Origin: Tranquillimonas alkanivorans
Lineage (GTDB): Bacteria > Pseudomonadota > Alphaproteobacteria > Rhodobacterales > Rhodobacteraceae
Direction of reading: 5' to 3'
Assembly: GCF_900115595.1 (NCBI RefSeq)
Contig: NZ_FOXA01000013.1
Span: 1-64,000 of the forward strand
DNA: 64,000 bases
Position numbers and translations under genes: made by a program. This document shows positions 1 to 64,000 of the stretch, in pieces. The notes beneath the pieces were generated by a model that had not been told where the DNA came from, searched no databases, and saw nothing but the letters and a program-made list of their open reading frames with translations. Numbering within the stretch: the stretch's first letter is position 1; each line of letters opens with the position of its first letter.

Positions 1-519
1 GCCGCCATGGGCGCGCTGAAGATGGGCGACGGGCTCGAGGACGGCGTGGACGTCGGCCCGCTGGTCAACGCCGCCACCCGCGACAAGGTGCAGGCCTTCG
101 TCGAGGATGCCGTCGCCAAGGGCGCCAAGCTGCGCCTGGGCGGCCAGGCGCCCGAGGGCAAGGGCTTCTTCTATCCCCCCACGGTGCTGACCGACGTGCC
201 CGAGACGGCCGACTGCGTGCACGACGAGATCTTCGGCCCCGTCGCCGCGCTCCAGACCTTCACCGACCAGGATGACGTGATCCGGCGGGCCAACGACACC
301 GAGTACGGGCTGGTCGCCTATGTCTTCTCGGGCGACTTCAGGCGCGGGATACAGGTGTCGGAGCGGCTCGACTACGGCATGGTCGGGCTCAACCGCGGGC
401 TGGTCTCGGACCCCGCCGCACCCTTCGGCGGCTCCAAGCAGTCGGGCATCGGCCGAGAGGGCGGGCACGAGGGCATGTTCGAGTTCATGGAAACCCAGTA
501 CATCTCGGCTGAGTGGTGA
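1..519 (+). CDS. gabD: NAD(P)-dependent succinate-semialdehyde dehydrogenase, C-terminal part
   Basis: The C-terminal 172 residues of an aldehyde dehydrogenase. The frame is open at the left window edge, so the Rossmann core and the catalytic Cys and Glu lie outside. Visible family marks are VGPLV at about residue 18, EIFGP at 76-80, and the C-terminal PFGGSKQSGIGREGG block typical of the succinate-semialdehyde and related semialdehyde dehydrogenases, which oxidise semialdehydes to acids. The stop lies 11 bases before the start of a KduD-like dehydrogenase in the same direction, so the two probably share a transcript. That neighbour leaves open a ketoglutarate-semialdehyde or sugar-acid role instead of GABA breakdown. 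Confidence 0.85.
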   Translation, partial: AAMGALKMGDGLEDGVDVGPLVNAATRDKVQAFVEDAVAKGAKLRLGGQAPEGKGFFYPPTVLTDVPETADCVHDEIFGPVAALQTFTDQDDVIRRANDTEYGLVAYVFSGDFRRGIQVSERLDYGMVGLNRGLVSDPAAPFGGSKQSGIGREGGHEGMFEFMETQYISAEW

Positions 520-530
520 GGAGCACGACG

Positions 531-1301
531 ATGACGGCACCGGACTGGTACGACCTTTCGGGACAGACGGCGCTGGTGACCGGCGTGCGCCGCGGCATCG
601 GCCGCGCCGCCGCCGTAGCGCTGGCCGAAGCGGGGGCCGATATCGTCGGTGTCAGCGCATCGCTGCCCGAGGATGGCGGGGAAGTGGCGGCTCTGGTCAG
701 GTCGCTCGGCCGCAGCTTCGCCGCCTATCCCTGCGACCTGAGCGACCGACAGGCGCTTCGCGCCCTGACCCGGCGGCTGGAGGACGAAGGGCGGCGCATC
801 GACATCCTTGTCAACAACGCCGGGCTCATCCGACGCGCCCCCGCCGCCGAGCATTCCGACGAGGACTGGGACGCGGTGCTCGACGTGAACCTGACGGCGG
901 CCTTCCTGCTGACCCGCGAAATCGGACGCGGAATGGTGGCGAGAGGCCACGGGAAGGTGATCTTCGTGGCCTCGGTCCTGAGCTTCCAAGGCGGGCTTTT
1001 CGTGCCCGGCTACGCGGCCAGCAAGGGCGGCATCGCGCAGTTGACCAAGTCCTTCGCGAACGAGTGGGCGTCGAGTGGCGTGAACGTCAACGCGATCGCA
1101 CCGGGCTACATCGCTACGGACAACACGCAGGCCCTGCGCGACGATGCCGAACGGACGGACAAGCTGATGGCGCGCGTTCCCGTGGGCCGCTGGGGCAATC
1201 CCGAGGAGATCGGCCGTCCCATCGCGTTCCTCGCCAGCGAGGCTGCGGCGTTCATGCACGGCAGCATCATGACTGTGGACGGCGGCTGGCTGTCGAACTG
1301 A
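531..1301 (+). CDS. kduD: KduD-like short-chain dehydrogenase
   Basis: A classical SDR of 256 aa. It has a Rossmann glycine motif TGVRRGIG near residue 17, NNAG in the middle, a catalytic Ser in VASVLSF, and YAASK as the Tyr-x3-Lys pair. Length and the later VPVGRWGNPEEIGRP and GGWLSN stretches fit 2-dehydro-3-deoxy-D-gluconate 5-dehydrogenase (KduD) of uronate/pectin breakdown. The substrate is inferred from family resemblance only. The ATG at 531 is chosen because an AGGAG lies 7 bases upstream; two GTG codons further up (513, 516) overlap the preceding stop. It is probably co-transcribed with the dehydrogenase before it. Confidence 0.8.
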   Translation: MTAPDWYDLSGQTALVTGVRRGIGRAAAVALAEAGADIVGVSASLPEDGGEVAALVRSLGRSFAAYPCDLSDRQALRALTRRLEDEGRRIDILVNNAGLIRRAPAAEHSDEDWDAVLDVNLTAAFLLTREIGRGMVARGHGKVIFVASVLSFQGGLFVPGYAASKGGIAQLTKSFANEWASSGVNVNAIAPGYIATDNTQALRDDAERTDKLMARVPVGRWGNPEEIGRPIAFLASEAAAFMHGSIMTVDGGWLSN

Positions 1302-1462
1302 GCCGCCTGTCACCCGCACGCCACAGTTTTTGGAAACATAACCTTCCGTATTGCCGGATTGGACCGTTCCGGTGTCATATGAACCATCGGCCGTCGGGCC
1401 GGCCATGAGCGACTCGGGCACAGTCCCTGCGTCAGACCGTTCCAGACGTGCCAGACATCTTC

Positions 1463-1539
1463 CGCCGGGCAAGGGTATTTTGCCCGGCATCGGTTCCTCC
1501 CTGACTGGACAGGCCGTGCTTAGGCACGGCCTTTTTTTT
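1463..1539 (+). ncRNA. candidate small RNA (suhB/MmgR-like architecture)
   Basis: About 77 bases with two hairpins and a single-stranded linker. Hairpin 1 is GCCGGGCAA/TTGCCCGGC (1464-1488). The linker carries TTCCTCCCT (1494-1502), an anti-Shine-Dalgarno-like motif. Hairpin 2 is the terminator at 1511-1532, followed by eight T. The terminator is over 200 bases after the kduD stop, too far to be an ordinary gene end. The arrangement resembles the alphaproteobacterial suhB/MmgR (alpha-r8) sRNA family as I recall it; no covariance search was run. No convincing promoter was recognised just upstream. A long 3' UTR of kduD is the alternative. Confidence 0.55.
1511..1539 (+). terminator. rho-independent terminator
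   Basis: Nine-base stem AGGCCGTGC/GCACGGCCT with a TTAG loop and eight T (1532-1539). The last stem T is also the first of the run. It is the strongest intrinsic terminator in the window and is oriented for plus-strand transcription. It ends the putative sRNA or a long kduD 3' UTR. Confidence 0.9.
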
Positions 1540-1557
1540 CGCCCGGCAGGAGGAGTC

Positions 1558-3627
1558 TCAGCGTCGCCCCTCGCGCAGCCACGCCCCCACGGTCAGCGCC
1601 GCCGCGATCAGCAGGAACAGCCAGGCCGGCACCAGCGGCGTCACCGTGACGTCCGCCGTCAGGTAGGCCTGGCGCGGCGTGATCCCGATCCAGCCGCGCC
1701 CCGCGGCCGGACGCCCCTCGCGTACCTGCCGGATGTCCGGCACGCCATCCTCAACCGTGGCCACCCCGCCCTCGGTCGTCTCGGCCACCGGGCGCAGCGC
1801 CTCGCCCGAGGCGACGGTCTGCTCGAACTCCTTCGGCGCGGCGGGGCCCAGCGCGATCACCGCCTCCTGATCGCCCTCCGCCAGCCGGTAGAGCCCGATC
1901 TCCGGCCCTTGGTACTCGGCTTGGAAGCGGCCCGGCGCGACCTCCTCCAGCGGCACCATGGTCACCGTTCCGTCCGGCCCCGTCACCTCGACGTCTCCGA
2001 CTTCGTCGGACAGCGTGCGGCGCAGGATGGTCATCGTCTGCCCCTCGGCCGAGGCGACCAGCGCCTCCTCGTCCAGCTCGGGCTCTTTCATCATCCAGTG
2101 CGCCAGCCGGCGCAGGAGCTCAAGCTGCGGGCCGCCGCCTTCGAACCCCCGGGTCCAGAGCCAGGCGTGGTCCGACCCCAGAAGCGCCACGCGTCCCTCG
2201 CCCACCCGGTCGAGCAGAAGAAGCGGCCCGTCGTTGACGCCCTGCATCACCGTGTTGCCGGCCAGCTCGTCCAACTCGACCTGCCGGAACCAGCGGCCCC
2301 AGCCGGGATCGCCCTCCTCCTCGCCCGGCGGGGCCATCTCGGGCAGACCGGCGGTGACGGGGTGCTTCTCGCCCAGGTCGGTCAGTTGCGGCAGGAAGCC
2401 TTCCTCGATCACCCGGCTCGTCGGCGCGCCGGGCAGGATCTCGCCCAGCGGCGAGCGGAAGAGAGACGAGGCCGAGGCGAAGTCGGGCCCCGCCGCGACC
2501 AGCACCGCGCCCCCGTCCTCGACGTACTGCCGCACGTTGTCGAGATAGATCGACGGCAGGATCCCGCGCCGCTTGTAGCGGTCGAAAATGATCAGGTCGA
2601 ACTCGTCGATCTTGTCGAGAAACAGCTCCCGCGTCGGGAAGGCGATCAGCGAGAGCTCGGTCACCGGCACTCCGTCCTGCTTCTCGGGCGGGCGCAGAAT
2701 GGTGAAGTGGACCAGGTCCACCGACGAATCCGACTTCAGCAGGTTGCGCCACGTCCGCTCGCCCGCATGCGGCTCGCCCGACACCAGCAGGACGCGCAAC
2801 CGGTCGCGCACCCCGTTGATCTGCACCACGGCGGCGTTGTTGCGGTCAGTCAGTTCGCCCTCGGCCTCGGGCGTGACGAACTGGATCACGTTGGCCCCGC
2901 CGTGGGTCAGCGTCAGCGGCAGCTCCAGGGTCTCGCCCACCGGCACCTGGAATTCCTGCGGCTCGCCTCCGTCGACCGCGATGCGCAGCGGCGCGGTGCC
3001 GCCCTCGCCCGCCGGGACCGCACCCTGGTCCTCGAGCCTCAGCGACAGCGTCACCTCCTCGTCGATAATGGCGAAGGCGGGCGCGTTCTCGACCACGAGC
3101 CTGCGATCCCAGTCGTCCTCGCGCCCGGTCAGAAGCACGTGGAGAGGCGCCGGCAGGTTCGGCGCGCGCTCGACGTCGTGCAGCCGTCCGTCGGTCAGAA
3201 GCATCGCGCCCGCCAATCGCGCGCGCGGCTCCTCGGCCATCGCCTCGGACAGGGCCGTCATCAGCAGCGTGCCCTGGTCGTCCTCGGCATCGCCGAAGCG
3301 CACGACGCGCAGCTCGGTGTTCTCCAGTCCCGCGATCTCGCTCTCGATCGCCGCGACCGCATCGGCCACCTGCGCCTCGCGGTCCGCGATGCGCTGGCTG
3401 GCGCTCTCGTCCACCACGAGGATCACGATGTCCGTCAGCGGCTCGCGGTCCTCCTGCTGGAGCGACGGGTTCGCCACAGCCGCCAGCAGCGCCGCCGCCG
3501 CGAGCCCCCGAAGCCACCAGCCGGACAACCCGCGCCAGACAGCGAACGCCACAAACAGCACCGCCAGTCCCGCCGCGGCCCAAAGCACCGGCATCGGGAG
3601 AAGAGGGTCGAAGATCACGCTGCCCAA
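1558..3627 (-). CDS. membrane-anchored glutamine amidotransferase-fold protein of the moxR-DUF58 locus
   Basis: A 689-aa protein. Two hydrophobic helices lie at the N-terminus (about residues 11-29 and 36-50), a long extracytoplasmic region follows, and a C-terminal helix (about 665-682) precedes a basic tail. The first 200 residues after the helices have a von Willebrand A-like start (VILVVDESAS). The middle (LIIFDRYKRRG ... YVEDGGAVLVAAGP) resembles the class I glutamine amidotransferase-like fold of BatA-neighbour proteins; no catalytic Cys-His-Glu set is evident. The TTG at 3627 is chosen for the GGGAGAG just upstream. It is the last gene of the moxR-DUF58-DUF4159 cluster, 124 bases after its neighbour. 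Function unknown; the cluster suggests envelope stress or protein-complex assembly. Confidence 0.75.
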   Translation of the reverse strand: MGSVIFDPLLPMPVLWAAAGLAVLFVAFAVWRGLSGWWLRGLAAAALLAAVANPSLQQEDREPLTDIVILVVDESASQRIADREAQVADAVAAIESEIAGLENTELRVVRFGDAEDDQGTLLMTALSEAMAEEPRARLAGAMLLTDGRLHDVERAPNLPAPLHVLLTGREDDWDRRLVVENAPAFAIIDEEVTLSLRLEDQGAVPAGEGGTAPLRIAVDGGEPQEFQVPVGETLELPLTLTHGGANVIQFVTPEAEGELTDRNNAAVVQINGVRDRLRVLLVSGEPHAGERTWRNLLKSDSSVDLVHFTILRPPEKQDGVPVTELSLIAFPTRELFLDKIDEFDLIIFDRYKRRGILPSIYLDNVRQYVEDGGAVLVAAGPDFASASSLFRSPLGEILPGAPTSRVIEEGFLPQLTDLGEKHPVTAGLPEMAPPGEEEGDPGWGRWFRQVELDELAGNTVMQGVNDGPLLLLDRVGEGRVALLGSDHAWLWTRGFEGGGPQLELLRRLAHWMMKEPELDEEALVASAEGQTMTILRRTLSDEVGDVEVTGPDGTVTMVPLEEVAPGRFQAEYQGPEIGLYRLAEGDQEAVIALGPAAPKEFEQTVASGEALRPVAETTEGGVATVEDGVPDIRQVREGRPAAGRGWIGITPRQAYLTADVTVTPLVPAWLFLLIAAALTVGAWLREGRR

Positions 3628-3666
3628 AATGTCTCTCCCGGAACGCCGTTCGGGCGCCCCCCATGA

Positions 3667-3719
3667 TCATCTTCGGTCCGGAAATATCCTCCGGGGGTCT
3701 GGGGGTGGAAAACCCCCAG
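3667..3719 (-). repeat. dispersed GATATTT element, copy 1
   Basis: Read on the minus strand: a CTGGGGGT/ACCCCCAG hairpin (3699-3719), then CCCCCGGAGGATATTTCCGG and ACCGAAGATGA. It lies in the gap after the DUF4159 gene, in that gene's sense orientation. It is one of six related copies here (also 9138, 14718, 28101, 38177, 63036). Confidence 0.75.
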
Positions 3720-3751
3720 TTCGTCGTGCGCCAGGATGCGAAACGCCACCA

Positions 3752-6526
3752 TCACTGCCCCAGCCTGTCCAGCAGCGCCGGCACGTGCACCTGGTCTGAT
3801 TTGTAGTTCCCCGTGAAGACATGCATCATCAGGTTCACCCCGAAGCGATACGCGATCTCGCGCTGGCGCTCACCGGCATAGCCGCGCCCGACGGGAAACA
3901 TCCGGTTGCCGCTGTCGTCCACCGCCCAGGCCGAGGCCCAGTCGTTGCCGCCGATCACCACGGGCGTGACGTTGTCGTTAAGGTTGCGGAACGGCATGCC
4001 CTCGGCCCGTGCGGCGTCGGGCGGCGCGGCCTCGACCCAGACGTCACGGCTGGCGTGGCGGCCGGGGAAGTCCTGCAAAAGGTAGAACGTGCGCGTGAGC
4101 ACGTGGTCCTCGGGAATCGGCTCGAGCGGCGGGATGTCGAGCGGGCGGGCGAGCTGCTGAAGCTTGCGTCCTTCAGGCGATGACGCGCCGAAGCCCGCAA
4201 CGTCGGCGTCGCGCGTGTCGAACAGGATCATGCCTCCGGTGCGCAGGTACTCGTTGAGCCTGGCATAGGCCTCCTGGCTGGGGATCGGCTGGTCGGGCGA
4301 GATCGGCCAGTAGAGGAAGGGGAAGAAGGCCAGCTCGTCGGTCTCGAGGTCCACGCCGATGGGATCGGCGGGCTCGATCGAGGTGCGGGCGAACAGCGTC
4401 TGCGACAGGCCGCGCAGCCCCGCCTCGGCCACCCGGTCCACCTCGGCGTCGCCGGTCAGGACGTGGGCGAGCACGACTTCGGTCGTCGCCTCCAGCGCCA
4501 GCTCCTCAATCGCCGGATCGTCCTGCGCCGCGCCGGGCTGCGGAACGCCCGCCACCAGCGCCAGCGCAACGGCGGCCGCCGCGCCCGCACGGGGACCGGT
4601 CAGGCGCCCGGCCAGCCAGAGCGAGGCCAGGATGTCGGCGGCCAGCAGCACCAGCGCGGCAGTCAGGAACCAGCCCTTCAGCGCCGTCTCGCGCAGCACC
4701 TCCAGCCCCTCGACCGGAATGCGGTCGGGCCACGCGGTCGGCGAAAGCATCGTCTCGGCGGAGATTACGTTGAGCGCGATGCGCCGGTCCTGTCCGGCAT
4801 AGAGGCCCGGCGGCGTCTCTGGCCCCGGCGTCGCTTCGGCCAGCGCCTCGCCCGGCACGCCGGGAAGCTGGCCCGCCTCGTCCACCTGCCCAAAGGCCGA
4901 CAGCACGGCATCGGGCACCCAAACCGTGCCCGCCAGGTCCTCGGCCGAAGGTTGCATGGGGCGCGAGGAGATGGCCAGCCGCTCGAGCATCCGCACGAAA
5001 AGGCCCGACAGCGGCAGCGACGACCAGTCGGCATTCGCCGTCACGTGAAACAGCACCACCTGCCCCTCGCCCATCCGTTTGCGGGTCACCAGCGGCGTGC
5101 CGTCTTCGAGCGAGGCGATGACCCGTTCGGCAAGTTGCGGGTCGGGCTGCGCCATGACCTGCGCTGTCACGCGGACCTCCTCGGGGACCGGAAGACCGTA
5201 GAAAGGCGAGGCTTCCGAGAACGGCCGCAGCGTCTTGGGCTCGCCCCAGCTCATCGCGCCGCCCACGGTGCGGCCGCCGGCGCGCAGGCGGACGGGCATC
5301 AGCGGGTCTTCCGCGTCCCGGCTCACGTCGCTGGACGCGAGCCGCGGCCCCGCGAAGCGGACAAGCAGGCCGCCGTCCTCGACCCAGCCCTCGATCTCAT
5401 CGGCCTCGGTTTCGGTGACGCGGGCGATGTCGGCCATGACGATGACGTCCGGGTTGGCCAGCAGGATGTCCTCGAGCGAGCCGTCGATCAGGTCGGCGGT
5501 CGGTTCCAGCGCCTGTTCGAGGTAGTGCGTGGGCGAGAGGAGTTGCAGTTCCTCGCGGTTCTCGAGGCCCGAGATCAGCGCCACTTCGCGCCGGCGCAGG
5601 GCATCGTCGGTCAGGGACACGGCCCCGGCGGAGCGGACGCCTTCAACCTGGAAGCGGGTGATGCGGTTGCGCAGCTCAGGCGGCAGCGACAGGGCCAGCT
5701 CGGCCTCGCTCGCGTCAGCCTCGAACGCCACGTCCGCACGCGCCAGCTCCCGCTCGACCCCGTTCGGATCGAGCCCATGGGCCGTCACCACCGCCTGCGC
5801 CGCGTCACCGGTACGGGCACGGAGGGCCGACAGTCGGATCTCACCGTCCTCGAACCGCGCCGGGCGCAGGCCGTAGACCGGGCGGGGGCTTTCGAAGACC
5901 GTGACCTCGCCCCGCTCCTCGAGCGCGGCCAAAAGGTCCGCGCGCCACGGATGCTCGAGCCCGTCCGACAGCCAGAACGTCTCGAACCCGCCTTCGAGCC
6001 CCTCGGCCCATGCCGCGATCTCGTCTTCGGACGCGGCCCACGGCTTCGGATCCACCGACGGCAGGCGCGCGGCCCAGGACTCCGCGGCCTGGAACGGCAG
6101 GTCGCCCTGCGGGCGGTCGGTCAGCGACACCAGCGCCGCCGTGCGCCCGTCGCGTGCAGCCTCGGCCAAAGCGGCCTCGGCCCGGTCAACGCGGCGCGCC
6201 CAGTCGCGGGCGTCGGCCCAGGTGCCGTCCATCAGGACCAACAGGGAGCCGCTGCCCGTGCGATCCTCCTGCGGGTTCAGCACCGGGCCGGCGAAGCCCA
6301 GGATGACGGCGGCGACGGCGAGCGTGCGGATCAGAAGAAGCCACCACGGCGTCCGGTCGCTCTGCTGTTCGTCGTCCGTCAGGCCCAGCAGCAGCGCGAC
6401 GCCGGGAAATCGCCGCCGGATCGGCGCGGGCGGGATGGCGCGCAGGAGGATCCAGAGGATCGGCAGCGCGACCAGGCCCAGAAGCAGCCAGGGTGCCGTG
6501 AAGCCTATGCCAAACAGCGTGAACAT
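3752..6526 (-). CDS. DUF4159 domain protein with BatA-type N-terminal membrane domain
   Basis: A 924-aa protein. The N-terminus matches the aerotolerance-regulator (BatA) membrane domain, with helices at about residues 8-27 and 60-80 and the FLLG-like FPGVALLLGL between them. A long region with a ThuA/amidotransferase-like fold follows. A helix pair near 620-665 ends in an AQDD signal-like boundary, then comes a C-terminal DUF4159 domain (about 690-920, with FFPFLYWP and GGMILFDTRD). The ATG at 6526 starts directly with the hydrophobic MFTLFGIGFTAPWLL; an upstream in-frame start would add 11 residues. It overlaps the DUF58 stop by one base (TGATG), so translation is coupled. The biochemical role is unknown. 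Confidence 0.8.
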   Translation of the reverse strand: MFTLFGIGFTAPWLLLGLVALPILWILLRAIPPAPIRRRFPGVALLLGLTDDEQQSDRTPWWLLLIRTLAVAAVILGFAGPVLNPQEDRTGSGSLLVLMDGTWADARDWARRVDRAEAALAEAARDGRTAALVSLTDRPQGDLPFQAAESWAARLPSVDPKPWAASEDEIAAWAEGLEGGFETFWLSDGLEHPWRADLLAALEERGEVTVFESPRPVYGLRPARFEDGEIRLSALRARTGDAAQAVVTAHGLDPNGVERELARADVAFEADASEAELALSLPPELRNRITRFQVEGVRSAGAVSLTDDALRRREVALISGLENREELQLLSPTHYLEQALEPTADLIDGSLEDILLANPDVIVMADIARVTETEADEIEGWVEDGGLLVRFAGPRLASSDVSRDAEDPLMPVRLRAGGRTVGGAMSWGEPKTLRPFSEASPFYGLPVPEEVRVTAQVMAQPDPQLAERVIASLEDGTPLVTRKRMGEGQVVLFHVTANADWSSLPLSGLFVRMLERLAISSRPMQPSAEDLAGTVWVPDAVLSAFGQVDEAGQLPGVPGEALAEATPGPETPPGLYAGQDRRIALNVISAETMLSPTAWPDRIPVEGLEVLRETALKGWFLTAALVLLAADILASLWLAGRLTGPRAGAAAAVALALVAGVPQPGAAQDDPAIEELALEATTEVVLAHVLTGDAEVDRVAEAGLRGLSQTLFARTSIEPADPIGVDLETDELAFFPFLYWPISPDQPIPSQEAYARLNEYLRTGGMILFDTRDADVAGFGASSPEGRKLQQLARPLDIPPLEPIPEDHVLTRTFYLLQDFPGRHASRDVWVEAAPPDAARAEGMPFRNLNDNVTPVVIGGNDWASAWAVDDSGNRMFPVGRGYAGERQREIAYRFGVNLMMHVFTGNYKSDQVHVPALLDRLGQ

Positions 6527-7401
6527 CAGTGATCGTGCTCCAGCGCGCGATAGAGCCACAGGAGGGCGGCCGTCGCGCTTTCACCGGTGTGGTGGCAATA
6601 AAACTGCCAGCCCGTGGTGCGGCAGAGGGATTGAAGATGCGCCTTCCGCTCGGCCAGCCGCTGAAGATAGCGGTCGCGCAGTTCGCCCGCCTTCAGCGTC
6701 TCGTGGCGCAGGCTGCCGCCCATGGATTCGAAGATCGTGCGGCCGTCGAAAGGAAACGCCTCTTCCTGCGGGTCGAGCACCTGGAGGACGGCGCCCTTTA
6801 TGCCGCGGTCGGCGGCCTTGGTCAGCGCGGCCTCGACGCCGTCGATGTCGTGCAGGAAGTCCGAAACGAACAAAGCGCGCGAGCGCGGCATCATGCCCCG
6901 CGCCTCCGGCGTGCCGTAGTCCGGCGCCTCCTCGGCGTCGCTCAGCGCGGCGGCGAGCCGCAGAAGCTGCACCTCGCCCGTACGTGGCGGCAGGCCGTAG
7001 CCCGACAGTCCCACGCGTTCGCCGCCCCGGATCAGCAGGATCGCGATGGCCATGGCGAGAAGCCGCGCGCGGTCGCCCTTGCTGGGGAGCTCCTTCGACG
7101 AGGAGAAGGACATCGACATCGCGTTGTCGACCCAGACCAGCACCGACTGCGCCGCCTGCCACTCCTTCTCGCGCACGAAGTGGGCGTCGGAGCGGCCCGA
7201 CCGGCGCCAGTCGATCGACCGCGCCTCGTCCCCCGGCATGGCCGAGCGGTATTGCCAGAACTCGTCGCCCGCCCCGGCCCGGCGGCGGCCGTGCTGGCCC
7301 AACAGCACGGTCTGAGCCAGGTGCTGGGCGTCGGCCAGAAGCGGCGGCAGGGGGCCGGCGAGCCCCTCCGCCCCGGCGCGAAGGAGGGCGGGATCGCTCA
7401 C
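6526..7401 (-). CDS. DUF58 domain protein
   Basis: A 291-aa soluble protein of the DUF58 family, which has a von Willebrand A-like fold. The signature GDEFWQYRSAMPGDEARSID, then W and the R-x-SGRSD segment (about residues 45-70), is clear; a VWVDNAMSMSF strand that resembles a degenerate MIDAS follows. The start is GTG at 7401, overlapping the moxR stop by four bases (GTGA). DUF58 proteins are regularly encoded beside MoxR AAA ATPases and are thought to be their client or adaptor. The position here between moxR and the BatA/DUF4159 gene is standard. Confidence 0.85.
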   Translation of the reverse strand: MSDPALLRAGAEGLAGPLPPLLADAQHLAQTVLLGQHGRRRAGAGDEFWQYRSAMPGDEARSIDWRRSGRSDAHFVREKEWQAAQSVLVWVDNAMSMSFSSSKELPSKGDRARLLAMAIAILLIRGGERVGLSGYGLPPRTGEVQLLRLAAALSDAEEAPDYGTPEARGMMPRSRALFVSDFLHDIDGVEAALTKAADRGIKGAVLQVLDPQEEAFPFDGRTIFESMGGSLRHETLKAGELRDRYLQRLAERKAHLQSLCRTTGWQFYCHHTGESATAALLWLYRALEHDH

Positions 7402-8405
7402 GCCGCGGCCTTCGCCCGGGTGACCTGTTCGACCACGGCCGAAATCACGTCGGACAGCCGCTCGCCCCGCGCCCGCGCGGCGAAGGTCAGCGCCATGCGG
7501 TGGGTCAGGACCGGCACGGCCATCGCCGCCACATCCTCGGCGTTGGGGGCGAGACGGTTGTCGAGCAGCGCGCGCGCCCGGACGGTCATCATCAACGCCT
7601 GCGCGGCCCGCGGCCCCGGCCCCCAGCCGACATGATCGCGCACGATCTGCGGGGCGTCCGGGTCGTCGGGGCGGCAGGCGCGCACGAGGTCGAGGATCAT
7701 CTCGACCACCGCCTCGCCCACCGGCATCCGGCGCAGAAGCGTCTGGGCCGCCAGAAGCTCTTCGGCGGTAAAGACGGGTGTCGCGGCCTCGTCCTCGATG
7801 CCGGTCGTGGCCATGACGATGTCACGCTCGGTCGCGCGATCGGGGTACGGCACGTCGATCTGCACGAGGAACCGGTCGAGCTGCGCCTCGGGCAGCGGGT
7901 ACGTGCCCTCCTGCTCAATCGGGTTCTGAGTGGCAAGCACGTGGAACGGCTTGCCCAGTGCGTGCGGCTGGCCCGCCACGGTCACGGACTTCTCCTGCAT
8001 CGCCTGGAGCAGCGCCGACTGGGTGCGGGGGCTGGCCCGGTTGATCTCGTCGGCCATCAGAAGCTGACAGAAGATCGGGCCTTCGATGAAGCGAAAGGCG
8101 CGCGAGCCGTCGGTCGCGGTCTCCAGCACCTCGGAGCCCAGGATATCGGCTGGCATCAGATCCGGCGTGAACTGGATGCGCGCCCCGTCGAGCCCCATCA
8201 CGGTGGAAAGAGTGTCCACCAGCCGCGTCTTTCCCAGGCCCGGCAGGCCGATCAGCAGGCCGTGCCCGCCGCACAGGAGAGCCGAGAGCACGAGGTCCAC
8301 GACCACCGGCTGGCCGATGAAGCGCTTCTGGATGGAGCCCTTCGCCTCGGCCAGCTTGCCGCCCAGTTCCTCGATCTCGGCGACAAGCGCCTCCGCCTCG
8401 GCCAT
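7398..8405 (-). CDS. MoxR-family AAA+ ATPase
   Basis: A 335-aa MoxR/RavA-type ATPase. It has Walker A GLPGLGKT, Walker B LLMADEINRA, sensor 1 ATQNPIEQEGTYPLPEAQ, and a C-terminal lid helix region. Members act as chaperones that remodel or mature partner complexes, often DUF58/VWA proteins; the partner genes follow directly. The ATG at 8405 has GGGAG seven bases upstream. Two upstream in-frame codons (8426, 8489) would add residues without a site. It is the first gene of a four-gene minus-strand operon. A 62-base spacer shared with the divergent DUF1285 gene must hold both promoters. Confidence 0.9.
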   Translation of the reverse strand: MAEAEALVAEIEELGGKLAEAKGSIQKRFIGQPVVVDLVLSALLCGGHGLLIGLPGLGKTRLVDTLSTVMGLDGARIQFTPDLMPADILGSEVLETATDGSRAFRFIEGPIFCQLLMADEINRASPRTQSALLQAMQEKSVTVAGQPHALGKPFHVLATQNPIEQEGTYPLPEAQLDRFLVQIDVPYPDRATERDIVMATTGIEDEAATPVFTAEELLAAQTLLRRMPVGEAVVEMILDLVRACRPDDPDAPQIVRDHVGWGPGPRAAQALMMTVRARALLDNRLAPNAEDVAAMAVPVLTHRMALTFAARARGERLSDVISAVVEQVTRAKAAA

Positions 8406-8467
8406 GACATCTCTCCCGTCGTTCATATATCGTGGGGCAGTAGAAAGAACTATCGCCGGGGGCACAA

Positions 8468-9067
8468 ATGGCAAAAGCGGATGACGCACAAAACATCGTG
8501 AAACCGTCCGCCGAGAGCCTCGCAGAGGGTGCGCGTGCCGCCGCGAAGGGCGGTCTGCCGCCGGTGCACAAGTGGAACCCGCCGTTTTGCGGCGACCTCG
8601 ACATGCGCATCGCGCGGGACGGGACGTGGTTCTATCTCGGCACGCCCATCGGCCGGAAACCGCTGGTCAAGCTGTTCTCTTCCATCCTGAAGCTGGAGGA
8701 GGGGAAGTACTTCCTCGTCACCCCGGTCGAGAAGGTCGGCATCACGGTCGATGACGCACCCTTCGTCGCCGTGGATTTCGAAGCCGAGGGAGAGGGCGCT
8801 GACCGCCGCATCACCTTCGTCACCAACGTCGACGACACCGTGACCGCCGGGCCGGACCACCCGATCCGCGTCATCCGTGACCCCGAGAGCGGAGAGCCCG
8901 CACCTTACGTCCACGTCCGTGCGGGGCTGGAGGCGCTGATCGACCGCAAGAGCTTCTATCGCCTTGTGGAGATCGGGGAGGAGGCCGAGCACGAGGGCGA
9001 GACGTGGTTCGGCCTGCGCTCGGACGGCGAATTCTTCCCGGTCATCCCGGCGGCTGACCTGCCATAA
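8468..9067 (+). CDS. DUF1285 domain protein
   Basis: A 199-aa protein of the DUF1285 family. The conserved opening is PPVHKWNPPFCGDLDMRIARDG, with the GDLDM core at about residues 42-46. WFYLGTPIGRKPLVKLFSSIL and EKYFLVTP-like segments follow. There is no signal peptide or membrane segment, so it is probably cytosolic. Structures exist for the family but no activity is agreed. It is divergent from moxR and alone in its transcript, with a GATATTT repeat after its stop. Confidence 0.85.
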   Translation: MAKADDAQNIVKPSAESLAEGARAAAKGGLPPVHKWNPPFCGDLDMRIARDGTWFYLGTPIGRKPLVKLFSSILKLEEGKYFLVTPVEKVGITVDDAPFVAVDFEAEGEGADRRITFVTNVDDTVTAGPDHPIRVIRDPESGEPAPYVHVRAGLEALIDRKSFYRLVEIGEEAEHEGETWFGLRSDGEFFPVIPAADLP

Positions 9068-9137
9068 GCCGGGCGCGACCTGGTTGAGCGCCTGCGGCGC
9101 ACGCCTTTCGTGGCGCCGGGCTACGCGCGGCGCGGTG

Positions 9138-9170
9138 CCTCCGGCGGGGATATTTCGGGACCGAAGATGA
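9138..9170 (+). repeat. dispersed GATATTT element, copy 2
   Basis: CCTCCGGCGGGGATATTTCG followed by GGACCGAAGATGA. It lies 70 bases after the DUF1285 stop, in that gene's sense orientation, before the convergent cation-efflux gene. Confidence 0.75.
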
Positions 9171-9183
9171 CCGCGCGCTCGCC

Positions 9184-10077
9184 TCAGCGGTCCTGACAGG
9201 CGCCGGGCAGCTCCATCTCGAGTGTCGAGTGACGGATGTCGAAGCGGTCGGCGAGGCGGTTCTTGATGTCGCGGGCGATGCGCGGGAACTGCGCCTGACG
9301 GTCGGCGGCGATGACAACGTGCGCCTCGACCGAGACGCGGTGCTCGTCGATCTGCCACAGGTGCAGGTGGTGGACGTCCTCGACCCCCTCGACACCCGCC
9401 ATGGCCGCCTGCACCTCGTCGTTCTTCATGTCCGTGGGGCTGCCGAGCATCAGAATGCGGATGACCGGCACGATCTCGGTCCCGGCGTGCCAGAGGATGT
9501 ATGTGGCGATGGCGAGCGTGGCGATCGGGTCCACCAGCCGCCAGTCGTAGAGGATGATCAGCGTGCCGGCCACGATCACCACGACCGAGGACGCGGCATC
9601 GGCGAGGTTGTGAAGGAAGGCCGCGCGGATGTTCACGCTGCTTTTCGCCATCCGCATGGTCAGCAGGACCGTCACCAGATCCACCGCCAGCGCCACGGCG
9701 GCGAGGATAACAACGATCCAGCCCTCGACCGGCTCGGGCGAGAACAGGCGGGCGACGGCCTCGTAGCCGAGGTAGAGCGCGATGAGGATGAGCGAAGTGT
9801 AGTTCACCAGCGCCGCCACGACCTCGGCCCGGCCGTAGCCGAAGGTCATCGCCGGGTCCGCCGGGCGGCGGGCGATGCGGCGGGCGGCGAAGGCGATGAC
9901 CAGCGACATCGCGTCGCTGAGGTTGTGAATCGCGTCGGCGATCAGGGCCACCGAACCCGACAGGATGCCGCCCGCGATCTGCGCCACCGTCAAAAGCAGG
10001 TTCACCCCGACGGCCAGCGCGACCTTCCTGTCGCCTGCTTCGGCGTCAAGGTGATGGTGTGAATGATCGTGCGGCAT
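9184..10077 (-). CDS. cation diffusion facilitator family transporter
   Basis: A 297-aa CDF protein that exports divalent metals (Zn, Co, Cd, Ni or Mn) against protons. A His-rich N-terminus (HDHSHHH) precedes six membrane helices. Metal-site motifs are DAIHNLSDA in helix 2 and HNLADAASS in helix 5. A cytoplasmic ferredoxin-like domain begins near residue 215 and contains HHLHLWQIDEHRVSVEAHVV. HxxxD-type sites in both helices favour Zn or Cd, but the metal is not decided. The start lies 9 bases after the polA stop with a GAGGAAG site between them, so it is probably co-transcribed with polA. Confidence 0.9.
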   Translation of the reverse strand: MPHDHSHHHLDAEAGDRKVALAVGVNLLLTVAQIAGGILSGSVALIADAIHNLSDAMSLVIAFAARRIARRPADPAMTFGYGRAEVVAALVNYTSLILIALYLGYEAVARLFSPEPVEGWIVVILAAVALAVDLVTVLLTMRMAKSSVNIRAAFLHNLADAASSVVVIVAGTLIILYDWRLVDPIATLAIATYILWHAGTEIVPVIRILMLGSPTDMKNDEVQAAMAGVEGVEDVHHLHLWQIDEHRVSVEAHVVIAADRQAQFPRIARDIKNRLADRFDIRHSTLEMELPGACQDR

Positions 10078-10086
10078 TCGGCTTCC

Positions 10087-12882
10087 TCAGTGCGCGGCGG
10101 CCCAGTTCGCCCCCTTCCCCGCCTCTACGATCAGCGGCACCGACAGGTCCACCGCCGGAAGGGATGCGCCCTCCATCACCTCGCGCGCGCGGGCGATGAG
10201 TTCATCAACGGCACCTTCCTCGACCTCGAAAAGCAATTCGTCGTGGACCTGAAGCAGCATTTTCGCCGGCATCCCCTCGATCGCCTTCGGCATCCGGATC
10301 ATGGCGCGGCGGATCACGTCGGCCGCGGTGCCCTGGATCGGCGCGTTGATCGCGGCACGGCGGGCGAAGCCCGCGCGGGGGCCGCTGGCGCTGATCTCGG
10401 GCGTGTGGATCTTGCGGCCGAACAGCGTCTGAACGAAGCCGTGCTCCTTGGCGAAGGCCACGGTGTCGTTCATGTAATCCTTGATGCCCGGAAACCGCTC
10501 GAAATACCGGTCGATGAAGCCCTGCGCCTGATCACGCGGGATGCGCAGGTTGCGGGCAAGACCGAAGCCCGAGATGCCATAGATCACGCCGAAGTTGATT
10601 GCCTTGGCCTGGCGGCGCACCTCGGGCGTCATCTCGTCGAGCGGAACGTTGAACATCTCGGACGCGGTGGCAGCGTGAATGTCGAGCCCCTCGCGGAACG
10701 CCTGCTTGAGCGCTTCGATGCCAGCGACATGGGCGAGGATGCGCAGCTCGATCTGCGAGTAGTCGAGCGAGACCAGCACGTTGCCCGGCTCGGCCACGAA
10801 GGCCTCCCGGATGCGGCGGCCTTCCTCGGAGCGGACAGGGATGTTCTGCAGGTTCGGGTCGGTGGATGCCAGCCGCCCCGTGTTCGCCCCGGCGATGGAG
10901 TAGCAGGTGTGCACGCGCCCCGTGTCCGGCAGGATGTGCTCCTGCAGGGCGTCGGTGTAGGTCGATTTCAGCTTCGACATCTGCCGCCAGTCGAGCACGC
11001 GGGCCGGCAGGTCGTGCTCGGTGGCCAAGTCCTCCAGCACGTCGGCGGGCGTCGAGTAGGCCCCTGTCTTGCCCTTCTTGCCGCCGGGCAGGCCCATCCG
11101 GTCGAAGAGCACCTCGCCCAGCTGCTTCGGAGAGCCGACGTTGAACGGCTCGCCGGCCAGCGCGTGGATCTCGGCCTCGAGCGCGGCCATCTTCTGGCTG
11201 AAGGCCGACGACATGCGCGAAAGCGTGTCGCGATCCACCTTCACGCCCGCCCGCTCCATCGCGGCGAGGACGGGGACCAGCGGCCGCTCCAGCGTTTCGT
11301 AGACGGTGGTGACCTGCGCGCGGTGCAGGTTCGGCCTGAACTGCTGCCAGAGGCGCAGCGTTACCTCGGCATCCTCGGCGGCGTACTTCACCGCCTTCTC
11401 GATGGGCGCGCGGTCGAAGGTGATCTGCGACTTGCCGGTGCCCAGGATCTCCTTGATCGGGATGCAGGTGTGGCTGAGGTAGCGCTCGGCCAGCGTGTCC
11501 ATGCCGTGGCCGTGCAGGCCGCCGTGCATGGCATAGGACATCAGCATCGTGTCGTCGAACGGCGCCAGCTCGATCCCGTGACGGGCGAAGATCTTGGCGT
11601 CGTACTTCATGTTCTGGCCGATCTTGAGGACGGCGTCGTCCTCCAGCACCGGCTTCAGCAGCGCCAGCGCCTCGTCCATGTCCATCTGCCCCTCGGCGCG
11701 GTCGCCGCCGCCGAAAAGTCCGCCGTCGCCATCCGCCTTGTGCGCAAGCGGGATATAGCAGGCGCGCCCCGGATCGACGCAGAGAGAGATGCCCACGAGC
11801 TCGGCGCGCATCTCGTTGAGCGAGGTCGTCTCGGTATCGATGGCGACGTGGCCGCGGGCACGGATCAGGGCGACCCAGTCCTCGAGCGCGGCCGCGTCCT
11901 TCACCCATTCATAGCTTTCCGGGTCGATCGGCGGCGCCTCGGGCATCTCGGGTGCGTCGGGCGCACGTTTGGGCTCGGGCATCGTGGGCGCCTCGGCCCC
12001 CAGCGCCTCGGCCACGCGCTTGGTGATGGTGCGGAACTCCATCTCCGAGAGGAATCCCAGCAGCGTCTCGGCGTCCGGCTCCCTCACTTCGAGCGTGTCG
12101 AGGTCGTAGCCCAGGTCCATCCCGCAATCGAGCTTCACGAGGTCGCGGGAAAGGCGGATCTGGTCTGCGTGCTCGATCAGCGTCTGGCGCCGCTTGGGCT
12201 GCTTGATCTCCTCGGCCCGGGCCAGCAGCGTGTCGAGGTCGCCGTACTCGTTGATCAGCAGCGCCGCGGTCTTCACGCCGATGCCCGGCGCGCCGGGCAC
12301 GTTGTCGATGGAGTCGCCGGCGAGCGCCTGCACGTCGACGACCCGCTCGGGCGGGACGCCGAACTTGGCGCGCACGCCATCCGAGTCGATACGGGTATTC
12401 TTCATGGCGTCGAACATCTCGACCCCACCGCCGACGAGCTGCATCAGGTCCTTGTCCGAACTGATGATCGTCACGCGCCCGCCTGCGTCGCGCGCCTTGC
12501 AGGCGAGCGTGCCGATGATGTCGTCGGCCTCGAACCCGTCTTGTTCCAGACAGGCGATGTTGAAGGCGCGCGTGGCGTCGCGGGTCAGCGGGATCTGCGG
12601 ACGCAGCTCGGCCGGCATCTCGTCCCGGTTGGCCTTGTACTGGTCGTAGAGGTCGTTGCGGAACGTGTGCGATCCCTTGTCGAACACCACCGCCGCATGC
12701 GTCGGAGCATCGGGGCCGCGGTTCTCCTCGATCATCTTCCACAGCATGTTCACGAACCCGCTGACCGCGCCCACAGGCAACCCGTCCGACTTGCGGGTGA
12801 GCGGCGGCAGCGCATGGAAGGCGCGGAAGATGAAGGCCGATCCGTCGACCAGAAGCAGATGATGGCCTTTGCCGAAACTCAT
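10087..12882 (-). CDS. polA: DNA polymerase I
   Basis: A 931-aa family A polymerase for Okazaki fragment maturation and repair. The 5' nuclease covers about residues 1-300 (LLLVDGSAFIFRAFHALPPL at the start; GVKTAALLINEYGD helix-hairpin-helix). The 3'-5' exonuclease domain retains its catalytic DTETTS near 347, so proofreading is probably intact. The polymerase domain shows motif A VSLDYSQIELR near 697 and motif C QVHDELLFE near 884. The ATG at 12882 is preceded by AGGAGG with an 11-base spacer; an upstream GTG would place that site inside the gene. The cation-efflux gene follows closely. Confidence 0.97.
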   Translation of the reverse strand: MSFGKGHHLLLVDGSAFIFRAFHALPPLTRKSDGLPVGAVSGFVNMLWKMIEENRGPDAPTHAAVVFDKGSHTFRNDLYDQYKANRDEMPAELRPQIPLTRDATRAFNIACLEQDGFEADDIIGTLACKARDAGGRVTIISSDKDLMQLVGGGVEMFDAMKNTRIDSDGVRAKFGVPPERVVDVQALAGDSIDNVPGAPGIGVKTAALLINEYGDLDTLLARAEEIKQPKRRQTLIEHADQIRLSRDLVKLDCGMDLGYDLDTLEVREPDAETLLGFLSEMEFRTITKRVAEALGAEAPTMPEPKRAPDAPEMPEAPPIDPESYEWVKDAAALEDWVALIRARGHVAIDTETTSLNEMRAELVGISLCVDPGRACYIPLAHKADGDGGLFGGGDRAEGQMDMDEALALLKPVLEDDAVLKIGQNMKYDAKIFARHGIELAPFDDTMLMSYAMHGGLHGHGMDTLAERYLSHTCIPIKEILGTGKSQITFDRAPIEKAVKYAAEDAEVTLRLWQQFRPNLHRAQVTTVYETLERPLVPVLAAMERAGVKVDRDTLSRMSSAFSQKMAALEAEIHALAGEPFNVGSPKQLGEVLFDRMGLPGGKKGKTGAYSTPADVLEDLATEHDLPARVLDWRQMSKLKSTYTDALQEHILPDTGRVHTCYSIAGANTGRLASTDPNLQNIPVRSEEGRRIREAFVAEPGNVLVSLDYSQIELRILAHVAGIEALKQAFREGLDIHAATASEMFNVPLDEMTPEVRRQAKAINFGVIYGISGFGLARNLRIPRDQAQGFIDRYFERFPGIKDYMNDTVAFAKEHGFVQTLFGRKIHTPEISASGPRAGFARRAAINAPIQGTAADVIRRAMIRMPKAIEGMPAKMLLQVHDELLFEVEEGAVDELIARAREVMEGASLPAVDLSVPLIVEAGKGANWAAAH

Positions 12883-12929
12883 GTCTGTCGTAGCCTCCTG
12901 CCTCACGTAACGATCGAGCGCGGTTCTAC

Positions 12930-13385
12930 ATGAGACGATTTGCGATGACGAGCGCCTTCGCGGCCCTCTCCGCAGCGGCAGGCGCGGGCGAAGCGCCGCG
13001 CCCCTGCACGCTGGACAACGACTGGTGCGTGCCGCTGGCGGGCTGCATCGAGACGACGGGCGAGGCTTTCCGCGGCCGCAGCTACGGCCGCAACGAGGGG
13101 CCGGTCTTCGCCACCTCGGCGGCCGGTGCCCGGTGCAAGGGAACGTGGCGCCGCACCAGGCTCGGGGTCGGCATCGCCGAGTTCGCTTGCGCCGACGGAC
13201 GCACGGGGCGGTCCGTCTATACCTGGTTCGAGCGGCAGAGTGGAACAGCGGTCGGCAAGGGGCTCCTCGGCGGCGTGCAGGTCGAGTTCTGGAGCGGCCA
13301 CAACCTGCCCGCCTACTTCGCCGGTAAAGACCCGGACGAGGTGCAGCGGATGTCCTGCACCACCGCAGAGATGCTGGTGGGCTGA
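12930..13385 (+). CDS. small secreted cysteine-rich protein, unknown function
   Basis: A 151-aa protein with a short signal peptide (hydrophobic to about residue 20, likely cut after AGA). Six cysteines (26, 33, 39, 69, 87, 143) could make three disulfides in the periplasm. No known domain was recognised. It is divergent from polA with only 47 bases between the starts, and convergent with a zinc-finger gene. Confidence 0.6.
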   Translation: MRRFAMTSAFAALSAAAGAGEAPRPCTLDNDWCVPLAGCIETTGEAFRGRSYGRNEGPVFATSAAGARCKGTWRRTRLGVGIAEFACADGRTGRSVYTWFERQSGTAVGKGLLGGVQVEFWSGHNLPAYFAGKDPDEVQRMSCTTAEMLVG

Positions 13386-13392
13386 GCGCGGC

Positions 13393-13665
13393 TCACGCCT
13401 CGTCGACGTGACCCACGCTCTTGTCGCCATGGGCGCCGTGAGCCGGCTCGCCATACCCCTCGAGGACGTAGCGCTTGTCGCAATAGCCGCACTCGACCCA
13501 GCCCCGATCCTCGGGGATCTGCAGCCAGACGCGCGGATGGCCCAACGCGCCTTCTCCGCCGTCGCAGGCCACGCGGGTCGAGGTCACCACCTCGACTTCG
13601 GGGGCGTCGAAGGGCATGTCGGTGGGCCGGCTCGGCGGCAGGTCGGCGGGCTTCTCGGAGGGCAT
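13393..13665 (-). CDS. zinc-finger CHCC domain protein (NDUFS6-like)
   Basis: A 90-aa protein with an N-terminal Pro-rich stretch and a zf-CHCC domain. Zinc ligands are Cys34, His43, Cys59 and Cys62 ([17 protein letters not shown], then CGYC). The family includes the NDUFS6 subunit of mitochondrial complex I and small alphaproteobacterial homologues. The ATG at 13665 is preferred because GAAGGA lies 7 bases upstream; an ATG at 13719 would add 18 residues without a site. It stands alone, not in a nuo cluster, so complex I association is only inferred. Confidence 0.75.
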
Positions 13666-13763
13666 GAACGGGTCCTTCGGCTTGTCGCTGGCCGCGCGGG
13701 GCCTTAAGTCGGGCGGCATGATAGCGATCCGCCCCGGGCGGACAAGGGGCGAAGGAGCGGGAC

Positions 13764-14705
13764 GTGACCGAACAGGCGATCGAGATCGAAGGGCTTCGCA
13801 AGACCTATGCGGGCGAGAAGGGCGAGCCGCCGAAAGAGGCGCTCAAGGGCATCGACCTGACGATCCCGCAAGGCTCCATCTTCGGCCTCCTGGGCCCCAA
13901 CGGCGCGGGCAAGTCCACGCTGATCAACATCCTCGCCGGGCTTGTGCTCAAGACCTCGGGCCGCGTGAAAATCTGGGGCTTCGACCAGGACGTCAATCCG
14001 CGCATGTCCCGCGCCTCCATCGGCGTCATGCCGCAGGAGCTCAACATGGACCCGTTCTTCACCCCGCGCGGCGCACTCGACGTGCAGGCGGGGCTGTACG
14101 GCGTGCCGAAGTCGCAGCGCCGGACAGACGAGATTTTGCGGATGATCGGGCTCGAGGACAAGGCCGAGGCCTACGCCCGCTCGCTCTCGGGCGGGATGCG
14201 GCGGCGGCTCCTGCTGGGCAAGGCACTTGTTCACAACCCGCGCATCCTGGTGCTCGACGAGCCGACGGCGGGCGTGGACATCGAGCTGCGCCAGATGCTC
14301 TGGCAGAACGTGCGCAAGCTGAACGCGCAGGGCATGACGATCATCCTGACGACCCACTACCTCGAGGAAGCCGAACAGATGTGCGACGAGATCGCCATCA
14401 TCAACCACGGCGAGGTGGTGATCCGCGACGAGACCAAGAAACTGGTTGCGCGCATGGACGCCAAGACCCTGGTGCTTCAGCCGGAAAGCCCCGCGCCCGC
14501 CGACATCCCCCTGCCGCAGGGCGTGGAACTCGACCGCCGCGCCGACGGCACGCTGGCCTTCGGCTACTCGCGCACCCGCCATTCCCCCGGCGAGATCCTG
14601 GAGGCGGTGCGCGACGCCGGCATCCGCATCCGCGACGTGAACACAGAAGAGCCGAACCTCGAGGACGTCTTCCTCGACCTTACCCGCGCCAAGCCCGCCG
14701 CCTGA
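13764..14705 (+). CDS. ABC transporter ATP-binding protein (YadG type)
   Basis: A 313-aa ATPase: Walker [10 protein letters not shown] near residue 43, Q-loop in MPQE, signature LSGGM, Walker [12 protein letters not shown]-loop TTH. The C-terminal extension fits the ABC-2 type exporter ATPases (YadG/DrrA). GTG start with GAAGGAG upstream. The ABC-2 permease that normally follows is absent: the next gene is a convergent HIT protein. It must therefore work with a permease encoded elsewhere. Substrate unknown. Confidence 0.88.
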
Positions 14706-14717
14706 GGCGCGCGGGGG

Positions 14718-14750
14718 CTTCCTCTTGCCGAAAATACTCCCGCCGGAGGC
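14718..14750 (-). repeat. dispersed GATATTT-type element, copy 3 (GAGTATTTT variant)
   Basis: On the minus strand: GCCTCCGGCGGGAGTATTTT then CGGCAAGAGGAAG. It lies downstream of the HIT gene in that gene's sense orientation and is nearly identical to copy 5 at 38177. Confidence 0.75.
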
Positions 14751-14868
14751 GCAAGTCTTCGGCGAAGACTTGCATCCGCGCTGCCGGAAGGCGGCGCCCT
14801 TTGCAGGCGATTAAGCCAAACCACTGCGCCAACCTCCCGGAGGCGCAGGTCTTCGACGAAGACTTGCG
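14742..14868. repeat. tandem hairpin repeat, two copies
   Basis: Two copies of about 32 bases (14742-14773 and 14836-14868). Each consists of GGAGGCGCAAGTCTTCG and its inverted arm CGAAGACTTGC. The first palindrome has 11-bp perfect arms around one base (14751-14773); the second has one G-T change. They sit between the convergent ABC ATPase and HIT genes, beside a GATATTT element. Function unknown; they may stall or end transcription from either side. Confidence 0.7.
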
Positions 14869-14896
14869 CTCCTCTGCAAGGGGCGTAACGCACCTT

Positions 14897-15277
14897 CTAC
14901 AGCCGGCTGAGCATCGGCCCCAGCGATCCGCCGCCCAGGATGTGGATGTGGTAGTGCGGCACTTCCTGCCCGGCATCCCCACCAGCGTTGGAAATTACCC
15001 GATAGCCGCCCGCGCCCTCGGTCGGCTGAAGCTCCAACGCGGCGCAGACCTGGCCCGCGACGCGGTTGAAGTCGACGATCTCGGCCTCGCTGGCTTCCAG
15101 GCAGAAGTGGTCGTGATTGACGTACTTGCCCTTGGGAATCACCAGAACGTGCGTCTTCGCCTGCGGACGGATGTCGCGGAAGGCCAGCGTGTGCTCGGTC
15201 TCCATCACCGTGTCGTTGGGGATCTCGTCGCGCAGGATCTTGGCGAAGATGTTGTCGTCGTCATAGGCGTAGGGCAT
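14897..15277 (-). CDS. HIT family nucleotide hydrolase
   Basis: A 126-aa histidine triad protein. The HYHIHILGG signature lies near residue 110, with TEHTLAFRDI and THVLVIPK typical of the HINT branch, which hydrolyses nucleoside phosphoramidates and related AMP adducts in the cytosol. The ATG at 15277 has GAGGAGG upstream, overlapping the stop of the preceding glycosyltransferase gene; the two are probably one transcript. Confidence 0.9.
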   Translation of the reverse strand: MPYAYDDDNIFAKILRDEIPNDTVMETEHTLAFRDIRPQAKTHVLVIPKGKYVNHDHFCLEASEAEIVDFNRVAGQVCAALELQPTEGAGGYRVISNAGGDAGQEVPHYHIHILGGGSLGPMLSRL

Positions 15278-15287
15278 CGCGGCCTCC

Positions 15288-16862
15288 TCAGTCGAACAGA
15301 TGCGGGTTGCCGGCAATCTCGGCCGCGCGCGCCTCGGGGATGCCGAGGAAACGCGCCGCGGCGCCGGCGTTCTCCTCATGGGTCGCACTTTCCCGCATCA
15401 GATGGAAGCGCCCGCCCCCGGCGTCACGCAGCGCGTCGGCCTCTTGGGCGAGCGCCGCGCGCACCGTCGGCACCAGCGCCTCCCGCGCCGATGCGGGCGT
15501 GCCCGAGCCCACCAGCCCCACGCGCGCGGCGTGGGCCAGCACGTCCCCGTCGCTGAAGTCGCACTCGATCTCGAGAACCTGCAGCCCCGCCCGGTCGGCG
15601 GCGACGTCCCGCAAAAGCTCCAACCGAGAGGGGTCAAGGCAGATCATCATGCGGTCGCTGCCGAAGCGGTCGAAGAGTAGCCGGAGCAGGGCCCGGCGAT
15701 GACGTGTCCGCTTGCCCAGGCTGCGTTCGAGACCGCCGAGCTCGGGCAGCCCCGCCTCCTCCTCTTCGAAGAGGTATCCCACCGCCGGCACGTTCGTGGC
15801 CGCGCGCGCCGCGTCGGCGAAGCGGCGGCCCACGTGCCACTTCTTGCAGACCACCGCCAGCAGCTCGCGGTCCCGCCCCAGCGTCGCCTCGGCCTCCCAG
15901 AAGCGGGGGGCGACGCGCCGCCCCTCGCGCCCCTGCCCCGTCAGGAAATGATAGAGCTGCCGCCCCTCGCCCGAGACGCGCACCTCCACGTCCTTCGCCG
16001 CATAGAGTTCCCCCAAGCGACGCTTGAGCTGGTGCGCCTCGGGGCTGATCTTGCGCGCGAACAGGTAATCCTGACCCATCAGCAGGTCGTGGTGGTCGTT
16101 GTAGAACGTCACCGGCATGCCGTAGTCGCTGAAGATCAGGAAGGTCAGCGTGCGCGACCGGATCTCAGCCGCCGGCACCAGGTGCGGCACCAGCGTCTGA
16201 AAGAACGTCTCGTCGGGGATCCAGGTGGTGGCGAAGAACCGCAGTATGTCCCGGCGGGTCCGGCAGAATTCCAGAACGGCCTCGACGGTGCGCCGGCGCA
16301 GGCACCACCATTGGCTACCGATGCGCATCTCGAGCTCGGCGGGCACCGCCCGCCGCAGCCCCATCCGCTTTTGCAGGTCGAGTGCGCCATAGAACAGCGC
16401 CTTGTGCCGCCGCTCGTTGAAGATGTGGCGATAGGTCAGCCGCTCTTCCTTCAGGCCGGTCTTGATCCAGCCGCTTTCGAAGAAGTCGAAGCATTCGATG
16501 TAGTCGACGTCGTCGGCGTCGAGCGCCGCGTGCACGTAATTCGCCGGCTTGATCGGCATGCAGTCGCCCGAGAGCATGTAGAAGTGCGTGGCGCGCGGAA
16601 ACGCACGCTCGGCCGCCTTGAGCGCCAGCAGCGTGGCGCGGACCAGGCTCCACTCGCCCCAACCGCACCGGACCCTGCGCCGGGCGAAGGTCACGCCCGG
16701 ATTGCCCGCCAGCGCGACGCGCAGGCGCTCGTACCCCTCCTGTCCCGCGCGAGCGTCGTAGTGAATGGCCACGAAATCGCCGGCCGCCGTCAGCCGGCGG
16801 GCCTGGGCGATGACCGCTTGCGGGTCCTTGTGGCACAGCAGGATGAAGGCGATCTTGGCCAT
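15288..16862 (-). CDS. core-2/I-branching-like glycosyltransferase with DUF5928-like tail
   Basis: A 524-aa protein. Residues 1 to about 270 match the GT14 family of beta-1,6-N-acetylglucosaminyltransferases: FILLCHKDP at the start, FYMLSGDCMPI near 105, and a WIPDETFFQTL acceptor-side motif. The rest resembles DUF5928, a tail seen in Rhodobacterales homologues. There is no signal peptide; it is probably a cytosolic enzyme that builds surface polysaccharide. The ATG at 16862 begins at the conserved MAKIAFIL. It is divergent from a sulfotransferase gene, suggesting a shared glycan product. The sugar donor is inferred. Confidence 0.8.
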   Translation of the reverse strand: MAKIAFILLCHKDPQAVIAQARRLTAAGDFVAIHYDARAGQEGYERLRVALAGNPGVTFARRRVRCGWGEWSLVRATLLALKAAERAFPRATHFYMLSGDCMPIKPANYVHAALDADDVDYIECFDFFESGWIKTGLKEERLTYRHIFNERRHKALFYGALDLQKRMGLRRAVPAELEMRIGSQWWCLRRRTVEAVLEFCRTRRDILRFFATTWIPDETFFQTLVPHLVPAAEIRSRTLTFLIFSDYGMPVTFYNDHHDLLMGQDYLFARKISPEAHQLKRRLGELYAAKDVEVRVSGEGRQLYHFLTGQGREGRRVAPRFWEAEATLGRDRELLAVVCKKWHVGRRFADAARAATNVPAVGYLFEEEEAGLPELGGLERSLGKRTRHRRALLRLLFDRFGSDRMMICLDPSRLELLRDVAADRAGLQVLEIECDFSDGDVLAHAARVGLVGSGTPASAREALVPTVRAALAQEADALRDAGGGRFHLMRESATHEENAGAAARFLGIPEARAAEIAGNPHLFD

Positions 16863-16996
16863 CGGGTGCGTCTTGCGCGCTCCAGTCGGGACTGCTCGTG
16901 CGGTGATATCGCACGTTCCCGTTGTAAAGACAGGGCGGCTTTGATCTTTTCCGCCCGATCCGAGGCACAAGCGACACGGGGCGGGAGACGGGCGAG

Positions 16997-17815
16997 ATGG
17001 GATTTCCGGGCACCTGGATGACCGAGAGCGAGAGCATGGTGTACCGGGTCGTGCCGAAATGCGCCTGCTCGACCATCGGCCAGATCATGTACTACTCCGA
17101 CCACGGAGCGTTCTTCGACGGCGACATCCACGATGCGTCCAAAGGTGTGCACAAGTGGGCGCAGGACCACAGCCAGGGTCCGATTTCGGCCAACGTCAAG
17201 GCGCACACGTCCTTCGCGTTCACCTGCGTGCGCAATCCCTACACCCGGATCCTGTCGTCGTTTTTCGACAAGATCTGCGGCATCCAGCGCAATGGTCGGC
17301 GGTACCGGAACAACCTGGTGCCGATGCTGGTCCAGAAATACGGCGTCGAGGTCGGCGGCGCAGACGGCAGCGACGACTTCGACCAGATCAAGTCCTTCCG
17401 CCGCTTCCTGCTGTTCGTTCGCGACACCATCCGCTTCCGTAAGCCGATGGACCCGGACATCCACTGGTCGGCGATGTCGGGTCACATCTCGACCTTCATC
17501 GTCAACGGCGGCCGCTATGACCGCATCTTCTGGACCGAGCGGTTCAACGACGGGATGCAGTCGGTGCTCGACGCGGTCGAAACGCCGCATCCGGTCGACC
17601 TTTCGGCGATCCCGCGCTTCAACGAAAGCGAGGGGCACGGGCCGAAACGGGCGCACCCGGTCGAGGACTATTTCGACGACCTGTCAATGCACCTGATGTA
17701 CGAGATCTATCACCGCGACTTCCGGCTGTTCCGGTACGACTTCGAGACCCCGGGCAACAAGATGCCGGTGGGCGAAATCGACCTCGACGAGGTGCATGCG
17801 AAGCTGGGGGAGTGA
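16997..17815 (+). CDS. sulfotransferase family 2 protein
   Basis: A 272-aa PAPS-dependent sulfotransferase. The 5'-phosphosulfate loop is VPKCACSTIGQI (Lys21) and the 3'-phosphate loop is CVRNPYTRILSSFF (Arg79), the hallmarks of the carbohydrate sulfotransferase 2/8 group. No membrane anchor is visible. It likely sulfates a cell-surface glycan and is divergent from a glycosyltransferase gene. The donor PAPS can come from the sat-cysC fusion at 36.4 kb. The acceptor is unknown. Confidence 0.85.
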   Translation: MGFPGTWMTESESMVYRVVPKCACSTIGQIMYYSDHGAFFDGDIHDASKGVHKWAQDHSQGPISANVKAHTSFAFTCVRNPYTRILSSFFDKICGIQRNGRRYRNNLVPMLVQKYGVEVGGADGSDDFDQIKSFRRFLLFVRDTIRFRKPMDPDIHWSAMSGHISTFIVNGGRYDRIFWTERFNDGMQSVLDAVETPHPVDLSAIPRFNESEGHGPKRAHPVEDYFDDLSMHLMYEIYHRDFRLFRYDFETPGNKMPVGEIDLDEVHAKLGE

Positions 17816-17862
17816 TGCCGACAGCCGCAAGTGGACCATCCGACTTCGTGCGCGACGAGAGG

Positions 17863-17927
17863 GCAGCGCCCGGCCCGGCGGGGTGGGCGTGAAGCGCCCG
17901 CCCAATGGGGGACGGGCCGGGCGCTGC
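17863..17927. repeat. GC-rich nested palindrome, copy A
   Basis: Outer 15-bp perfect arms GCAGCGCCCGGCCCG / CGGGCCGGGCGCTGC enclose an inner inverted repeat GGTGGGCG-TGAAG-CGCCCGCC. The inner core GGGTGGGCxTGAAGCGCCCG is shared with copy B at 24948. It lies between the convergent sulfotransferase and aspS genes. It looks like a REP-type element. Confidence 0.7.
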
Positions 17928-17979
17928 GCCGGGCCACGGACCCGGGCGATACAGCGGCCAGCATTCTTCAAAGGGCCCA

Positions 17980-18012
17980 AAGCAAAGCGCCCGGACCATC
18001 GGCCCGGGCGCT
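17980..18012 (-). terminator. probable aspS terminator
   Basis: Stem AGCGCCCGG/CCGGGCGCT (17986-18012). On the minus strand it is followed by a T-rich TTTGCTTT. It lies 40 bases after the aspS stop. Confidence 0.65.
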
Positions 18013-18052
18013 GAGTATTCCTGATCGCCAAGCGCTCCTCAGCGCCGCGCCG

Positions 18053-19831
18053 TCACTCCTCCGGCGGCAGAACCCGCAGGCGCAGTTCGCGGAGCTGTTC
18101 GTTCGACGGCTCGCTCGGCGCGCCCATCATCAGGTCCTCGGCGCGCTGGTTCATCGGGAACATGATGACCTCGCGGATGTTCTGCTCGTCCGCCAGTAGC
18201 ATCACCATCCGGTCGATGCCGGCCGCGCAGCCGCCGTGCGGGGGCGCGCCGTACTGGAACGCGTTGACCATGCCGCCGAAGCGCTTGCGCACCTCGTCCT
18301 CGCCATAGCCGGCGATCTCGAACGCCTTGAACATAATCTCGGGCTTGTGGTTCCGGATTGCACCCGAAACCAGCTCATAGCCGTTGCACGCCAGGTCGTA
18401 CTGCCAACCCAGCACCTTCAGAGGATCGCCGTCCAGCGCCTCGAGACCGCCCTGCGGCATGGAGAACGGATTATGGCTGAAGTCGATCTCGCCCGTCTCC
18501 TCGTCGGCCTCGTACATCGGGAAGTCGACGATCCAGGCGAAGGCGAAGCGGTCGCGGTCCACGAGGTCGAGTTCTTCACCGATCTGCACGCGGGCGCGGG
18601 CCGCGACGCGCTCGAAGCTCGACGGCTTGCCGCCCAGGAAGAAGGCCGCGTCGCCCTTGCCCAGGCCGAGCTGCTGGCGGATCGCCTCGGTCCGCTCGGG
18701 GCCGATGTTCTTGGCCAGCGGGCCGGCTGCCTCGATACCGCTCTCCCCTTCGCGCCAGAAGATATAGCCCATGCCGGGCAGGCCTTCCTTCTGAGCGAAG
18801 GCGTTCATCCGGTCGCAGAACTTGCGCGAGCCGCCGCCGGGCGCGGGAATGGCGCGGATCTCGGTGCCTTCCTGCTCGAGCAGCTTCGCGAAGATGGCGA
18901 AGCCCGAGCCGCGGAAGTGCTCGGACACGACCTGCATCTTGATCGGGTTGCGCAGGTCGGGCTTGTCGGTGCCGTACCAGAGTGCCGCGTCGGCATAGGA
19001 GATCTGGGGCCAGACGGTATCGACCTTGCGCCCCTTGCCGAAGCGCTCGAAGCAGCCCTGAACGACCGGCTGGATCGCGTCGAACACGTCGTCCTGGGTG
19101 ACGAAGGACATCTCGAGGTCGAGCTGGTAGAAATCTGTGGGCGAGCGGTCGGCGCGCGGGTCCTCGTCGCGGAAGCAGGGCGCGATCTGAAAATACTTGT
19201 CGAAGCCCGACACCATGATCAGCTGCTTGAACTGCTGCGGCGCCTGCGGGAGGGCATAGAACTTGCCCGGATGCAGGCGCGAGGGCACGAGGAAGTCGCG
19301 CGCACCCTCGGGCGACGAGGCCGTGATGATCGGCGTCTGGAACTCGTTGAAACCCTGGTCCCACATGCGCTGGCGCAGGTCGCGCACCACGTCCGAACGC
19401 AGCACGATGTTGTCGTGCAGGTGCTGGCGGCGCAGGTCGAGGAAGCGATACCGCAGGCGCGTCTCCTCGGGGTATTCCTGATCGCCGAAGACCTGCAGCG
19501 GCAGCTCGGCCGAGCGGCCCAGCACATCGATCCCGCGGATATAGACCTCGATCTCGCCGGTGGGGATCTTGGGGTTCACGAGCTCGGGCGCACGGGCCTT
19601 CACCTCGCCGTCGATCTGGACGCACCACTCGGCGCGCACCTTCTCGACCTCGGCGAAGACGGGGCTGTCGGGGTCGCACAAGACCTGCGTCATGCCGTAA
19701 TGGTCGCGCAGGTCGATAAACAGCACGCCGCCGTGGTCGCGCACCCTGTGCACCCAGCCCGCCAGACGGACGGTCTGGCCCACGGTGCTGGCGTCGAGAT
19801 CGGCGCAGGTATGGCTGCGGTAGGCGTGCAT
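18053..19831 (-). CDS. aspS: aspartate--tRNA ligase
   Basis: A 592-aa class II synthetase that charges tRNA-Asp. The N-terminal OB-fold domain ([20 protein letters not shown]) is followed by motif 2 [19 protein letters not shown], a bacterial GAD insertion, and motif 3 GIDRMVMLL near the end. This is the long bacterial type. The ATG at 19831 has GAAAGGA six bases upstream; the frame stays open far upstream, but that stretch matches no domain. Single-gene transcript with a terminator. Whether it discriminates tRNA-Asp from tRNA-Asn cannot be judged here. Confidence 0.97.
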
Positions 19832-20167
19832 CGGGCGTCCTTTCGGGCGGGATTGTCGGATCCGCGCCGATACACCGCGCGCGGGACCGGAAGTCAAGGG
19901 AGCGGTGGCGCGCCCATCGGTGCGAACGCCCTCATGTGAAAGCCCGGCACGTGCCGATGGGCCCCTGCTGCCCCTTTCGAGCGGGCGCCCTGCCACAGGC
20001 TGCAAAGCGGCGGCGCACCGCCCAACCCTCGCCGGCAAATCAATTTTTTGACAAAATCGCGGAAACCTTGTCACTATGTTTTTGATTGCATCTTCAGGAG
20101 CCGTGGTGAGGGACGCGGCTCGAACCGGGATGAATGTGCCGGGGAGCGGGCGCATTTGGGGGTGAAC
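19832..20167. other. divergent intergenic region (aspS / cfa)
   Basis: 336 bases between divergent genes. No ORF with a site or RNA gene was recognised. It must carry the promoters for both. The stretch near the cfa side (20041-20100) is unusually AT-rich for this window and holds a perfect TTGACA. Confidence 0.6.
20048..20079 (+). promoter_or_regulatory. candidate cfa promoter
   Basis: A perfect -35 TTGACA (20048-20053). The following -10 is weak: CACTAT at 18 bases or CTATGT at 20 bases. It lies about 90 bases before the cyclopropane synthase start, in an AT-rich patch. A second sigma factor cannot be excluded. Confidence 0.4.
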
Positions 20168-21433
20168 ATGTGGAACACGATTTTTGACAAAGCCATTGGA
20201 CAGATCATTCGCGAGGGCACGCTCGAGGTCACGATGCCCGACGGCCAGAAACGCCGTTACGGCGACGGCACCGGCGAGCGGGTGCACATCAGGCTCAAGG
20301 ACCCGGACCTGCCCCGCCGTATCGTTCTGAGCCCCGACCTGGGCGTGGGCGAGGCGTACATGAACGGCCAGCTCGAGGTCGAGAACGACGATCTCCGCGC
20401 CTTTTTGACCGTCGCCATCAGGAACTCCTCGCATCGCCACAAACTCTGGTGGCAGCAGATCGTCAACGAGGTGCGCCGCACCCTGCGACGTGTGCAGCAG
20501 TGGAATCCCGCCAGCCGAGCGCGCAAGAACGTCGCGCACCACTACGATCTGTCGGGCGAGCTCTACGACCTCTTCCTCGACGCCGACAAGCAGTACTCCT
20601 GCGGCTACTTCCCCCGCCCCGACATGACGCTGGAAGAAGCCCAGGAGGCCAAGAAGGCGCATATCGCCAACAAATTGCTGATCGAGCCGGGCATGCGCGT
20701 GCTCGACATCGGCTGCGGCTGGGGCGGCATGGGTCTGACGCTGGCGCGCGACTACGGCGCCAAGGTGCTGGGCGTGACGCTGTCCGAGGAGCAGCACAAG
20801 ATCGCCTGCGCGCGGGCGAAGGCCGAGGGGCTGGAGGACCGGATCGAATTCCGTCTGACCGACTATCGCAACGTGACCGGCACCTTCGACCGGATCGTGT
20901 CCGTGGGCATGTTCGAGCATGTCGGCGCGCCGCATTACCGGGAATACTTCCGCCACGTCTACGACAAGCTCGCCCCCGACGGGGTGGCGCTGATCCACAC
21001 CATCGGGCGCTGCGGCCCGCCGGGCGCGACCTCGCCCTGGATCGCCAAGTACATTTTCCCCGGCGGCTACATCCCCGCCATGTCCGAGATGATGGCCGCG
21101 GTCGAGAAGGAGGACCTGACCGCCACCGACGTCGAGGTCTGGCGCATCCACTACGCCGAGACGCTCAAGCACTGGCACGAGCGCTTCGCCGCCAACATCG
21201 ATCGCGCGCGCGAAATCTATGACGAACGCTTCTGCCGCATGTGGCGCTACTACCTGATCGCGTGCGAGCTGACCTTCCGCTATTCGCCGCAGGTCGTGTT
21301 CCAGGTGCAGCTGTCCCACGACAAGCAGGCCGTGCCGCTGACGCGCGACTACCTCTATCCGTCGGGGAAGGCGGCGGCGCCGGCCGGCAAGGCCAACAGC
21401 GACAAGAAGCCGGTGGCGCACGCCGCCGAGTAA
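20168..21433 (+). CDS. cfa: cyclopropane-fatty-acyl-phospholipid synthase
   Basis: A 421-aa SAM-dependent enzyme that adds a methylene bridge to unsaturated acyl chains of membrane phospholipids. The N-terminal lipid-binding part holds [17 protein letters not shown]. The SAM site is [10 protein letters not shown] (178-187), followed by GVTLSEEQ and the FEHVG segment. The ATG at 20168 is preceded by GGGGGTG; an upstream in-frame codon at 20048 is rejected because it coincides with the putative -35. Cfa-family paralogues with other lipid products exist, so the exact modification is inferred. Confidence 0.88.
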
Positions 21434-21570
21434 ACCCGCCCGCGGCCGTCCACGGCCACCCGCGGCACCACATCCGACCGGCACGCCCCGCACGGCGTTC
21501 CCCTCTTGCACACGCCTTCCCTGCCCCTTAAACGCAGGGCGATTTGCGCTGCGGAACGACGAGGGGACCC

Positions 21571-24903
<3,333 letters not shown>

Positions 24904-24947
24904 GTTCGGGCATAGCCGGGCCGCGATAGCACCACCGACGAGCATCT

Positions 24948-24999
24948 CCCGAGCGCGGGTGGGCCTGAAGCGCCCGCCCGAGGGGCGCTCGGGCGCTGC
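24948..24999. repeat. GC-rich nested palindrome, copy B
   Basis: Outer arms CCCGAGCGC/GCGCTCGGG enclose the core GGGTGGGCCTGAAGCGCCCG shared with copy A at 17863, followed by CGGGCGCTGC. It lies just after carB in a 219-base gap that otherwise shows nothing. Confidence 0.7.
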
Positions 25000-25122
25000 C
25001 CGTCACGGACCAGCGATGGCGGAACCTGCGCACACGCACGATTCTCCGCTGAGGGGCGGGCGACTCATGGTATCCTCCGCGCGCGGACATTTCCCGCGCG
25101 TCTCCCTTGGGAGGACATTCTC

Positions 25123-25704
25123 ATGACATTACGAAGCCTGGCGGCGATCTGCGGCGTCCTGGTGGCGGGCGCGGCAGTTGCCGATGATTTCAACCTCGAT
25201 GACCTGCGTGCGGCGGTCGAGAAGTACAAGGACGTCAACGTGGCGCTCGCGGACGGCTATGTCCCCGACCCGTCCGGCGCCTGCGTCAGTGCCGCGGCCG
25301 AAGGACTGCCCGCCGAACTGGGCGGCATGGGCATCCACTACCTGCACCCGGCGCGGCTGAAGCTCACAGGCGACGCGCCCCGCGTCGACGGCGAAAGCAC
25401 CCACACCGATTTCATGGTCCCGGCCATCCTGCTCTACGAACCGCAGGCCGACGGGACGCTGGAGCTGGTGGGGATCGAGAACCTCGTGTTCGAGAAGGCC
25501 TGGCGCGCCGCCGGCAACGCCACGGCGCCGATGATGAACGGGCGGATGTGGGACCACATGGCCGATGACGCCGACACTCCGCACGACGAGGCGCACGGCT
25601 TCATGCCGCACTACGACCAGCACGTGTGGCTGTTCCGGGAAAACCCGGCCGGCGAGTTCGAGCCGTTCAACGCGAACGTCACCTGCGATCACTTGTCCAG
25701 GTGA
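25123..25704 (+). CDS. secreted protein of unknown function
   Basis: A 193-aa protein with a clear signal peptide (cut after AVA, about residue 20). Mature features: an acidic start, YKDVNVALADGYVPD, one Cys pair (54 and near 188), and a His-rich stretch HDEAHGFMPHYDQHVWLF. The His-rich segment could bind metal, but no domain was recognised. Start with GGGAGGAC upstream. Single gene, periplasmic by inference. Confidence 0.65.
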   Translation: MTLRSLAAICGVLVAGAAVADDFNLDDLRAAVEKYKDVNVALADGYVPDPSGACVSAAAEGLPAELGGMGIHYLHPARLKLTGDAPRVDGESTHTDFMVPAILLYEPQADGTLELVGIENLVFEKAWRAAGNATAPMMNGRMWDHMADDADTPHDEAHGFMPHYDQHVWLFRENPAGEFEPFNANVTCDHLSR

Positions 25705-25751
25705 CCTCGCCCTCTGCGCGGACGCGGTTCCGCGCCAATGCGTTCACGATC

Positions 25752-25782
25752 GGCCCGCGTCCGGAACCCCCGGGCGCGGGCC
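25752..25782 (+). terminator. weak hairpin after the secreted-protein gene
   Basis: GGCCCGCG/CGCGGGCC stem with a 15-base loop, followed by TCATTGG rather than a T run. Confidence 0.35.
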
Positions 25783-25819
25783 TCATTGGTCCTCCGAAGC
25801 GATGGAAACGGAGGACCAC

Positions 25820-26248
25820 ATGAGCGATCATGGACTCGAGATCATCGACCGGACCGTCAACGACACCAACCATTGGCTCAACGAACTGTCGTCCCAACTC
25901 GGCTGCGAGAAGAAGCAAGCTTACCACGTGCTGCGCGGCGGCCTGCACACGCTCCGCGACCGGCTGACGGTCCAGGAGGCGTCGCACCTGGGCGGCCAGC
26001 TTCCGCACCTTGTGCGTGGCATCTACTACGAGAATTGGCGCCCCGCCGACGCGCCCTGCAAGGTACGCGACCAGGAGGAGTACCTCGTCCTGCTGGCCGA
26101 GCGCATCGGCGATGATCAGGTGACCGAGCCCGAGAACGCCGCCCGCGCCGTCTTCGGCCTGCTCAAAAGGCACATCGATCCGGGCGAGTGGACCCACGTT
26201 CGCGGCATGCTCCCGGCCGAGGTCGAGGCGATGCACGACGCTGCCTGA
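25820..26248 (+). CDS. DUF2267 domain protein
   Basis: A 142-aa helical protein of the DUF2267 family: KKQAYHVLRGGLHTLRDRLTVQEASHLGGQLPHLVRGIYY and later AVFGLLKRHIDPGEWTHVRGMLP. The family is thought to be DNA- or envelope-associated and often stress-linked in proteobacteria; its activity is unknown. The ATG at 25820 has GGAGGA four bases upstream. It stands alone, with a good terminator after it. Confidence 0.85.
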   Translation: MSDHGLEIIDRTVNDTNHWLNELSSQLGCEKKQAYHVLRGGLHTLRDRLTVQEASHLGGQLPHLVRGIYYENWRPADAPCKVRDQEEYLVLLAERIGDDQVTEPENAARAVFGLLKRHIDPGEWTHVRGMLPAEVEAMHDAA

Positions 26249-26273
26249 CGCGCTTCGGCTTACGTGACCATCC

Positions 26274-26310
26274 GCCCCGCACCCGGCCCACCGCCGCGTG
26301 CGGGGCTTTT
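26274..26310 (+). terminator. rho-independent terminator of the DUF2267 gene
   Basis: Nine-base stem GCCCCGCAC/GTGCGGGGC with a 15-base loop, then TTTT. Confidence 0.7.
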
Positions 26311-26366
26311 CGTCAGCGGCGGGTGCCGTCTTGTCCGCCCTGCCGCTGCGGGGTAACTCGGCGCGC

Positions 26367-26957
26367 ATGGCGAAGCTCTATTTCCACTACTCCACGATGA
26401 ACGCGGGCAAATCGACGCTGCTGTTGCAGGCGTCGCACAATTACCGCGAGCGTGGGATGGACACGTACCTGCTGACCGCCCGGCTGGACCGCCGCGCGGG
26501 CGAGGGCCGCATCGGTTCGCGTATCGGCATCGGGCAGCACGCGGACACGTTCGCGCCGGGCGAGGACCTGTTTTCTCGCCTGCAACAGTTGCAGGTGCAA
26601 CGGTCCTTCGCCTGCGTCTTCGTGGACGAGGCACAGTTCCTCGAACCCGCGCAGGTCTGGCAGCTTGCCCGCGCCGCCGACGACCTGAACCTGCCGGTCA
26701 TGTGCTACGGGCTTCGCGTGGACTTCCGCGGGCAGCTCTTCCCCGGCTCGGCCGAGCTGCTCGCTCTCGCCGACGATCTGCGCGAGGTGCGCACCATCTG
26801 CTTCTGCGGCCGCAAGGCGACGATGGTCGTGCGCCAGGACGAGACCGGACAGGTGCTCGTCGCCGGTGAACAGATCCAGGTCGGCGGGAACGAGACTTAC
26901 GTCTCGCTCTGCCGCCGCCACTGGCGCGAGGCGGTGGGCGACACGCCCCCCGCATGA
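26367..26957 (+). CDS. tdk: thymidine kinase
   Basis: A 196-aa type II thymidine kinase for pyrimidine salvage. P-loop STMNAGKST near residue 9; FVDEAQFL (Walker B-like) near 89; CFCGRKATM and SLCRRHW supply structural zinc cysteines. Its last codon overlaps the start of an MFS gene (ATGA), so the pair is translationally coupled. The start is the ATG at the conserved MAKLYFHY; no strong ribosome site is seen. Confidence 0.93.
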   Translation: MAKLYFHYSTMNAGKSTLLLQASHNYRERGMDTYLLTARLDRRAGEGRIGSRIGIGQHADTFAPGEDLFSRLQQLQVQRSFACVFVDEAQFLEPAQVWQLARAADDLNLPVMCYGLRVDFRGQLFPGSAELLALADDLREVRTICFCGRKATMVVRQDETGQVLVAGEQIQVGGNETYVSLCRRHWREAVGDTPPA

Positions 26958-28075
26958 CCGCCAGCGCCGCCGTCCAGACCGGCTCTCTCGCCGCCGGCTA
27001 CGGCGCGGCCGGGCTGTTCTGGGGCGCTTTCGCCGCCGCCACGCCGGCGTTGCAGGACCTCAGCGGGCTTGGCGAAGGCGGCTTTGGCCTCGCGCTTGGC
27101 GCGATGTCGGTGGCGGCGCTGCCGGTGATGCAGGGGCTGGGCCATGTCATCCACCGCATCCCGCGCCACGCCATCCCGCTGTGCCTGCTGATCTTTGCCG
27201 CCGGCAACCTGCTGCTGGCCTTCTCGGACAACTTCACGGCCTTCATCGGGGCGCTGCTGATTCTGGGCGGCACGTCCGGCGCGCTCGACATCTCGCTCAA
27301 CATGCGGACGGCGCGGCTCGAGGCCGAAACGCAATCGCGGCTGTTCAACCGCGTGCACGCGCTGTTTCCCTTCGCGATGCTGGTGTCGGCCGGGCTGACG
27401 GGCCTTGCCCGTTCGGCCGGGGCCACGCCCGCGGCGATCTTCCCGGTGATCGGGCTGTTCTTCCTGGCCGCCGCCGCGCTGGAATGGCGGGCGGGCGGAC
27501 ACCAGCGACCCGGCCCGGCGCCCGAGGACGGCAGCGGCCTGCGCCTGTCGCGCCCCGTGCTAATCTTGGCTGCCATCGCGGCGCTGGCGGCGTTTCAGGA
27601 GATGTCGGCGCAAAGCTGGGCCGCCATCTTCGTCGAACGCGTGCTGGGCGCCGCGCCCGCGATGGCCGGGCTCGCCCCCTCCGCCTTCGTCCTGGGGCTA
27701 AGCGCCGGGCGGCTGGCGGCGCACGCGGTGGAGCACCGGCTGGGCGCCATGGACACCGTGCGCATCGCCGCCTGCCTCGCCGCGCCGGCTTTCCTGATCC
27801 TCGCGGCCGCGCCGCCCGTGTGGCTGGTGCTCGCGGCATCCTTCGTCGCGGGCACGGGCGTGGGGCCGGTCGAGCCGGCCGTCTTCCGCTCGGTCGCGAC
27901 CTCGGGCGCGGGCGGTCGGGCGCTGGCGACCGTCACCGGCATCGCCTATGTGGGCTACCTGCTCAGCCCGCCTGTGCTGGGGCTGGTGGCGGACGTGGCC
28001 GGCTGGGGCGCGCTGTGGGCGGCGACGGCGGCGCTGGCGCTGTGCGTGGCCGGGCTGACGCTGCTCGAACGCTGA
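26954..28075 (+). CDS. MFS transporter
   Basis: A 373-aa protein with about 12 hydrophobic helices and a short loop near residues 180-200. It is Ala/Gly/Leu-rich, as in the YbjJ-type MFS group. It overlaps tdk by four bases; that coupling could suggest a nucleoside-related substrate, but the sequence alone does not show it. Confidence 0.8.
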   Translation: MTASAAVQTGSLAAGYGAAGLFWGAFAAATPALQDLSGLGEGGFGLALGAMSVAALPVMQGLGHVIHRIPRHAIPLCLLIFAAGNLLLAFSDNFTAFIGALLILGGTSGALDISLNMRTARLEAETQSRLFNRVHALFPFAMLVSAGLTGLARSAGATPAAIFPVIGLFFLAAAALEWRAGGHQRPGPAPEDGSGLRLSRPVLILAAIAALAAFQEMSAQSWAAIFVERVLGAAPAMAGLAPSAFVLGLSAGRLAAHAVEHRLGAMDTVRIAACLAAPAFLILAAAPPVWLVLAASFVAGTGVGPVEPAVFRSVATSGAGGRALATVTGIAYVGYLLSPPVLGLVADVAGWGALWAATAALALCVAGLTLLER

Positions 28076-28100
28076 GGCGGTCTGTCCGGCGGCGGACGGG

Positions 28101-28149
28101 GGGCTGTCTGCCCCCGCGCCCCCCGAGGATATTTCGAGACCGAAGATGA
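28101..28149 (+). repeat. dispersed GATATTT element, copy 4
   Basis: A GGGGGCTGTCTGCCCCC hairpin (about 28100-28115), then CCCCCCGAGGATATTTCGAG and ACCGAAGATGA. It lies between the convergent MFS and csaA genes, in the MFS sense orientation. Confidence 0.75.
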
Positions 28150-28155
28150 AGCGGG

Positions 28156-28494
28156 TCAGAAAAGACGGCCGCCGAGGGGGACGTCCTTGTCCGGGGTCAG
28201 CAGGACGACCTCGCCATCTTCGTCCGGCACGCCCAGGACCAGCACCTCGGACATCACCTTTCCGATCTGGCGGGGCGGGAAGTTGACGACCGCCATGACG
28301 CGCTTTCCCGGCAGCGTTTCCGGGGCGTAGTGCTTGGTGATCTGGGCCGAGCTCTTCTTCTCGCCGAACTCGGGGCCGAAATCGACCCAGAGCTTGATCG
28401 CGGGCTTGCGGGCCTCGGGGTACGGTTCGGCGCGCGTGATGCAGCCCACGCGGATGTCGACCTTGAGGAAGTCGTCGAACGTGATCTCGCTCAT
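28156..28494 (-). CDS. csaA: tRNA-binding chaperone CsaA
   Basis: A 112-aa OB-fold protein with FLKVDIRVGCITRAEPYPEARKPAIKLWVDFG and AVVNFPPRQIGKVMSEVLVLG. This is the EMAP/CsaA family that binds tRNA and, in Bacillus, acts as a secretion-related chaperone. It is cytosolic. The start overlaps the proC stop by four bases (ATGA), indicating an operon. Confidence 0.92.
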   Translation of the reverse strand: MSEITFDDFLKVDIRVGCITRAEPYPEARKPAIKLWVDFGPEFGEKKSSAQITKHYAPETLPGKRVMAVVNFPPRQIGKVMSEVLVLGVPDEDGEVVLLTPDKDVPLGGRLF

Positions 28495-29303
28495 CCCCGC
28501 AGCTCCCGCGAGCGGTCGGCGGCGGCCTTAACCGTCTTGCGCATGAGGGGCGGCAGGCCCGTCTGTTCGTCCATCAGCACCTCGAGCCCTGCCTGAGTCG
28601 TGCCGTTGGGCGAGGTGACGTTGACACGCAGTTGCGCCGGGTCTTCCTGCGCCTCCTCAGCCAGTTGGCCCGCGCCGCCGACCGTGGCCTTCGCGAGCTT
28701 CATGGCGAGATCGGGCGACAGGCCCTGATCCTCGGCCGCGGCGGCCAGGCACTCGATCATGTGGAAGACGTAGGCGGGGCCGGAGCCGGAGACGGCGGTC
28801 ACGGCGTCCATCTGATCCTCGTTTTCGAGCCGCACGGTCTGGCCGATGGCCGAGAGCAGCTCTTCGGCCAGATCGAGGCTCGCCGCGCCCGCGTCGTTGG
28901 CCACGAGCGCAGTGATGCCCCGGCCCACGGCGGCGGGCGTGTTGGGCATGGCGCGGACGACGGGGGTGCCGGCGCCCAGCTTATCCTCGAAGTAGGCGAC
29001 CGTCTTGCCCGCGGCGATGGAGACGAAAACGGTGCCGCCACCGCCGAGCGCCGCAAGCCCCGGCACCGCGTCGCCGATCATCTGCGGCTTCACGGCCACC
29101 AGCACCATCGCCGGGCGTTCGGGCAGGTCGGCGTTGAGGTTCAGCCCCTCGATCCCCTGCAACCAGTCCGAGGGCTTCGGGTCCACTACCCAGACCGACG
29201 CCGCGGGCAGCCCGCCCTTCAGCCAGCCCGCCAGCATCGCCGATCCCATCTTGCCGCAGCCCAGAAGCACCAGCCCGCGCCGGCGCAGTTCATCCATGTC
29301 CAT
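28491..29303 (-). CDS. proC: pyrroline-5-carboxylate reductase
   Basis: A 270-aa NAD(P)H-dependent enzyme for the last step of proline synthesis. The N-terminal Rossmann motif is LGCGKMGSAM, followed by AVKPQ and RAMPNTPAAVGRG, and a C-terminal signature VSGSGPAYVFHMIECLAAAA ... VTSPNGTTQAGLEVL. The start is taken as the ATG at 29303, with GGGG upstream; ATGs at 29315 and 29297 are also possible. Overlaps csaA. Confidence 0.92.
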   Translation of the reverse strand: MDMDELRRRGLVLLGCGKMGSAMLAGWLKGGLPAASVWVVDPKPSDWLQGIEGLNLNADLPERPAMVLVAVKPQMIGDAVPGLAALGGGGTVFVSIAAGKTVAYFEDKLGAGTPVVRAMPNTPAAVGRGITALVANDAGAASLDLAEELLSAIGQTVRLENEDQMDAVTAVSGSGPAYVFHMIECLAAAAEDQGLSPDLAMKLAKATVGGAGQLAEEAQEDPAQLRVNVTSPNGTTQAGLEVLMDEQTGLPPLMRKTVKAAADRSRELRG

Positions 29304-29400
29304 CGTCGGCCCCATATCTTGCGTTCGGCGCCAGACTAGCCGCCGGCGCGGCGGGCACAACCGTCCGGGCGAAACGCGAACCCGCCGCCGGGTCACCCCG

Positions 29401-29431
29401 ACGGCGGGCTTTGCACTGCATGAAACCGGGC
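29401..29431 (-). terminator. possible hairpin after the YbjN gene
   Basis: An inverted repeat CCCGCCG/CGGCGGG about 40 bases after the YbjN stop. The following bases on the minus strand (TTCGCGTTT) are a poor T run. Confidence 0.3.
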
Positions 29432-29464
29432 CGCTGCCGACCCTGCCCTCGCCTTTGCCGGATC

Positions 29465-29968
29465 TTATGCCCGGCCGTATGCCTCTGCGATGGCCACCTG
29501 CATGGCCTCCTTCGCCGTCTTCCCGCCCCAGGCGACCAGCTGGAACGCGGGATAGAACTTCTCGGCCGCGATCACCGCGGAGGAAATCATCCGGTCGATC
29601 TGCTCGGGGCAGGCCGTCTGCCCGCCCGAGAGCACGAGACCGTAGCGCCACACCATCAGCCGCTGCTCGGCCCAGTAGGTGAAGGCGCCCGACCAGCACT
29701 GGTCGTTGATCGTGTTCAGCACCTCGTGAAGCCCGGCCATCCGGTCTTCGGGCGGCTCCATGTCGAAGGTGCAGATCAGTCGCAGCGTTTCGTCGTAGGC
29801 CGACCACGCCAGAGTGATCGAGTAGGTGCGCCACTGCCCCTCGACCGCCATCGCGATCTGGTCGTCGCCGACGCGGTCGAAGTCCCACTCGTGGCACTCG
29901 GCCAAGTGCTCGACGATGTCGATGGGGTGGACCTCGGGCGTGTCCAGATACTGCTCGGAGTACGACAT
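29465..29968 (-). CDS. YbjN domain protein
   Basis: A 167-aa cytosolic protein of the YbjN family, with a fold like type III secretion chaperones. Visible: HPIDIVEHLAECHEWDFDRVGDDQIAM, the WRTYSITLAWSAYDETLRLICTFDM strand pair, and TINDQCWSGAFTYW. In E. coli, YbjN affects motility and stress; here the role is unknown. It is upstream of proC-csaA in the same direction with a 161-base gap, possibly a separate transcript. Confidence 0.85.
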   Translation of the reverse strand: MSYSEQYLDTPEVHPIDIVEHLAECHEWDFDRVGDDQIAMAVEGQWRTYSITLAWSAYDETLRLICTFDMEPPEDRMAGLHEVLNTINDQCWSGAFTYWAEQRLMVWRYGLVLSGGQTACPEQIDRMISSAVIAAEKFYPAFQLVAWGGKTAKEAMQVAIAEAYGRA

Positions 29969-30302
29969 TCTGCGGCCTCTCTGGTTGAGGCGGGCAGGCC
30001 GGAAGAGCCCACTACCGCTTGGTACCTGCTCAAGGTTCGGCGTGGTTTCGGCCTCCCCTTACCAAATATGGTGTGCTCAAAGGTTCCATCCTGTAAAGCA
30101 AAATGTCGGGGGAAAACGCAGGTTCTTGTGGAAAAGGCTGTGGGAGGGACAAGGTCTCGCGTCAATAGGCTGTGGGCAAGTCGGGGACAGAAAAGCGAGG
30201 GGCCGGATTCAGACAACAGGATCAGGGCGCTGGAGCCGTCCACAACGAAAAACGCCGCCCGGCGGCGCGGGCGGCGTCAATATCTGGTGGTCGCGGGGCC
30301 GG
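29969..30302. other. intergenic region before the YbjN gene
   Basis: 334 bases, less GC-rich than the flanks around 30060-30130. It must hold the YbjN promoter. Three TGTGG-type words occur (30127, 30139, 30171). The first, TGTGGAAAA, is one base from the DnaA box TGTGGATAA. The ubiK terminator occupies 30248-30276. No gene was seen. Confidence 0.5.
30248..30276 (-). terminator. ubiK rho-independent terminator
   Basis: Nine-base stem CGCCGCCCG/CGGGCGGCG; on the minus strand it is followed by TTTTT (30252-30248). It lies 27 bases after the ubiK stop. Confidence 0.85.
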
Positions 30303-30551
30303 TCAGCCCTTCGAGGCGGCCTCGAGCGCGTCGAGCCGCGCCTTGAGCGACTCGTTTTCCTCGCGCGCCTTCTGCGCCATCGCGCGGACGGCGTCGAACT
30401 CTTCACGCGTGACGAGGTCTCGATCGGCCAGCCAGCGGTCGATCATCGACTTGAACGCGGTCTCGGCCTCTTCCCGAGCGCCCTGTGCGACGCCCATGGC
30501 GTTTGTCATGAGCTGCGAGAAATCGTCGAACACTTTGCTGCGGCTTTGCAT
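30303..30551 (-). CDS. ubiK: ubiquinone biosynthesis accessory factor UbiK (BMFP domain)
   Basis: An 82-aa BMFP-domain protein: an amphipathic N-terminal helix (MQSRSKVFDDFSQLMTNAMG) and a C-terminal coiled coil rich in Glu, Lys and Leu (about residues 50-78) that mediates trimers. E. coli UbiK supports the late ubiquinone-synthesis complex with UbiJ. The ATG at 30551 has GGAG seven bases upstream; the frame runs further up but without any domain. It has its own terminator and is divergent from lgt. Confidence 0.85.
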   Translation of the reverse strand: MQSRSKVFDDFSQLMTNAMGVAQGAREEAETAFKSMIDRWLADRDLVTREEFDAVRAMAQKAREENESLKARLDALEAASKG

Positions 30552-30643
30552 CACGGGGCTCCATCCTGTTTTCCCGTATATGGCCCCCGTCCGCCGGGTT
30601 CTCAACCTTGACTTCGCCCGGCCTGTGCGCCCTAACCGGCGCC

Positions 30644-31543
30644 ATGCTGGCAGCCATCCCCTTTCCCGAGATCCGGCCCGAGATCTTCTCGATCGACGTC
30701 GGCAGCTTTTCCTTCGCGCTGCGCTGGTACGCGCTGGCCTATGTCGTGGGCATCCTGCTGGGCTGGCGCGTGGCGGTCGCGGCGGCCAAGCGCGCGGCGC
30801 TGTGGCCGGGGAGCGAGCCACCGCTGACGCCCGCGCAGGTCGAGGAGCTGGTGACAGCCGTGATCCTGGGCATCGTGATCGGCGGGCGGCTGGGCTTCGT
30901 GCTGTTCTATCAGCCCGGCTACTACCTGGCGCACCCGCTCGAAATCCCGATGATCTGGCAGGGGGGCATGTCGTTCCACGGCGGGATGATCGGCGTGGTG
31001 GTGGCGGGGCTTCTGGTCTGGCGCAAGTACCGGCCGAACCCGCTGAGCCTGGGCGACATGCTGGCCCTGGCGACGCCGCCGGGCATCCTGCTGGGGCGGA
31101 TCGCCAATTTCATCAACGCCGAGCTTTGGGGCCGTCCGTCGGACGTGCCTTGGGCTGTGGTCTTCCCCGGCGCGGCAGCGCAGGATTGCCCGGACGTCGC
31201 AGGGCTGTGCGCGCGCCATCCCTCGCAGCTTTACGAGGCCGGGCTCGAAGGGCTGCTGCTGGGCGGCGTGCTGCTGGTGATGGCCTTCGGCACCGGCGCG
31301 CTGAAGCGGCCCGGCCTGATCACGGGGCTTTTCCTGACGGGCTATGCCGCCGCGCGGATGTTCGTCGAGATCTTTCGGCAGGCGGACCCGCAATTCATCA
31401 CGCCCGGCAACCCGATGGGTTATGTCGTGTGGCTTGGGGACGCGGGCCTGTCGATGGGACAGGTGCTGTCGCTCCCGATGCTGCTGGTGGGCCTTGTGCT
31501 GATCTGGCTGTCGCGCACGCGGCTGGCGCACGGGCGGGCATGA
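30644..31543 (+). CDS. lgt: phosphatidylglycerol--prolipoprotein diacylglyceryl transferase
   Basis: A 299-aa inner-membrane enzyme, the first step of lipoprotein maturation. It has seven predicted helices, the family signature GRIANFINAELWGRPSD near residue 147, MSFHGGMIG near 108 (the essential His-Gly-Gly), and RHPSQLYEAGLEG. The ATG at 30644 is chosen from the conserved IPFPEI start; no strong ribosome site is seen. Its stop overlaps the next gene (ATGA): lgt-midA-pgeF is one operon. Confidence 0.95.
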   Translation: MLAAIPFPEIRPEIFSIDVGSFSFALRWYALAYVVGILLGWRVAVAAAKRAALWPGSEPPLTPAQVEELVTAVILGIVIGGRLGFVLFYQPGYYLAHPLEIPMIWQGGMSFHGGMIGVVVAGLLVWRKYRPNPLSLGDMLALATPPGILLGRIANFINAELWGRPSDVPWAVVFPGAAAQDCPDVAGLCARHPSQLYEAGLEGLLLGGVLLVMAFGTGALKRPGLITGLFLTGYAAARMFVEIFRQADPQFITPGNPMGYVVWLGDAGLSMGQVLSLPMLLVGLVLIWLSRTRLAHGRA

Positions 31544-32607
31544 CCGCGCTGTCCGAGATCCTGATCCGGCAGATCCGGACCATCGGCGCGATGAACGTGG
31601 CCGACTACATGGCCGCCTGCCTGATGCATCCCGAGCACGGCTACTACACCACCCGCGATCCGCTGGGGCGCAGTGGCGACTTCGTGACCGCGCCCGAGAT
31701 CAGCCAGATGTTCGGCGAGCTTCTGGGTCTGAGTCTTGCGCAGGCCTGGATGGACCAGGGCGCGCCGAATCCGTTCGCGCTGGCCGAGCTGGGGCCGGGG
31801 CGCGGAACGCTCATGGCGGATGTGCTGCGCGCGACGCGGCACGTGCCGGGCTTTCACGAGGCGATGGAGGTGCACCTGGTCGAGGCGTCGGCGCCGCTGC
31901 GGCAGGTTCAGGCCGAGACGCTGGAAGGCTACGCTCCCACCTGGCACGACGGGGTCGGCACCCTGCCCGAGCGCCCGCTGTTCCTGCTCGCCAACGAGTT
32001 CTTCGACGCCCTGCCCATGCGACAGTTCCTGCGCGACGGCGACGGCTGGCGCGAGCGGATGGTGACGGTGACGGAGGACCGGCTGGCCCTCGGACTGAGC
32101 GAATCTGCGCCGCTGGACGCCTTGGCCGACCGACTGGTCGACACTGAGGACGGCGATTTGGTCGAGACCTCCGCGCCGGCGGTGTCGCTCGCCGCGCAGA
32201 TCGGCGAGCGCATCGCACGAAACGGCGGTGCGGCGCTGATCGTGGATTACGGGTCGTGGGCGTCGAAGGGCGACACGCTGCAGGCCGTGGCCGGGCACAG
32301 GAAACGCGATCCGCTGGAGGCGCCGGGCGAGGCCGACCTGACGGGGCACGTGGCGTTCGGCCCGATGGCCGCGGCCACTCCTTGCGCGCACACGGCGCTC
32401 GTGCCGCAGGGCGTCTTCCTCGAGCGGCTGGGCATCACCGCGCGGGCGCAGGCGCTGGCGCGGAGGCTGACCGGCGCAGCGCTCGAGAACCACATCGCCG
32501 CGCATCGGCGGTTGACCCACCCCGACGAAATGGGACACCTATTCAAGGTAATGGGTTTTCATCCCGATACCGCGCCGCCGCCGCCGGGGCTTTTGCATGA
32601 CGCTTGA
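31540..32607 (+). CDS. SAM-dependent methyltransferase, MidA/NDUFAF7 family
   Basis: A 355-aa protein whose eukaryotic homologue (NDUFAF7/MidA) methylates a complex I subunit arginine during assembly. Motifs: MHPEHGYYTTRDPLGRSGDF, a SAM site ALAELGPGRGTLMAD near residue 85, LLANEFFDALPMRQF, and a late VDYGSW. The bacterial target is not certain. It lies between lgt and pgeF with overlaps at both ends. Confidence 0.88.
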   Translation: MTALSEILIRQIRTIGAMNVADYMAACLMHPEHGYYTTRDPLGRSGDFVTAPEISQMFGELLGLSLAQAWMDQGAPNPFALAELGPGRGTLMADVLRATRHVPGFHEAMEVHLVEASAPLRQVQAETLEGYAPTWHDGVGTLPERPLFLLANEFFDALPMRQFLRDGDGWRERMVTVTEDRLALGLSESAPLDALADRLVDTEDGDLVETSAPAVSLAAQIGERIARNGGAALIVDYGSWASKGDTLQAVAGHRKRDPLEAPGEADLTGHVAFGPMAAATPCAHTALVPQGVFLERLGITARAQALARRLTGAALENHIAAHRRLTHPDEMGHLFKVMGFHPDTAPPPPGLLHDA

Positions 32608-33355
32608 GATTATCACGTCCGACGCGCTTTCCCCGCTCACGCACGGGTTCTTCACCCGAAAGGGCGGAGCATCTTCCGGCGTGTTCGAGGGGCTGAACTG
32701 TGGGCGCGGGTCCTCGGACCAGACCGAGGCCGTGGCGATCAACCGGGCCCGCGTGGCGCGCGCTCTCGAGGTTGCGCCGCCATCGCTGGTGACGGTGCAC
32801 CAGACCCATTCGGCAGACGTGGCCGTCATCGACGGCCCGCACGAGTTGCCCCCGCCCGAGGCCGACGCGATGGTGACCAAGACCAAGGGCGTCGCGCTGG
32901 GGATTTTGACAGCGGACTGTCAGCCTGTTCTGTTCGCGGACATCCAGACCGGCGTGATCGGCGCGGCACATGCGGGCTGGAAAGGTGCGCTCGACGGCGT
33001 GCTCGAGGCGACGGTCGACGCGATGATCGACCTAGGCGCGCGGCGCGACGGGATCGTCGCCGTGATCGGCCCGACGATCAGCCAGCGCAACTACGAGGTC
33101 GGGCCCGAGTTCTTCGACATGTTCCTGGCCGAGGACCCCGAATACTCCCGCTTCTTTGCCGGGGGCGAGGGCGACCGGATGCACTTCGACCTGCCGTCGT
33201 TCGGCCTGCACCGGCTGCGCGCGGCGGGGATCGAGAAGGCCGAGTGGACGCGACACTGCACCTACGACGACCCGGCGCGCTTCTTCTCGTACCGGCGCAG
33301 CGTACATCGGCAGCAGGCCGATTACGGCCGCATGATCTCGGTCATCCGGCTCTGA
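32597..33355 (+). CDS. pgeF: peptidoglycan editing factor PgeF (laccase-domain protein)
   Basis: A 252-aa protein of the former polyphenol-oxidase (DUF152) family. Metal-binding residues sit in TVHQTHSADV, LTADCQPVLF and AAHAGWKG, with a late HCTYDD and FFSYRR. E. coli PgeF removes L-Ser misincorporated into peptidoglycan precursors; other members act on purine nucleosides. The start overlaps the upstream methyltransferase by 11 bases, so expression is coupled. Confidence 0.9.
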   Translation: MTLEIITSDALSPLTHGFFTRKGGASSGVFEGLNCGRGSSDQTEAVAINRARVARALEVAPPSLVTVHQTHSADVAVIDGPHELPPPEADAMVTKTKGVALGILTADCQPVLFADIQTGVIGAAHAGWKGALDGVLEATVDAMIDLGARRDGIVAVIGPTISQRNYEVGPEFFDMFLAEDPEYSRFFAGGEGDRMHFDLPSFGLHRLRAAGIEKAEWTRHCTYDDPARFFSYRRSVHRQQADYGRMISVIRL

Positions 33356-33482
33356 GCCGCGGGGCGTTTCCGCGTCTTCACCCAAATTCCGCCGCTCCGC
33401 CCCACCGTTGCCTCAATGCCTTTCCACCTTCCAAAGCGAAGGATGGGCAGAACGCCGTTTCCAACACAGAAGGACCGGAGAG

Positions 33483-33602
33483 ATGCAGGGCAAGCGCCGC
33501 AGATGGCTGGAGCGCGTGATCGAGGAAAGCGCGAGGACGGCGGAGATCCCGTCGTGGAGACAGGTTCACGCCGCGCACCGGGTGCCGCGCAGCACCGCTT
33601 GA
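33483..33602 (+). CDS. small basic protein, 39 aa
   Basis: A possible 39-aa protein, Arg-rich at the start (MQGKRRRWLERVIEESA), with IPSWRQVHAAHR later. AAGGA lies eight bases before the ATG, which is a good site. It lies between pgeF and the Hint-like gene in the same direction. No family was recognised and reality is uncertain; its support is the ribosome site and the coding-like composition. Confidence 0.4.
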   Translation: MQGKRRRWLERVIEESARTAEIPSWRQVHAAHRVPRSTA

Positions 33603-33706
33603 GACCGGCAGAACGATGACAGGCCATGTCCCGCCGCTTGCGCAGGCTGTGGCCGCACGCCGGATCGTGCGTACTCGACGGGCCGGGCAGCGAGGGGATT
33701 GATCGG

Positions 33707-34495
33707 ATGGGCTACACTCGCCAGACACCGTTGCAAAGCGGACAGGCCGGACGGAAATGGACCGTTCCGCGCAGCGGCACCGTCGCGCCGCAGCCTGCTC
33801 CGCCCAGCGCCCCGGTGCGCCGCTTCGACATCTCGTTCCTGAACGGCGCCGGGGACGCGGAAACCGTCGCGCGCCCCGGTCCCGCCCAGCCCGCCTTCGA
33901 AGCCGCCTTTTCCGCCTTCCAGCGCGGAGCGCTGGTGCAGACTCCGCAGGGCCCCGTTGCGGTCGAGGACCTGATTCCGGGCACCGAGATCGATACGGCG
34001 CATGGCCCGCAGCCGCTGGCTTGGGTCGGCTCGATGACGCTTTTGCCCGAGGGGCTGAGCGACAAGCTCCCGGCCGGCCGCCTCTACCGCATCGCCGCGG
34101 ACGGGTTCGGACTGGGCCGTCCCATGCCCGACCTCATGCTGGCCGAGGGCGCACGGCTGGTCAGCCACACCCCCGCCGTCCGCGCCGCCGCGAAGGCCGA
34201 TGCGGCGCTCGCGCCGGTGTCGGTGATGTCCGACGGGATGACCGTGATCCGCATCTCCCCGCCCTCGCCCGTGCGCGTGTTCCACCTGGTGTTGGAGCGC
34301 CACGCCGTGATCCAGGTGAACGGGGTCGAGACCGACAGCTTCCACCCCGCCGCGACCGGTGCCGACGCACTGGGGCCGGAGATGCGGCGCGTGTACCTGT
34401 CGCTGTTCCCGCACCTGCACTCGTTCGAGGGGTTCGGCCCGGTCGCCATGCCGCGCCTGAGCGAACACGATCTGGCGGCGACCTTCGCCGCCTGA
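33707..34495 (+). CDS. Hint-domain-like protein without cysteines
   Basis: A 262-aa protein with the outline of the Hint_2 domain of Rhodobacterales: FQRGALVQTPQGPVAVEDLI (about residues 75-94), PLAWVGS, and VFHLVLERHAVIQVNGVETD, then SFHPA. Active Hint domains begin with a nucleophilic Cys in a CFTPGT-like motif; here that place is AFQRGA and the protein contains no cysteine. Self-splicing by the usual route is therefore unlikely. The N-terminal 70 residues are Pro/Gly-rich. The ATG at 33707 has GAGGGG upstream. Convergent with the Lrp gene with four bases between stops. Confidence 0.75.
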   Translation: MGYTRQTPLQSGQAGRKWTVPRSGTVAPQPAPPSAPVRRFDISFLNGAGDAETVARPGPAQPAFEAAFSAFQRGALVQTPQGPVAVEDLIPGTEIDTAHGPQPLAWVGSMTLLPEGLSDKLPAGRLYRIAADGFGLGRPMPDLMLAEGARLVSHTPAVRAAAKADAALAPVSVMSDGMTVIRISPPSPVRVFHLVLERHAVIQVNGVETDSFHPAATGADALGPEMRRVYLSLFPHLHSFEGFGPVAMPRLSEHDLAATFAA

Positions 34496-34499
34496 TCCG

Positions 34500-35000
34500 T
34501 CAGGCGCTGCGGCTCAGCCGCTCTTCCAGCACATCGAACGGCACGCCGGGCTGTTCCTTGGCGTTGCGGATCACCAGCGACGTCTTCACGCTGGCCACGT
34601 TCTCGGCCGCCGTCAGCTGCTCGGTCAGGAAGGTCTGGAAGGTCGACAGGTCCGGCGCGACGCACTTGAGGATGAAGTCGACCTCGCCGTTGAGCATGTG
34701 GCACTCGCGCACGAGCGGCCAGTCGCGGCAGCGCTGCTCGAACCGGGACAGGTCGACCTCGGCCTGGCTCTGCAATCCGACCATTGCGAAGACCTGCACC
34801 TCGAACCCCAGCGCGCGCGAATTGACCTGCGCGTGGTAGCCGCGGATCAGTCCCGCCTCCTCGAGCGTGCGGACACGCCGCAGGCACGGCGGCGCCGAGA
34901 TGCCAACCCGGCGCGCCAGTTCGACGTTGGTCATGCGCCCGTCGGCCTGAAGCTCGGACAGGATTTTCCGATCGATCGGGTCGAGCTTGTGTCCGGGCAT
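34500..35000 (-). CDS. Lrp/AsnC family transcriptional regulator
   Basis: A 166-aa regulator. The N-terminal winged helix (LDPIDRKILSELQADGRMTNVELARRVGISAPPCLRRV) is followed by a RAM ligand-binding domain from about residue 65. It is divergent from trxB with 194 bases between starts, so it may regulate itself or trxB. The effector amino acid is not evident. Confidence 0.9.
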   Translation of the reverse strand: MPGHKLDPIDRKILSELQADGRMTNVELARRVGISAPPCLRRVRTLEEAGLIRGYHAQVNSRALGFEVQVFAMVGLQSQAEVDLSRFEQRCRDWPLVRECHMLNGEVDFILKCVAPDLSTFQTFLTEQLTAAENVASVKTSLVIRNAKEQPGVPFDVLEERLSRSA

Positions 35001-35083
35001 CCTTTGTCCTCCTTGGGATGTCGAAGCTTACGGCGCACCGCCATAACACGCAACAATGTGTCGCGGTTGCGCAATATCCATAA

Positions 35084-36199
<1,116 letters not shown>

Positions 36200-36209
36200 C
36201 CGTTCCGGG

Positions 36210-36230
36210 GCGGGCGCCGGACGCGCCCGC
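36210..36230 (+). terminator. hairpin after trxB
   Basis: GCGGGCGC/GCGCCCGC stem with a 5-base loop, 11 bases after the stop; no T run follows. Confidence 0.3.
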
Positions 36231-36411
36231 GCCCGTTCCGGATGCTCCGCATCTGAGCGAATTTTGTGCCACGGCGTGTGACCCGGCGCCGACGGTCATC
36301 CCTTTTCGTCGTTTCCCCGGCCCGACAGCTTGATCTTCGCGCCGGCGGCGGTCTACCTCGCGAATGTGTTACGCCGGGACCCGCCCGGCTTGTCTAACTC
36401 GGGTACATAAC

Positions 36412-38124
36412 ATGCAGCAGCCGAATCTCGCGCCGATACCGGAACTCTACGTCTCGTACGAATCCGCCCAGAAACTGAAGGTGGAGGCCGCCGACCTTCC
36501 ATCTTGGGATCTGACCCCGCGCCAGATCTGCGATCTGGAGCTTCTGATGAACGGCGGCTTCTCGCCGCTCAAGGGCTTCCTCGGCCAGGCGGACTACGAT
36601 AGCGTCGTTGATGAGATGCGGCTTGCCGACGGCACATTGTGGCCGATGCCGATCACGCTCGACGTGCCCGAGAAGTTCGCCGACAGCGTCGAGTCGGGCC
36701 AGGACATCGCCCTGCGCGACCAGGAGGGCGTGATCCTCGCCACCATGACGATCACCGACAAGTGGACGCCGAACAAGTCGCGCGAGGCCGAGAAGGTGTT
36801 CGGCGCCGACGACGAGGCGCACCCGGCGGTAAATTACCTGCACAACCAGGCCGGCAAGGTGTATCTCGGCGGTCCCGTCACCGGCATCCAGCAACCGGTG
36901 CACTACGACTTCAAGGCCCGCCGCGATACGCCGAACGAACTGCGCGCGCTGTTCCGCAAGCTGGGCTGGCGCCGGGTCGTGGCCTTCCAGACGCGCAATC
37001 CGCTGCACCGCGCCCACCAGGAGCTGACCTTCCGCGCCGCGAAGGAAGCGCAGGCGAACCTGCTGATCCACCCGGTCGTCGGCATGACCAAGCCGGGCGA
37101 CGTCGACCACTTCACCCGCGTGCGCTGCTACGAGGCGGTGATCGACAAGTACCCCGGCGCGACCACGACCCTGTCGCTCCTCAACCTCGCCATGCGCATG
37201 GCCGGCCCGCGCGAGGCGATCTGGCACGGGCTCATCCGCAAGAACCACGGCGTGACGCACTTCATCGTCGGCCGCGACCATGCCGGCCCCGGCAAGAACT
37301 CGGCCGGCGAGGATTTCTACGGCCCCTACGACGCGCAGGAGCTCTTCAAGCAGCACCAGGAAGAGATGGGCATCGAGATGGTGCCCTTCAAACACATGGT
37401 CTTCGTGCAGGAGCGTGCGCAGTACGAGCCCGCCGACGAGATCGAGGAGGGCGTCACCGTCCTCAACATCTCCGGCACCGAGCTGCGCCGCCGCCTGGCC
37501 GAGGGGCTGGAGATCCCGGAATGGTTCTCGTTCCCCGAGGTGGTGAAGGAGCTGCGCCGCACGCGCCCGCCGCGGGCACAGCAGGGCTTCACCGTGTTCT
37601 TCACAGGCCTGTCCGGCTCGGGCAAGTCGACGATCGCCAACGCGCTGCGCGTCAAGCTGATGGAGATGGGCGGCCGCCCGGTGACGCTGCTCGACGGCGA
37701 CATCGTGCGCAAGAATCTCAGCTCCGAGCTCGGCTTCTCGAAGGAGCACCGCGACCTCAACATCCGCCGCATCGGCTTCGTCGCCTCCGAGATCACCAAG
37801 AACGGCGGCATCGCCATCTGCGCGCCCATCGCTCCCTACGCCACTACCCGCCGGGCGGTGCGCGAGGAGATCGAGGACTTCGGCGCCTTCGTCGAGGTGC
37901 ACGTGGCGACCAGCCTCGAGGAATGCGAGCGGCGCGACCGCAAGGGCCTCTACAAGCTGGCGCGCGAGGGCAAGATCAAGGAGTTCACCGGCATCTCCGA
38001 CCCCTACGACGAGCCGCAGAACCCCGAACTGCGGGTCGAGACCGAGGGCACCGACGTGGACCATTGCGCGCACCAAGTGCTGCTCAAGCTCGAGCAGATG
38101 GGGCTGATCGGCACCGAGCGCTGA
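36412..38124 (+). CDS. bifunctional sulfate adenylyltransferase / APS kinase
   Basis: A 570-aa fusion. N-terminal ATP sulfurylase (to about residue 385) has the QTRNPLHRAH motif near 193 and GRDHAGPGKN; C-terminal APS kinase has the P-loop GLSGSGKST near 399, followed by LLDGDIVRKNLSSELGFS. It turns sulfate plus ATP into APS and then PAPS. Order Sat-CysC is known in Aquifex and in Rhodobacterales. The start is the ATG at 36412 just after a TAA, with a weak upstream site. Single gene with its own terminator. It could supply PAPS to the sulfotransferase at 17 kb. Confidence 0.94.
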   Translation: MQQPNLAPIPELYVSYESAQKLKVEAADLPSWDLTPRQICDLELLMNGGFSPLKGFLGQADYDSVVDEMRLADGTLWPMPITLDVPEKFADSVESGQDIALRDQEGVILATMTITDKWTPNKSREAEKVFGADDEAHPAVNYLHNQAGKVYLGGPVTGIQQPVHYDFKARRDTPNELRALFRKLGWRRVVAFQTRNPLHRAHQELTFRAAKEAQANLLIHPVVGMTKPGDVDHFTRVRCYEAVIDKYPGATTTLSLLNLAMRMAGPREAIWHGLIRKNHGVTHFIVGRDHAGPGKNSAGEDFYGPYDAQELFKQHQEEMGIEMVPFKHMVFVQERAQYEPADEIEEGVTVLNISGTELRRRLAEGLEIPEWFSFPEVVKELRRTRPPRAQQGFTVFFTGLSGSGKSTIANALRVKLMEMGGRPVTLLDGDIVRKNLSSELGFSKEHRDLNIRRIGFVASEITKNGGIAICAPIAPYATTRRAVREEIEDFGAFVEVHVATSLEECERRDRKGLYKLAREGKIKEFTGISDPYDEPQNPELRVETEGTDVDHCAHQVLLKLEQMGLIGTER

Positions 38125-38139
38125 GCCCGAAACGCGGAA

Positions 38140-38166
38140 GGCCCCGGTGTTACGCCGGGGCCTCTT
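38140..38166 (+). terminator. rho-independent terminator of the sat-cysC gene
   Basis: Stem GGCCCCGG/CCGGGGCC with a TGTTACG loop, then TCTTC, 15 bases after the stop. Confidence 0.6.
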
Positions 38167-38176
38167 CGCATGGGCA

Positions 38177-38206
38177 TCCTCTTGACGAAAATACTCCCGC
38201 CGGAGG
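38177..38206 (-). repeat. dispersed GATATTT-type element, copy 5 (GAGTATTTT variant)
   Basis: On the minus strand: GCCTCCGGCGGGAGTATTTT then CGTCAAGAGGAT. It lies downstream of the DUF1150 gene in its sense orientation and closely matches copy 3 at 14718. Confidence 0.75.
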
Positions 38207-38268
38207 CATCGCGCCGCGCGCCAGCGCGGCGTGACGTATTGGTGTGGCGCCGTAGGCGCCTCATTTTC

Positions 38269-38496
38269 TCAGTGGACGCTGACCGGTGCGAGATCGTTCT
38301 GCCGGGCCACGATGAAGGCCAGTTGCCGGTCCTTGACCAGCGCCAGCCGGTCGCCGTCGGCGTTGTGCACGGCATAGATCGTCTCAAGCCCCTCGGCCTG
38401 CTCGCGCACGTCCTCGGGCAGCTCGTTGACCGCAACGGGCCGGACGTAGACGATGTTCTGCGTGTCCTCGGGAATACCCTCGTACGGCGTGTTCAT
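38269..38496 (-). CDS. DUF1150 family protein
   Basis: A 75-aa protein of the small DUF1150 family: NIVYVRPVAVNELPEDVREQAEGL and LALVKDRQLAFIVARQNDLAPVSVH. Members are encoded next to Hsp20 genes in Rhodobacterales; this copy starts 4 bases after the hsp20 stop. The function is unknown; an accessory role for the small heat-shock protein is inferred from position. Confidence 0.85.
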   Translation of the reverse strand: MNTPYEGIPEDTQNIVYVRPVAVNELPEDVREQAEGLETIYAVHNADGDRLALVKDRQLAFIVARQNDLAPVSVH

Positions 38497-38500
38497 ACCC

Positions 38501-38926
38501 TTACCCCTCTTCTTGACCCTTCGAGATCCGGATCGTCCGGACCACTGTTTCGGGAACGGTGCGCTCGAGATCGACGTGCAGCAGACCGTTTTCCATCCTG
38601 GCTCCCGCGACCTCAACGCCGTCGGCCAGCACGAAGGTCCGCTGGAACTGGCGCGCGGCGATTCCGCGGTGCAGGAAGACGCGCTCCTCGTCCGGCTCGG
38701 ACTGGCGTCCGCGGATAACCAGTTGGCGATCCTCGACCGTTATCGAAAGATCGTCCTCGGCGAAACCGGCGACCGCCAGCGTTATGCGGTACGACGCGTC
38801 GCTCGTCTGTTCGATGTTGTACGGGGGATATCCGCCCGCGTCGGACTTGGCGGTCCGTTCGACCAGCCGCTCAAGCTGCTCGAACCCGAGCAGGAAGGGG
38901 TGCGACCCCAGCGTCATCTTCGTCAT
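38501..38926 (-). CDS. Hsp20 family small heat-shock protein
   Basis: A 141-aa small heat-shock protein (IbpA type) that holds unfolded proteins without ATP. The alpha-crystallin domain spans about residues 35-135 (PPYNIEQTSDASYRITLAVAG, VFLHRGIAARQFQRTFVLADGV) and a C-terminal IRISKG stands in place of the usual IxI tail. The ATG at 38926 has AAGGA seven bases upstream; two start codons further up would place that site inside the gene. First gene of a pair with DUF1150. Confidence 0.9.
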   Translation of the reverse strand: MTKMTLGSHPFLLGFEQLERLVERTAKSDAGGYPPYNIEQTSDASYRITLAVAGFAEDDLSITVEDRQLVIRGRQSEPDEERVFLHRGIAARQFQRTFVLADGVEVAGARMENGLLHVDLERTVPETVVRTIRISKGQEEG

Positions 38927-39081
38927 CGACACGTCCTTCATCAAGCGATCGTGCTGAGCGGCCCCGTTCGGCGACCGCCTGTGCCAGATATGGGCCCCGC
39001 TTTTGCACCGCGCAAGGGCACGGGGCTTTGACCGGGCCGCGAAAACGGGTAGTCTGGGGCACCGTAGAAAGGGAGCCGGCC

Positions 39082-39300
39082 ATGAATGTCTCCAGCAGGA
39101 TGGAGACCCAGGAGGTCCTCCGCGTGAAGCTCGAAGTGCTCCGCCGCGAGCACCGCGATCTGGACGAGGCCATCGCCGCGCTGCACGAGGGCACGGCGGC
39201 CGACCAGCTCATGCTGCGGAGGCTGAAGAAGCGCAAATTGTCGCTCAAGGATCAGATCCGCGACATCGAGGATCGCCTGCTGCCCGACATCATCGCCTGA
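39082..39300 (+). CDS. DUF465 (YdcH-like) family protein
   Basis: A 72-aa highly charged protein, mostly one helical hairpin (LRVKLEVLRREHRDLDEAI and LMLRRLKKRKLSLKDQIRDIE), the DUF465/YdcH pattern. The ATG at 39082 has AAAGGGAG upstream. Single gene, 71 bases before purE. Function unknown. Confidence 0.85.
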   Translation: MNVSSRMETQEVLRVKLEVLRREHRDLDEAIAALHEGTAADQLMLRRLKKRKLSLKDQIRDIEDRLLPDIIA

Positions 39301-39371
39301 GCTGGCGCCCGTGTTGCGCCCGCGGCGGCGGCGGTGTACCGGGTCGTCACGTGGTGACGAAGGGGTAGGTC

Positions 39372-39857
39372 ATGGGCGCTGACGTCGGCATCATCATGGG
39401 CAGCCAATCGGACTGGCCCACGCTGAAAGAGGCTGCGCTGGTCCTTGACGAGCTGGGCGTAAGCTACGAGACGCGCATCGTCTCGGCGCATCGCACCCCC
39501 GACCGCCTGTGGGACTACGGCAAGACGGCCGCTGACCGTGGGCTCAAGGCGATCATCGCCGGCGCGGGGGGCGCGGCGCACCTACCGGGCATGATGGCGT
39601 CGAAGACCCGTATCCCGGTGATTGGCGTGCCGGTGCAGACACGGGCGCTGTCGGGCGTCGACTCGCTTTATTCCATCGTGCAGATGCCCAAGGGCTACCC
39701 CGTTGCCACCATGGCCATCGGCGCCGCCGGCGCGGCGAATGCGGGGCTCATGGCGGCGGCGATCCTCGCCATTTCGGACCGCGCACTGGCAGAGCGGTTG
39801 GACGCCTGGCGCACGGCGCTGTCAGCCTCGATTCCGGAGGAGCCGGTCGATGAGTGA
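39372..39857 (+). CDS. purE: N5-carboxyaminoimidazole ribonucleotide mutase
   Basis: A 161-aa enzyme of purine synthesis that converts N5-CAIR to CAIR. Class I motifs: [10 protein letters not shown] at the start, SAHRTPDRL, and [12 protein letters not shown]; a C-terminal [21 protein letters not shown] lies upstream of the ATG. Overlaps purK by eight bases, so the two are coupled. Confidence 0.96.
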
Positions 39858-40926
39858 TGCCCTGTTTCCCGGCGCGACGATCGGCATCCTCGGCGGCGGA
39901 CAACTGGGCCGCATGCTCTCGGTCGCGGCCTCGCGGCTTGGTCTGAAGTGCCACATCTACGACCCCTCGCCCGAGCCGCCCGCGGGCCACGTGGCCGACG
40001 CGGTTACCACCGCCGCGTGGGACGACGCGGAGGCGCTGGCGGCCTTCGCCGAAGCCGTCGATGTCGTGACCTACGAGTTCGAGAACGTGCCCACCGCCTC
40101 GCTCGACCGGATCGAGGCGATCCGCCCGATCCGGCCGGGACGCGAGGCGCTGCGCATCAGCCAGGACCGGCTGACAGAGAAAGAATTCCTGTCGGGCCTC
40201 GGCCTGGCCACCGCCCCGTTCGCTCCCGTCGACACCGCCAACGACCTGAACGAAGCGCTCAGGATCATCGGCACGCCCGCCATCCTCAAGACCCGGCGCT
40301 TCGGCTACGACGGCAAGGGGCAGGCCCGGATCACGGGACCGGAGGATGCCGAGGCGGCGCTGGCATCGCTTGAGGGCGCCCCCGCGATCCTGGAAGGGTT
40401 CGTGGAGTTCAGCCACGAAGTCTCGGTCATCGGCGCGCGCGGGATCGACGGTGCGGTGGCCTGCTACGACCCGGGCGAGAACGAGCACCGCGAGGGGATT
40501 TTGCGGACCACCACCGTCCCGGCCCGCCTGAGCGGCGGACAGACGACTGACGCGGTGCTGCTGGCCGGCCGCATCCTCAACGCGCTCGACTATGTCGGCG
40601 TGATGGGTGTGGAGCTGTTCGTGACGCCGCGCGGCCTGATCGTGAACGAGATCGCGCCGCGTGTGCACAACTCGGGCCACTGGACGCAGAACGGCGCGGT
40701 GATCGACCAGTTCGAACAGCACATCCGTGCGGTCGCGGGCTGGCCGCTGGGCGACGGCCGGCGGCACGCCGACGTGGTGATGGAGAACCTGATCGGCGAC
40801 GAGGCGGCGCGCCTGCCCGAGCTGTCCGCCGATCCCACGGCGGCGCTGCACCTCTACGGCAAGGCCGAGGCGCGGCCGGGTCGCAAGATGGGGCACGTCA
40901 ACCGGATCACCGGCCACCCCGCCTGA
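39850..40926 (+). CDS. purK: 5-(carboxyamino)imidazole ribonucleotide synthase
   Basis: A 358-aa ATP-grasp enzyme that carboxylates AIR to N5-CAIR, the substrate of Pur[11 protein letters not shown] at about residue 14, YEFENVP, the ATP-binding [13 protein letters not shown], and a late [18 protein letters not shown] lies upstream of the ATG inside purE. Confidence 0.96.
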
Positions 40927-41095
40927 GCCGCAGGAACGCACGCCCGCCGCATGACGTTGCAGCAGCAACTGACTGTTCAGGAGTCTCGTCCATCATGCGG
41001 CTCATGCGCCCCCACGCCCCGCTCCTCCGGCGGCTTCAGCCGCCCTGCCCCGCCATGTCCGCACCACACCCGAGGCAGCGAGAGGAGCGATGCAT

Positions 41096-43111
41096 ATGAA
41101 AACGATCACCGAGTTCCCGCACGAGATCATCGAGGAAGAAAACGTCTTCATCCCCGTCACCGACGGGCTGCACCTGGCCGCGCGCATCTGGCGGCCGAAG
41201 GACGCGGGGCCGGTGCCCGCGATCCTGGAATACATCCCTTACCGCAAGCGCTTCGGCACGACGGTGCGGGACGAGCATACGCACAAGTACCTCGCCGGGC
41301 ACGGCTATGCCTGCGTGCGGCTCGACATCCGCGGCAGCGGCGAGAGCGAAGGCGTGCTGATTGACGAGTACCTGCCGAGCGAGCTGCACGACGGCGTCGC
41401 CGCTCTGCACTGGATTGCCGATCAGGAATGGTGCGACGGCAATATCGGCATGATGGGCATCTCGTGGGGCGGCTTCAACGGCCTTCAGATCGCGGCCATG
41501 CAGCCCGAGCCGCTGAAGGCGATCGTGACCATCGCCTCCACCGACGACCGCTATTCCGACGACATCCACCACATGGGCGGCACGCTTCTGGGCGACAACC
41601 TGTCGTGGTCGTCGGTCATGTTCTCGTACAACACCATGCCGCCCGACCCCGCGCTCGTGGGCGAGCGCTGGCGCGACATGTGGATGGAGCGGCTGGAGGG
41701 GTCCGGCCTTTGGCTGAAAACGTGGCTCCAGCACCAGCGGCGCGACGCCTACTGGCGGCACGGGTCGGTGTGCGAGGATTACTCCGACATCAAGATCCCG
41801 GTCTTCGCCGTGAGCGGCTGGGCCGACGGCTACACCAACAGCGTCTTTCGGCTGATGGAGAACCTGGATGTGCCGAGAAAGGGCCTCGTGGGCCCCTGGG
41901 GCCACATCTATCCACATTTCGGCCGCCCCGGCCCTGCCATCGACTTCCTCGGCGAGCTGCTGCGCTGGTGGGACAAGTGGCTCAAGGGCAAGGACACCGG
42001 GGTCGAGGACGATCCGATGGTCTGCGCCTGGATGCAGGACAGCATGCCTCCGAATCCCGAATACGATTATCGCCCCGGACACTGGGTGGGCGAGGACGTC
42101 TGGCCCTCCCCCCGCATCCGCGACCTGCGCTACACGATCAGCCCGGACCGGGCGCTGGTTCCCAACGGCGGCAGCGACGAGGTGAAGCCGATGGACGTGC
42201 AGTCGCCGGTGACGCTGGGTCTCGCGGCTGGGAAATGGTGTTCCTACGCCAACGGGCCCGACCTGGCGGGTGATCAGCGGATCGACGACGGCGGCGCGCT
42301 GGTGTTCCAGACCGAGCCGCTGGAAGAGGATGTCGAGATCCTGGGCGCCCCGGAGGTCGAGCTCGAGCTCGCTTCGGACCAGCCGGTGGCGATGGTGGCG
42401 GTGCGGCTGTCGGACATGCGGCCCGACCACCAGGTGACCCGCATCACCTATGGCCTGATGAACCTGACCCACCGCGACAGCCGACAGCACCCCGAGCCGA
42501 TGGAGCCGGGCAAGCGATACCGCGTGAAGGTGCCGATGAACTACATCGCCCAGCGCGTGCCGAAGGGCCACCGCATCCGGCTTTCGGTCTCGACGGTCTA
42601 CTGGCCGCTTGCCTGGACGCCGCCGACGGACGTGAAGCTGACGGTCTGGACCGGCGAAAGCACGCTGTCGGTTCCGGCGCGCCCGGTGAAGGAGAACGAG
42701 GAGATTCGCGACTTCGGTGCACCGGTACAGGCCCCCGGCCCCGCCCTGACCACGTTCGAGGTGCCCGAACATCGCTGGCTGGTGCGCCACGACCTGGGCG
42801 GACAGTGGGCCGAGCTCGAGGTCGTGGATGACCGGGGGCGCTTCCGGCTGGACGACATCGACCTGACCGTGGGCAGCCACGCGGTCGAGCGCTACGGCGT
42901 GACGCCCGGCGACTTCACCTCGGTCGTGGGGGAAACGGAGTGGACCCGGACACTCGAGCGCGGGGATTGGTCGATCCACACCCGCACCAAGACGCGCCTG
43001 ACCTCGGATCGGGAGAACTTCTACCTCCGGGCCGAACTCGACGCCTACGAGGGCGACGTGCGGGTGAAGAGCCTGAGTTGGGACGAGACGATACCCCGGG
43101 ACCACGTGTAG
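41096..43111 (+). CDS. CocE/NonD family hydrolase
   Basis: A 671-aa serine hydrolase. An alpha/beta domain with nucleophile Ser123 in GISWGGFNG is followed by helical cap segments, and a C-terminal X-Pro dipeptidyl-peptidase-like jelly-roll domain starts near residue 330. Relatives include cocaine esterase and peptidase-like acylases; the natural substrate cannot be read from sequence. There is no signal peptide. AGGAG eight bases upstream favours the ATG at 41096 over the one at 41090. Single gene. Confidence 0.88.
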   Translation: MKTITEFPHEIIEEENVFIPVTDGLHLAARIWRPKDAGPVPAILEYIPYRKRFGTTVRDEHTHKYLAGHGYACVRLDIRGSGESEGVLIDEYLPSELHDGVAALHWIADQEWCDGNIGMMGISWGGFNGLQIAAMQPEPLKAIVTIASTDDRYSDDIHHMGGTLLGDNLSWSSVMFSYNTMPPDPALVGERWRDMWMERLEGSGLWLKTWLQHQRRDAYWRHGSVCEDYSDIKIPVFAVSGWADGYTNSVFRLMENLDVPRKGLVGPWGHIYPHFGRPGPAIDFLGELLRWWDKWLKGKDTGVEDDPMVCAWMQDSMPPNPEYDYRPGHWVGEDVWPSPRIRDLRYTISPDRALVPNGGSDEVKPMDVQSPVTLGLAAGKWCSYANGPDLAGDQRIDDGGALVFQTEPLEEDVEILGAPEVELELASDQPVAMVAVRLSDMRPDHQVTRITYGLMNLTHRDSRQHPEPMEPGKRYRVKVPMNYIAQRVPKGHRIRLSVSTVYWPLAWTPPTDVKLTVWTGESTLSVPARPVKENEEIRDFGAPVQAPGPALTTFEVPEHRWLVRHDLGGQWAELEVVDDRGRFRLDDIDLTVGSHAVERYGVTPGDFTSVVGETEWTRTLERGDWSIHTRTKTRLTSDRENFYLRAELDAYEGDVRVKSLSWDETIPRDHV

Positions 43112-43253
43112 AGCGGCGGTTCTTCCCACTGCGCCGGTCCTCAGGGACAGGCGCGGGGAAAGCGCCGTTGAGGCCCGGGCAGGCGCTCGCCCGATGCTGC
43201 CGGCCGGGTCCGGAAGAAGCGGGGCGTCGCCCTTTTGGCCGGATCACGCAAAG

Positions 43254-43280
43254 AAAAAAGGGCGGCCCGCGGGCCGCCCT
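43254..43280 (-). terminator. ectoine operon terminator
   Basis: A 10-bp perfect stem AGGGCGGCCC/GGGCCGCCCT with a two-base loop (43259-43280), followed on the minus strand by TTTTTT (43259-43254). It lies 24 bases after the aspartate kinase stop. Confidence 0.85.
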
Positions 43281-43303
43281 TCAGTCGTACGCATAAACGG
43301 TCT

Positions 43304-44755
43304 TTACGCCGCCTGCTTGTCCACCGGCGCGGGCTGCTGATCTTCGGCGGTGCCGAAGGCCATGTCGTGCAGAGCCTTGACCGCCGTATCCAGCGCCTCG
43401 CGTTTCACAAGAAACTGCACGTCCACGCTGCGCGTGTTCTGGTGCGCGGCAATGACCTCGACCTGCGCCTCGTCCAGGGCGTCGAGACCCTTGGACAGCA
43501 GCCGCAGCCCGCCGAGGTCGCGCCCGATCACCGAAGCGATCGACAGCGAGCGCACGGCCAGGTCGGCCTGCGGATAACGCTCGCGCAGATCGCGCTCGAC
43601 CCGCTTGATCGCCTTGAGCGGCGCGTCGACGTAGTGGGTGATCGTATTCGCGTTCGAGGTCTTCGAAACGATGCGGATCTTGTGGCGCGTCAGCGCCTCG
43701 AGGATCGTCGAGTCGTAGCCCTTCACGCCGACCATGTCCTGCTCGAACAGTTCGATGGCATAGACGTTCAGGCCGCAGACGATCTCGGCCGACGACGTCT
43801 CGGCCGCCTGGTCGTCGATCAGTGTGCCCGGGTCCATCGGCTCGAACGCGTTGGTCACACGCAGCGGCACACCTGCCTGGCGTAGCGTCTTCGCCGCCTT
43901 GGGGTGGATCGCCTCCATTCCCATGTTCGACAGCTGATCGGCCACGTCGTAGTTGGTGTGACCCAGCTTGCGCACGTTGTCCGCGCCCACCAGCTTGGGA
44001 TCGGCCGAGGACAGGTGGAACTCCTTGTGTATCACCGCCTCGCGCGCATGGGTGAGCGATGCGATCTGCGAGAAGGTGACCTCGGAATATCCGCGGTCGA
44101 ACTCCTGCATCAGCCCCTCGGAGCACTGGGCGTAGCCGGTAACGATGGGCAGCTCTTCGCTCAGGTCGACATGTTCGAGGCCCGACAGGATGCGCTCCTG
44201 CAACGAGTACTCGCCCTCGTCACGCCAACCGCTCAGATCCACGAACCGCGCGGCGACGTCGTGACGGCGCAGCAGAAGCGAGGTGACGAAGGCAGAGTGC
44301 GCCTCGCCCAGCCCCGACAGCAGCTCGCGGATGATGAGCATGTGCTGCGACAGCTTGAAGTGGCCGTACGAGCAGATGCGCTGCAGGTCGATCAGGCAGT
44401 TGCGCGCGCCTTCGATGCGTTCGCGCACGAAGTCGTCGGCCATGCTCTGGTCGGCGGGGTGGTCGAGGACCGCGTTATGCGCTTCCGTCATCGCCGCGGA
44501 AACGCGGCTGAGCGCGTCGGACCAGCCGTGGTCGTTCTCGGCGCTGGAGAACAGCGCATAGACGCCCGGCTCGCCCGTCTTCTTGTGCTCGAGCAGCTTG
44601 TCGGTGATGCCGCCGAAGGCCGAGACGACGAAGACGCGGTTATAGAGCGCCGCACCCTCGCGGTCCCCGACGAACAGCGTGTCCACCAGCTCGGGGAGGC
44701 GGGACATGGACGTCCCGCCGATCTTTTCAACGGTATGGTTGCCGTGTTGGGTCAT
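43304..44755 (-). CDS. aspartate kinase, ectoine-operon type
   Basis: A 483-aa aspartokinase of the Ask_Ect group that commits aspartate to ectoine synthesis. The N-terminal VEKIGGTSMSRLPEL replaces the usual KFGG; a GYAQCSEGLMQEFDRGYSEVTFSQIAS catalytic loop and paired C-terminal ACT domains (about 330-470) follow. Ask_Ect enzymes are generally less sensitive to feedback, which suits osmolyte production. Last gene of ectA-ectB-ectC-ask, 31 bases after ectC, with a strong terminator. Confidence 0.93.
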   Translation of the reverse strand: MTQHGNHTVEKIGGTSMSRLPELVDTLFVGDREGAALYNRVFVVSAFGGITDKLLEHKKTGEPGVYALFSSAENDHGWSDALSRVSAAMTEAHNAVLDHPADQSMADDFVRERIEGARNCLIDLQRICSYGHFKLSQHMLIIRELLSGLGEAHSAFVTSLLLRRHDVAARFVDLSGWRDEGEYSLQERILSGLEHVDLSEELPIVTGYAQCSEGLMQEFDRGYSEVTFSQIASLTHAREAVIHKEFHLSSADPKLVGADNVRKLGHTNYDVADQLSNMGMEAIHPKAAKTLRQAGVPLRVTNAFEPMDPGTLIDDQAAETSSAEIVCGLNVYAIELFEQDMVGVKGYDSTILEALTRHKIRIVSKTSNANTITHYVDAPLKAIKRVERDLRERYPQADLAVRSLSIASVIGRDLGGLRLLSKGLDALDEAQVEVIAAHQNTRSVDVQFLVKREALDTAVKALHDMAFGTAEDQQPAPVDKQAA

Positions 44756-44786
44756 GGGACTTTCCGGCAGTCGTTGGATTACAGGT

Positions 44787-45173
44787 TCAGCCATTCGCGG
44801 GCGCGTAGCTTCCGTCGGCCTGGTGCACTTCGTTGCCGGTGACCGGCGGATTGAAGCAGCAGGCCATGACGAGCTCTTCCTCGGCGCGAAGCGTGTGCTT
44901 GTCGTGCTGGTCGAGGCCGTACATGACGCCCGGCTTGATCTCGTAGGTCTTGCCGGTGGCCAGATCGGTGATCGAGCCACGGCCGGACATGCAGTACACG
45001 CTCTCGAAATGGTGCTTGTAGTGGAACGTGTGCTCCGAACCCGCTTCCAGCGTCGTGATGTGGAACGAGAAGCCCATGTTGTCGTCGGCCAGCAGCATGC
45101 GGACCGAAGTCCAGCGGGCATCCGAAACGGCGCGGTCGGTGTTCTTCAGCTCGTTGAAGTCGCGTACGATCAT
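44787..45173 (-). CDS. ectC: ectoine synthase
   Basis: A 128-aa cupin that cyclises N-gamma-acetyl-diaminobutyrate to ectoine. Conserved opening MIVRDFNEL; the iron-binding cupin stretch [20 protein letters not shown] at about residues 47-66; a later [12 protein letters not shown]. It starts five bases after ectB. There is no ectD in the window, so 5-hydroxyectoine is not predicted from this locus. Confidence 0.97.
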
Positions 45174-45178
45174 GTTTG

Positions 45179-46468
45179 TTACTCCGCGGCGATCTGCATG
45201 GGCGCGCACTTCTGCGCGGCGTTCTCGAGGATGGTCAGGCCCTTCTGGAACTGCTCCATCGGCGTGGTGAGCGGGGCGAGCACCTTGACGACTTCGTCGT
45301 GGGCGCCCGAAGTTTCGATCACGAGGCCGTTGTCGAAGCACTCGGCGCAGATCTGCTCGGCCAGGTCGCCCGAGCCCACGTCGACGCCTTGCATCATGCC
45401 GCGGCCCTTGAGCTTGGCGCCCGGAATCTTGTCGGCGATGCGCTGGAGCGCGGCGTTGAGAACCTTCGCCTTCTCGGCGATCTCGGTCTTGAAGGCATCG
45501 TCGGCCCAGAACTTCTCGAGCGCGACGCGCGCCGTGACGAAAGCGTGGGTGTTGCCCCGGAACGTGCCGTTGTGCTCGGCCGGCTTCCAGATGTCGAGGT
45601 CCGGGCGCACCAGCAGCGCGGCGAACGGCAGGCCGAAGCCCGAGAGCGACTTCGCCAGCGGGATCAGGTCCGGCTCGATGCCCATCTCGTCGAACGAGAA
45701 GAAGGTGCCCGAGCGGCCGATGCCGGCCTGGATGTCGTCCACGATCAGCAGCGCGCCGTGCTTCTTCGCGATGCGGGCGATGCCCTGCACCCACTCGGTC
45801 GAAGCGGCGTTCAGGCCGCCCTCGCCCTGGATGAGCTCGACGAGGAACGCGGCGGGCGCGTCGATGCCGCTCGAAGGGTTGTCGAGCATCGCTTCGATCA
45901 CGGCGAGCGTGTCCACGTCGTCGCCCAGCGACCCCTCGTAGGGCATGCGGGTCATGTCGTTCAGCGAAACGCCGCCCGCACCCGCGCGCTTGCCGGCGTT
46001 GCCGGTCGCGGCCAGCGCGCCCAGCGACATGCCGTGGAAGCCGTTGGTGAACGAGATGACGTTCTTGCGGCCGGTGACCTTGCGCGCCAGCTTCAGCGCC
46101 GCCTCGACCGCGTTGGTGCCGGTCGGGCCGGTCATCATGACCTTGTGCTCCATGCCACGCGGCTTGAGCACGAGGCGCTCGAACGTCTCGAGGAACGCCT
46201 GCTTGGTCTCGGTGTACATGTCGAGGCCGTGTGCGATGCCGTCGTTCGAGATGTGCTCGATCAGCGCGGCCTTCATGTCGGGGTCGTTGTGGCCGTAGTT
46301 CAGCGACGAGCAGCCCGACAGGAAGTCGATGTAGTCGCGACCTTCCTTGTCGGTCAGCGTGCTGCCGCTGGCCTTGGTGAAGACGGTGTCGAACGAGCGG
46401 CAATAGGAGCGTGCTTCGGATTCACGTCGTTCAAAAATGGTCGGTTCGGCTGTGGTGACAGTCGACAT
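45179..46468 (-). CDS. ectB: diaminobutyrate--2-oxoglutarate transaminase
   Basis: A 429-aa class III PLP enzyme that makes 2,4-diaminobutyrate from aspartate semialdehyde. [15 protein letters not shown] near residue 50, [30 protein letters not shown], and the PLP lysine in [10 protein letters not shown] near 270. Second gene of the ect operon, 57 bases after ectA and five before ectC. Confidence 0.97.
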
Positions 46469-46525
46469 AACAAGTCCTCGGATATTTGTTCGTGATAGAG
46501 GTGGGACGCCTTCGGGCGGCGGTGA

Positions 46526-47056
46526 TCAGGCCGCCGCGCTCATCGGTTCGCTGAAGGCGATCGTCACCATGTGTTCGGTGGCGTGCTGGCCGTCGAAGTG
46601 TTCGTCGCGCTTGAAGTGCGCCTCGCTGTCGATCTCCGCGCCCTCGCGCTCGGCGAAGCGGGTGAACAGCGCCCAGGATGCGTCGTTGTCCTTGGTGATC
46701 GTGGTCTGCAGCTTGCTGACATCCGCGCAGATCTCGCGCGAAAGGATGTCCTTCAGCATGCGACGCGCCAGACCCTGCCCCCGCGCTTTCTCGGACACGG
46801 CGACCTGCCAGACGAACAGCGTCTCCGGGTCCTCGGGCACGATATAGGCCGAGATCCAGCCGACGGTGTCGCCGTCGAGCTCGGCGATCACGCAGGTATC
46901 CGCGAAATGATCGCACTGGATCAGGTTGCAGTACATCGAGTTCTCGTCGAGCGGCTTGCACTCTTTGACGAGCGACCAGACGGCGGAACCGTCTTCACCG
47001 GTCGGCTTGCGCAACGCGATGGGCTTGCGGGGCATGTTTGTGGCGGTTTTCGTCAC
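46526..47056 (-). CDS. ectA: diaminobutyrate acetyltransferase
   Basis: A 176-aa GNAT enzyme that acetylates 2,4-diaminobutyrate. RKPTGEDGSAVWSLVKECKPL near the start, the acetyl-CoA loop VSEKARGQGLARRML, and SKLQTTITKDNDAS. The start is uncertain. GTG at 47056 is preferred because GAGG lies nine bases upstream. ATG 47086 would be nearly leaderless from the predicted promoter, and ATG 47035 has no site. First gene of ectABC-ask; a palindrome overlaps its likely transcription start. Confidence 0.92.
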   Translation of the reverse strand: MTKTATNMPRKPIALRKPTGEDGSAVWSLVKECKPLDENSMYCNLIQCDHFADTCVIAELDGDTVGWISAYIVPEDPETLFVWQVAVSEKARGQGLARRMLKDILSREICADVSKLQTTITKDNDASWALFTRFAEREGAEIDSEAHFKRDEHFDGQHATEHMVTIAFSEPMSAAA

Positions 47057-47078
47057 TTCGATTAGCCTCGTGTTGTCT

Positions 47079-47093
47079 CTTAGCATTGCTAAG
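47079..47093. promoter_or_regulatory. putative operator of the ectoine operon
   Basis: A perfect seven-base inverted repeat around one base: CTTAGCA-T-TGCTAAG. It overlaps the predicted -10 and start of the ectA promoter. A related half site GGCTAAC lies at 47183-47189 before the divergent MarR gene. It fits binding by a MarR/EctR-type dimer, but no binding data exist here. Confidence 0.6.
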
Positions 47094-47118
47094 TATATAC
47101 ATCGCTTCGGCCAATCAA
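47092..47118 (-). promoter_or_regulatory. candidate ectA promoter
   Basis: On the minus strand: TTGATT (47118-47113), a short 15-base spacer, then TATACT (47097-47092), which is 5 of 6 to consensus. The start would fall near 47085, inside the palindrome. The short spacer would suit a regulated promoter. Confidence 0.5.
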
Positions 47119-47243
47119 CCCCCAAGTCGGGGGATAGTTGCCGCTGATGCATGCAGATGGGCGCCGTCCCGCTGTTTTGCAAGGCTAACTAATAATACTA
47201 CATGATGCGAAGCATCCCGAGTGTGGAGAACGAGATACATCTG

Positions 47244-47795
47244 ATGTCAGAATTGCAGACGCTGCCACTCAAGGCTGGCGGCACACCCGAATCGTTACGC
47301 ACACGGCACGCCATGGACCGCACAGACCAAAGCCTCATCGCCATCCGGCGCATCCTCAGATCGACCGAACTCTACGGCCGGAAACTCGCCAAGGCGGCAG
47401 GCCTCACGGCCGTGCAGATCCGCGTGCTGCAGATCGTGGCCGAGACCGGGCAAGCCACACCCAAGGACATCGCCAAGCGCATGGGCGTGTCGCAGGCGAC
47501 GATGAGTTCGCTGATCGACCGGCTGTCGGCCAAGAAGATGGTCGAACGCCATCAGTCGCAGCGCGACCGCCGGCAGACCAACGTCGTGATCACGCAGATC
47601 GGGCGGCAGGCCGTGCTCGAAGCGCCCGACGCACTTCAGCAGAAGTACGTGAAACAATTCGAGTCGCTCGAGGACTGGGAGCAGGCGATGATCGTCGCCT
47701 CGCTCGAACGGGTCGCGGCGATGCTGGACGCCGAGGGTATCGACGCCTCGCCCGTCCTCGACATCGGCGACCTGTCGGGCCGCCCGCACAGCTGA
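47244..47795 (+). CDS. MarR family regulator, probable EctR
   Basis: A 183-aa MarR-type regulator: TAVQIRVLQIVAETGQATPKDIAKRMGVSQATMSSLIDRLSAKKMVERH is the winged helix, followed by the RDRRQTNVVIT wing and C-terminal dimer helices. It is divergent from ectABC-ask, as EctR is in other halotolerant proteobacteria, so it likely represses or tunes ectoine synthesis. The start is uncertain: ATG 47244 (conserved-looking MSELQTLPLK, weak site) versus ATG 47202. Confidence 0.85.
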   Translation: MSELQTLPLKAGGTPESLRTRHAMDRTDQSLIAIRRILRSTELYGRKLAKAAGLTAVQIRVLQIVAETGQATPKDIAKRMGVSQATMSSLIDRLSAKKMVERHQSQRDRRQTNVVITQIGRQAVLEAPDALQQKYVKQFESLEDWEQAMIVASLERVAAMLDAEGIDASPVLDIGDLSGRPHS

Positions 47796-47800
47796 CGGCC

Positions 47801-47822
47801 GCGCCGGGCCAAGACCCGGCGC
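47801..47822. terminator. bidirectional hairpin between convergent genes
   Basis: GCGCCGGG/CCCGGCGC stem with a six-base loop between the MarR gene and the repeat protein; no T run on either side. Confidence 0.4.
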
Positions 47823-47832
47823 GACGCGCTCC

Positions 47833-48372
47833 TCAGTCTTCGATCGCTCTGCGCATCATCACCAGTTCCGTGAGCGTGTAACCCCGAGGGCTCACGCCCA
47901 GCAGGCCCGCCAGTTGCTGCTTCGAAGGGGTGAGGCGTCCGCGCGTGTCGCGGGACAACTCGTAATGCCCACCCCGAAGGGTGTTCCGGAGAGCCGTACC
48001 GTCGTCGTCTTCGCGTGCGCGGATGATAAGCACCATTTCGACGGCACTATAGGTGCCCGGAGCGACGCCGGCTAACGACGCTAGCGAATTGCCGCCGGGG
48101 ATCGGTGCCCCGTCTGCCTCGGCACGGGCACGCAGGTGGCGCAGATAGCGGGTGAAGCTGCCGTCATCTTCGGCAGCCGCACGCCTTAACAGGATCAGGT
48201 CCGCGGCGGAATAATCGGTGGGGCCGACACCGACAGACCGGGAAAGCTGCAAAGTGTCCGCGGATGAAGGGCCGGGAACGGCCACGGCGGCAAGCACCAG
48301 TGCGACGGCGGAAACGCCGGCGCGCAGGAAGACGCCGCAGCCCCTCGGCCGGAGGTCTGACATGCGGTTCAT
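47833..48372 (-). CDS. secreted protein with three internal repeats
   Basis: A 179-aa protein with a signal peptide (hydrophobic to about residue 33, cut near SSA-DT). Three copies of a roughly 26-residue unit occur: SVGVGPTDYSAADLILLRRA, AGVAPGTYSAVEMVLIIRAR and LGVSPRGYTLTELVMMRRAI. Each ends in acidic EDD/ED, at about residues 45-70, 98-125 and 153-179. The units share GVxPxxYoxxEhhhhxRA. I recall no named domain, though similar short motifs occur in secreted Rhodobacteraceae proteins. Function unknown. Convergent with the MarR gene. Confidence 0.7.
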   Translation of the reverse strand: MNRMSDLRPRGCGVFLRAGVSAVALVLAAVAVPGPSSADTLQLSRSVGVGPTDYSAADLILLRRAAAEDDGSFTRYLRHLRARAEADGAPIPGGNSLASLAGVAPGTYSAVEMVLIIRAREDDDGTALRNTLRGGHYELSRDTRGRLTPSKQQLAGLLGVSPRGYTLTELVMMRRAIED

Positions 48373-48576
48373 GGCAGGAACTTTCGGGTTTAGGGAGCCA
48401 GCCCTGTTCTTTTGGTGGAGGCTCCGGTTGCTGCCCGTCTGTCAAGCATACCACAATCGGACTGAGTCGGGTTCGGCGAGGGTGCATGCTCCCCTGAGGC
48501 GAAGGCGCAATCGGATCAACCGGTTCGCCCAAAAGGCCGTCCCAGCGTCACGCTAGTGTGAAGGTCTCGCCCCCGG

Positions 48577-50775
48577 TCAGAGCGCGGGAAGGCCGGCCAG
48601 AACCTTGTCCAGCGTGGCCGGATACTCCCGCACGCGCACGCCACAGGCGTTGTAGATCGCGTTGACCACCGCCGCGCCGGCGCCCGAGATGCCGAGCTCG
48701 CCGATACCCTTGGACTGGATCGGGCACGCCGCGTCGTCGCGCTCGTCCAGGAAGGCGACTTCGATCTGGGGCACGTCGAGGTTCACCGGAACATGGTACT
48801 CGGCCAGGTCCCGGTTGACGATGTGGCCGTCGCGCGGGTCGTGAGCGATTTCTTCGGTCAGCGCCGCGCCGATGCCCCAGACCATGCCGCCCTGGCACTG
48901 CGAGCGCGCGGTCTTCTCGTTCAAGATGCGCCCGGCGGCAAAGACGCCCAGCATCCGCCGCACCCTGGTCTCGCCGGTCGTCGCGTTGACGGCGACCTCG
49001 GCAAAGTGCGCGCCATAGCTCGCTTGGCTGAATTCCTTTGCCGTGGTGCCGGGCACCAGGTGCCCCTCCTCGACCATCGGCCCGTCGGTCAGCAGGTCGG
49101 CCAGCGGTGCCCGCAGGTTGCCCCCGGTGGCCGTGCCGTCCTGAAGCCGCAGCTCGTCGGCGGTGCAGCCCAGCTTTGTGGCGAGCATCTGGCGAATGCC
49201 GCGACAGGCGAGGAACGCGGCCGACCCCGACGACGAGGCGCCCCATGACCCGCCCGAGCCCGGCCCCGGCGGCAGGTCGGTGTCGCCCAGCCGCGCCTCG
49301 ACTTTCTCGGACGGCAGGCCCAGCATCTCGGCCACCAGTTGCCGCAGGACAGCGTAGGTGCCCGTGCCGATGTCGGTCATGTCGGTCTCGACCAGCGCCG
49401 TGCCGTCGGGGTGCAGGGTGACCCGCGCCTGCGCCTCGGACAGGACGTTCGCTCGCGCGGCGGTGGCCATGCCCAGCCCGATCAGCCACTCGCCCTCGCG
49501 CCGCTGTCCCGGCTCAGGGCTTCGCTCGCTCCACCCGAAGCGGCGGGCGCCCTCGTCCAGGCAGGCGGCGAGGGAGCGGGCCGAGTACTGAATGCCACTT
49601 TCGGGATGCAGGTCGGGGATGTTGCGCTTGCGCAGTTCGATTGGATCGAGCCCGGCTGCCTCGGCCAGCTCGTCCATGGCACATTCCAGCGCCAGCATGC
49701 CCACCGCCTCACCCGGCGCGCGGACCGAGCCGGCGCAGGTGCGGTTGACGCGCGCAACCTCTTGCTTGAAACGGCGGTTCTCGCCGCCGTACAGGAAGTG
49801 CGTCGCCTGCGCCGTAGGTTCACTGAAGCTTTCGCCCACCAGGTTCGACACGCGGTCCTCTTGCCCCAGCGCCGTCAGCCGCCCCTCTGTATCGGCGGCA
49901 AGCCGGATGCGCTGGCGCGTTTCGCTGCGGCGCATGGTGCCTTCGAACACCTGCTGGCGCGCCATGACGACGCGCACCGGGCGGCCCAGTTCCTGCGCCG
50001 CGATCGAGGCCGCGACAGCCTCGGGCGCGATCCCCAGCTTCGAGCCGAAGCCGCCGCCGACGTAGGGCGACAGGATACGCACGTTCTGTGCGGAGATACC
50101 TAGTGAATCGGCCAGTTCGGCCCGGTTGAACTTCAGCATCTGGTACGAGCCGCGCAGGATCAGCCGATCCCCGTCCCACTCGGCGATCGAGGCATGCGGC
50201 TCCATCGGTGCGCTGCTTTGCACCGGGGTGGTATAGGTAACGTCGACTGCGTGGGGGGCGTCACCCATGGCCGCTGCGATGTCGCCCTGGTCAAGTTGCC
50301 GCCTATCCGGCGTGTCCACCTTCGACGCCGTCTCGGGGTCCACGTCCGCTTCCTCGACGGCATACTCGACCTTCAGCGACCGCGCGGCGTGACGCGCCTG
50401 TTCGAATGTTTCGGCGACGACGACGGCGATGGGCTGCCCGAAATAGGCGACCTCGGCCGCGCCCTGCACAGGCGCCGCCCCTGCCCCGCCTTGCGCCGGG
50501 TTGCGCAGGAAGCGCTCATCGCTGATCACGGCGAGCACGCCGGGCATGGCCTTCACCGACGCCTCGTCGATCCGGACGACGCGACCCTTTGATATCGTGG
50601 CGCGGACGAGGAAGCCGTCAGCCATGTTGTCAAGTTCGTGCTCCGCGGCATAGACGGCGCGGCCGGATACCTTCAGCGGCCCCTCGGGCCGGTCCTGCGG
50701 CGCCCCCAAGACGCCCTGCGCCGTTTCGTCCAGGTGCCGCGGCTGCGGCGCGTCCATCTTAAGATAGGTCGTCAT
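48577..50775 (-). CDS. aldehyde/xanthine oxidoreductase, molybdenum cofactor subunit (YagR/PaoC-like)
   Basis: A 732-aa catalytic subunit of a xanthine-oxidase-family molybdenum hydroxylase. Opening [13 protein letters not shown]; cofactor-binding [10 protein letters not shown] near 260; GAVNAT- and [14 protein letters not shown]-type segments; the catalytic Glu693 in [11 protein letters not shown]. It overlaps the FAD subunit gene by four bases (ATGA). Order Fe-S, FAD, Mo matches paoABC/yagTSR. Aromatic aldehydes are the likely substrates by homology only. Confidence 0.9.
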
Positions 50776-51764
50776 GCCGCTGCCTCCGTCTGCGTCGCCT
50801 CGCGCAGCACCGCCTTCAGGGTGCGTCGTGCGAGCGGAATCTTGAAGTCGTTGCCGCCCTGCCCCTGCGCCTCGCGCAGAAGCGTATCGGCCGCCTTGTC
50901 GAACAGGTCGTCGGACGGCGACTCGCCCGTCAGCGTGGCCTCGACCTCCGGGTCGCGCCACGGCTTGTGGGCGAGCCCGCCAAAAGCCAGCGCCACCCCG
51001 CCGATCCGGTCGCCGTCCATGCGCAGCACGCACGCCACGGAAACCAGCGCGAAGGCATAGGAAGCCCGGTCGCGCACCTTGCGATAGGCCTGGAACGTGT
51101 TCTTCGCCGGGGGCGGCAGGATCACGGCGGTGATCAGGTCGCCGGGCGCGAGCGTCGTCTCATCCTGCGGCGTGTCGCTCGGAAGGCGATGGAGATCGGC
51201 GATCGGGATCCGTCGCCCCGCGCCGTCCGCGCCTTCGACCTCGATCTCGGCGTCGAGCGCGCGCATGGCCACCGCCATGTCCGAGGGATGCGTGGCGATG
51301 CAGTGCTCGCTCGCCCCCAGGATCGCGTGGATGCGGTTGAAGCCGCCGATGGCCCCGCACCCGCTGCCCGGGTCGCGCTTGTTGCAGGGCTGCGCGGGGT
51401 CGTAGAAATAATAGCAGCGCGTCCGCTGAAGCAGGTTGCCGCCCGCCGTCGCCTTGTTGCGCAGCTGCCCGGTCGCCCCGGACAGAAGCGCGCGCGACAG
51501 CACCGGGTAGTCGCGCCGCACGTCCGGGTGCGCGGCGAGGTCGCTGTTGGTGACCAGCGCACCGATCTTGAGCCCGCCTTCAGGCGTTCGCTCGACGTCA
51601 CGCAGGTCGAGCCGGGTGATGTCGACCAGTCGCTCGGGCGTCATAACCTCGAGCTTCATCAGGTCCAGCAGGTTTGTTCCGCCCGCGATATAGCGCGCCC
51701 CGGCGCCCGCCTCTTTCGTCGCGGTCGCGGGCGCGTCGGCGCGGATGTAGTCGAAGGGCCTCAT
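50772..51764 (-). CDS. FAD-binding subunit of molybdenum hydroxylase (YagS/PaoB-like)
   Basis: A 330-aa CO-dehydrogenase-flavoprotein-type subunit with FAD site [11 protein letters not shown] and [12 protein letters not shown]. Four cysteines (117, 127, 136, 155) lie in an insertion like that which binds a [4Fe-4S] cluster in E. coli PaoB ([22 protein letters not shown] at 155). Overlaps both neighbours by four bases, so the three subunits are coupled. Confidence 0.9.
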
Positions 51765-52276
51765 TCCGCGGCCTCCCGCGTCTCGGCCGCCTCGCGGATC
51801 GCCTGCACGATGCCGGTATAGGCGGCACAGCGGCAGAGGTTGCCACTCATGCGCTCGGCGATCTCCTCGTCGCTCAGCTCGATGTCACCCTCGAGCGACG
51901 GCGAGACATAGCTGGGCCAGCCCTCGCGCGCCTCCTCGATCATCGCGGTGGCGGACATGATCTGGCCCGGCGTGCAATAGCCGCACTGGAAACCGTCGTG
52001 CCGGACGAACCCTTCTTGCAGCGGCGCCAGGTGGCCGGGCCGGCCGATGCCTTCTATGGTGGTGATCTCGTCATCCTCGTGCATGGCGGCGAGCGTCAGG
52101 CAGGAATTGATGCGCCGCCCGTTCACCAGGATCGTGCAGGCGCCGCACTGGCCGTGGTCGCAGCCCTTCTTCGAGCCCGTCAGGCCGAGGTGATGACGCA
52201 GCGCGTCCAGCAGGCTCGTGCGTGGATCGAGGTCCAGCACCTGCCTGTCGCCGTTGATGTCGAGAGTGATTTCCAT
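51761..52276 (-). CDS. 2Fe-2S subunit of molybdenum hydroxylase (YagT/PaoA-like)
   Basis: A 171-aa subunit with two [2Fe-2S] sites: Cys39, 44, 47, 59 ([13 protein letters not shown]) and Cys98, 101, 148, 150 (QCGYC, LCRC). First gene of the operon, with AGGAGG seven bases before the ATG. Unlike PaoA of E. coli, no twin-arginine leader is present, so the complex is probably cytosolic. Confidence 0.93.
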
Positions 52277-52421
52277 GACAGCGCCTCCTTGCCTGCACAG
52301 GACGCGCGGAAGGCTACCGTTGTTCCCCGGAAAGTGCCCGTGCCGTCGGGGCGAAAGACATGCGCTTGTGGATGCCCGAATATCGGGCAACGCAACGCTC
52401 AGTCGGACTTAGGGGAGGAAA

Positions 52422-52498
52422 TGGCGCGCTGGGGAGGATTCGAACCCCCGACCCCCTGATTCGTAGTCAGGTACTCTATCCAACTGAGCTACCAGCGC
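52422..52498 (-). tRNA. tRNA-Arg (anticodon ACG)
   Basis: A 77-base cloverleaf with CCA encoded. Acceptor GCGCTGG/CCAGCGC, D arm starting TAGCTCAG, anticodon stem CCTGA/TCAGG around CTACGAA (anticodon ACG, read as ICG after deamination), T loop TTCGAAT, discriminator G. There is no integrase or repeated tRNA end nearby, so it is not an obvious attachment site. Confidence 0.96.
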
Positions 52499-52591
52499 GT
52501 GGAGTGAGGGCGATGTACCCAGCGTGGCCGGGCTTTGCAAGGGCCGATTTCCACGTGATCGGTGAAAAACCCGCCCTCCGTGGCGTAAGCC

Positions 52592-53995
52592 TCATTCGGC
52601 GGCGGCGTCAAGGCTGACGATCTGCTTGGGCAGCGTGATCAGGAAGCGGGTGCCGTCGGGCCCCGTGCTCTCGAGCTCGAGCCGCCCACCATGCCCGCGC
52701 ACGAGGTCAGAGGCGATGACCAGCCCAAGCCCCGAGCCGCCCTTGCTCGCCCGGCCCTGGAATGGCTGGAACAGGTGCTCGCGCGCCTTTGGCGGCAGGC
52801 CCGGGCCGGTATCGGCGACGGTGATGCTCCACGCCGCCTCGTCCTCGGTGGCGCGCACCGAGATCTCGCCCGGCTCGCCGCTGGCCGCGATCGCCTGCCG
52901 GGCGTTGCGCACGAGGTTCGCGATTACGCGGTAAAGCTGTTCGGGATCCGCCCGCACGACCATGCCGCCCGGCACGTCCTCGGAGAAGCTGATGTCGTAC
53001 TCGCCCGCAGCCAGCCGTTCGCCGTCGATCACGTCGTGCACGATTCCGGCAATCTGGACGCGCGACAGGGTCGGCGGCGGTTCCTCGGCTTTGCCGAACG
53101 TCAGCGTGGATTCGCACAGGCTGACGGCGCGGCTGATCGAGTTCAGCAGCTTCGGCGTCATCCGCTTCACCGCCGGGTCCTCGCTGCCCTCCAGACGGTC
53201 GGCGAACAGCTGGGCCGAGGTCAGGATATTGCGCAGGTCATGGCTGACCTTCGCCACCGCCCCGCCGAGTTGGGCCAGCCGGTCCTTCTGTCGCAGCGCC
53301 GCCGTCAGCTGGGTCTGCAGCGATTGCAGCGTCACCTCGGCCTCGCGCAACTCCAGCACTCCGGCCGAAGGCTGGATGATGCGGCGCGCGTCCTCGGGGG
53401 CGGCGGCGTAGCTCGACATCGCGTCGATCACCCCCTTGATCGGCTTCACGAGGAAGCGCCGCACGGCGAGGAACAGCAGAAGCGCCGTCAGCACCGAGAT
53501 GACCGCCGACAGGATCAGGATGCGGATGCCGTAGTCGATCATCGCCGCGCGCAGCGGGGCGGTGGGCATGGTGATCTCGATCAGCAGCCCGCCCTCGCGC
53601 ACCGGGTCGCCGATCACCCGGATCACGCGGTTCTCGGTCTTGAACAGGTCGAGCATCGCATCGCGGATCAGTTGCAGCGGCCCGATGGCGCGCAGGTCGT
53701 AGGTCGCGTCGATGGGCGACGGGATGGGCGAGGACAAAACGAGCTGGCGCACCTGGTCGCGCAGAAGCACGACGTTGAAAACCTCGGCGTTCTCCAGCAG
53801 CTCGCTTTCCAAATTCTCGTCGATCATGTCGCTTGCCAGAAGCGACAGCGACGCGATCTGGGCACGCTCCAGCCGGGACAGCAGGTAATCTTCGCGGAAG
53901 CGCGCGACCGAGGGGACGAAGATCAACACCTCGGCCAGCATGACGAACACCGTCGTCAGGATCAGAAAGCGTCCGGAGAGTGTATTCAGAAACAT
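52592..53995 (-). CDS. sensor histidine kinase
   Basis: A 467-aa kinase. An N-terminal membrane helix (about 9-30), a periplasmic sensor region of about 120 residues without a known domain, a second helix (about 157-180), a HAMP-like linker, the H-box VSHDLRNILTS (His near 252), N-box NLVRNARQAI, G1 DTGPGLPP and a late GSGLGL. No response regulator is adjacent; it is the last gene after the TVP38 and flavin reductase genes, 19 bases from the latter. An orphan kinase of unknown stimulus. Confidence 0.9.
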   Translation of the reverse strand: MFLNTLSGRFLILTTVFVMLAEVLIFVPSVARFREDYLLSRLERAQIASLSLLASDMIDENLESELLENAEVFNVVLLRDQVRQLVLSSPIPSPIDATYDLRAIGPLQLIRDAMLDLFKTENRVIRVIGDPVREGGLLIEITMPTAPLRAAMIDYGIRILILSAVISVLTALLLFLAVRRFLVKPIKGVIDAMSSYAAAPEDARRIIQPSAGVLELREAEVTLQSLQTQLTAALRQKDRLAQLGGAVAKVSHDLRNILTSAQLFADRLEGSEDPAVKRMTPKLLNSISRAVSLCESTLTFGKAEEPPPTLSRVQIAGIVHDVIDGERLAAGEYDISFSEDVPGGMVVRADPEQLYRVIANLVRNARQAIAASGEPGEISVRATEDEAAWSITVADTGPGLPPKAREHLFQPFQGRASKGGSGLGLVIASDLVRGHGGRLELESTGPDGTRFLITLPKQIVSLDAAAE

Positions 53996-54014
53996 GCGCG
54001 CCCCTTCGCGCGGG

Positions 54015-55472
54015 TCAGGGAAGCACGCGCTGGACGACCCCCACGACCCGCTTCACCCAAGGATTATCAAACAGTTTGGGCGAGAAATAGGCCCCCGCGG
54101 CACGCTTGTTGATCTCGGACATCGTCGGGTACGGCAGAACGGTGTCCGAGATGGCGCGCATCTTCTGCCGGTTGGCAATGGCCTGCGCCCACATCGCGAT
54201 CAGGTCCCCGGCCCCTTTGCCGACGATGGAAGCACCTACGGGGCGGCCCCCGACGATCACCACCTTGACCAGCCCCGTCGTCGCGCCCTCGGCCACGGCG
54301 CGGTCGTTGCCGCCGAAGTCCGCCCGCGCGACGGTCAGCCTCTCGCCGAAACGCTCCCGCGCCTGCGCCTCGGTCAGGCCCACCTGCGCCAGTTCCGGGT
54401 CGGTGTAGCTGACCCACGGAATGTGGTCGGTCTTCGCCTTCGCCGGCAGCCCGAACAGGATCGAGCGCACCACCACGCCGCCATGGTAGCCCGCGACGTG
54501 CGTGAACATCAGCCCGCCGGCCGCGTCGCCCACGGCATAGACGCGCTTGTTGGTGGTCGAGCGCAGGTCCGCACCCACCGTCACGCCCTTGTCGTACGCC
54601 ACGTTCGCCCGGCCCAGGTCCAGCCGGTCGAGATTGACCCTCCGGCCCACTGCGAGGAGGAGGTGCGTACCGGTGAAGCGTCCGTCACCTGTCTGCAGCG
54701 TGATCCTGTCGCCCTCCAAGGACACGCGCTCCACCTGCTGCCGCTCGACGATCTCGACCCCCTCGGCCTTCAGCCGCTCGGCGACCAACGCCGCCAGTTC
54801 GGGGTCGTCCTTCGGCAGTACCCGGCCGCTTTCGACCAGGGTGACCTTGCAACCAAGGCGGACATGCGCCTGCGCCATCTCCATTCCGATGGGACCACCC
54901 CCGACGATCAGCAGGTGCTCGGGCCGTTCGCGCAGGTCGAAGATCGTTTCGTTGGTGTAGTACGACACGTCGCCGATCCCCTCGATCGGCGGGACGAGCG
55001 GCGAGGACCCGGTGGCAATGACGAAACGGCGGGCTTCGACCACGGTGCCGCCGGCCTGCACCTCGGTGGGCGAGATGAAGCGCGCCCAGTCGCGAATCAC
55101 GCGGACCCCCAGCCCCTCGAACCGCTCCTGGCTGTCGTGCGGGGCGATGGCGTCGATGACGCGACGGACATGATCCTTGGCGGCGGCATAGTCGACCTGC
55201 GGCTCGACCGGCGTGATACCGTAGGGCGCGCCGCTGCGCATGGAGTGTGCGTGGTTGGCCGCCGCGATCAGCGCCTTCGACGGAACGCACCCGTAGTTGA
55301 GGCAGTCGCCGCCCATCTTCCCGCCCTCGATCAGGACGGTGCGCGCGCCCATCTGCGCCGCGCCCGACGCAACTGACAAACCCCCTGAGCCTGCGCCGAT
55401 CACGCAGACGTCGACCTTGATCCTTTCGGTGACGGGCTGTGCATCGTCGCGGTCGATCCTGCTGTTCTCCAT
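54015..55472 (-). CDS. FAD-dependent pyridine nucleotide-disulfide oxidoreductase (mercuric reductase-like)
   Basis: A 485-aa flavoenzyme. FAD site VIGAGSGGLSVASGAAQ, redox Cys57/Cys62 (GGDCLNYGCVPSK), NAD(P) site IVGGGPIGMEMAQAH, YAVGDAAGG and a C-terminal dimer domain. The N-terminal metal-binding domain and the C-terminal Cys pair of true mercuric reductase are absent, so mercury detoxification is not supported. Starts one base into the TVP38 stop (TGATG). Confidence 0.88.
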   Translation of the reverse strand: MENSRIDRDDAQPVTERIKVDVCVIGAGSGGLSVASGAAQMGARTVLIEGGKMGGDCLNYGCVPSKALIAAANHAHSMRSGAPYGITPVEPQVDYAAAKDHVRRVIDAIAPHDSQERFEGLGVRVIRDWARFISPTEVQAGGTVVEARRFVIATGSSPLVPPIEGIGDVSYYTNETIFDLRERPEHLLIVGGGPIGMEMAQAHVRLGCKVTLVESGRVLPKDDPELAALVAERLKAEGVEIVERQQVERVSLEGDRITLQTGDGRFTGTHLLLAVGRRVNLDRLDLGRANVAYDKGVTVGADLRSTTNKRVYAVGDAAGGLMFTHVAGYHGGVVVRSILFGLPAKAKTDHIPWVSYTDPELAQVGLTEAQARERFGERLTVARADFGGNDRAVAEGATTGLVKVVIVGGRPVGASIVGKGAGDLIAMWAQAIANRQKMRAISDTVLPYPTMSEINKRAAGAYFSPKLFDNPWVKRVVGVVQRVLP

Positions 55473-56206
55473 CACAGACCCTTTCTGCCGCGCACGGCCT
55501 TCAACACGATGGGCAGCGCCGCAAGCGCGCAAAGCCCGAAAATGGGAAGCAGAACGTGCGGCTCGAAGATGATGCCCAGATCGGGCGTCTCGCCGCGGGC
55601 GAAGACCTCGCCCAGCCCGGCCCCTACACTGGTGAAGACCAGCGCTCCCGGAATGATCCCGAGAAACGTGGTCACGACGTAGCGCCACAGCGGCACGCCG
55701 ACGAAGGCGGGCACGAGATTGGCGACGAAGAACGGCACCGCGGGGACGAGTCGGATGAGGAACAGCATCTCCCACTGCGTGTCGTCTATGCCGGCCTTGA
55801 TCCGCTTCACCATGCCCTCGCTCGCATCCATCCGCGCGGCCAGCTTCTCGCCCCACCCCCAGCGTGCCGCCAGAAAGATCAGCGACGCGCCGCAGGTGGC
55901 CGCGGTCACGTTGTAAAGCACGCCGGGGAACGTCGAGAACAGGAACCCGCCCGCCAGCGTCGCCACCGTCGCACCGGGGAGCGAAAAGGCGACGATGGCG
56001 ACATAGGCCGCAATGAAGACGAGCACCATCGCGACGTAGTTCGAATCGCGAAACGCCAGCAGCCGCTCGCGATTCTCGGCCAGCGTCTCGAAGCTGAGCC
56101 AGTCGCCCAGAGTAAGCGCGCCGAGGACCGCCACCACTGCGATGGCGATCAGCGGAAGCTTGCGCAAAAGGCCGCCGCGCGGTTCAGGTCGGGTCGTGTC
56201 GCTCAT
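55472..56206 (-). CDS. TVP38/TMEM64 family membrane protein
   Basis: A 244-aa membrane protein of the DedA-like VTT superfamily. Helices near 17-33, 56-80, 85-105, 140-165, 175-200 and 215-232; LVFIAAYVAIVAFSLPGAT and FLIRLVPAVPFFVANLVPAFVGVPLWRY are the conserved blocks. AGAGGA upstream favours the ATG at 56206 over 56212. It leads an operon with the flavin reductase and the histidine kinase. VTT members are linked to lipid scrambling; the role here is unknown. Confidence 0.88.
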   Translation of the reverse strand: MSDTTRPEPRGGLLRKLPLIAIAVVAVLGALTLGDWLSFETLAENRERLLAFRDSNYVAMVLVFIAAYVAIVAFSLPGATVATLAGGFLFSTFPGVLYNVTAATCGASLIFLAARWGWGEKLAARMDASEGMVKRIKAGIDDTQWEMLFLIRLVPAVPFFVANLVPAFVGVPLWRYVVTTFLGIIPGALVFTSVGAGLGEVFARGETPDLGIIFEPHVLLPIFGLCALAALPIVLKAVRGRKGL

Positions 56207-56394
56207 GGCCATTCCTCTGCCGTCCCGCCGCTTTCATGCCACAAGACATGAACCCGCCGATGCGGTCCCGCCTGCCACATCACGCCCGGTTGATGGCCAG
56301 TGAAGAACGACGACCTCCGGTGGCCTCCCAAGGCGGGAAACTGTAACAATCGCCCGCCTGCGGACATCGAGTGTTGCAGCCGGGTCCGGCGCTG

Positions 56395-56423
56395 TTGACT
56401 TGCCTGAGGAATGTCCTTAGAGG
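56395..56423 (+). promoter_or_regulatory. candidate rpmH promoter
   Basis: TTGACT (56395-56400), a 17-base spacer, then TAGAGG (56418-56423), about 70 bases before rpmH. The -35 is strong and the -10 is weak. Confidence 0.45.
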
Positions 56424-56491
56424 GCGGGCTTCGAACATGCACGGGCCTTCGAATCCGGCAGGGATTTGGGCCGCCTGACGGAGACCGACAG

Positions 56492-56626
56492 ATGAAACGC
56501 ACTTTCCAGCCTTCGAACCTGGTTCGCAAGCGCCGCCACGGGTTCCGCGCCCGCATGGCCACCAAGGCCGGCCGCAAGATCCTGAACGCCCGCCGCGCCC
56601 GCGGCCGGAAGTCGCTGAGCGCCTGA
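56492..56626 (+). CDS. rpmH: 50S ribosomal protein L34
   Basis: A 44-aa ribosomal protein, the standard alphaproteobacterial L34: [20 protein letters not shown] then [25 protein letters not shown]. First of the conserved rpmH-rnpA-yidD block. Confidence 0.98.
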
Positions 56627-56643
56627 GCGCCGCCACAGGGCAG

Positions 56644-57057
56644 ATGATGACACCGCCGGAGGCCGGAGCGACAGGCGCAAGCGCCAAGGTCGCAGACGGC
56701 CTTGCGGCGGTTTCGTCGTGTCCGGAGATCCTGCGCAAGCGCGCGGATTTCCTGAAAGCCGCCCGCGCGAAGCGACAGGGGGCACCCGCCTTCATGCTCC
56801 AGGCGCGCAAGCGTGCGCCCGAGGAAGCGCCGGGTCGGGTGCGCATCGGCTATACCTGCTCGAAGAAGGTCGGCAATGCCGTCGCCCGCAATCGCGCCAA
56901 GCGGCGGCTGCGCGAGATCGCGCGCGCCGTCCTGCCGCATCACGGGCGGCCCGGCTGGGACTACGTCCTGATCGGCCGCAAGGACGCGACGGCCAAGCGC
57001 CCCCTGCCCCGGATGATCGAGGATTTGGAGCGTGCGCTGGCCCAGGTGCACCGATGA
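56644..57057 (+). CDS. rnpA: ribonuclease P protein component
   Basis: A 137-aa basic protein that joins RNase P RNA to mature tRNA 5' ends. LRKRADFLKAARAKRQGAP and IGYTCSKKVGNAVARNRAKR then RRLREIAR are the family signature. The first 25 residues are a variable, non-conserved extension; a second ATG follows directly, so the exact start is open. Overlaps yidD by four bases. Confidence 0.93.
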   Translation: MMTPPEAGATGASAKVADGLAAVSSCPEILRKRADFLKAARAKRQGAPAFMLQARKRAPEEAPGRVRIGYTCSKKVGNAVARNRAKRRLREIARAVLPHHGRPGWDYVLIGRKDATAKRPLPRMIEDLERALAQVHR

Positions 57058-57272
57058 CGCCGCTCGCCCGCGTCTTCGCGCTGCCCGTCCGGACCTATCG
57101 CCTGGTCTTCAGCCCCTGGGTCGGCTTCAACTGCCGCTATCAGCCCACCTGCTCGGCCTATGCGCTCGAGGCGCTGGAAAAGCACGGGGCAGTCCGCGGC
57201 GGCTGGCTGACGCTGTGCCGGATCGGACGCTGCCACCCGTGGGGCGGCAGCGGTATCGACAACGTTCCTTAG
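57054..57272 (+). CDS. yidD: membrane protein insertion efficiency factor YidD
   Basis: A 72-aa protein: YRLVFSPWVGFNCRYQPTCSAYALEALEKHG and GRCHPWGGSGIDNVP, the YidD pattern with its conserved Cys residues. It helps YidC-dependent insertion at the inner membrane. The start overlaps rnpA (ATGA). Its end overlaps the convergent DUF1353 gene by a few bases. Confidence 0.95.
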   Translation: MTPLARVFALPVRTYRLVFSPWVGFNCRYQPTCSAYALEALEKHGAVRGGWLTLCRIGRCHPWGGSGIDNVP

Positions 57273-57826
57273 CGCGGGACCGTCTCGGCCATCTGGCCGC
57301 TCAGGTCCAGATCGTCGAGGTCCACGTAGCGGTCCGCGTTCGGCCGCTCAAACGTCGCGCCGCCGAAAAGCGTGACCGCGCCATAGATCGTCCACATCCG
57401 CCACGCCGACACCTGCGCCTCGCGCATCGCGGCCAGCATGATCCGGTCGGCGAAGCGCTTGTCTGCGGGCTGCGGTCCCCTGCCGGGGACGTCCTGCCAC
57501 GCGATGTAGAGATAGTCGTGCACGATCGCCGCCTCGAGCCACGGCCCCACCCGTCCCACGACACCGCGGAACGGCGCCGGCACGCTGGCAAGGTCCGTCA
57601 CCAGTCCCGCCGGAACCCGCAGCTGCCGCCAGTCTCCCTCGGGCGGACGCCACGAACACAAATAGTCGCGCCCGACGATGTAGTCGGCGTCCTCGCCCGT
57701 CCGCAGCTTCACCGCGTCCTTCGCCCTCACCAGCACCAATGCGCTGTCGTACCGGAAGCCGGCGATCTCGGTCTCGGCCGATGGATATGGATCGACGGGC
57801 TGTGCGGGTTGGTCGAAACGGCGCAT
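57269..57826 (-). CDS. DUF1353 family protein
   Basis: A 185-aa protein of DUF1353: YLCSWRPPEGDWRQLRVPAGLVTDLASVPAPFRGVVGRVGPWLEAAIVHDYLY with IVHDYLY diagnostic. The family is common in phages and bacteria and may be a peptidoglycan-related enzyme, but activity is unproven. No phage genes surround it. AGAGGA upstream of the ATG. Divergent from ttcA. Confidence 0.85.
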   Translation of the reverse strand: MRRFDQPAQPVDPYPSAETEIAGFRYDSALVLVRAKDAVKLRTGEDADYIVGRDYLCSWRPPEGDWRQLRVPAGLVTDLASVPAPFRGVVGRVGPWLEAAIVHDYLYIAWQDVPGRGPQPADKRFADRIMLAAMREAQVSAWRMWTIYGAVTLFGGATFERPNADRYVDLDDLDLSGQMAETVPR

Positions 57827-57871
57827 GCGAATCCTCTTGGCGGGCGGCGCGGCAGGGGCTAGGTCGGGCGC

Positions 57872-58744
57872 ATGCTCGACGATACCGAAATTCATCCGCT
57901 GTTTCACGGCGCGCCCTCGACCACCGAGTTCCGCAAGCTGCGCAAGCGCGTCGTGCGCCAGGCGCGCGAGGCGATCGAGCAATACGGCATGATCGAGCGC
58001 GGCGCACGCTGGCTGGTCTGCCTGTCGGGCGGCAAGGATAGCTACACTCTTCTCGCCGCGCTGACGGAGCTTCAGTGGCGCGGCCTGCTGCCCGTCGAGA
58101 TCCTGGCCTGCAACCTCGACCAGGGCCAGCCGGGCTTTCCCGCGACGGTGCTGCCCGAGTTCCTGGAGAAGATGGGTGTGCCGCACCGGATCGAGTACCA
58201 GGACACCTACTCGGTCGTGATGGACAAGATCCCGCAGGGCCGGACCTTCTGCGCTCTCTGCTCACGCCTGCGCCGGGGACACCTTTACCGCATCGCGCGC
58301 GAGGAAGGGTGCTCGGCCGTCGTGCTGGGCCATCACCGCGACGACATCCTCGAGACGTTCTTCATGAACCTGTTCCACGGCGGCCGCCTTGCGACGATGC
58401 CGCCGAAGCTGGTGAACGAGGAAGGCGACCTGTTCGTCTATCGCCCCCTCGCGCATGTGGCCGAGGAGGATTGCGAGCGTTTCGCCCGCTCCATGAACTA
58501 CCCGATCATCCCGTGCGACCTGTGCGGCAGCCAGGACGGGCTGCAACGTCAGCAGGTCAAGCAGATCCTCGACGGGTGGGAGAAGAACTCGCCGGGCCGG
58601 CGGCAGGTGATGTTCCGCGCCCTGATGAATGCGCGGCCCTCGCACCTGCTCGACCCCAAGCTCTTCGATTTCGCCGGCCTCGCCCGAGCGGGCACGACGG
58701 CCGAGGGCGCGGACGACGTGCCTGACCTGCGGCCGCAGGAATAA
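57872..58744 (+). CDS. ttcA: tRNA 2-thiocytidine(32) synthetase
   Basis: A 290-aa PP-loop ATPase that thiolates C32 in tRNAs. P-loop SGGKDS at 52-57; a [4Fe-4S]-type cysteine set with CALC at 127-130 and CDLC at 215-218; [13 protein letters not shown] near 151. E. coli TtcA uses this cluster. Arg(ACG) tRNAs with a C32, like the one at 52.4 kb, are typical substrates. Confidence 0.93.
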
Positions 58745-58874
58745 GCCAGCCCCTTCTCACGCCTGCGCGATCAGCGCCCGTTGGCCGCAGCGGCGCGGGG
58801 CGAAACGGCTTGACCTTTGCAGGCGCGGCCTGTTGAACCACGCTGACCTCGAAAACCGACAGGTGCAGTCCCTC

Positions 58875-60686
58875 ATGGACGATCAGAACAAGAACCTCAT
58901 CCTCGCCACCGCGCTCAGCTTCCTGGTCATCCTCGTCTGGTTCGTCCTGTTCCCGCCGGAAGAGCCGGTGACGGATCCGAACGCACCCGTCGTGGAAGAG
59001 ACCGACACCGCCCGCGCCCTTCCCCCGGCACAGGGCGGCGATCCGGCCGCGCCCGTCGCGACGGCCGAGGGCCCGCGCGAGGACGTGGAAGCCGAAGCGC
59101 CGCGCGTCGCGGTGGAAACGCCCAGCCTGTCCGGCTCGATCTCGCTTCTCGGCGGCCGCATCGACACGCTGGCGCTGCGCGATTACCAGGAAGAGATCGC
59201 GCCCGGTTCGCCCAACGTGCAGCTTCTGTCGCCGCTGGGCAGCGCGAACCCGTATTACGCGCTCTTCGGCTGGGCGCCGGGCGGCGCGCTCGGGTTCGAG
59301 GACGTGCCAGGCGCGAACACGCTGTGGCAGGTCGAAGGCAACGACACCCTCACGCCCGAGACGCCCGTCACGCTGGTCTGGGACAACGACGCCGGCCTGA
59401 CCTTCCGCCGCACGATCTCGATCGACGACGAATACCTGTTCACGGTCGAGCAGTCGGTCGAGAACGCGACCGGCGAGCCGGTGCGCGTCGCCCCCTACGG
59501 CATCGTGGCCCGGCAGGGCGAGCCGGACACGACCGGCTTCTTCATCCTGCACGAGGGCGTCGTGCGCATGTCGGACGGCGAGCTCGAGGAAATCGACTAC
59601 GACGACATGCCCGAACTCGAGGCCGATGAGCGCTGGGGCCCCAACGCCGACGTGATCCCGGTGACCGAGAACGGCTGGCTCGGCTTCACCGACAAGTACT
59701 GGATGACCACGCTGATCCCCGAGCCGGGCCAGGGCTTCCTTTCGGTGGCGCAGTACGTGCCGGGCCGCGACGCCTACCAGACCGAGTCGCGTCTGCCGAC
59801 GCTCGAGGTCGCGCCGGGCGAGATCGCGTCGAGCACCCAACTTCTCTTCGCCGGCGCGAAGGAGTGGGAGACGATCCGCGAGTACCAGAACGACCGCGGT
59901 ATCGCAGGCTTCATCGACTCGATCGACTGGGGCTGGTTCTTCTTCCTTACCAAGCCGATCTTTGCGGTGCTGCACTGGCTCAACGGCCTGATCGGCAACA
60001 TGGGCTGGTCGATCATCGTGCTGACGCTCATGATCAAGGCGCTGCTCTTCCCGCTGGCCTACAAGTCCTACGTCTCGATGGCGAAGATGAAGGAACTTCA
60101 GCCCGAGATGGAGAAGATCAAGGAGAAGGCGGGCGACGACCGCCAGAAGCTCCAGCAAGAGATGATGGGTCTTTACAAGAAGGAAAAGGTGAACCCGGCC
60201 TCGGGCTGCCTGCCCATCCTTCTGCAGATCCCGATCTTCTTCTCGCTCTACAAGGTGATCTTCGTCACCATCGAGCTTCGGCACGCGCCCTGGATCGGCT
60301 GGATTCGCGACCTGTCGGCCCCCGACCCGTCGTCGATCCTGAACCTGTTCGGCCTTCTGCCCTATGCTGCGCCGTCGCCGGATTCCTTCCTCGCGATCAT
60401 CTCGCTGGGCATCCTGCCGATCCTGCTGGGCATCTCGATGTGGCTTCAGCAGAAGCTGAACCCGGCGCCAACGGACCCGACGCAGGCAATGGTCTTCGCC
60501 TGGATGCCGTGGGTGTTCATGTTCATGCTGGGCCAGTTCGCGAGCGGGCTTGTGCTGTACTGGATCGCGAACAACACGATCACGTTCATCCAGCAGTACG
60601 CGATCATGCGTAGCCAGGGCTACAAGCCCGACCTATTCGGTAACATCATGCGAAGCTTCCAGCGCAAGAAGCCGCAAGAGAAGTGA
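58875..60686 (+). CDS. yidC: membrane protein insertase YidC
   Basis: A 603-aa insertase. An N-terminal membrane helix (about 7-23), a large periplasmic beta-sandwich domain (about 75-370), then the 60KD_IMP helical core starting near 385 ([21 protein letters not shown]). The cytoplasmic hairpin [25 protein letters not shown] and the core helices [20 protein letters not shown] follow. The upstream site is weak. It follows ttcA by 130 bases. Confidence 0.97.
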
Positions 60687-60739
60687 TCCGCGCCGCCGCC
60701 CCTCGGGGCGGCGGTTGCGCATCGGCGCAGGAGATCGCA

Positions 60740-61372
60740 ATGCCCGGCCCCCACCCCGACACGCTGCACCCCCTGGCCGAGCATCCGCGGGTGGTGTTCC
60801 TGCGTCCGCTGGCCGAGGGCCGGTCCAACGTCACCGTCGGGCCCTTCGCCTATTATGACGACCTGGACGCGGCCGAGGCGTTCTTCGAGCACAACGTGCT
60901 GCACCACCACGACTTCATGGGCGACCACCTGACCATCGGCGCGTTCTCCGCCATTGCCACAGGCGCGCGCATCGTGATGAACGGCGCCGCCCACGACATG
61001 CGTGGCGTGACGACCTACCCGTTCGACATCTTCCGCGAATGGGGCACCGACTTCGACCTCGACGGCTACCGCGCCCAGTCCCGCGGCGACACGGTCATAG
61101 GGCCCGACGTCTGGATCGGCGGCGAGGCCTGGATCATGCCCGGCGTCACCATCGGGGCGGGCGCCGTCGTGGCGGCCAAGGCGGTGGTCACGCGCGACGT
61201 CGCCCCCTACACGGTCGTCGCCGGCAATCCCGCACGCGAAGTGCGCAAACGCTTCGACGACGACACCATCGCCCGGCTGCTCGACCTTGCATGGTGGGAT
61301 TGGCCCGCCAACCGTATCGCCGCCGCCATTCCGGCCCTGCGCCGGGGCGACCTGGAGGCCCTTTCCGCATGA
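60740..61372 (+). CDS. Vat-like hexapeptide acetyltransferase
   Basis: A 210-aa left-handed beta-helix acyltransferase of the xenobiotic (CatB/Vat) group. Catalytic-type His in NVLHHHDF near 51, [17 protein letters not shown], a hexapeptide run [29 protein letters not shown], and [14 protein letters not shown]. Antibiotic acetylation is known for relatives, but the housekeeping position between yidC and engB argues for another natural acceptor. AGGAG six bases upstream of ATG 60740. Overlaps engB (ATGA). Confidence 0.85.
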
Positions 61373-62022
61373 CCGACACCCTTCCCTTCCCCCTCGCCGA
61401 GCCCGATGCGCCCGCGCGGGAGGCCGGCCGAATGCTATTCGCCGGCGAGACCGAGTTCCTGAAGGGCGTGGTCGCGATGGACGGCCTGCCGCCCGCCGAC
61501 CGCACCGAGATCTGCTTCGCCGGGCGCTCGAACGTCGGGAAGTCGTCCCTGATCAACGCGCTGACCAACCGCAAGGGGCTGGCACGGGCGTCCAACACGC
61601 CGGGCCGCACGCAGGAGATCAACTTCTTCACCGCCGCCGACAGCCATTACATCGTCGACTTGCCCGGCTACGGCTTCGCCAATGCGCCGCTGAAGGTGGT
61701 CGAGGCATGGCAGCGCCTGCTCAAGGCGTACCTGGCCGGCCGGCAGAGCCTGCGCCGCGCCTTCGTCCTGATCGATGCACGGCACGGCGTAAAGGCGGTG
61801 GACGAGGAGATTATGACGCTTCTGGACAGGTCCGCCGTGACGTTTCAGGCGGTGCTGACGAAGGCGGACAAGGTCAAGGCGGCGGAACGAGAGAAGGTGC
61901 TGGCGCAGGTCCGCACGAAGCTGTCGAAGCACCCGGCCGCCTATCCCGAGTTGATCGTCACCTCATCCGAGAAGGGCTGGGGCATCGAGGACTTGCGAGC
62001 GGTGATCGCGACGCTGGAATAG
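61369..62022 (+). CDS. engB: ribosome biogenesis GTPase EngB (YihA/YsxC)
   Basis: A 217-aa GTPase in 50S assembly. G1 GRSNVGKSS at 52-60, G2 TPGRTQ, G3 DLPGYG, G4 TKADK, G5-like TSSEKGWG. Overlaps the acetyltransferase stop. Commonly downstream of yidC in alphaproteobacteria. Confidence 0.95.
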
Positions 62023-62030
62023 TGCGCGCT

Positions 62031-62080
62031 CATCGCTCCCTCCGGTCGCTTCTCGCGAAGAGCGACCGGAGGGAGCGATG
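62031..62080. repeat. 20-bp perfect inverted repeat
   Basis: Arms of 20 bases, CATCGCTCCCTCCGGTCGCT and its exact reverse complement, with a 10-base loop containing TCGCGA. It lies between the convergent engB and argF genes. No T run follows on either strand, so it is not a standard terminator; it could still block transcription from both sides. Confidence 0.8.
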
Positions 62081-62084
62081 AAAC

Positions 62085-63011
62085 TCACACGTCCAGGCAG
62101 TAGCGCAAGATTGCCTTCTGGGCGTGCAGGCGGTTCTCGGCCTCGTCGAAGATCACCGAGTGAGGGCCGTCCATCACCGCGCTCGTCGCCTCGTCGTCGC
62201 GATGGGCGGGCAGGCAATGCATGAACAGCGCGTCGGGCTTGGCGTGCGACATCAGCCGCTCATTCACCTGGTAGGGCCGCAGCTGGTTGTGCCGCCGCTC
62301 GCGCGCCGATTGCGGGTCGTGCATCGACACCCAGGTGTCGGTGACCACGAGGTCCGCGCCCTCGACCGCCTTGGCCGGATCGCGCTCGATCTCGATGGTC
62401 ACGCCCTTGGCGCGCGCCTCGTCCAGGAACACCCGCTCGGGGTCCAGCGTCTGGGGACCGGTGAAGGTCAGGTCGAAGCCGAACTGTCCGGCGGCTTGGG
62501 CGAAGCTGGCGAAGACGTTGTTGCCGTCGCCCGACCAGACGACCTTCTTCCCCCTGATGGGGCCGCGATGCTCTTCATAGGTCAGGATGTCGGCCATGAT
62601 CTGGCAGGGATGCGTGCGGTTGGTCAGCCCGTTGATCACGGGCACCGTCGCATGCTCGGCCATCTCGAGCAGCGTCGCTTCCTCGAAGGTGCGGATCATG
62701 ATCAGGTCGACGTAGCGGCTCATCACCCGCGCGGTATCGGCGATGGTCTCGCCGTGGCCGAGCTGCATGTCCGCGCCCGACAGGACCAGGGTCTGACCGC
62801 CCATTTGCCGCACGCCCACGTCGAACGACACCCGCGTCCGCGTCGAGGGCTTCTCGAAGATCAGCGCCACCATGTGCCCGGCCAGCGGCTGCTCGGCATC
62901 CGGCGCGCCCTTCGGCTGGCCGTCGCGCGCACCTTTCATGGCTCGGGCGCTGTCGATGATCTGCCGGAGTGCGCCGGTGTCGGTCCGGTTGATGTCGAGG
63001 AAGTGGTTCAT
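62085..63011 (-). CDS. argF: ornithine carbamoyltransferase
   Basis: A 308-aa enzyme of arginine synthesis: carbamoyl phosphate plus ornithine to citrulline. STRTR at 56-60, HPCQ near 133, and HCLPAHR near 265 are the active-site blocks. It follows argD with 87 bases between them, likely one transcript. Its carbamoyl phosphate comes from CarAB. Confidence 0.96.
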
Positions 63012-63035
63012 GGGGCGTCTCCGATGGGAAGCGCC

Positions 63036-63089
63036 GGGGGGCCGTCTGCCCCCCGGACCCCCCGAGGATATTTCTGGACCAAAGATGAC
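63036..63089 (+). repeat. dispersed GATATTT element, copy 6
   Basis: A GGGGGGCCGTCTGCCCCCC hairpin, then GGACCCCCCGAGGATATTTC and TGGACCAAAGATGA. It lies between argD and argF. Unlike the other five copies it is antisense to both flanking genes. Confidence 0.75.
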
Positions 63090-63098
63090 ACCACGACG

Positions 63099-64000
63099 TC
63101 AGGCCGCATCGCGTTTCACCTGCGTGGCGGCGGCGTCGAGACGGGAAATCGCTTCGGCGAGTTCCTCGTCCGTGATGTTGAGCGGCGGGATAAGGCGGAC
63201 GACATTGTCTCCCGCCGGAACCGTCAGCACCTGGTGCGCATAGCCCTCCTTCACCACGTCCGCGGCGGGCAGCTTGCATTTCAGCCCGAGCATCAGGCCC
63301 GAGCCGCGCACGTGGTCGAAGACATCCGGGTGCGCCGCGACGAGCCCTTCGAGCTTCTGGCGCAGGAGGCCGGCCTTGCGATTCACCTCGGCCAGGAAGG
63401 CGTCGTCGGCGACGGTCTCCATCACCTTCGCGCCCACGGCGCAGGCCAGCGGATTGCCGCCGTAGGTGGAGCCGTGGGTGCCGGCCGTCATGCCGCGGGC
63501 GGCGTCCTCGGTGGCGAGCACCGCGCCCAGCGGGAAACCCCCGCCGATGCCCTTGGCGATCATCATGATGTCGGGCTCCACCCCCGCCCATTCGTGTGCG
63601 AAGAGCTTGCCGGTCCGCCCCATGCCGCACTGCACCTCGTCGAGGATCAGCAGGATGCCCTTCTCATCGCACAGGTCGCGCAGGCCCTTCAGGCACTGGT
63701 CGGGCAGCGGACGGATGCCGCCCTCGCCCTGCACAGGCTCGATGAGGATGGCACCGACGGTGTCGGTGATCGCGGCGTGGAACGCCTCGTGATCGCCCCA
63801 GGGCACGTGGACGAAGCCGGGCAGGAGCGGGCCGAAGCCCTTTGTCATCTTCTCGCCCCCGGCGGCGGCGATGCCGGCCGAGGAGCGGCCATGGAAGCTG
63901 CCCTCGAAGGTGACGATGTCGGTGCGGTCGGGGCTGCCCTTCTCGTAGTGGTACTTGCGGGCCATCTTCACCGCGAGTTCGCAGGATTCGGTGCCCGAGT
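63099..64000 (-). CDS. argD: acetylornithine aminotransferase, partial
   Basis: The C-terminal part of a class III PLP aminotransferase; the frame continues past the right window edge. Visible: NSGTESCELAVKMARKY at the edge, FEGSFHGRSSAGIAA, LLILDEVQCGMGRTGKLFAHE, the PLP lysine in IAKGIGGGFPLGA and THGSTYGGNPLA. This enzyme also serves lysine synthesis as a succinyldiaminopimelate transaminase in some bacteria. First of argD-argF. Confidence 0.94.
   Translation of the reverse strand, partial: SGTESCELAVKMARKYHYEKGSPDRTDIVTFEGSFHGRSSAGIAAAGGEKMTKGFGPLLPGFVHVPWGDHEAFHAAITDTVGAILIEPVQGEGGIRPLPDQCLKGLRDLCDEKGILLILDEVQCGMGRTGKLFAHEWAGVEPDIMMIAKGIGGGFPLGAVLATEDAARGMTAGTHGSTYGGNPLACAVGAKVMETVADDAFLAEVNRKAGLLRQKLEGLVAAHPDVFDHVRGSGLMLGLKCKLPAADVVKEGYAHQVLTVPAGDNVVRLIPPLNITDEELAEAISRLDAAATQVKRDAA

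What the first reader, a model, noticed from the sequence alone, without database searches (positions are those of the whole stretch)
47079..47189. Likely operator and auto-regulated switch for ectoine synthesis
CTTAGCATTGCTAAG overlaps the predicted start of the ectA promoter, and a related GGCTAAC half site precedes the divergent MarR gene. The layout fits direct repression of ectABC-ask and feedback on the regulator by one dimer-binding protein. The word differs from EctR sites I recall from methylotrophs, so the recognition may be lineage-specific.
Basis: partly seen in the sequence, partly recalled or inferred. Interest (0 to 1): 0.6.

Follow-up and report, generated by a model that had tools for sequence, protein, structure and literature searches.

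The report
Ectoine repressor's operator pair, respaced
The palindrome in front of the genes that make the salt-protectant ectoine is very probably the docking site of the neighbouring EctR-type repressor; related bacteria conserve it, but with its two halves one base further apart than in the Vibrio-type relatives.

Summary
The palindrome is real (47079-47093, perfect 7-1-7) but alone is weak evidence: 307 of 5000 shuffles of the gap hold a perfect 7-bp inverted repeat. Its conservation is strong. A blind symmetric-motif search over 56 ectR/ectA gaps returns cTTaG-N5-CtAAg. Strict TTNG-N5-CNAA occurs in 55 of 61 gaps (shuffles: mean 7.2, maximum 13), 3 of 168 control segments and 0 of 6 class-sample ectA promoters without ectR. 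In 48 of 61 it lies 25-75 bp before ectA, usually on the -10 box; here -35 TTGATT, 17 bp, -10 TACTTA. Best reading: an EctR/CosR-type MarR dimer represses ectABC-ask at O1 and probably its own gene at O2. EctR is known, also in this family; the operator described here I did not find in print. Its half-sites match CosR-type ones but stand 5, not 4, bp apart; 17 ectA promoters outside the class gave N4 in 9, N5 in 1. One orphan EctR keeps an N5 site before an osmolyte-importer gene. Binding untested.

The parts
47079..47093 (.). Operator O1, CTTAGCATTGCTAAG; core TTAG-N5-CTAA at 47080-47092
   Evidence: Sequence; motif found blind in 56 gaps; strict core in 55 of 61 gaps, in 48 of 61 at 25-75 bp before ectA
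47090..47095 (-). Predicted -10 box TACTTA of the ectA promoter, overlapping O1
   Evidence: Sequence; TA[C/T/G]TTA at this place in 35 of the 48 aligned O1 promoters
47113..47118 (-). Predicted -35 box TTGATT, 17 bp from the -10 box
   Evidence: Sequence; a -35-like hexamer (at least 4 of 6 to TTGACA at 16-18 bp, best of the three) in 44 of 48 aligned promoters
47176..47188 (.).
   Evidence: a strict site 120-240 bp from the ectA start in 30 of 61 gaps
47202..47795 (+). ectR-like MarR-family regulator gene (open frame). Start uncertain: ATG at 47202, 47244 or 47313; most relatives align only from about 47313
   Evidence: Pfam MarR; alignment start in relatives; AlphaFold model with MarR order of helices and strands
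46526..47035 (-). ectA, diaminobutyrate acetyltransferase
   Evidence: TIGR02406, above its cut-off
45179..46468 (-). ectB, diaminobutyrate--2-oxoglutarate transaminase
   Evidence: TIGR02407, above its cut-off
44787..45173 (-). ectC, ectoine synthase (start read by me from the translation)
   Evidence: PF06339 and NF009806, above cut-off
43304..44755 (-). ask, ectoine-type aspartokinase (start inferred)
   Evidence: NF006614, above its cut-off

Best explanation
The gene at 47202/47313-47795 encodes an EctR/CosR-type MarR repressor. Its dimer binds O1 (47080-47092). O1 overlaps the -10 box and the expected start point of the ectABC-ask promoter, so binding should keep RNA polymerase off and ectoine synthesis low at low salinity. 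A second full site, O2 (47176-47188), lies on the ectR side of the gap and most likely lets the dimer dampen its own gene, or helps at O1. Shown here: the sites, their conservation, their association with the presence of ectR, their place over the -10 box, and the 5-bp spacing typical of this clade. Inferred: binding, repression, autoregulation, and release by a rise in salt or ionic strength.
For: Blind symmetric-motif search over 56 gaps gives cTTaG-N5-CtAAg, log-likelihood ratio 242.6 at width 15 against 43-50 in six shuffled sets, which had 25 starts each against 40. Strict site in 55 of 61 gaps; 20 shuffles mean 7.2, max 13. Control segments of the same loci (ectA side, inside marR, just after marR): 3 of 168. 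All 49 ectA-bearing genomes of 198 in the family sample also carry this MarR at E <= 1e-15. In the class sample, 0 of 6 ectA promoters without EctR have a site against 9 of 14 with EctR. The site follows the regulator: in L063 (no ectA match in that genome) the EctR-like gene is divergent from an OpuAC-type binding-protein gene with TTAGTAGTGCTAA between them; in L023, where ectR and ectA share a strand, two sites lie upstream of ectR. -10 overlap. Published EctR of Methylomicrobium alcaliphilum covers a -10 region, represses ect genes and controls its own gene (PMC5924519, passages).
Against: No binding or expression data for this protein. 6 of 61 gaps have no strict site (L016, L043, L054, L056, L059, L067). 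Two strong EctR homologues without ectA, L012 and L047, have no strict site in the 420 bp upstream. 5 of 14 ectR-bearing ectA promoters of the class sample have none either. A strict O2 is present in only 30 of 61, and no convincing sigma-70 promoter for ectR could be placed near it. In M. alcaliphilum salt induction persists without ectR (PMC5924519, PMC8759281, passages), so the repressor may tune rather than switch.
Confidence: 0.85

Rival explanations
1. O1 is bound by a different MarR/SlyA-type regulator encoded elsewhere; the neighbouring MarR controls something else.
For: The half-site TTAG/CTAA is close to the SlyA site TTAGCAAGCTAA (quoted in PMC8070244). The genome holds at least four other, distant MarR homologues.
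Against: Site and adjacent gene go together: 0 of 6 class-sample ectA promoters without EctR have it, and an orphan EctR with no ectA keeps it. Spacing is 5, not 4 as in SlyA. Of three places in this genome within 1 mismatch of TTAGCNNTGCTAA, two are in the ect gap.
Confidence: 0.07
2. The palindrome is only the conserved promoter (-10 TACTTA and its neighbourhood), not an operator.
For: The right arm CTAAGTA overlaps the -10 box in most aligned relatives, which by itself would conserve that arm.
Against: The left arm TTNG lies outside the -10 box, yet the strict two-armed site is in 55 of 61 gaps at this one spacing among eleven tried, apart from the overlap spacings 0, 9, 10; sites with the same spacing recur at O2 away from that box and at the L063 importer gene; the 6 ectR-less ectA promoters lack it.
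Confidence: 0.05
3. O1 and O2 work together: two dimers close a DNA loop over the divergent promoters, and O2 is mainly an auxiliary operator for ectA rather than an autoregulatory site.
For: Of 26 O1-O2 distances 18 lie at 109-111, 115-121 or 129-134 bp; Rayleigh R 0.38 at 10.5 bp (p about 0.02), 0.42 at 11 bp (p about 0.01), uncorrected.
Against: At 10.0 bp R is 0.30, p about 0.09. Genomes are related and three periods were tried. A strict O2 is missing in half of the gaps. MarR-family loops are not something I can cite.
Confidence: 0.2
4. Chance palindrome without function.
For: 307 of 5000 shuffles of the gap hold some perfect 7-bp inverted repeat.
Against: Conservation figures.
Confidence: 0.01

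Closest known systems
EctR1 of Methylomicrobium alcaliphilum 20Z (and EctR of Methylophaga)
   Same: MarR-family gene beside ectABC-ask; binds over a -10 box; represses ect genes; autoregulated in M. alcaliphilum, not in Methylophaga thalassica (PMC5924519 and PMC8759281, passages).
   Different: Operator described as an A/T-rich pseudo-palindrome of two 8-bp halves 2 bp apart. The original footprint paper was not held, so its letters could not be compared; the letters I recall would have a 4-bp TTAG/CTA spacing, the sites here have 5.
CosR of Vibrio cholerae and V. parahaemolyticus
   Same: Represses ectABC-asp in low salinity; V. cholerae CosR is 51% identical to EctR1 (PMC7876524, passages); same half-site family.
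   Different: Published V. parahaemolyticus consensus TTTGA-NN-TCTAA (quoted in PMC8070244), i.e. 4 bp between TTTG and CTAA; controls several osmolyte operons. Here spacing is 5 and I found only the ect locus as a strong target.
PA3458 of Pseudomonas aeruginosa
   Same: MarR-type osmoadaptation regulator divergent from an osmolyte-synthesis operon; half-sites TTHG.../...AA.
   Different: More than 300 ChIP sites; the printed motif fits 4-bp spacing in my reading; another osmolyte is made (PMC8070244, passages).
EnuR (MocR/GabR type)
   Same: Regulates ectoine genes in Ruegeria pomeroyi, a Rhodobacteraceae member.
   Different: Different protein family, and it controls ectoine uptake and breakdown, not synthesis (PMC5924519, passages).

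Membership tests
EctR/CosR group of MarR regulators | MarR-type winged-helix domain | tested here: met
   PF12802 1.8e-15 and PF01047 5.1e-15; predicted model has MarR order of helices and beta-wing, winged-helix pLDDT about 78-89, whole model only 66
EctR/CosR group of MarR regulators | Gene next to ectABC(-ask) | tested here: met
   Window; 56 of 64 loci divergent from ectA
EctR/CosR group of MarR regulators | Groups with characterised EctR/CosR proteins in a tree | tested here: inconclusive
   Quick tree of 156 proteins places it among ect-linked same-family and same-class homologues; 59 of 153 inner branches have support under 80, and no named EctR1 or CosR sequence was in the set
EctR/CosR group of MarR regulators | Palindromic operator with TTNG/CNAA halves at the ect promoter, over the -10 box | tested here: met
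EctR/CosR group of MarR regulators | 4-bp spacing between the halves, as in CosR | tested here: not met
   N5 in 55 of 61 and N4 in 10 of 61 gaps, N4 being at shuffle level (mean 7.2, max 16). This is a difference of the operator, not a criterion of the protein family
EctR/CosR group of MarR regulators | Binds the operator and represses ect genes | not testable with these tools
   Needs gel shift, footprint, deletion
EctR/CosR group of MarR regulators | Autoregulation | tested here: inconclusive
   O2 present; ectR promoter not identified
SlyA | Site TTAGCAAGCTAA with 4-bp spacing | tested here: not met
   Spacing is 5; NCBIfam SlyA model (PRK03573) scores 25.7 against a cut-off of 120

The most novel reading that the evidence does not exclude
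Within one repressor family the DNA word stayed the same while the distance between its two halves changed by a single base pair: the ect-linked alphaproteobacterial EctR clade is set for TTNG-N5-CNAA, CosR-type and PA3458-type relatives for TTNG-N4-CNAA. The reading helix is shared (SQAT is the consensus in both groups), so the change would lie in how the dimer holds its two heads, and it would insulate the two kinds of repressor from each other's operators. In the same clade the regulator with its N5 operator has been re-used to control an osmolyte importer where ectoine synthesis is absent.
Probability: 0.6. Interest if true: 0.55.

Novelty: new variant of a known kind. Interest (0 to 1): 0.42.

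Why it matters
It gives a concrete operator for ectoine control across many genera of this alphaproteobacterial family, where ectR has been listed in genome surveys but its site, in the papers I could search, has not been described. It also offers a natural comparison of how a MarR dimer changes the spacing of its target by one base pair, and a handle for derepressing ectoine production.

Tried and rejected
Bare-palindrome statistics: too weak to rest on. Generic promoter scan: found no promoter; replaced by aligned promoters. Wider regulon: pattern CTTHGN5CDAAG has 16 places in the own genome against 36 for the reversed control. 15 of the 16 were checked, one of them being O1 itself; 13 of the other 14 fall in a mechanical open frame of 150 aa or more, but so does O1, so this says little. 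The two looked at more closely, L194 and L195, show no frame that I recognise as an osmolyte gene (no family search was run). So no evidence for targets beyond the ect gap, and no proof of absence. Recognition by residue: columns differing between N5 and N4 proteins were listed (residue 58 before the reading helix, residues in helices 1 and 5-6), but the two sets are different clades, so the list does not identify the cause; only a lead. Even-centred and overlapping variants: widths 16 and 18 pick up overlapping half-sites (TTTGCTTAGCTAAGCAAA in L010 and others); spacings 0, 9 and 10 are raised, I think for that reason; no separate mechanism is claimed. Helical phasing of O1-O2: suggestive only. 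Fold search not run: the model is weak outside the winged helix. No EctR named among the PDB matches listed (60 of 62); the best is a generic MarR protein, E 4e-20. Literature: searches showed no paper stating an alphaproteobacterial EctR operator. I saw capped listings of those and passages of five papers; searches drew mostly unrelated papers, none; the library is open-access only. The half-site matrix was set by hand after and applied equally to all spacings.

Full report
OBSERVATION. CTTAGCATTGCTAAG lies at 47079-47093, between ectA (minus strand, start codon 47035) and a plus-strand MarR-family gene. It is a perfect 7-1-7 inverted repeat. Taken alone that is weak: the window has 10 such repeats, and 307 of 5000 shuffles of 47036-47312 hold a perfect 7-bp inverted repeat with a loop of 0-3. 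The question is therefore whether it is conserved.

RELATIVES. The MarR protein was found in 55 of 198 genomes of the family sample, and nine named loci came from the genome collection: five Roseovarius, one unclassified Rhodobacteraceae, two Martelella, one labelled Marinicella. Of these 64 loci, 56 have the gene divergent from ectA. The 8 set aside are L012, L013, L023, L047, L063, L069, L070 and L071. Five more same-family loci from the phylum sample (L103-L107) bring the gap set to 61. L044 and L046 have the same regulator over its first 120 residues and are both counted. That the family is the Rhodobacteraceae is inferred from the named loci; the tool does not name it.

THE MOTIF. A symmetric-motif search that was not told the word gave cTTaG-N5-CtAAg over 56 gaps, log-likelihood ratio 242.6 at width 15, against 43-50 in six dinucleotide-shuffled sets (25 starts each, the real set 40); even-centred width 14 gave 116 against 41-46. 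A strict scan for TTNG-Nk-CNAA over k = 0-10 in 61 gaps gave k = 5 in 55 gaps with 88 sites (20 shuffles, mean 7.2, max 13) and k = 4 in 10 gaps (mean 7.2, max 16). Spacings 0, 9 and 10 are also raised (17, 26 and 25 gaps), apparently because half-sites overlap or repeat at 4-5 bp steps. Control segments of like length from 56 of these loci (on the ectA side, inside marR, just after marR) hold a k = 5 site in 3 of 168 cases. The six gaps without a strict site are L016, L043, L054, L056, L059 and L067. The window's perfect palindrome is thus one instance of a wider operator with a free centre.

POSITION. A first strict site lies 25-75 bp before the ectA start in 48 of 61 gaps. Aligned on it, a promoter on the ectA strand appears: a -10 box TA[C/T/G]TTA overlapping the operator in 35 of 48, and a -35-like hexamer in 44 of 48 (at least 4 of 6 to TTGACA at 16, 17 or 18 bp, best of three; 31 of 48 at 17 bp). 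In the window: -35 TTGATT, 17 bp, -10 TACTTA, with O1 running from the -10 box over the expected start point. A second strict site lies 120-240 bp from the ectA start in 30 of 61 gaps. In the 4.54-Mb genome only three places match TTAGCNNTGCTAA with at most one mismatch: O1 (from which the pattern was made), O2 and one other. No ectR promoter could be placed with confidence. The regulator's start is also open: most relatives align only from about the ATG at 47313, while the one other genome of the genus found to have the gene (L200; 2 of 3 genus genomes, the window's own included, have it) shows an in-frame N-terminal extension (my reading of the sequence printed).

DOES THE SITE BELONG TO THE REGULATOR? 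Three results say so. (a) In the family sample all 49 genomes with an ectA match also have a match to this MarR. (b) In the class sample, 20 genomes besides the window's have ectA; of the 14 with an EctR match (E <= 1e-20) 9 have a strict N5 site within 300 bp before ectA and 5 do not; of the 6 without EctR none has an N5 or N4 site (one-sided Fisher about 0.012, my arithmetic). (c) Six family genomes have the MarR match but no ectA; three of these matches are weak (E about 1e-17 to 1e-18). Of the three strong ones, L063 is divergent from a gene for an OpuAC-type glycine-betaine-class binding protein (PF04069, 3.6e-56) with TTAGTAGTGCTAA between them, while L012 and L047 have no strict site in 420 bp. 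L023, with ectR and ectA on one strand, has two N5 sites upstream of ectR, and L013, at a contig end, has one. In L200 the O1 position carries TTCGTAAGGCTAA twice while much of the flanks has diverged.

SPACING BETWEEN GROUPS. In 67 homologues from the class and phylum samples without a divergent ectA nearby, the 350 bp before the regulator favour N4 (22 of 67; shuffles mean 7.3, max 12) over N5 (11 of 67, within the shuffles' max 12). Six of those 22 are from the window's own class (L093, L096, L097, L155, L157, L159), so N4 is a mark of the regulators not linked to ect rather than of another class as such. The blind search gives TTTGA-NN-TCAAA there (no shuffled null was run for it), in line with the published V. 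parahaemolyticus CosR consensus TTTGA-NN-TCTAA (quoted in PMC8070244, passages). ectA was found in 17 of 39 genomes of other classes chosen for having such a regulator; before those ectA genes N4 occurs in 9 of 17, N5 in 1 of 17 and neither in 7 (mono-shuffles mean 1.8 and 1.7). The nine come from three families, six of them from one genus. I take this set as gammaproteobacterial by inference: the tool says only 'same phylum'. With one half-site matrix for all spacings, 5 is the best spacing in 45 of 51 same-family divergent gaps. By a score threshold on 156 proteins: same-family divergent 43 N5, 0 N4, 8 unclear; same-class divergent 8 N5, 2 N4 (L126, L129), 8 unclear; same-phylum without ectA nearby 15 N4, 2 N5, 25 unclear; same-class without ectA nearby 3 N5, 2 N4, 16 unclear; same-family without ectA nearby 2 N5, 2 N4, 3 unclear. 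On the quick tree N5 is clearly clustered (21 changes, shuffled mean 51.2, as low in 0 of 500) but N4 only weakly (19 changes, shuffled mean 22.7, as low in 4 of 500). So the N5 rule is firm for this family's ect loci and close kin, weaker for the rest of the class (10 of 21 other ectA-divergent gaps, N4 in 5 of 21), and the N4 side rests partly on the published consensus.

MECHANISM. Shown: sites, conservation, association with ectR, place over the -10 box. Inferred from the known EctR and CosR systems (PMC5924519, PMC7876524, PMC8759281, passages): a dimer at O1 blocks RNA polymerase and keeps ectABC-ask low at low salinity; at O2 it probably limits its own gene. The signal is unknown for EctR in general (PMC5924519). 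In M. alcaliphilum salt induction persists without ectR, so tuning rather than a pure switch is likely.

KNOWN AND NEW. EctR repressors are known, and ectR beside ectABC-ask in Rhodobacteraceae is listed in a genome survey (PMC7824335, passages). In nine searches of the open-access library, of which I saw listings and passages of five papers, I found no statement of the operator in this lineage. The new part is the N5 operator with half-sites shared with N4 relatives, the two-site layout, and the re-use at an importer gene. That other MarR-family proteins outside this group also use 5-bp spacing (MexR) is my recollection, not checked. Rating: a new variant of a known kind.

Noticed in passing
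L063 1-2013: A family genome without an ectA match carries an EctR-like regulator divergent from an OpuAC-type osmolyte-binding protein gene, with a strict N5 site between them: the regulator seems to have been re-used for import.
   Followed up: partly
L200 (same genus): The O1 position holds the 13-bp site TTCGTAAGGCTAA twice, 23 bp from start to start.
   Followed up: no
47202-47312: The full MarR frame has up to 37 N-terminal residues not shared with most relatives; the true start may be 47244 or 47313, which would leave a longer leader after O2.
   Followed up: partly
48577-52390: Three-subunit molybdenum hydroxylase cluster (MoCoBD, CO_deh_flav_C, Fer2_2 domains), xanthine/aldehyde/CO dehydrogenase type, with a histidine-kinase gene at 52592-53995 beside it.
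   Followed up: no
L045: Record titled Marinicella sp. W31 (a gammaproteobacterial name) has an ect locus and N5 operator and stands next to alphaproteobacterial Martelella in the tree listing: mislabelled record or horizontal transfer.
   Followed up: no
L012, L047: Strong EctR homologues in genomes without a detectable ectA and without a strict site upstream; possibly relics after loss of ectoine synthesis.
   Followed up: partly
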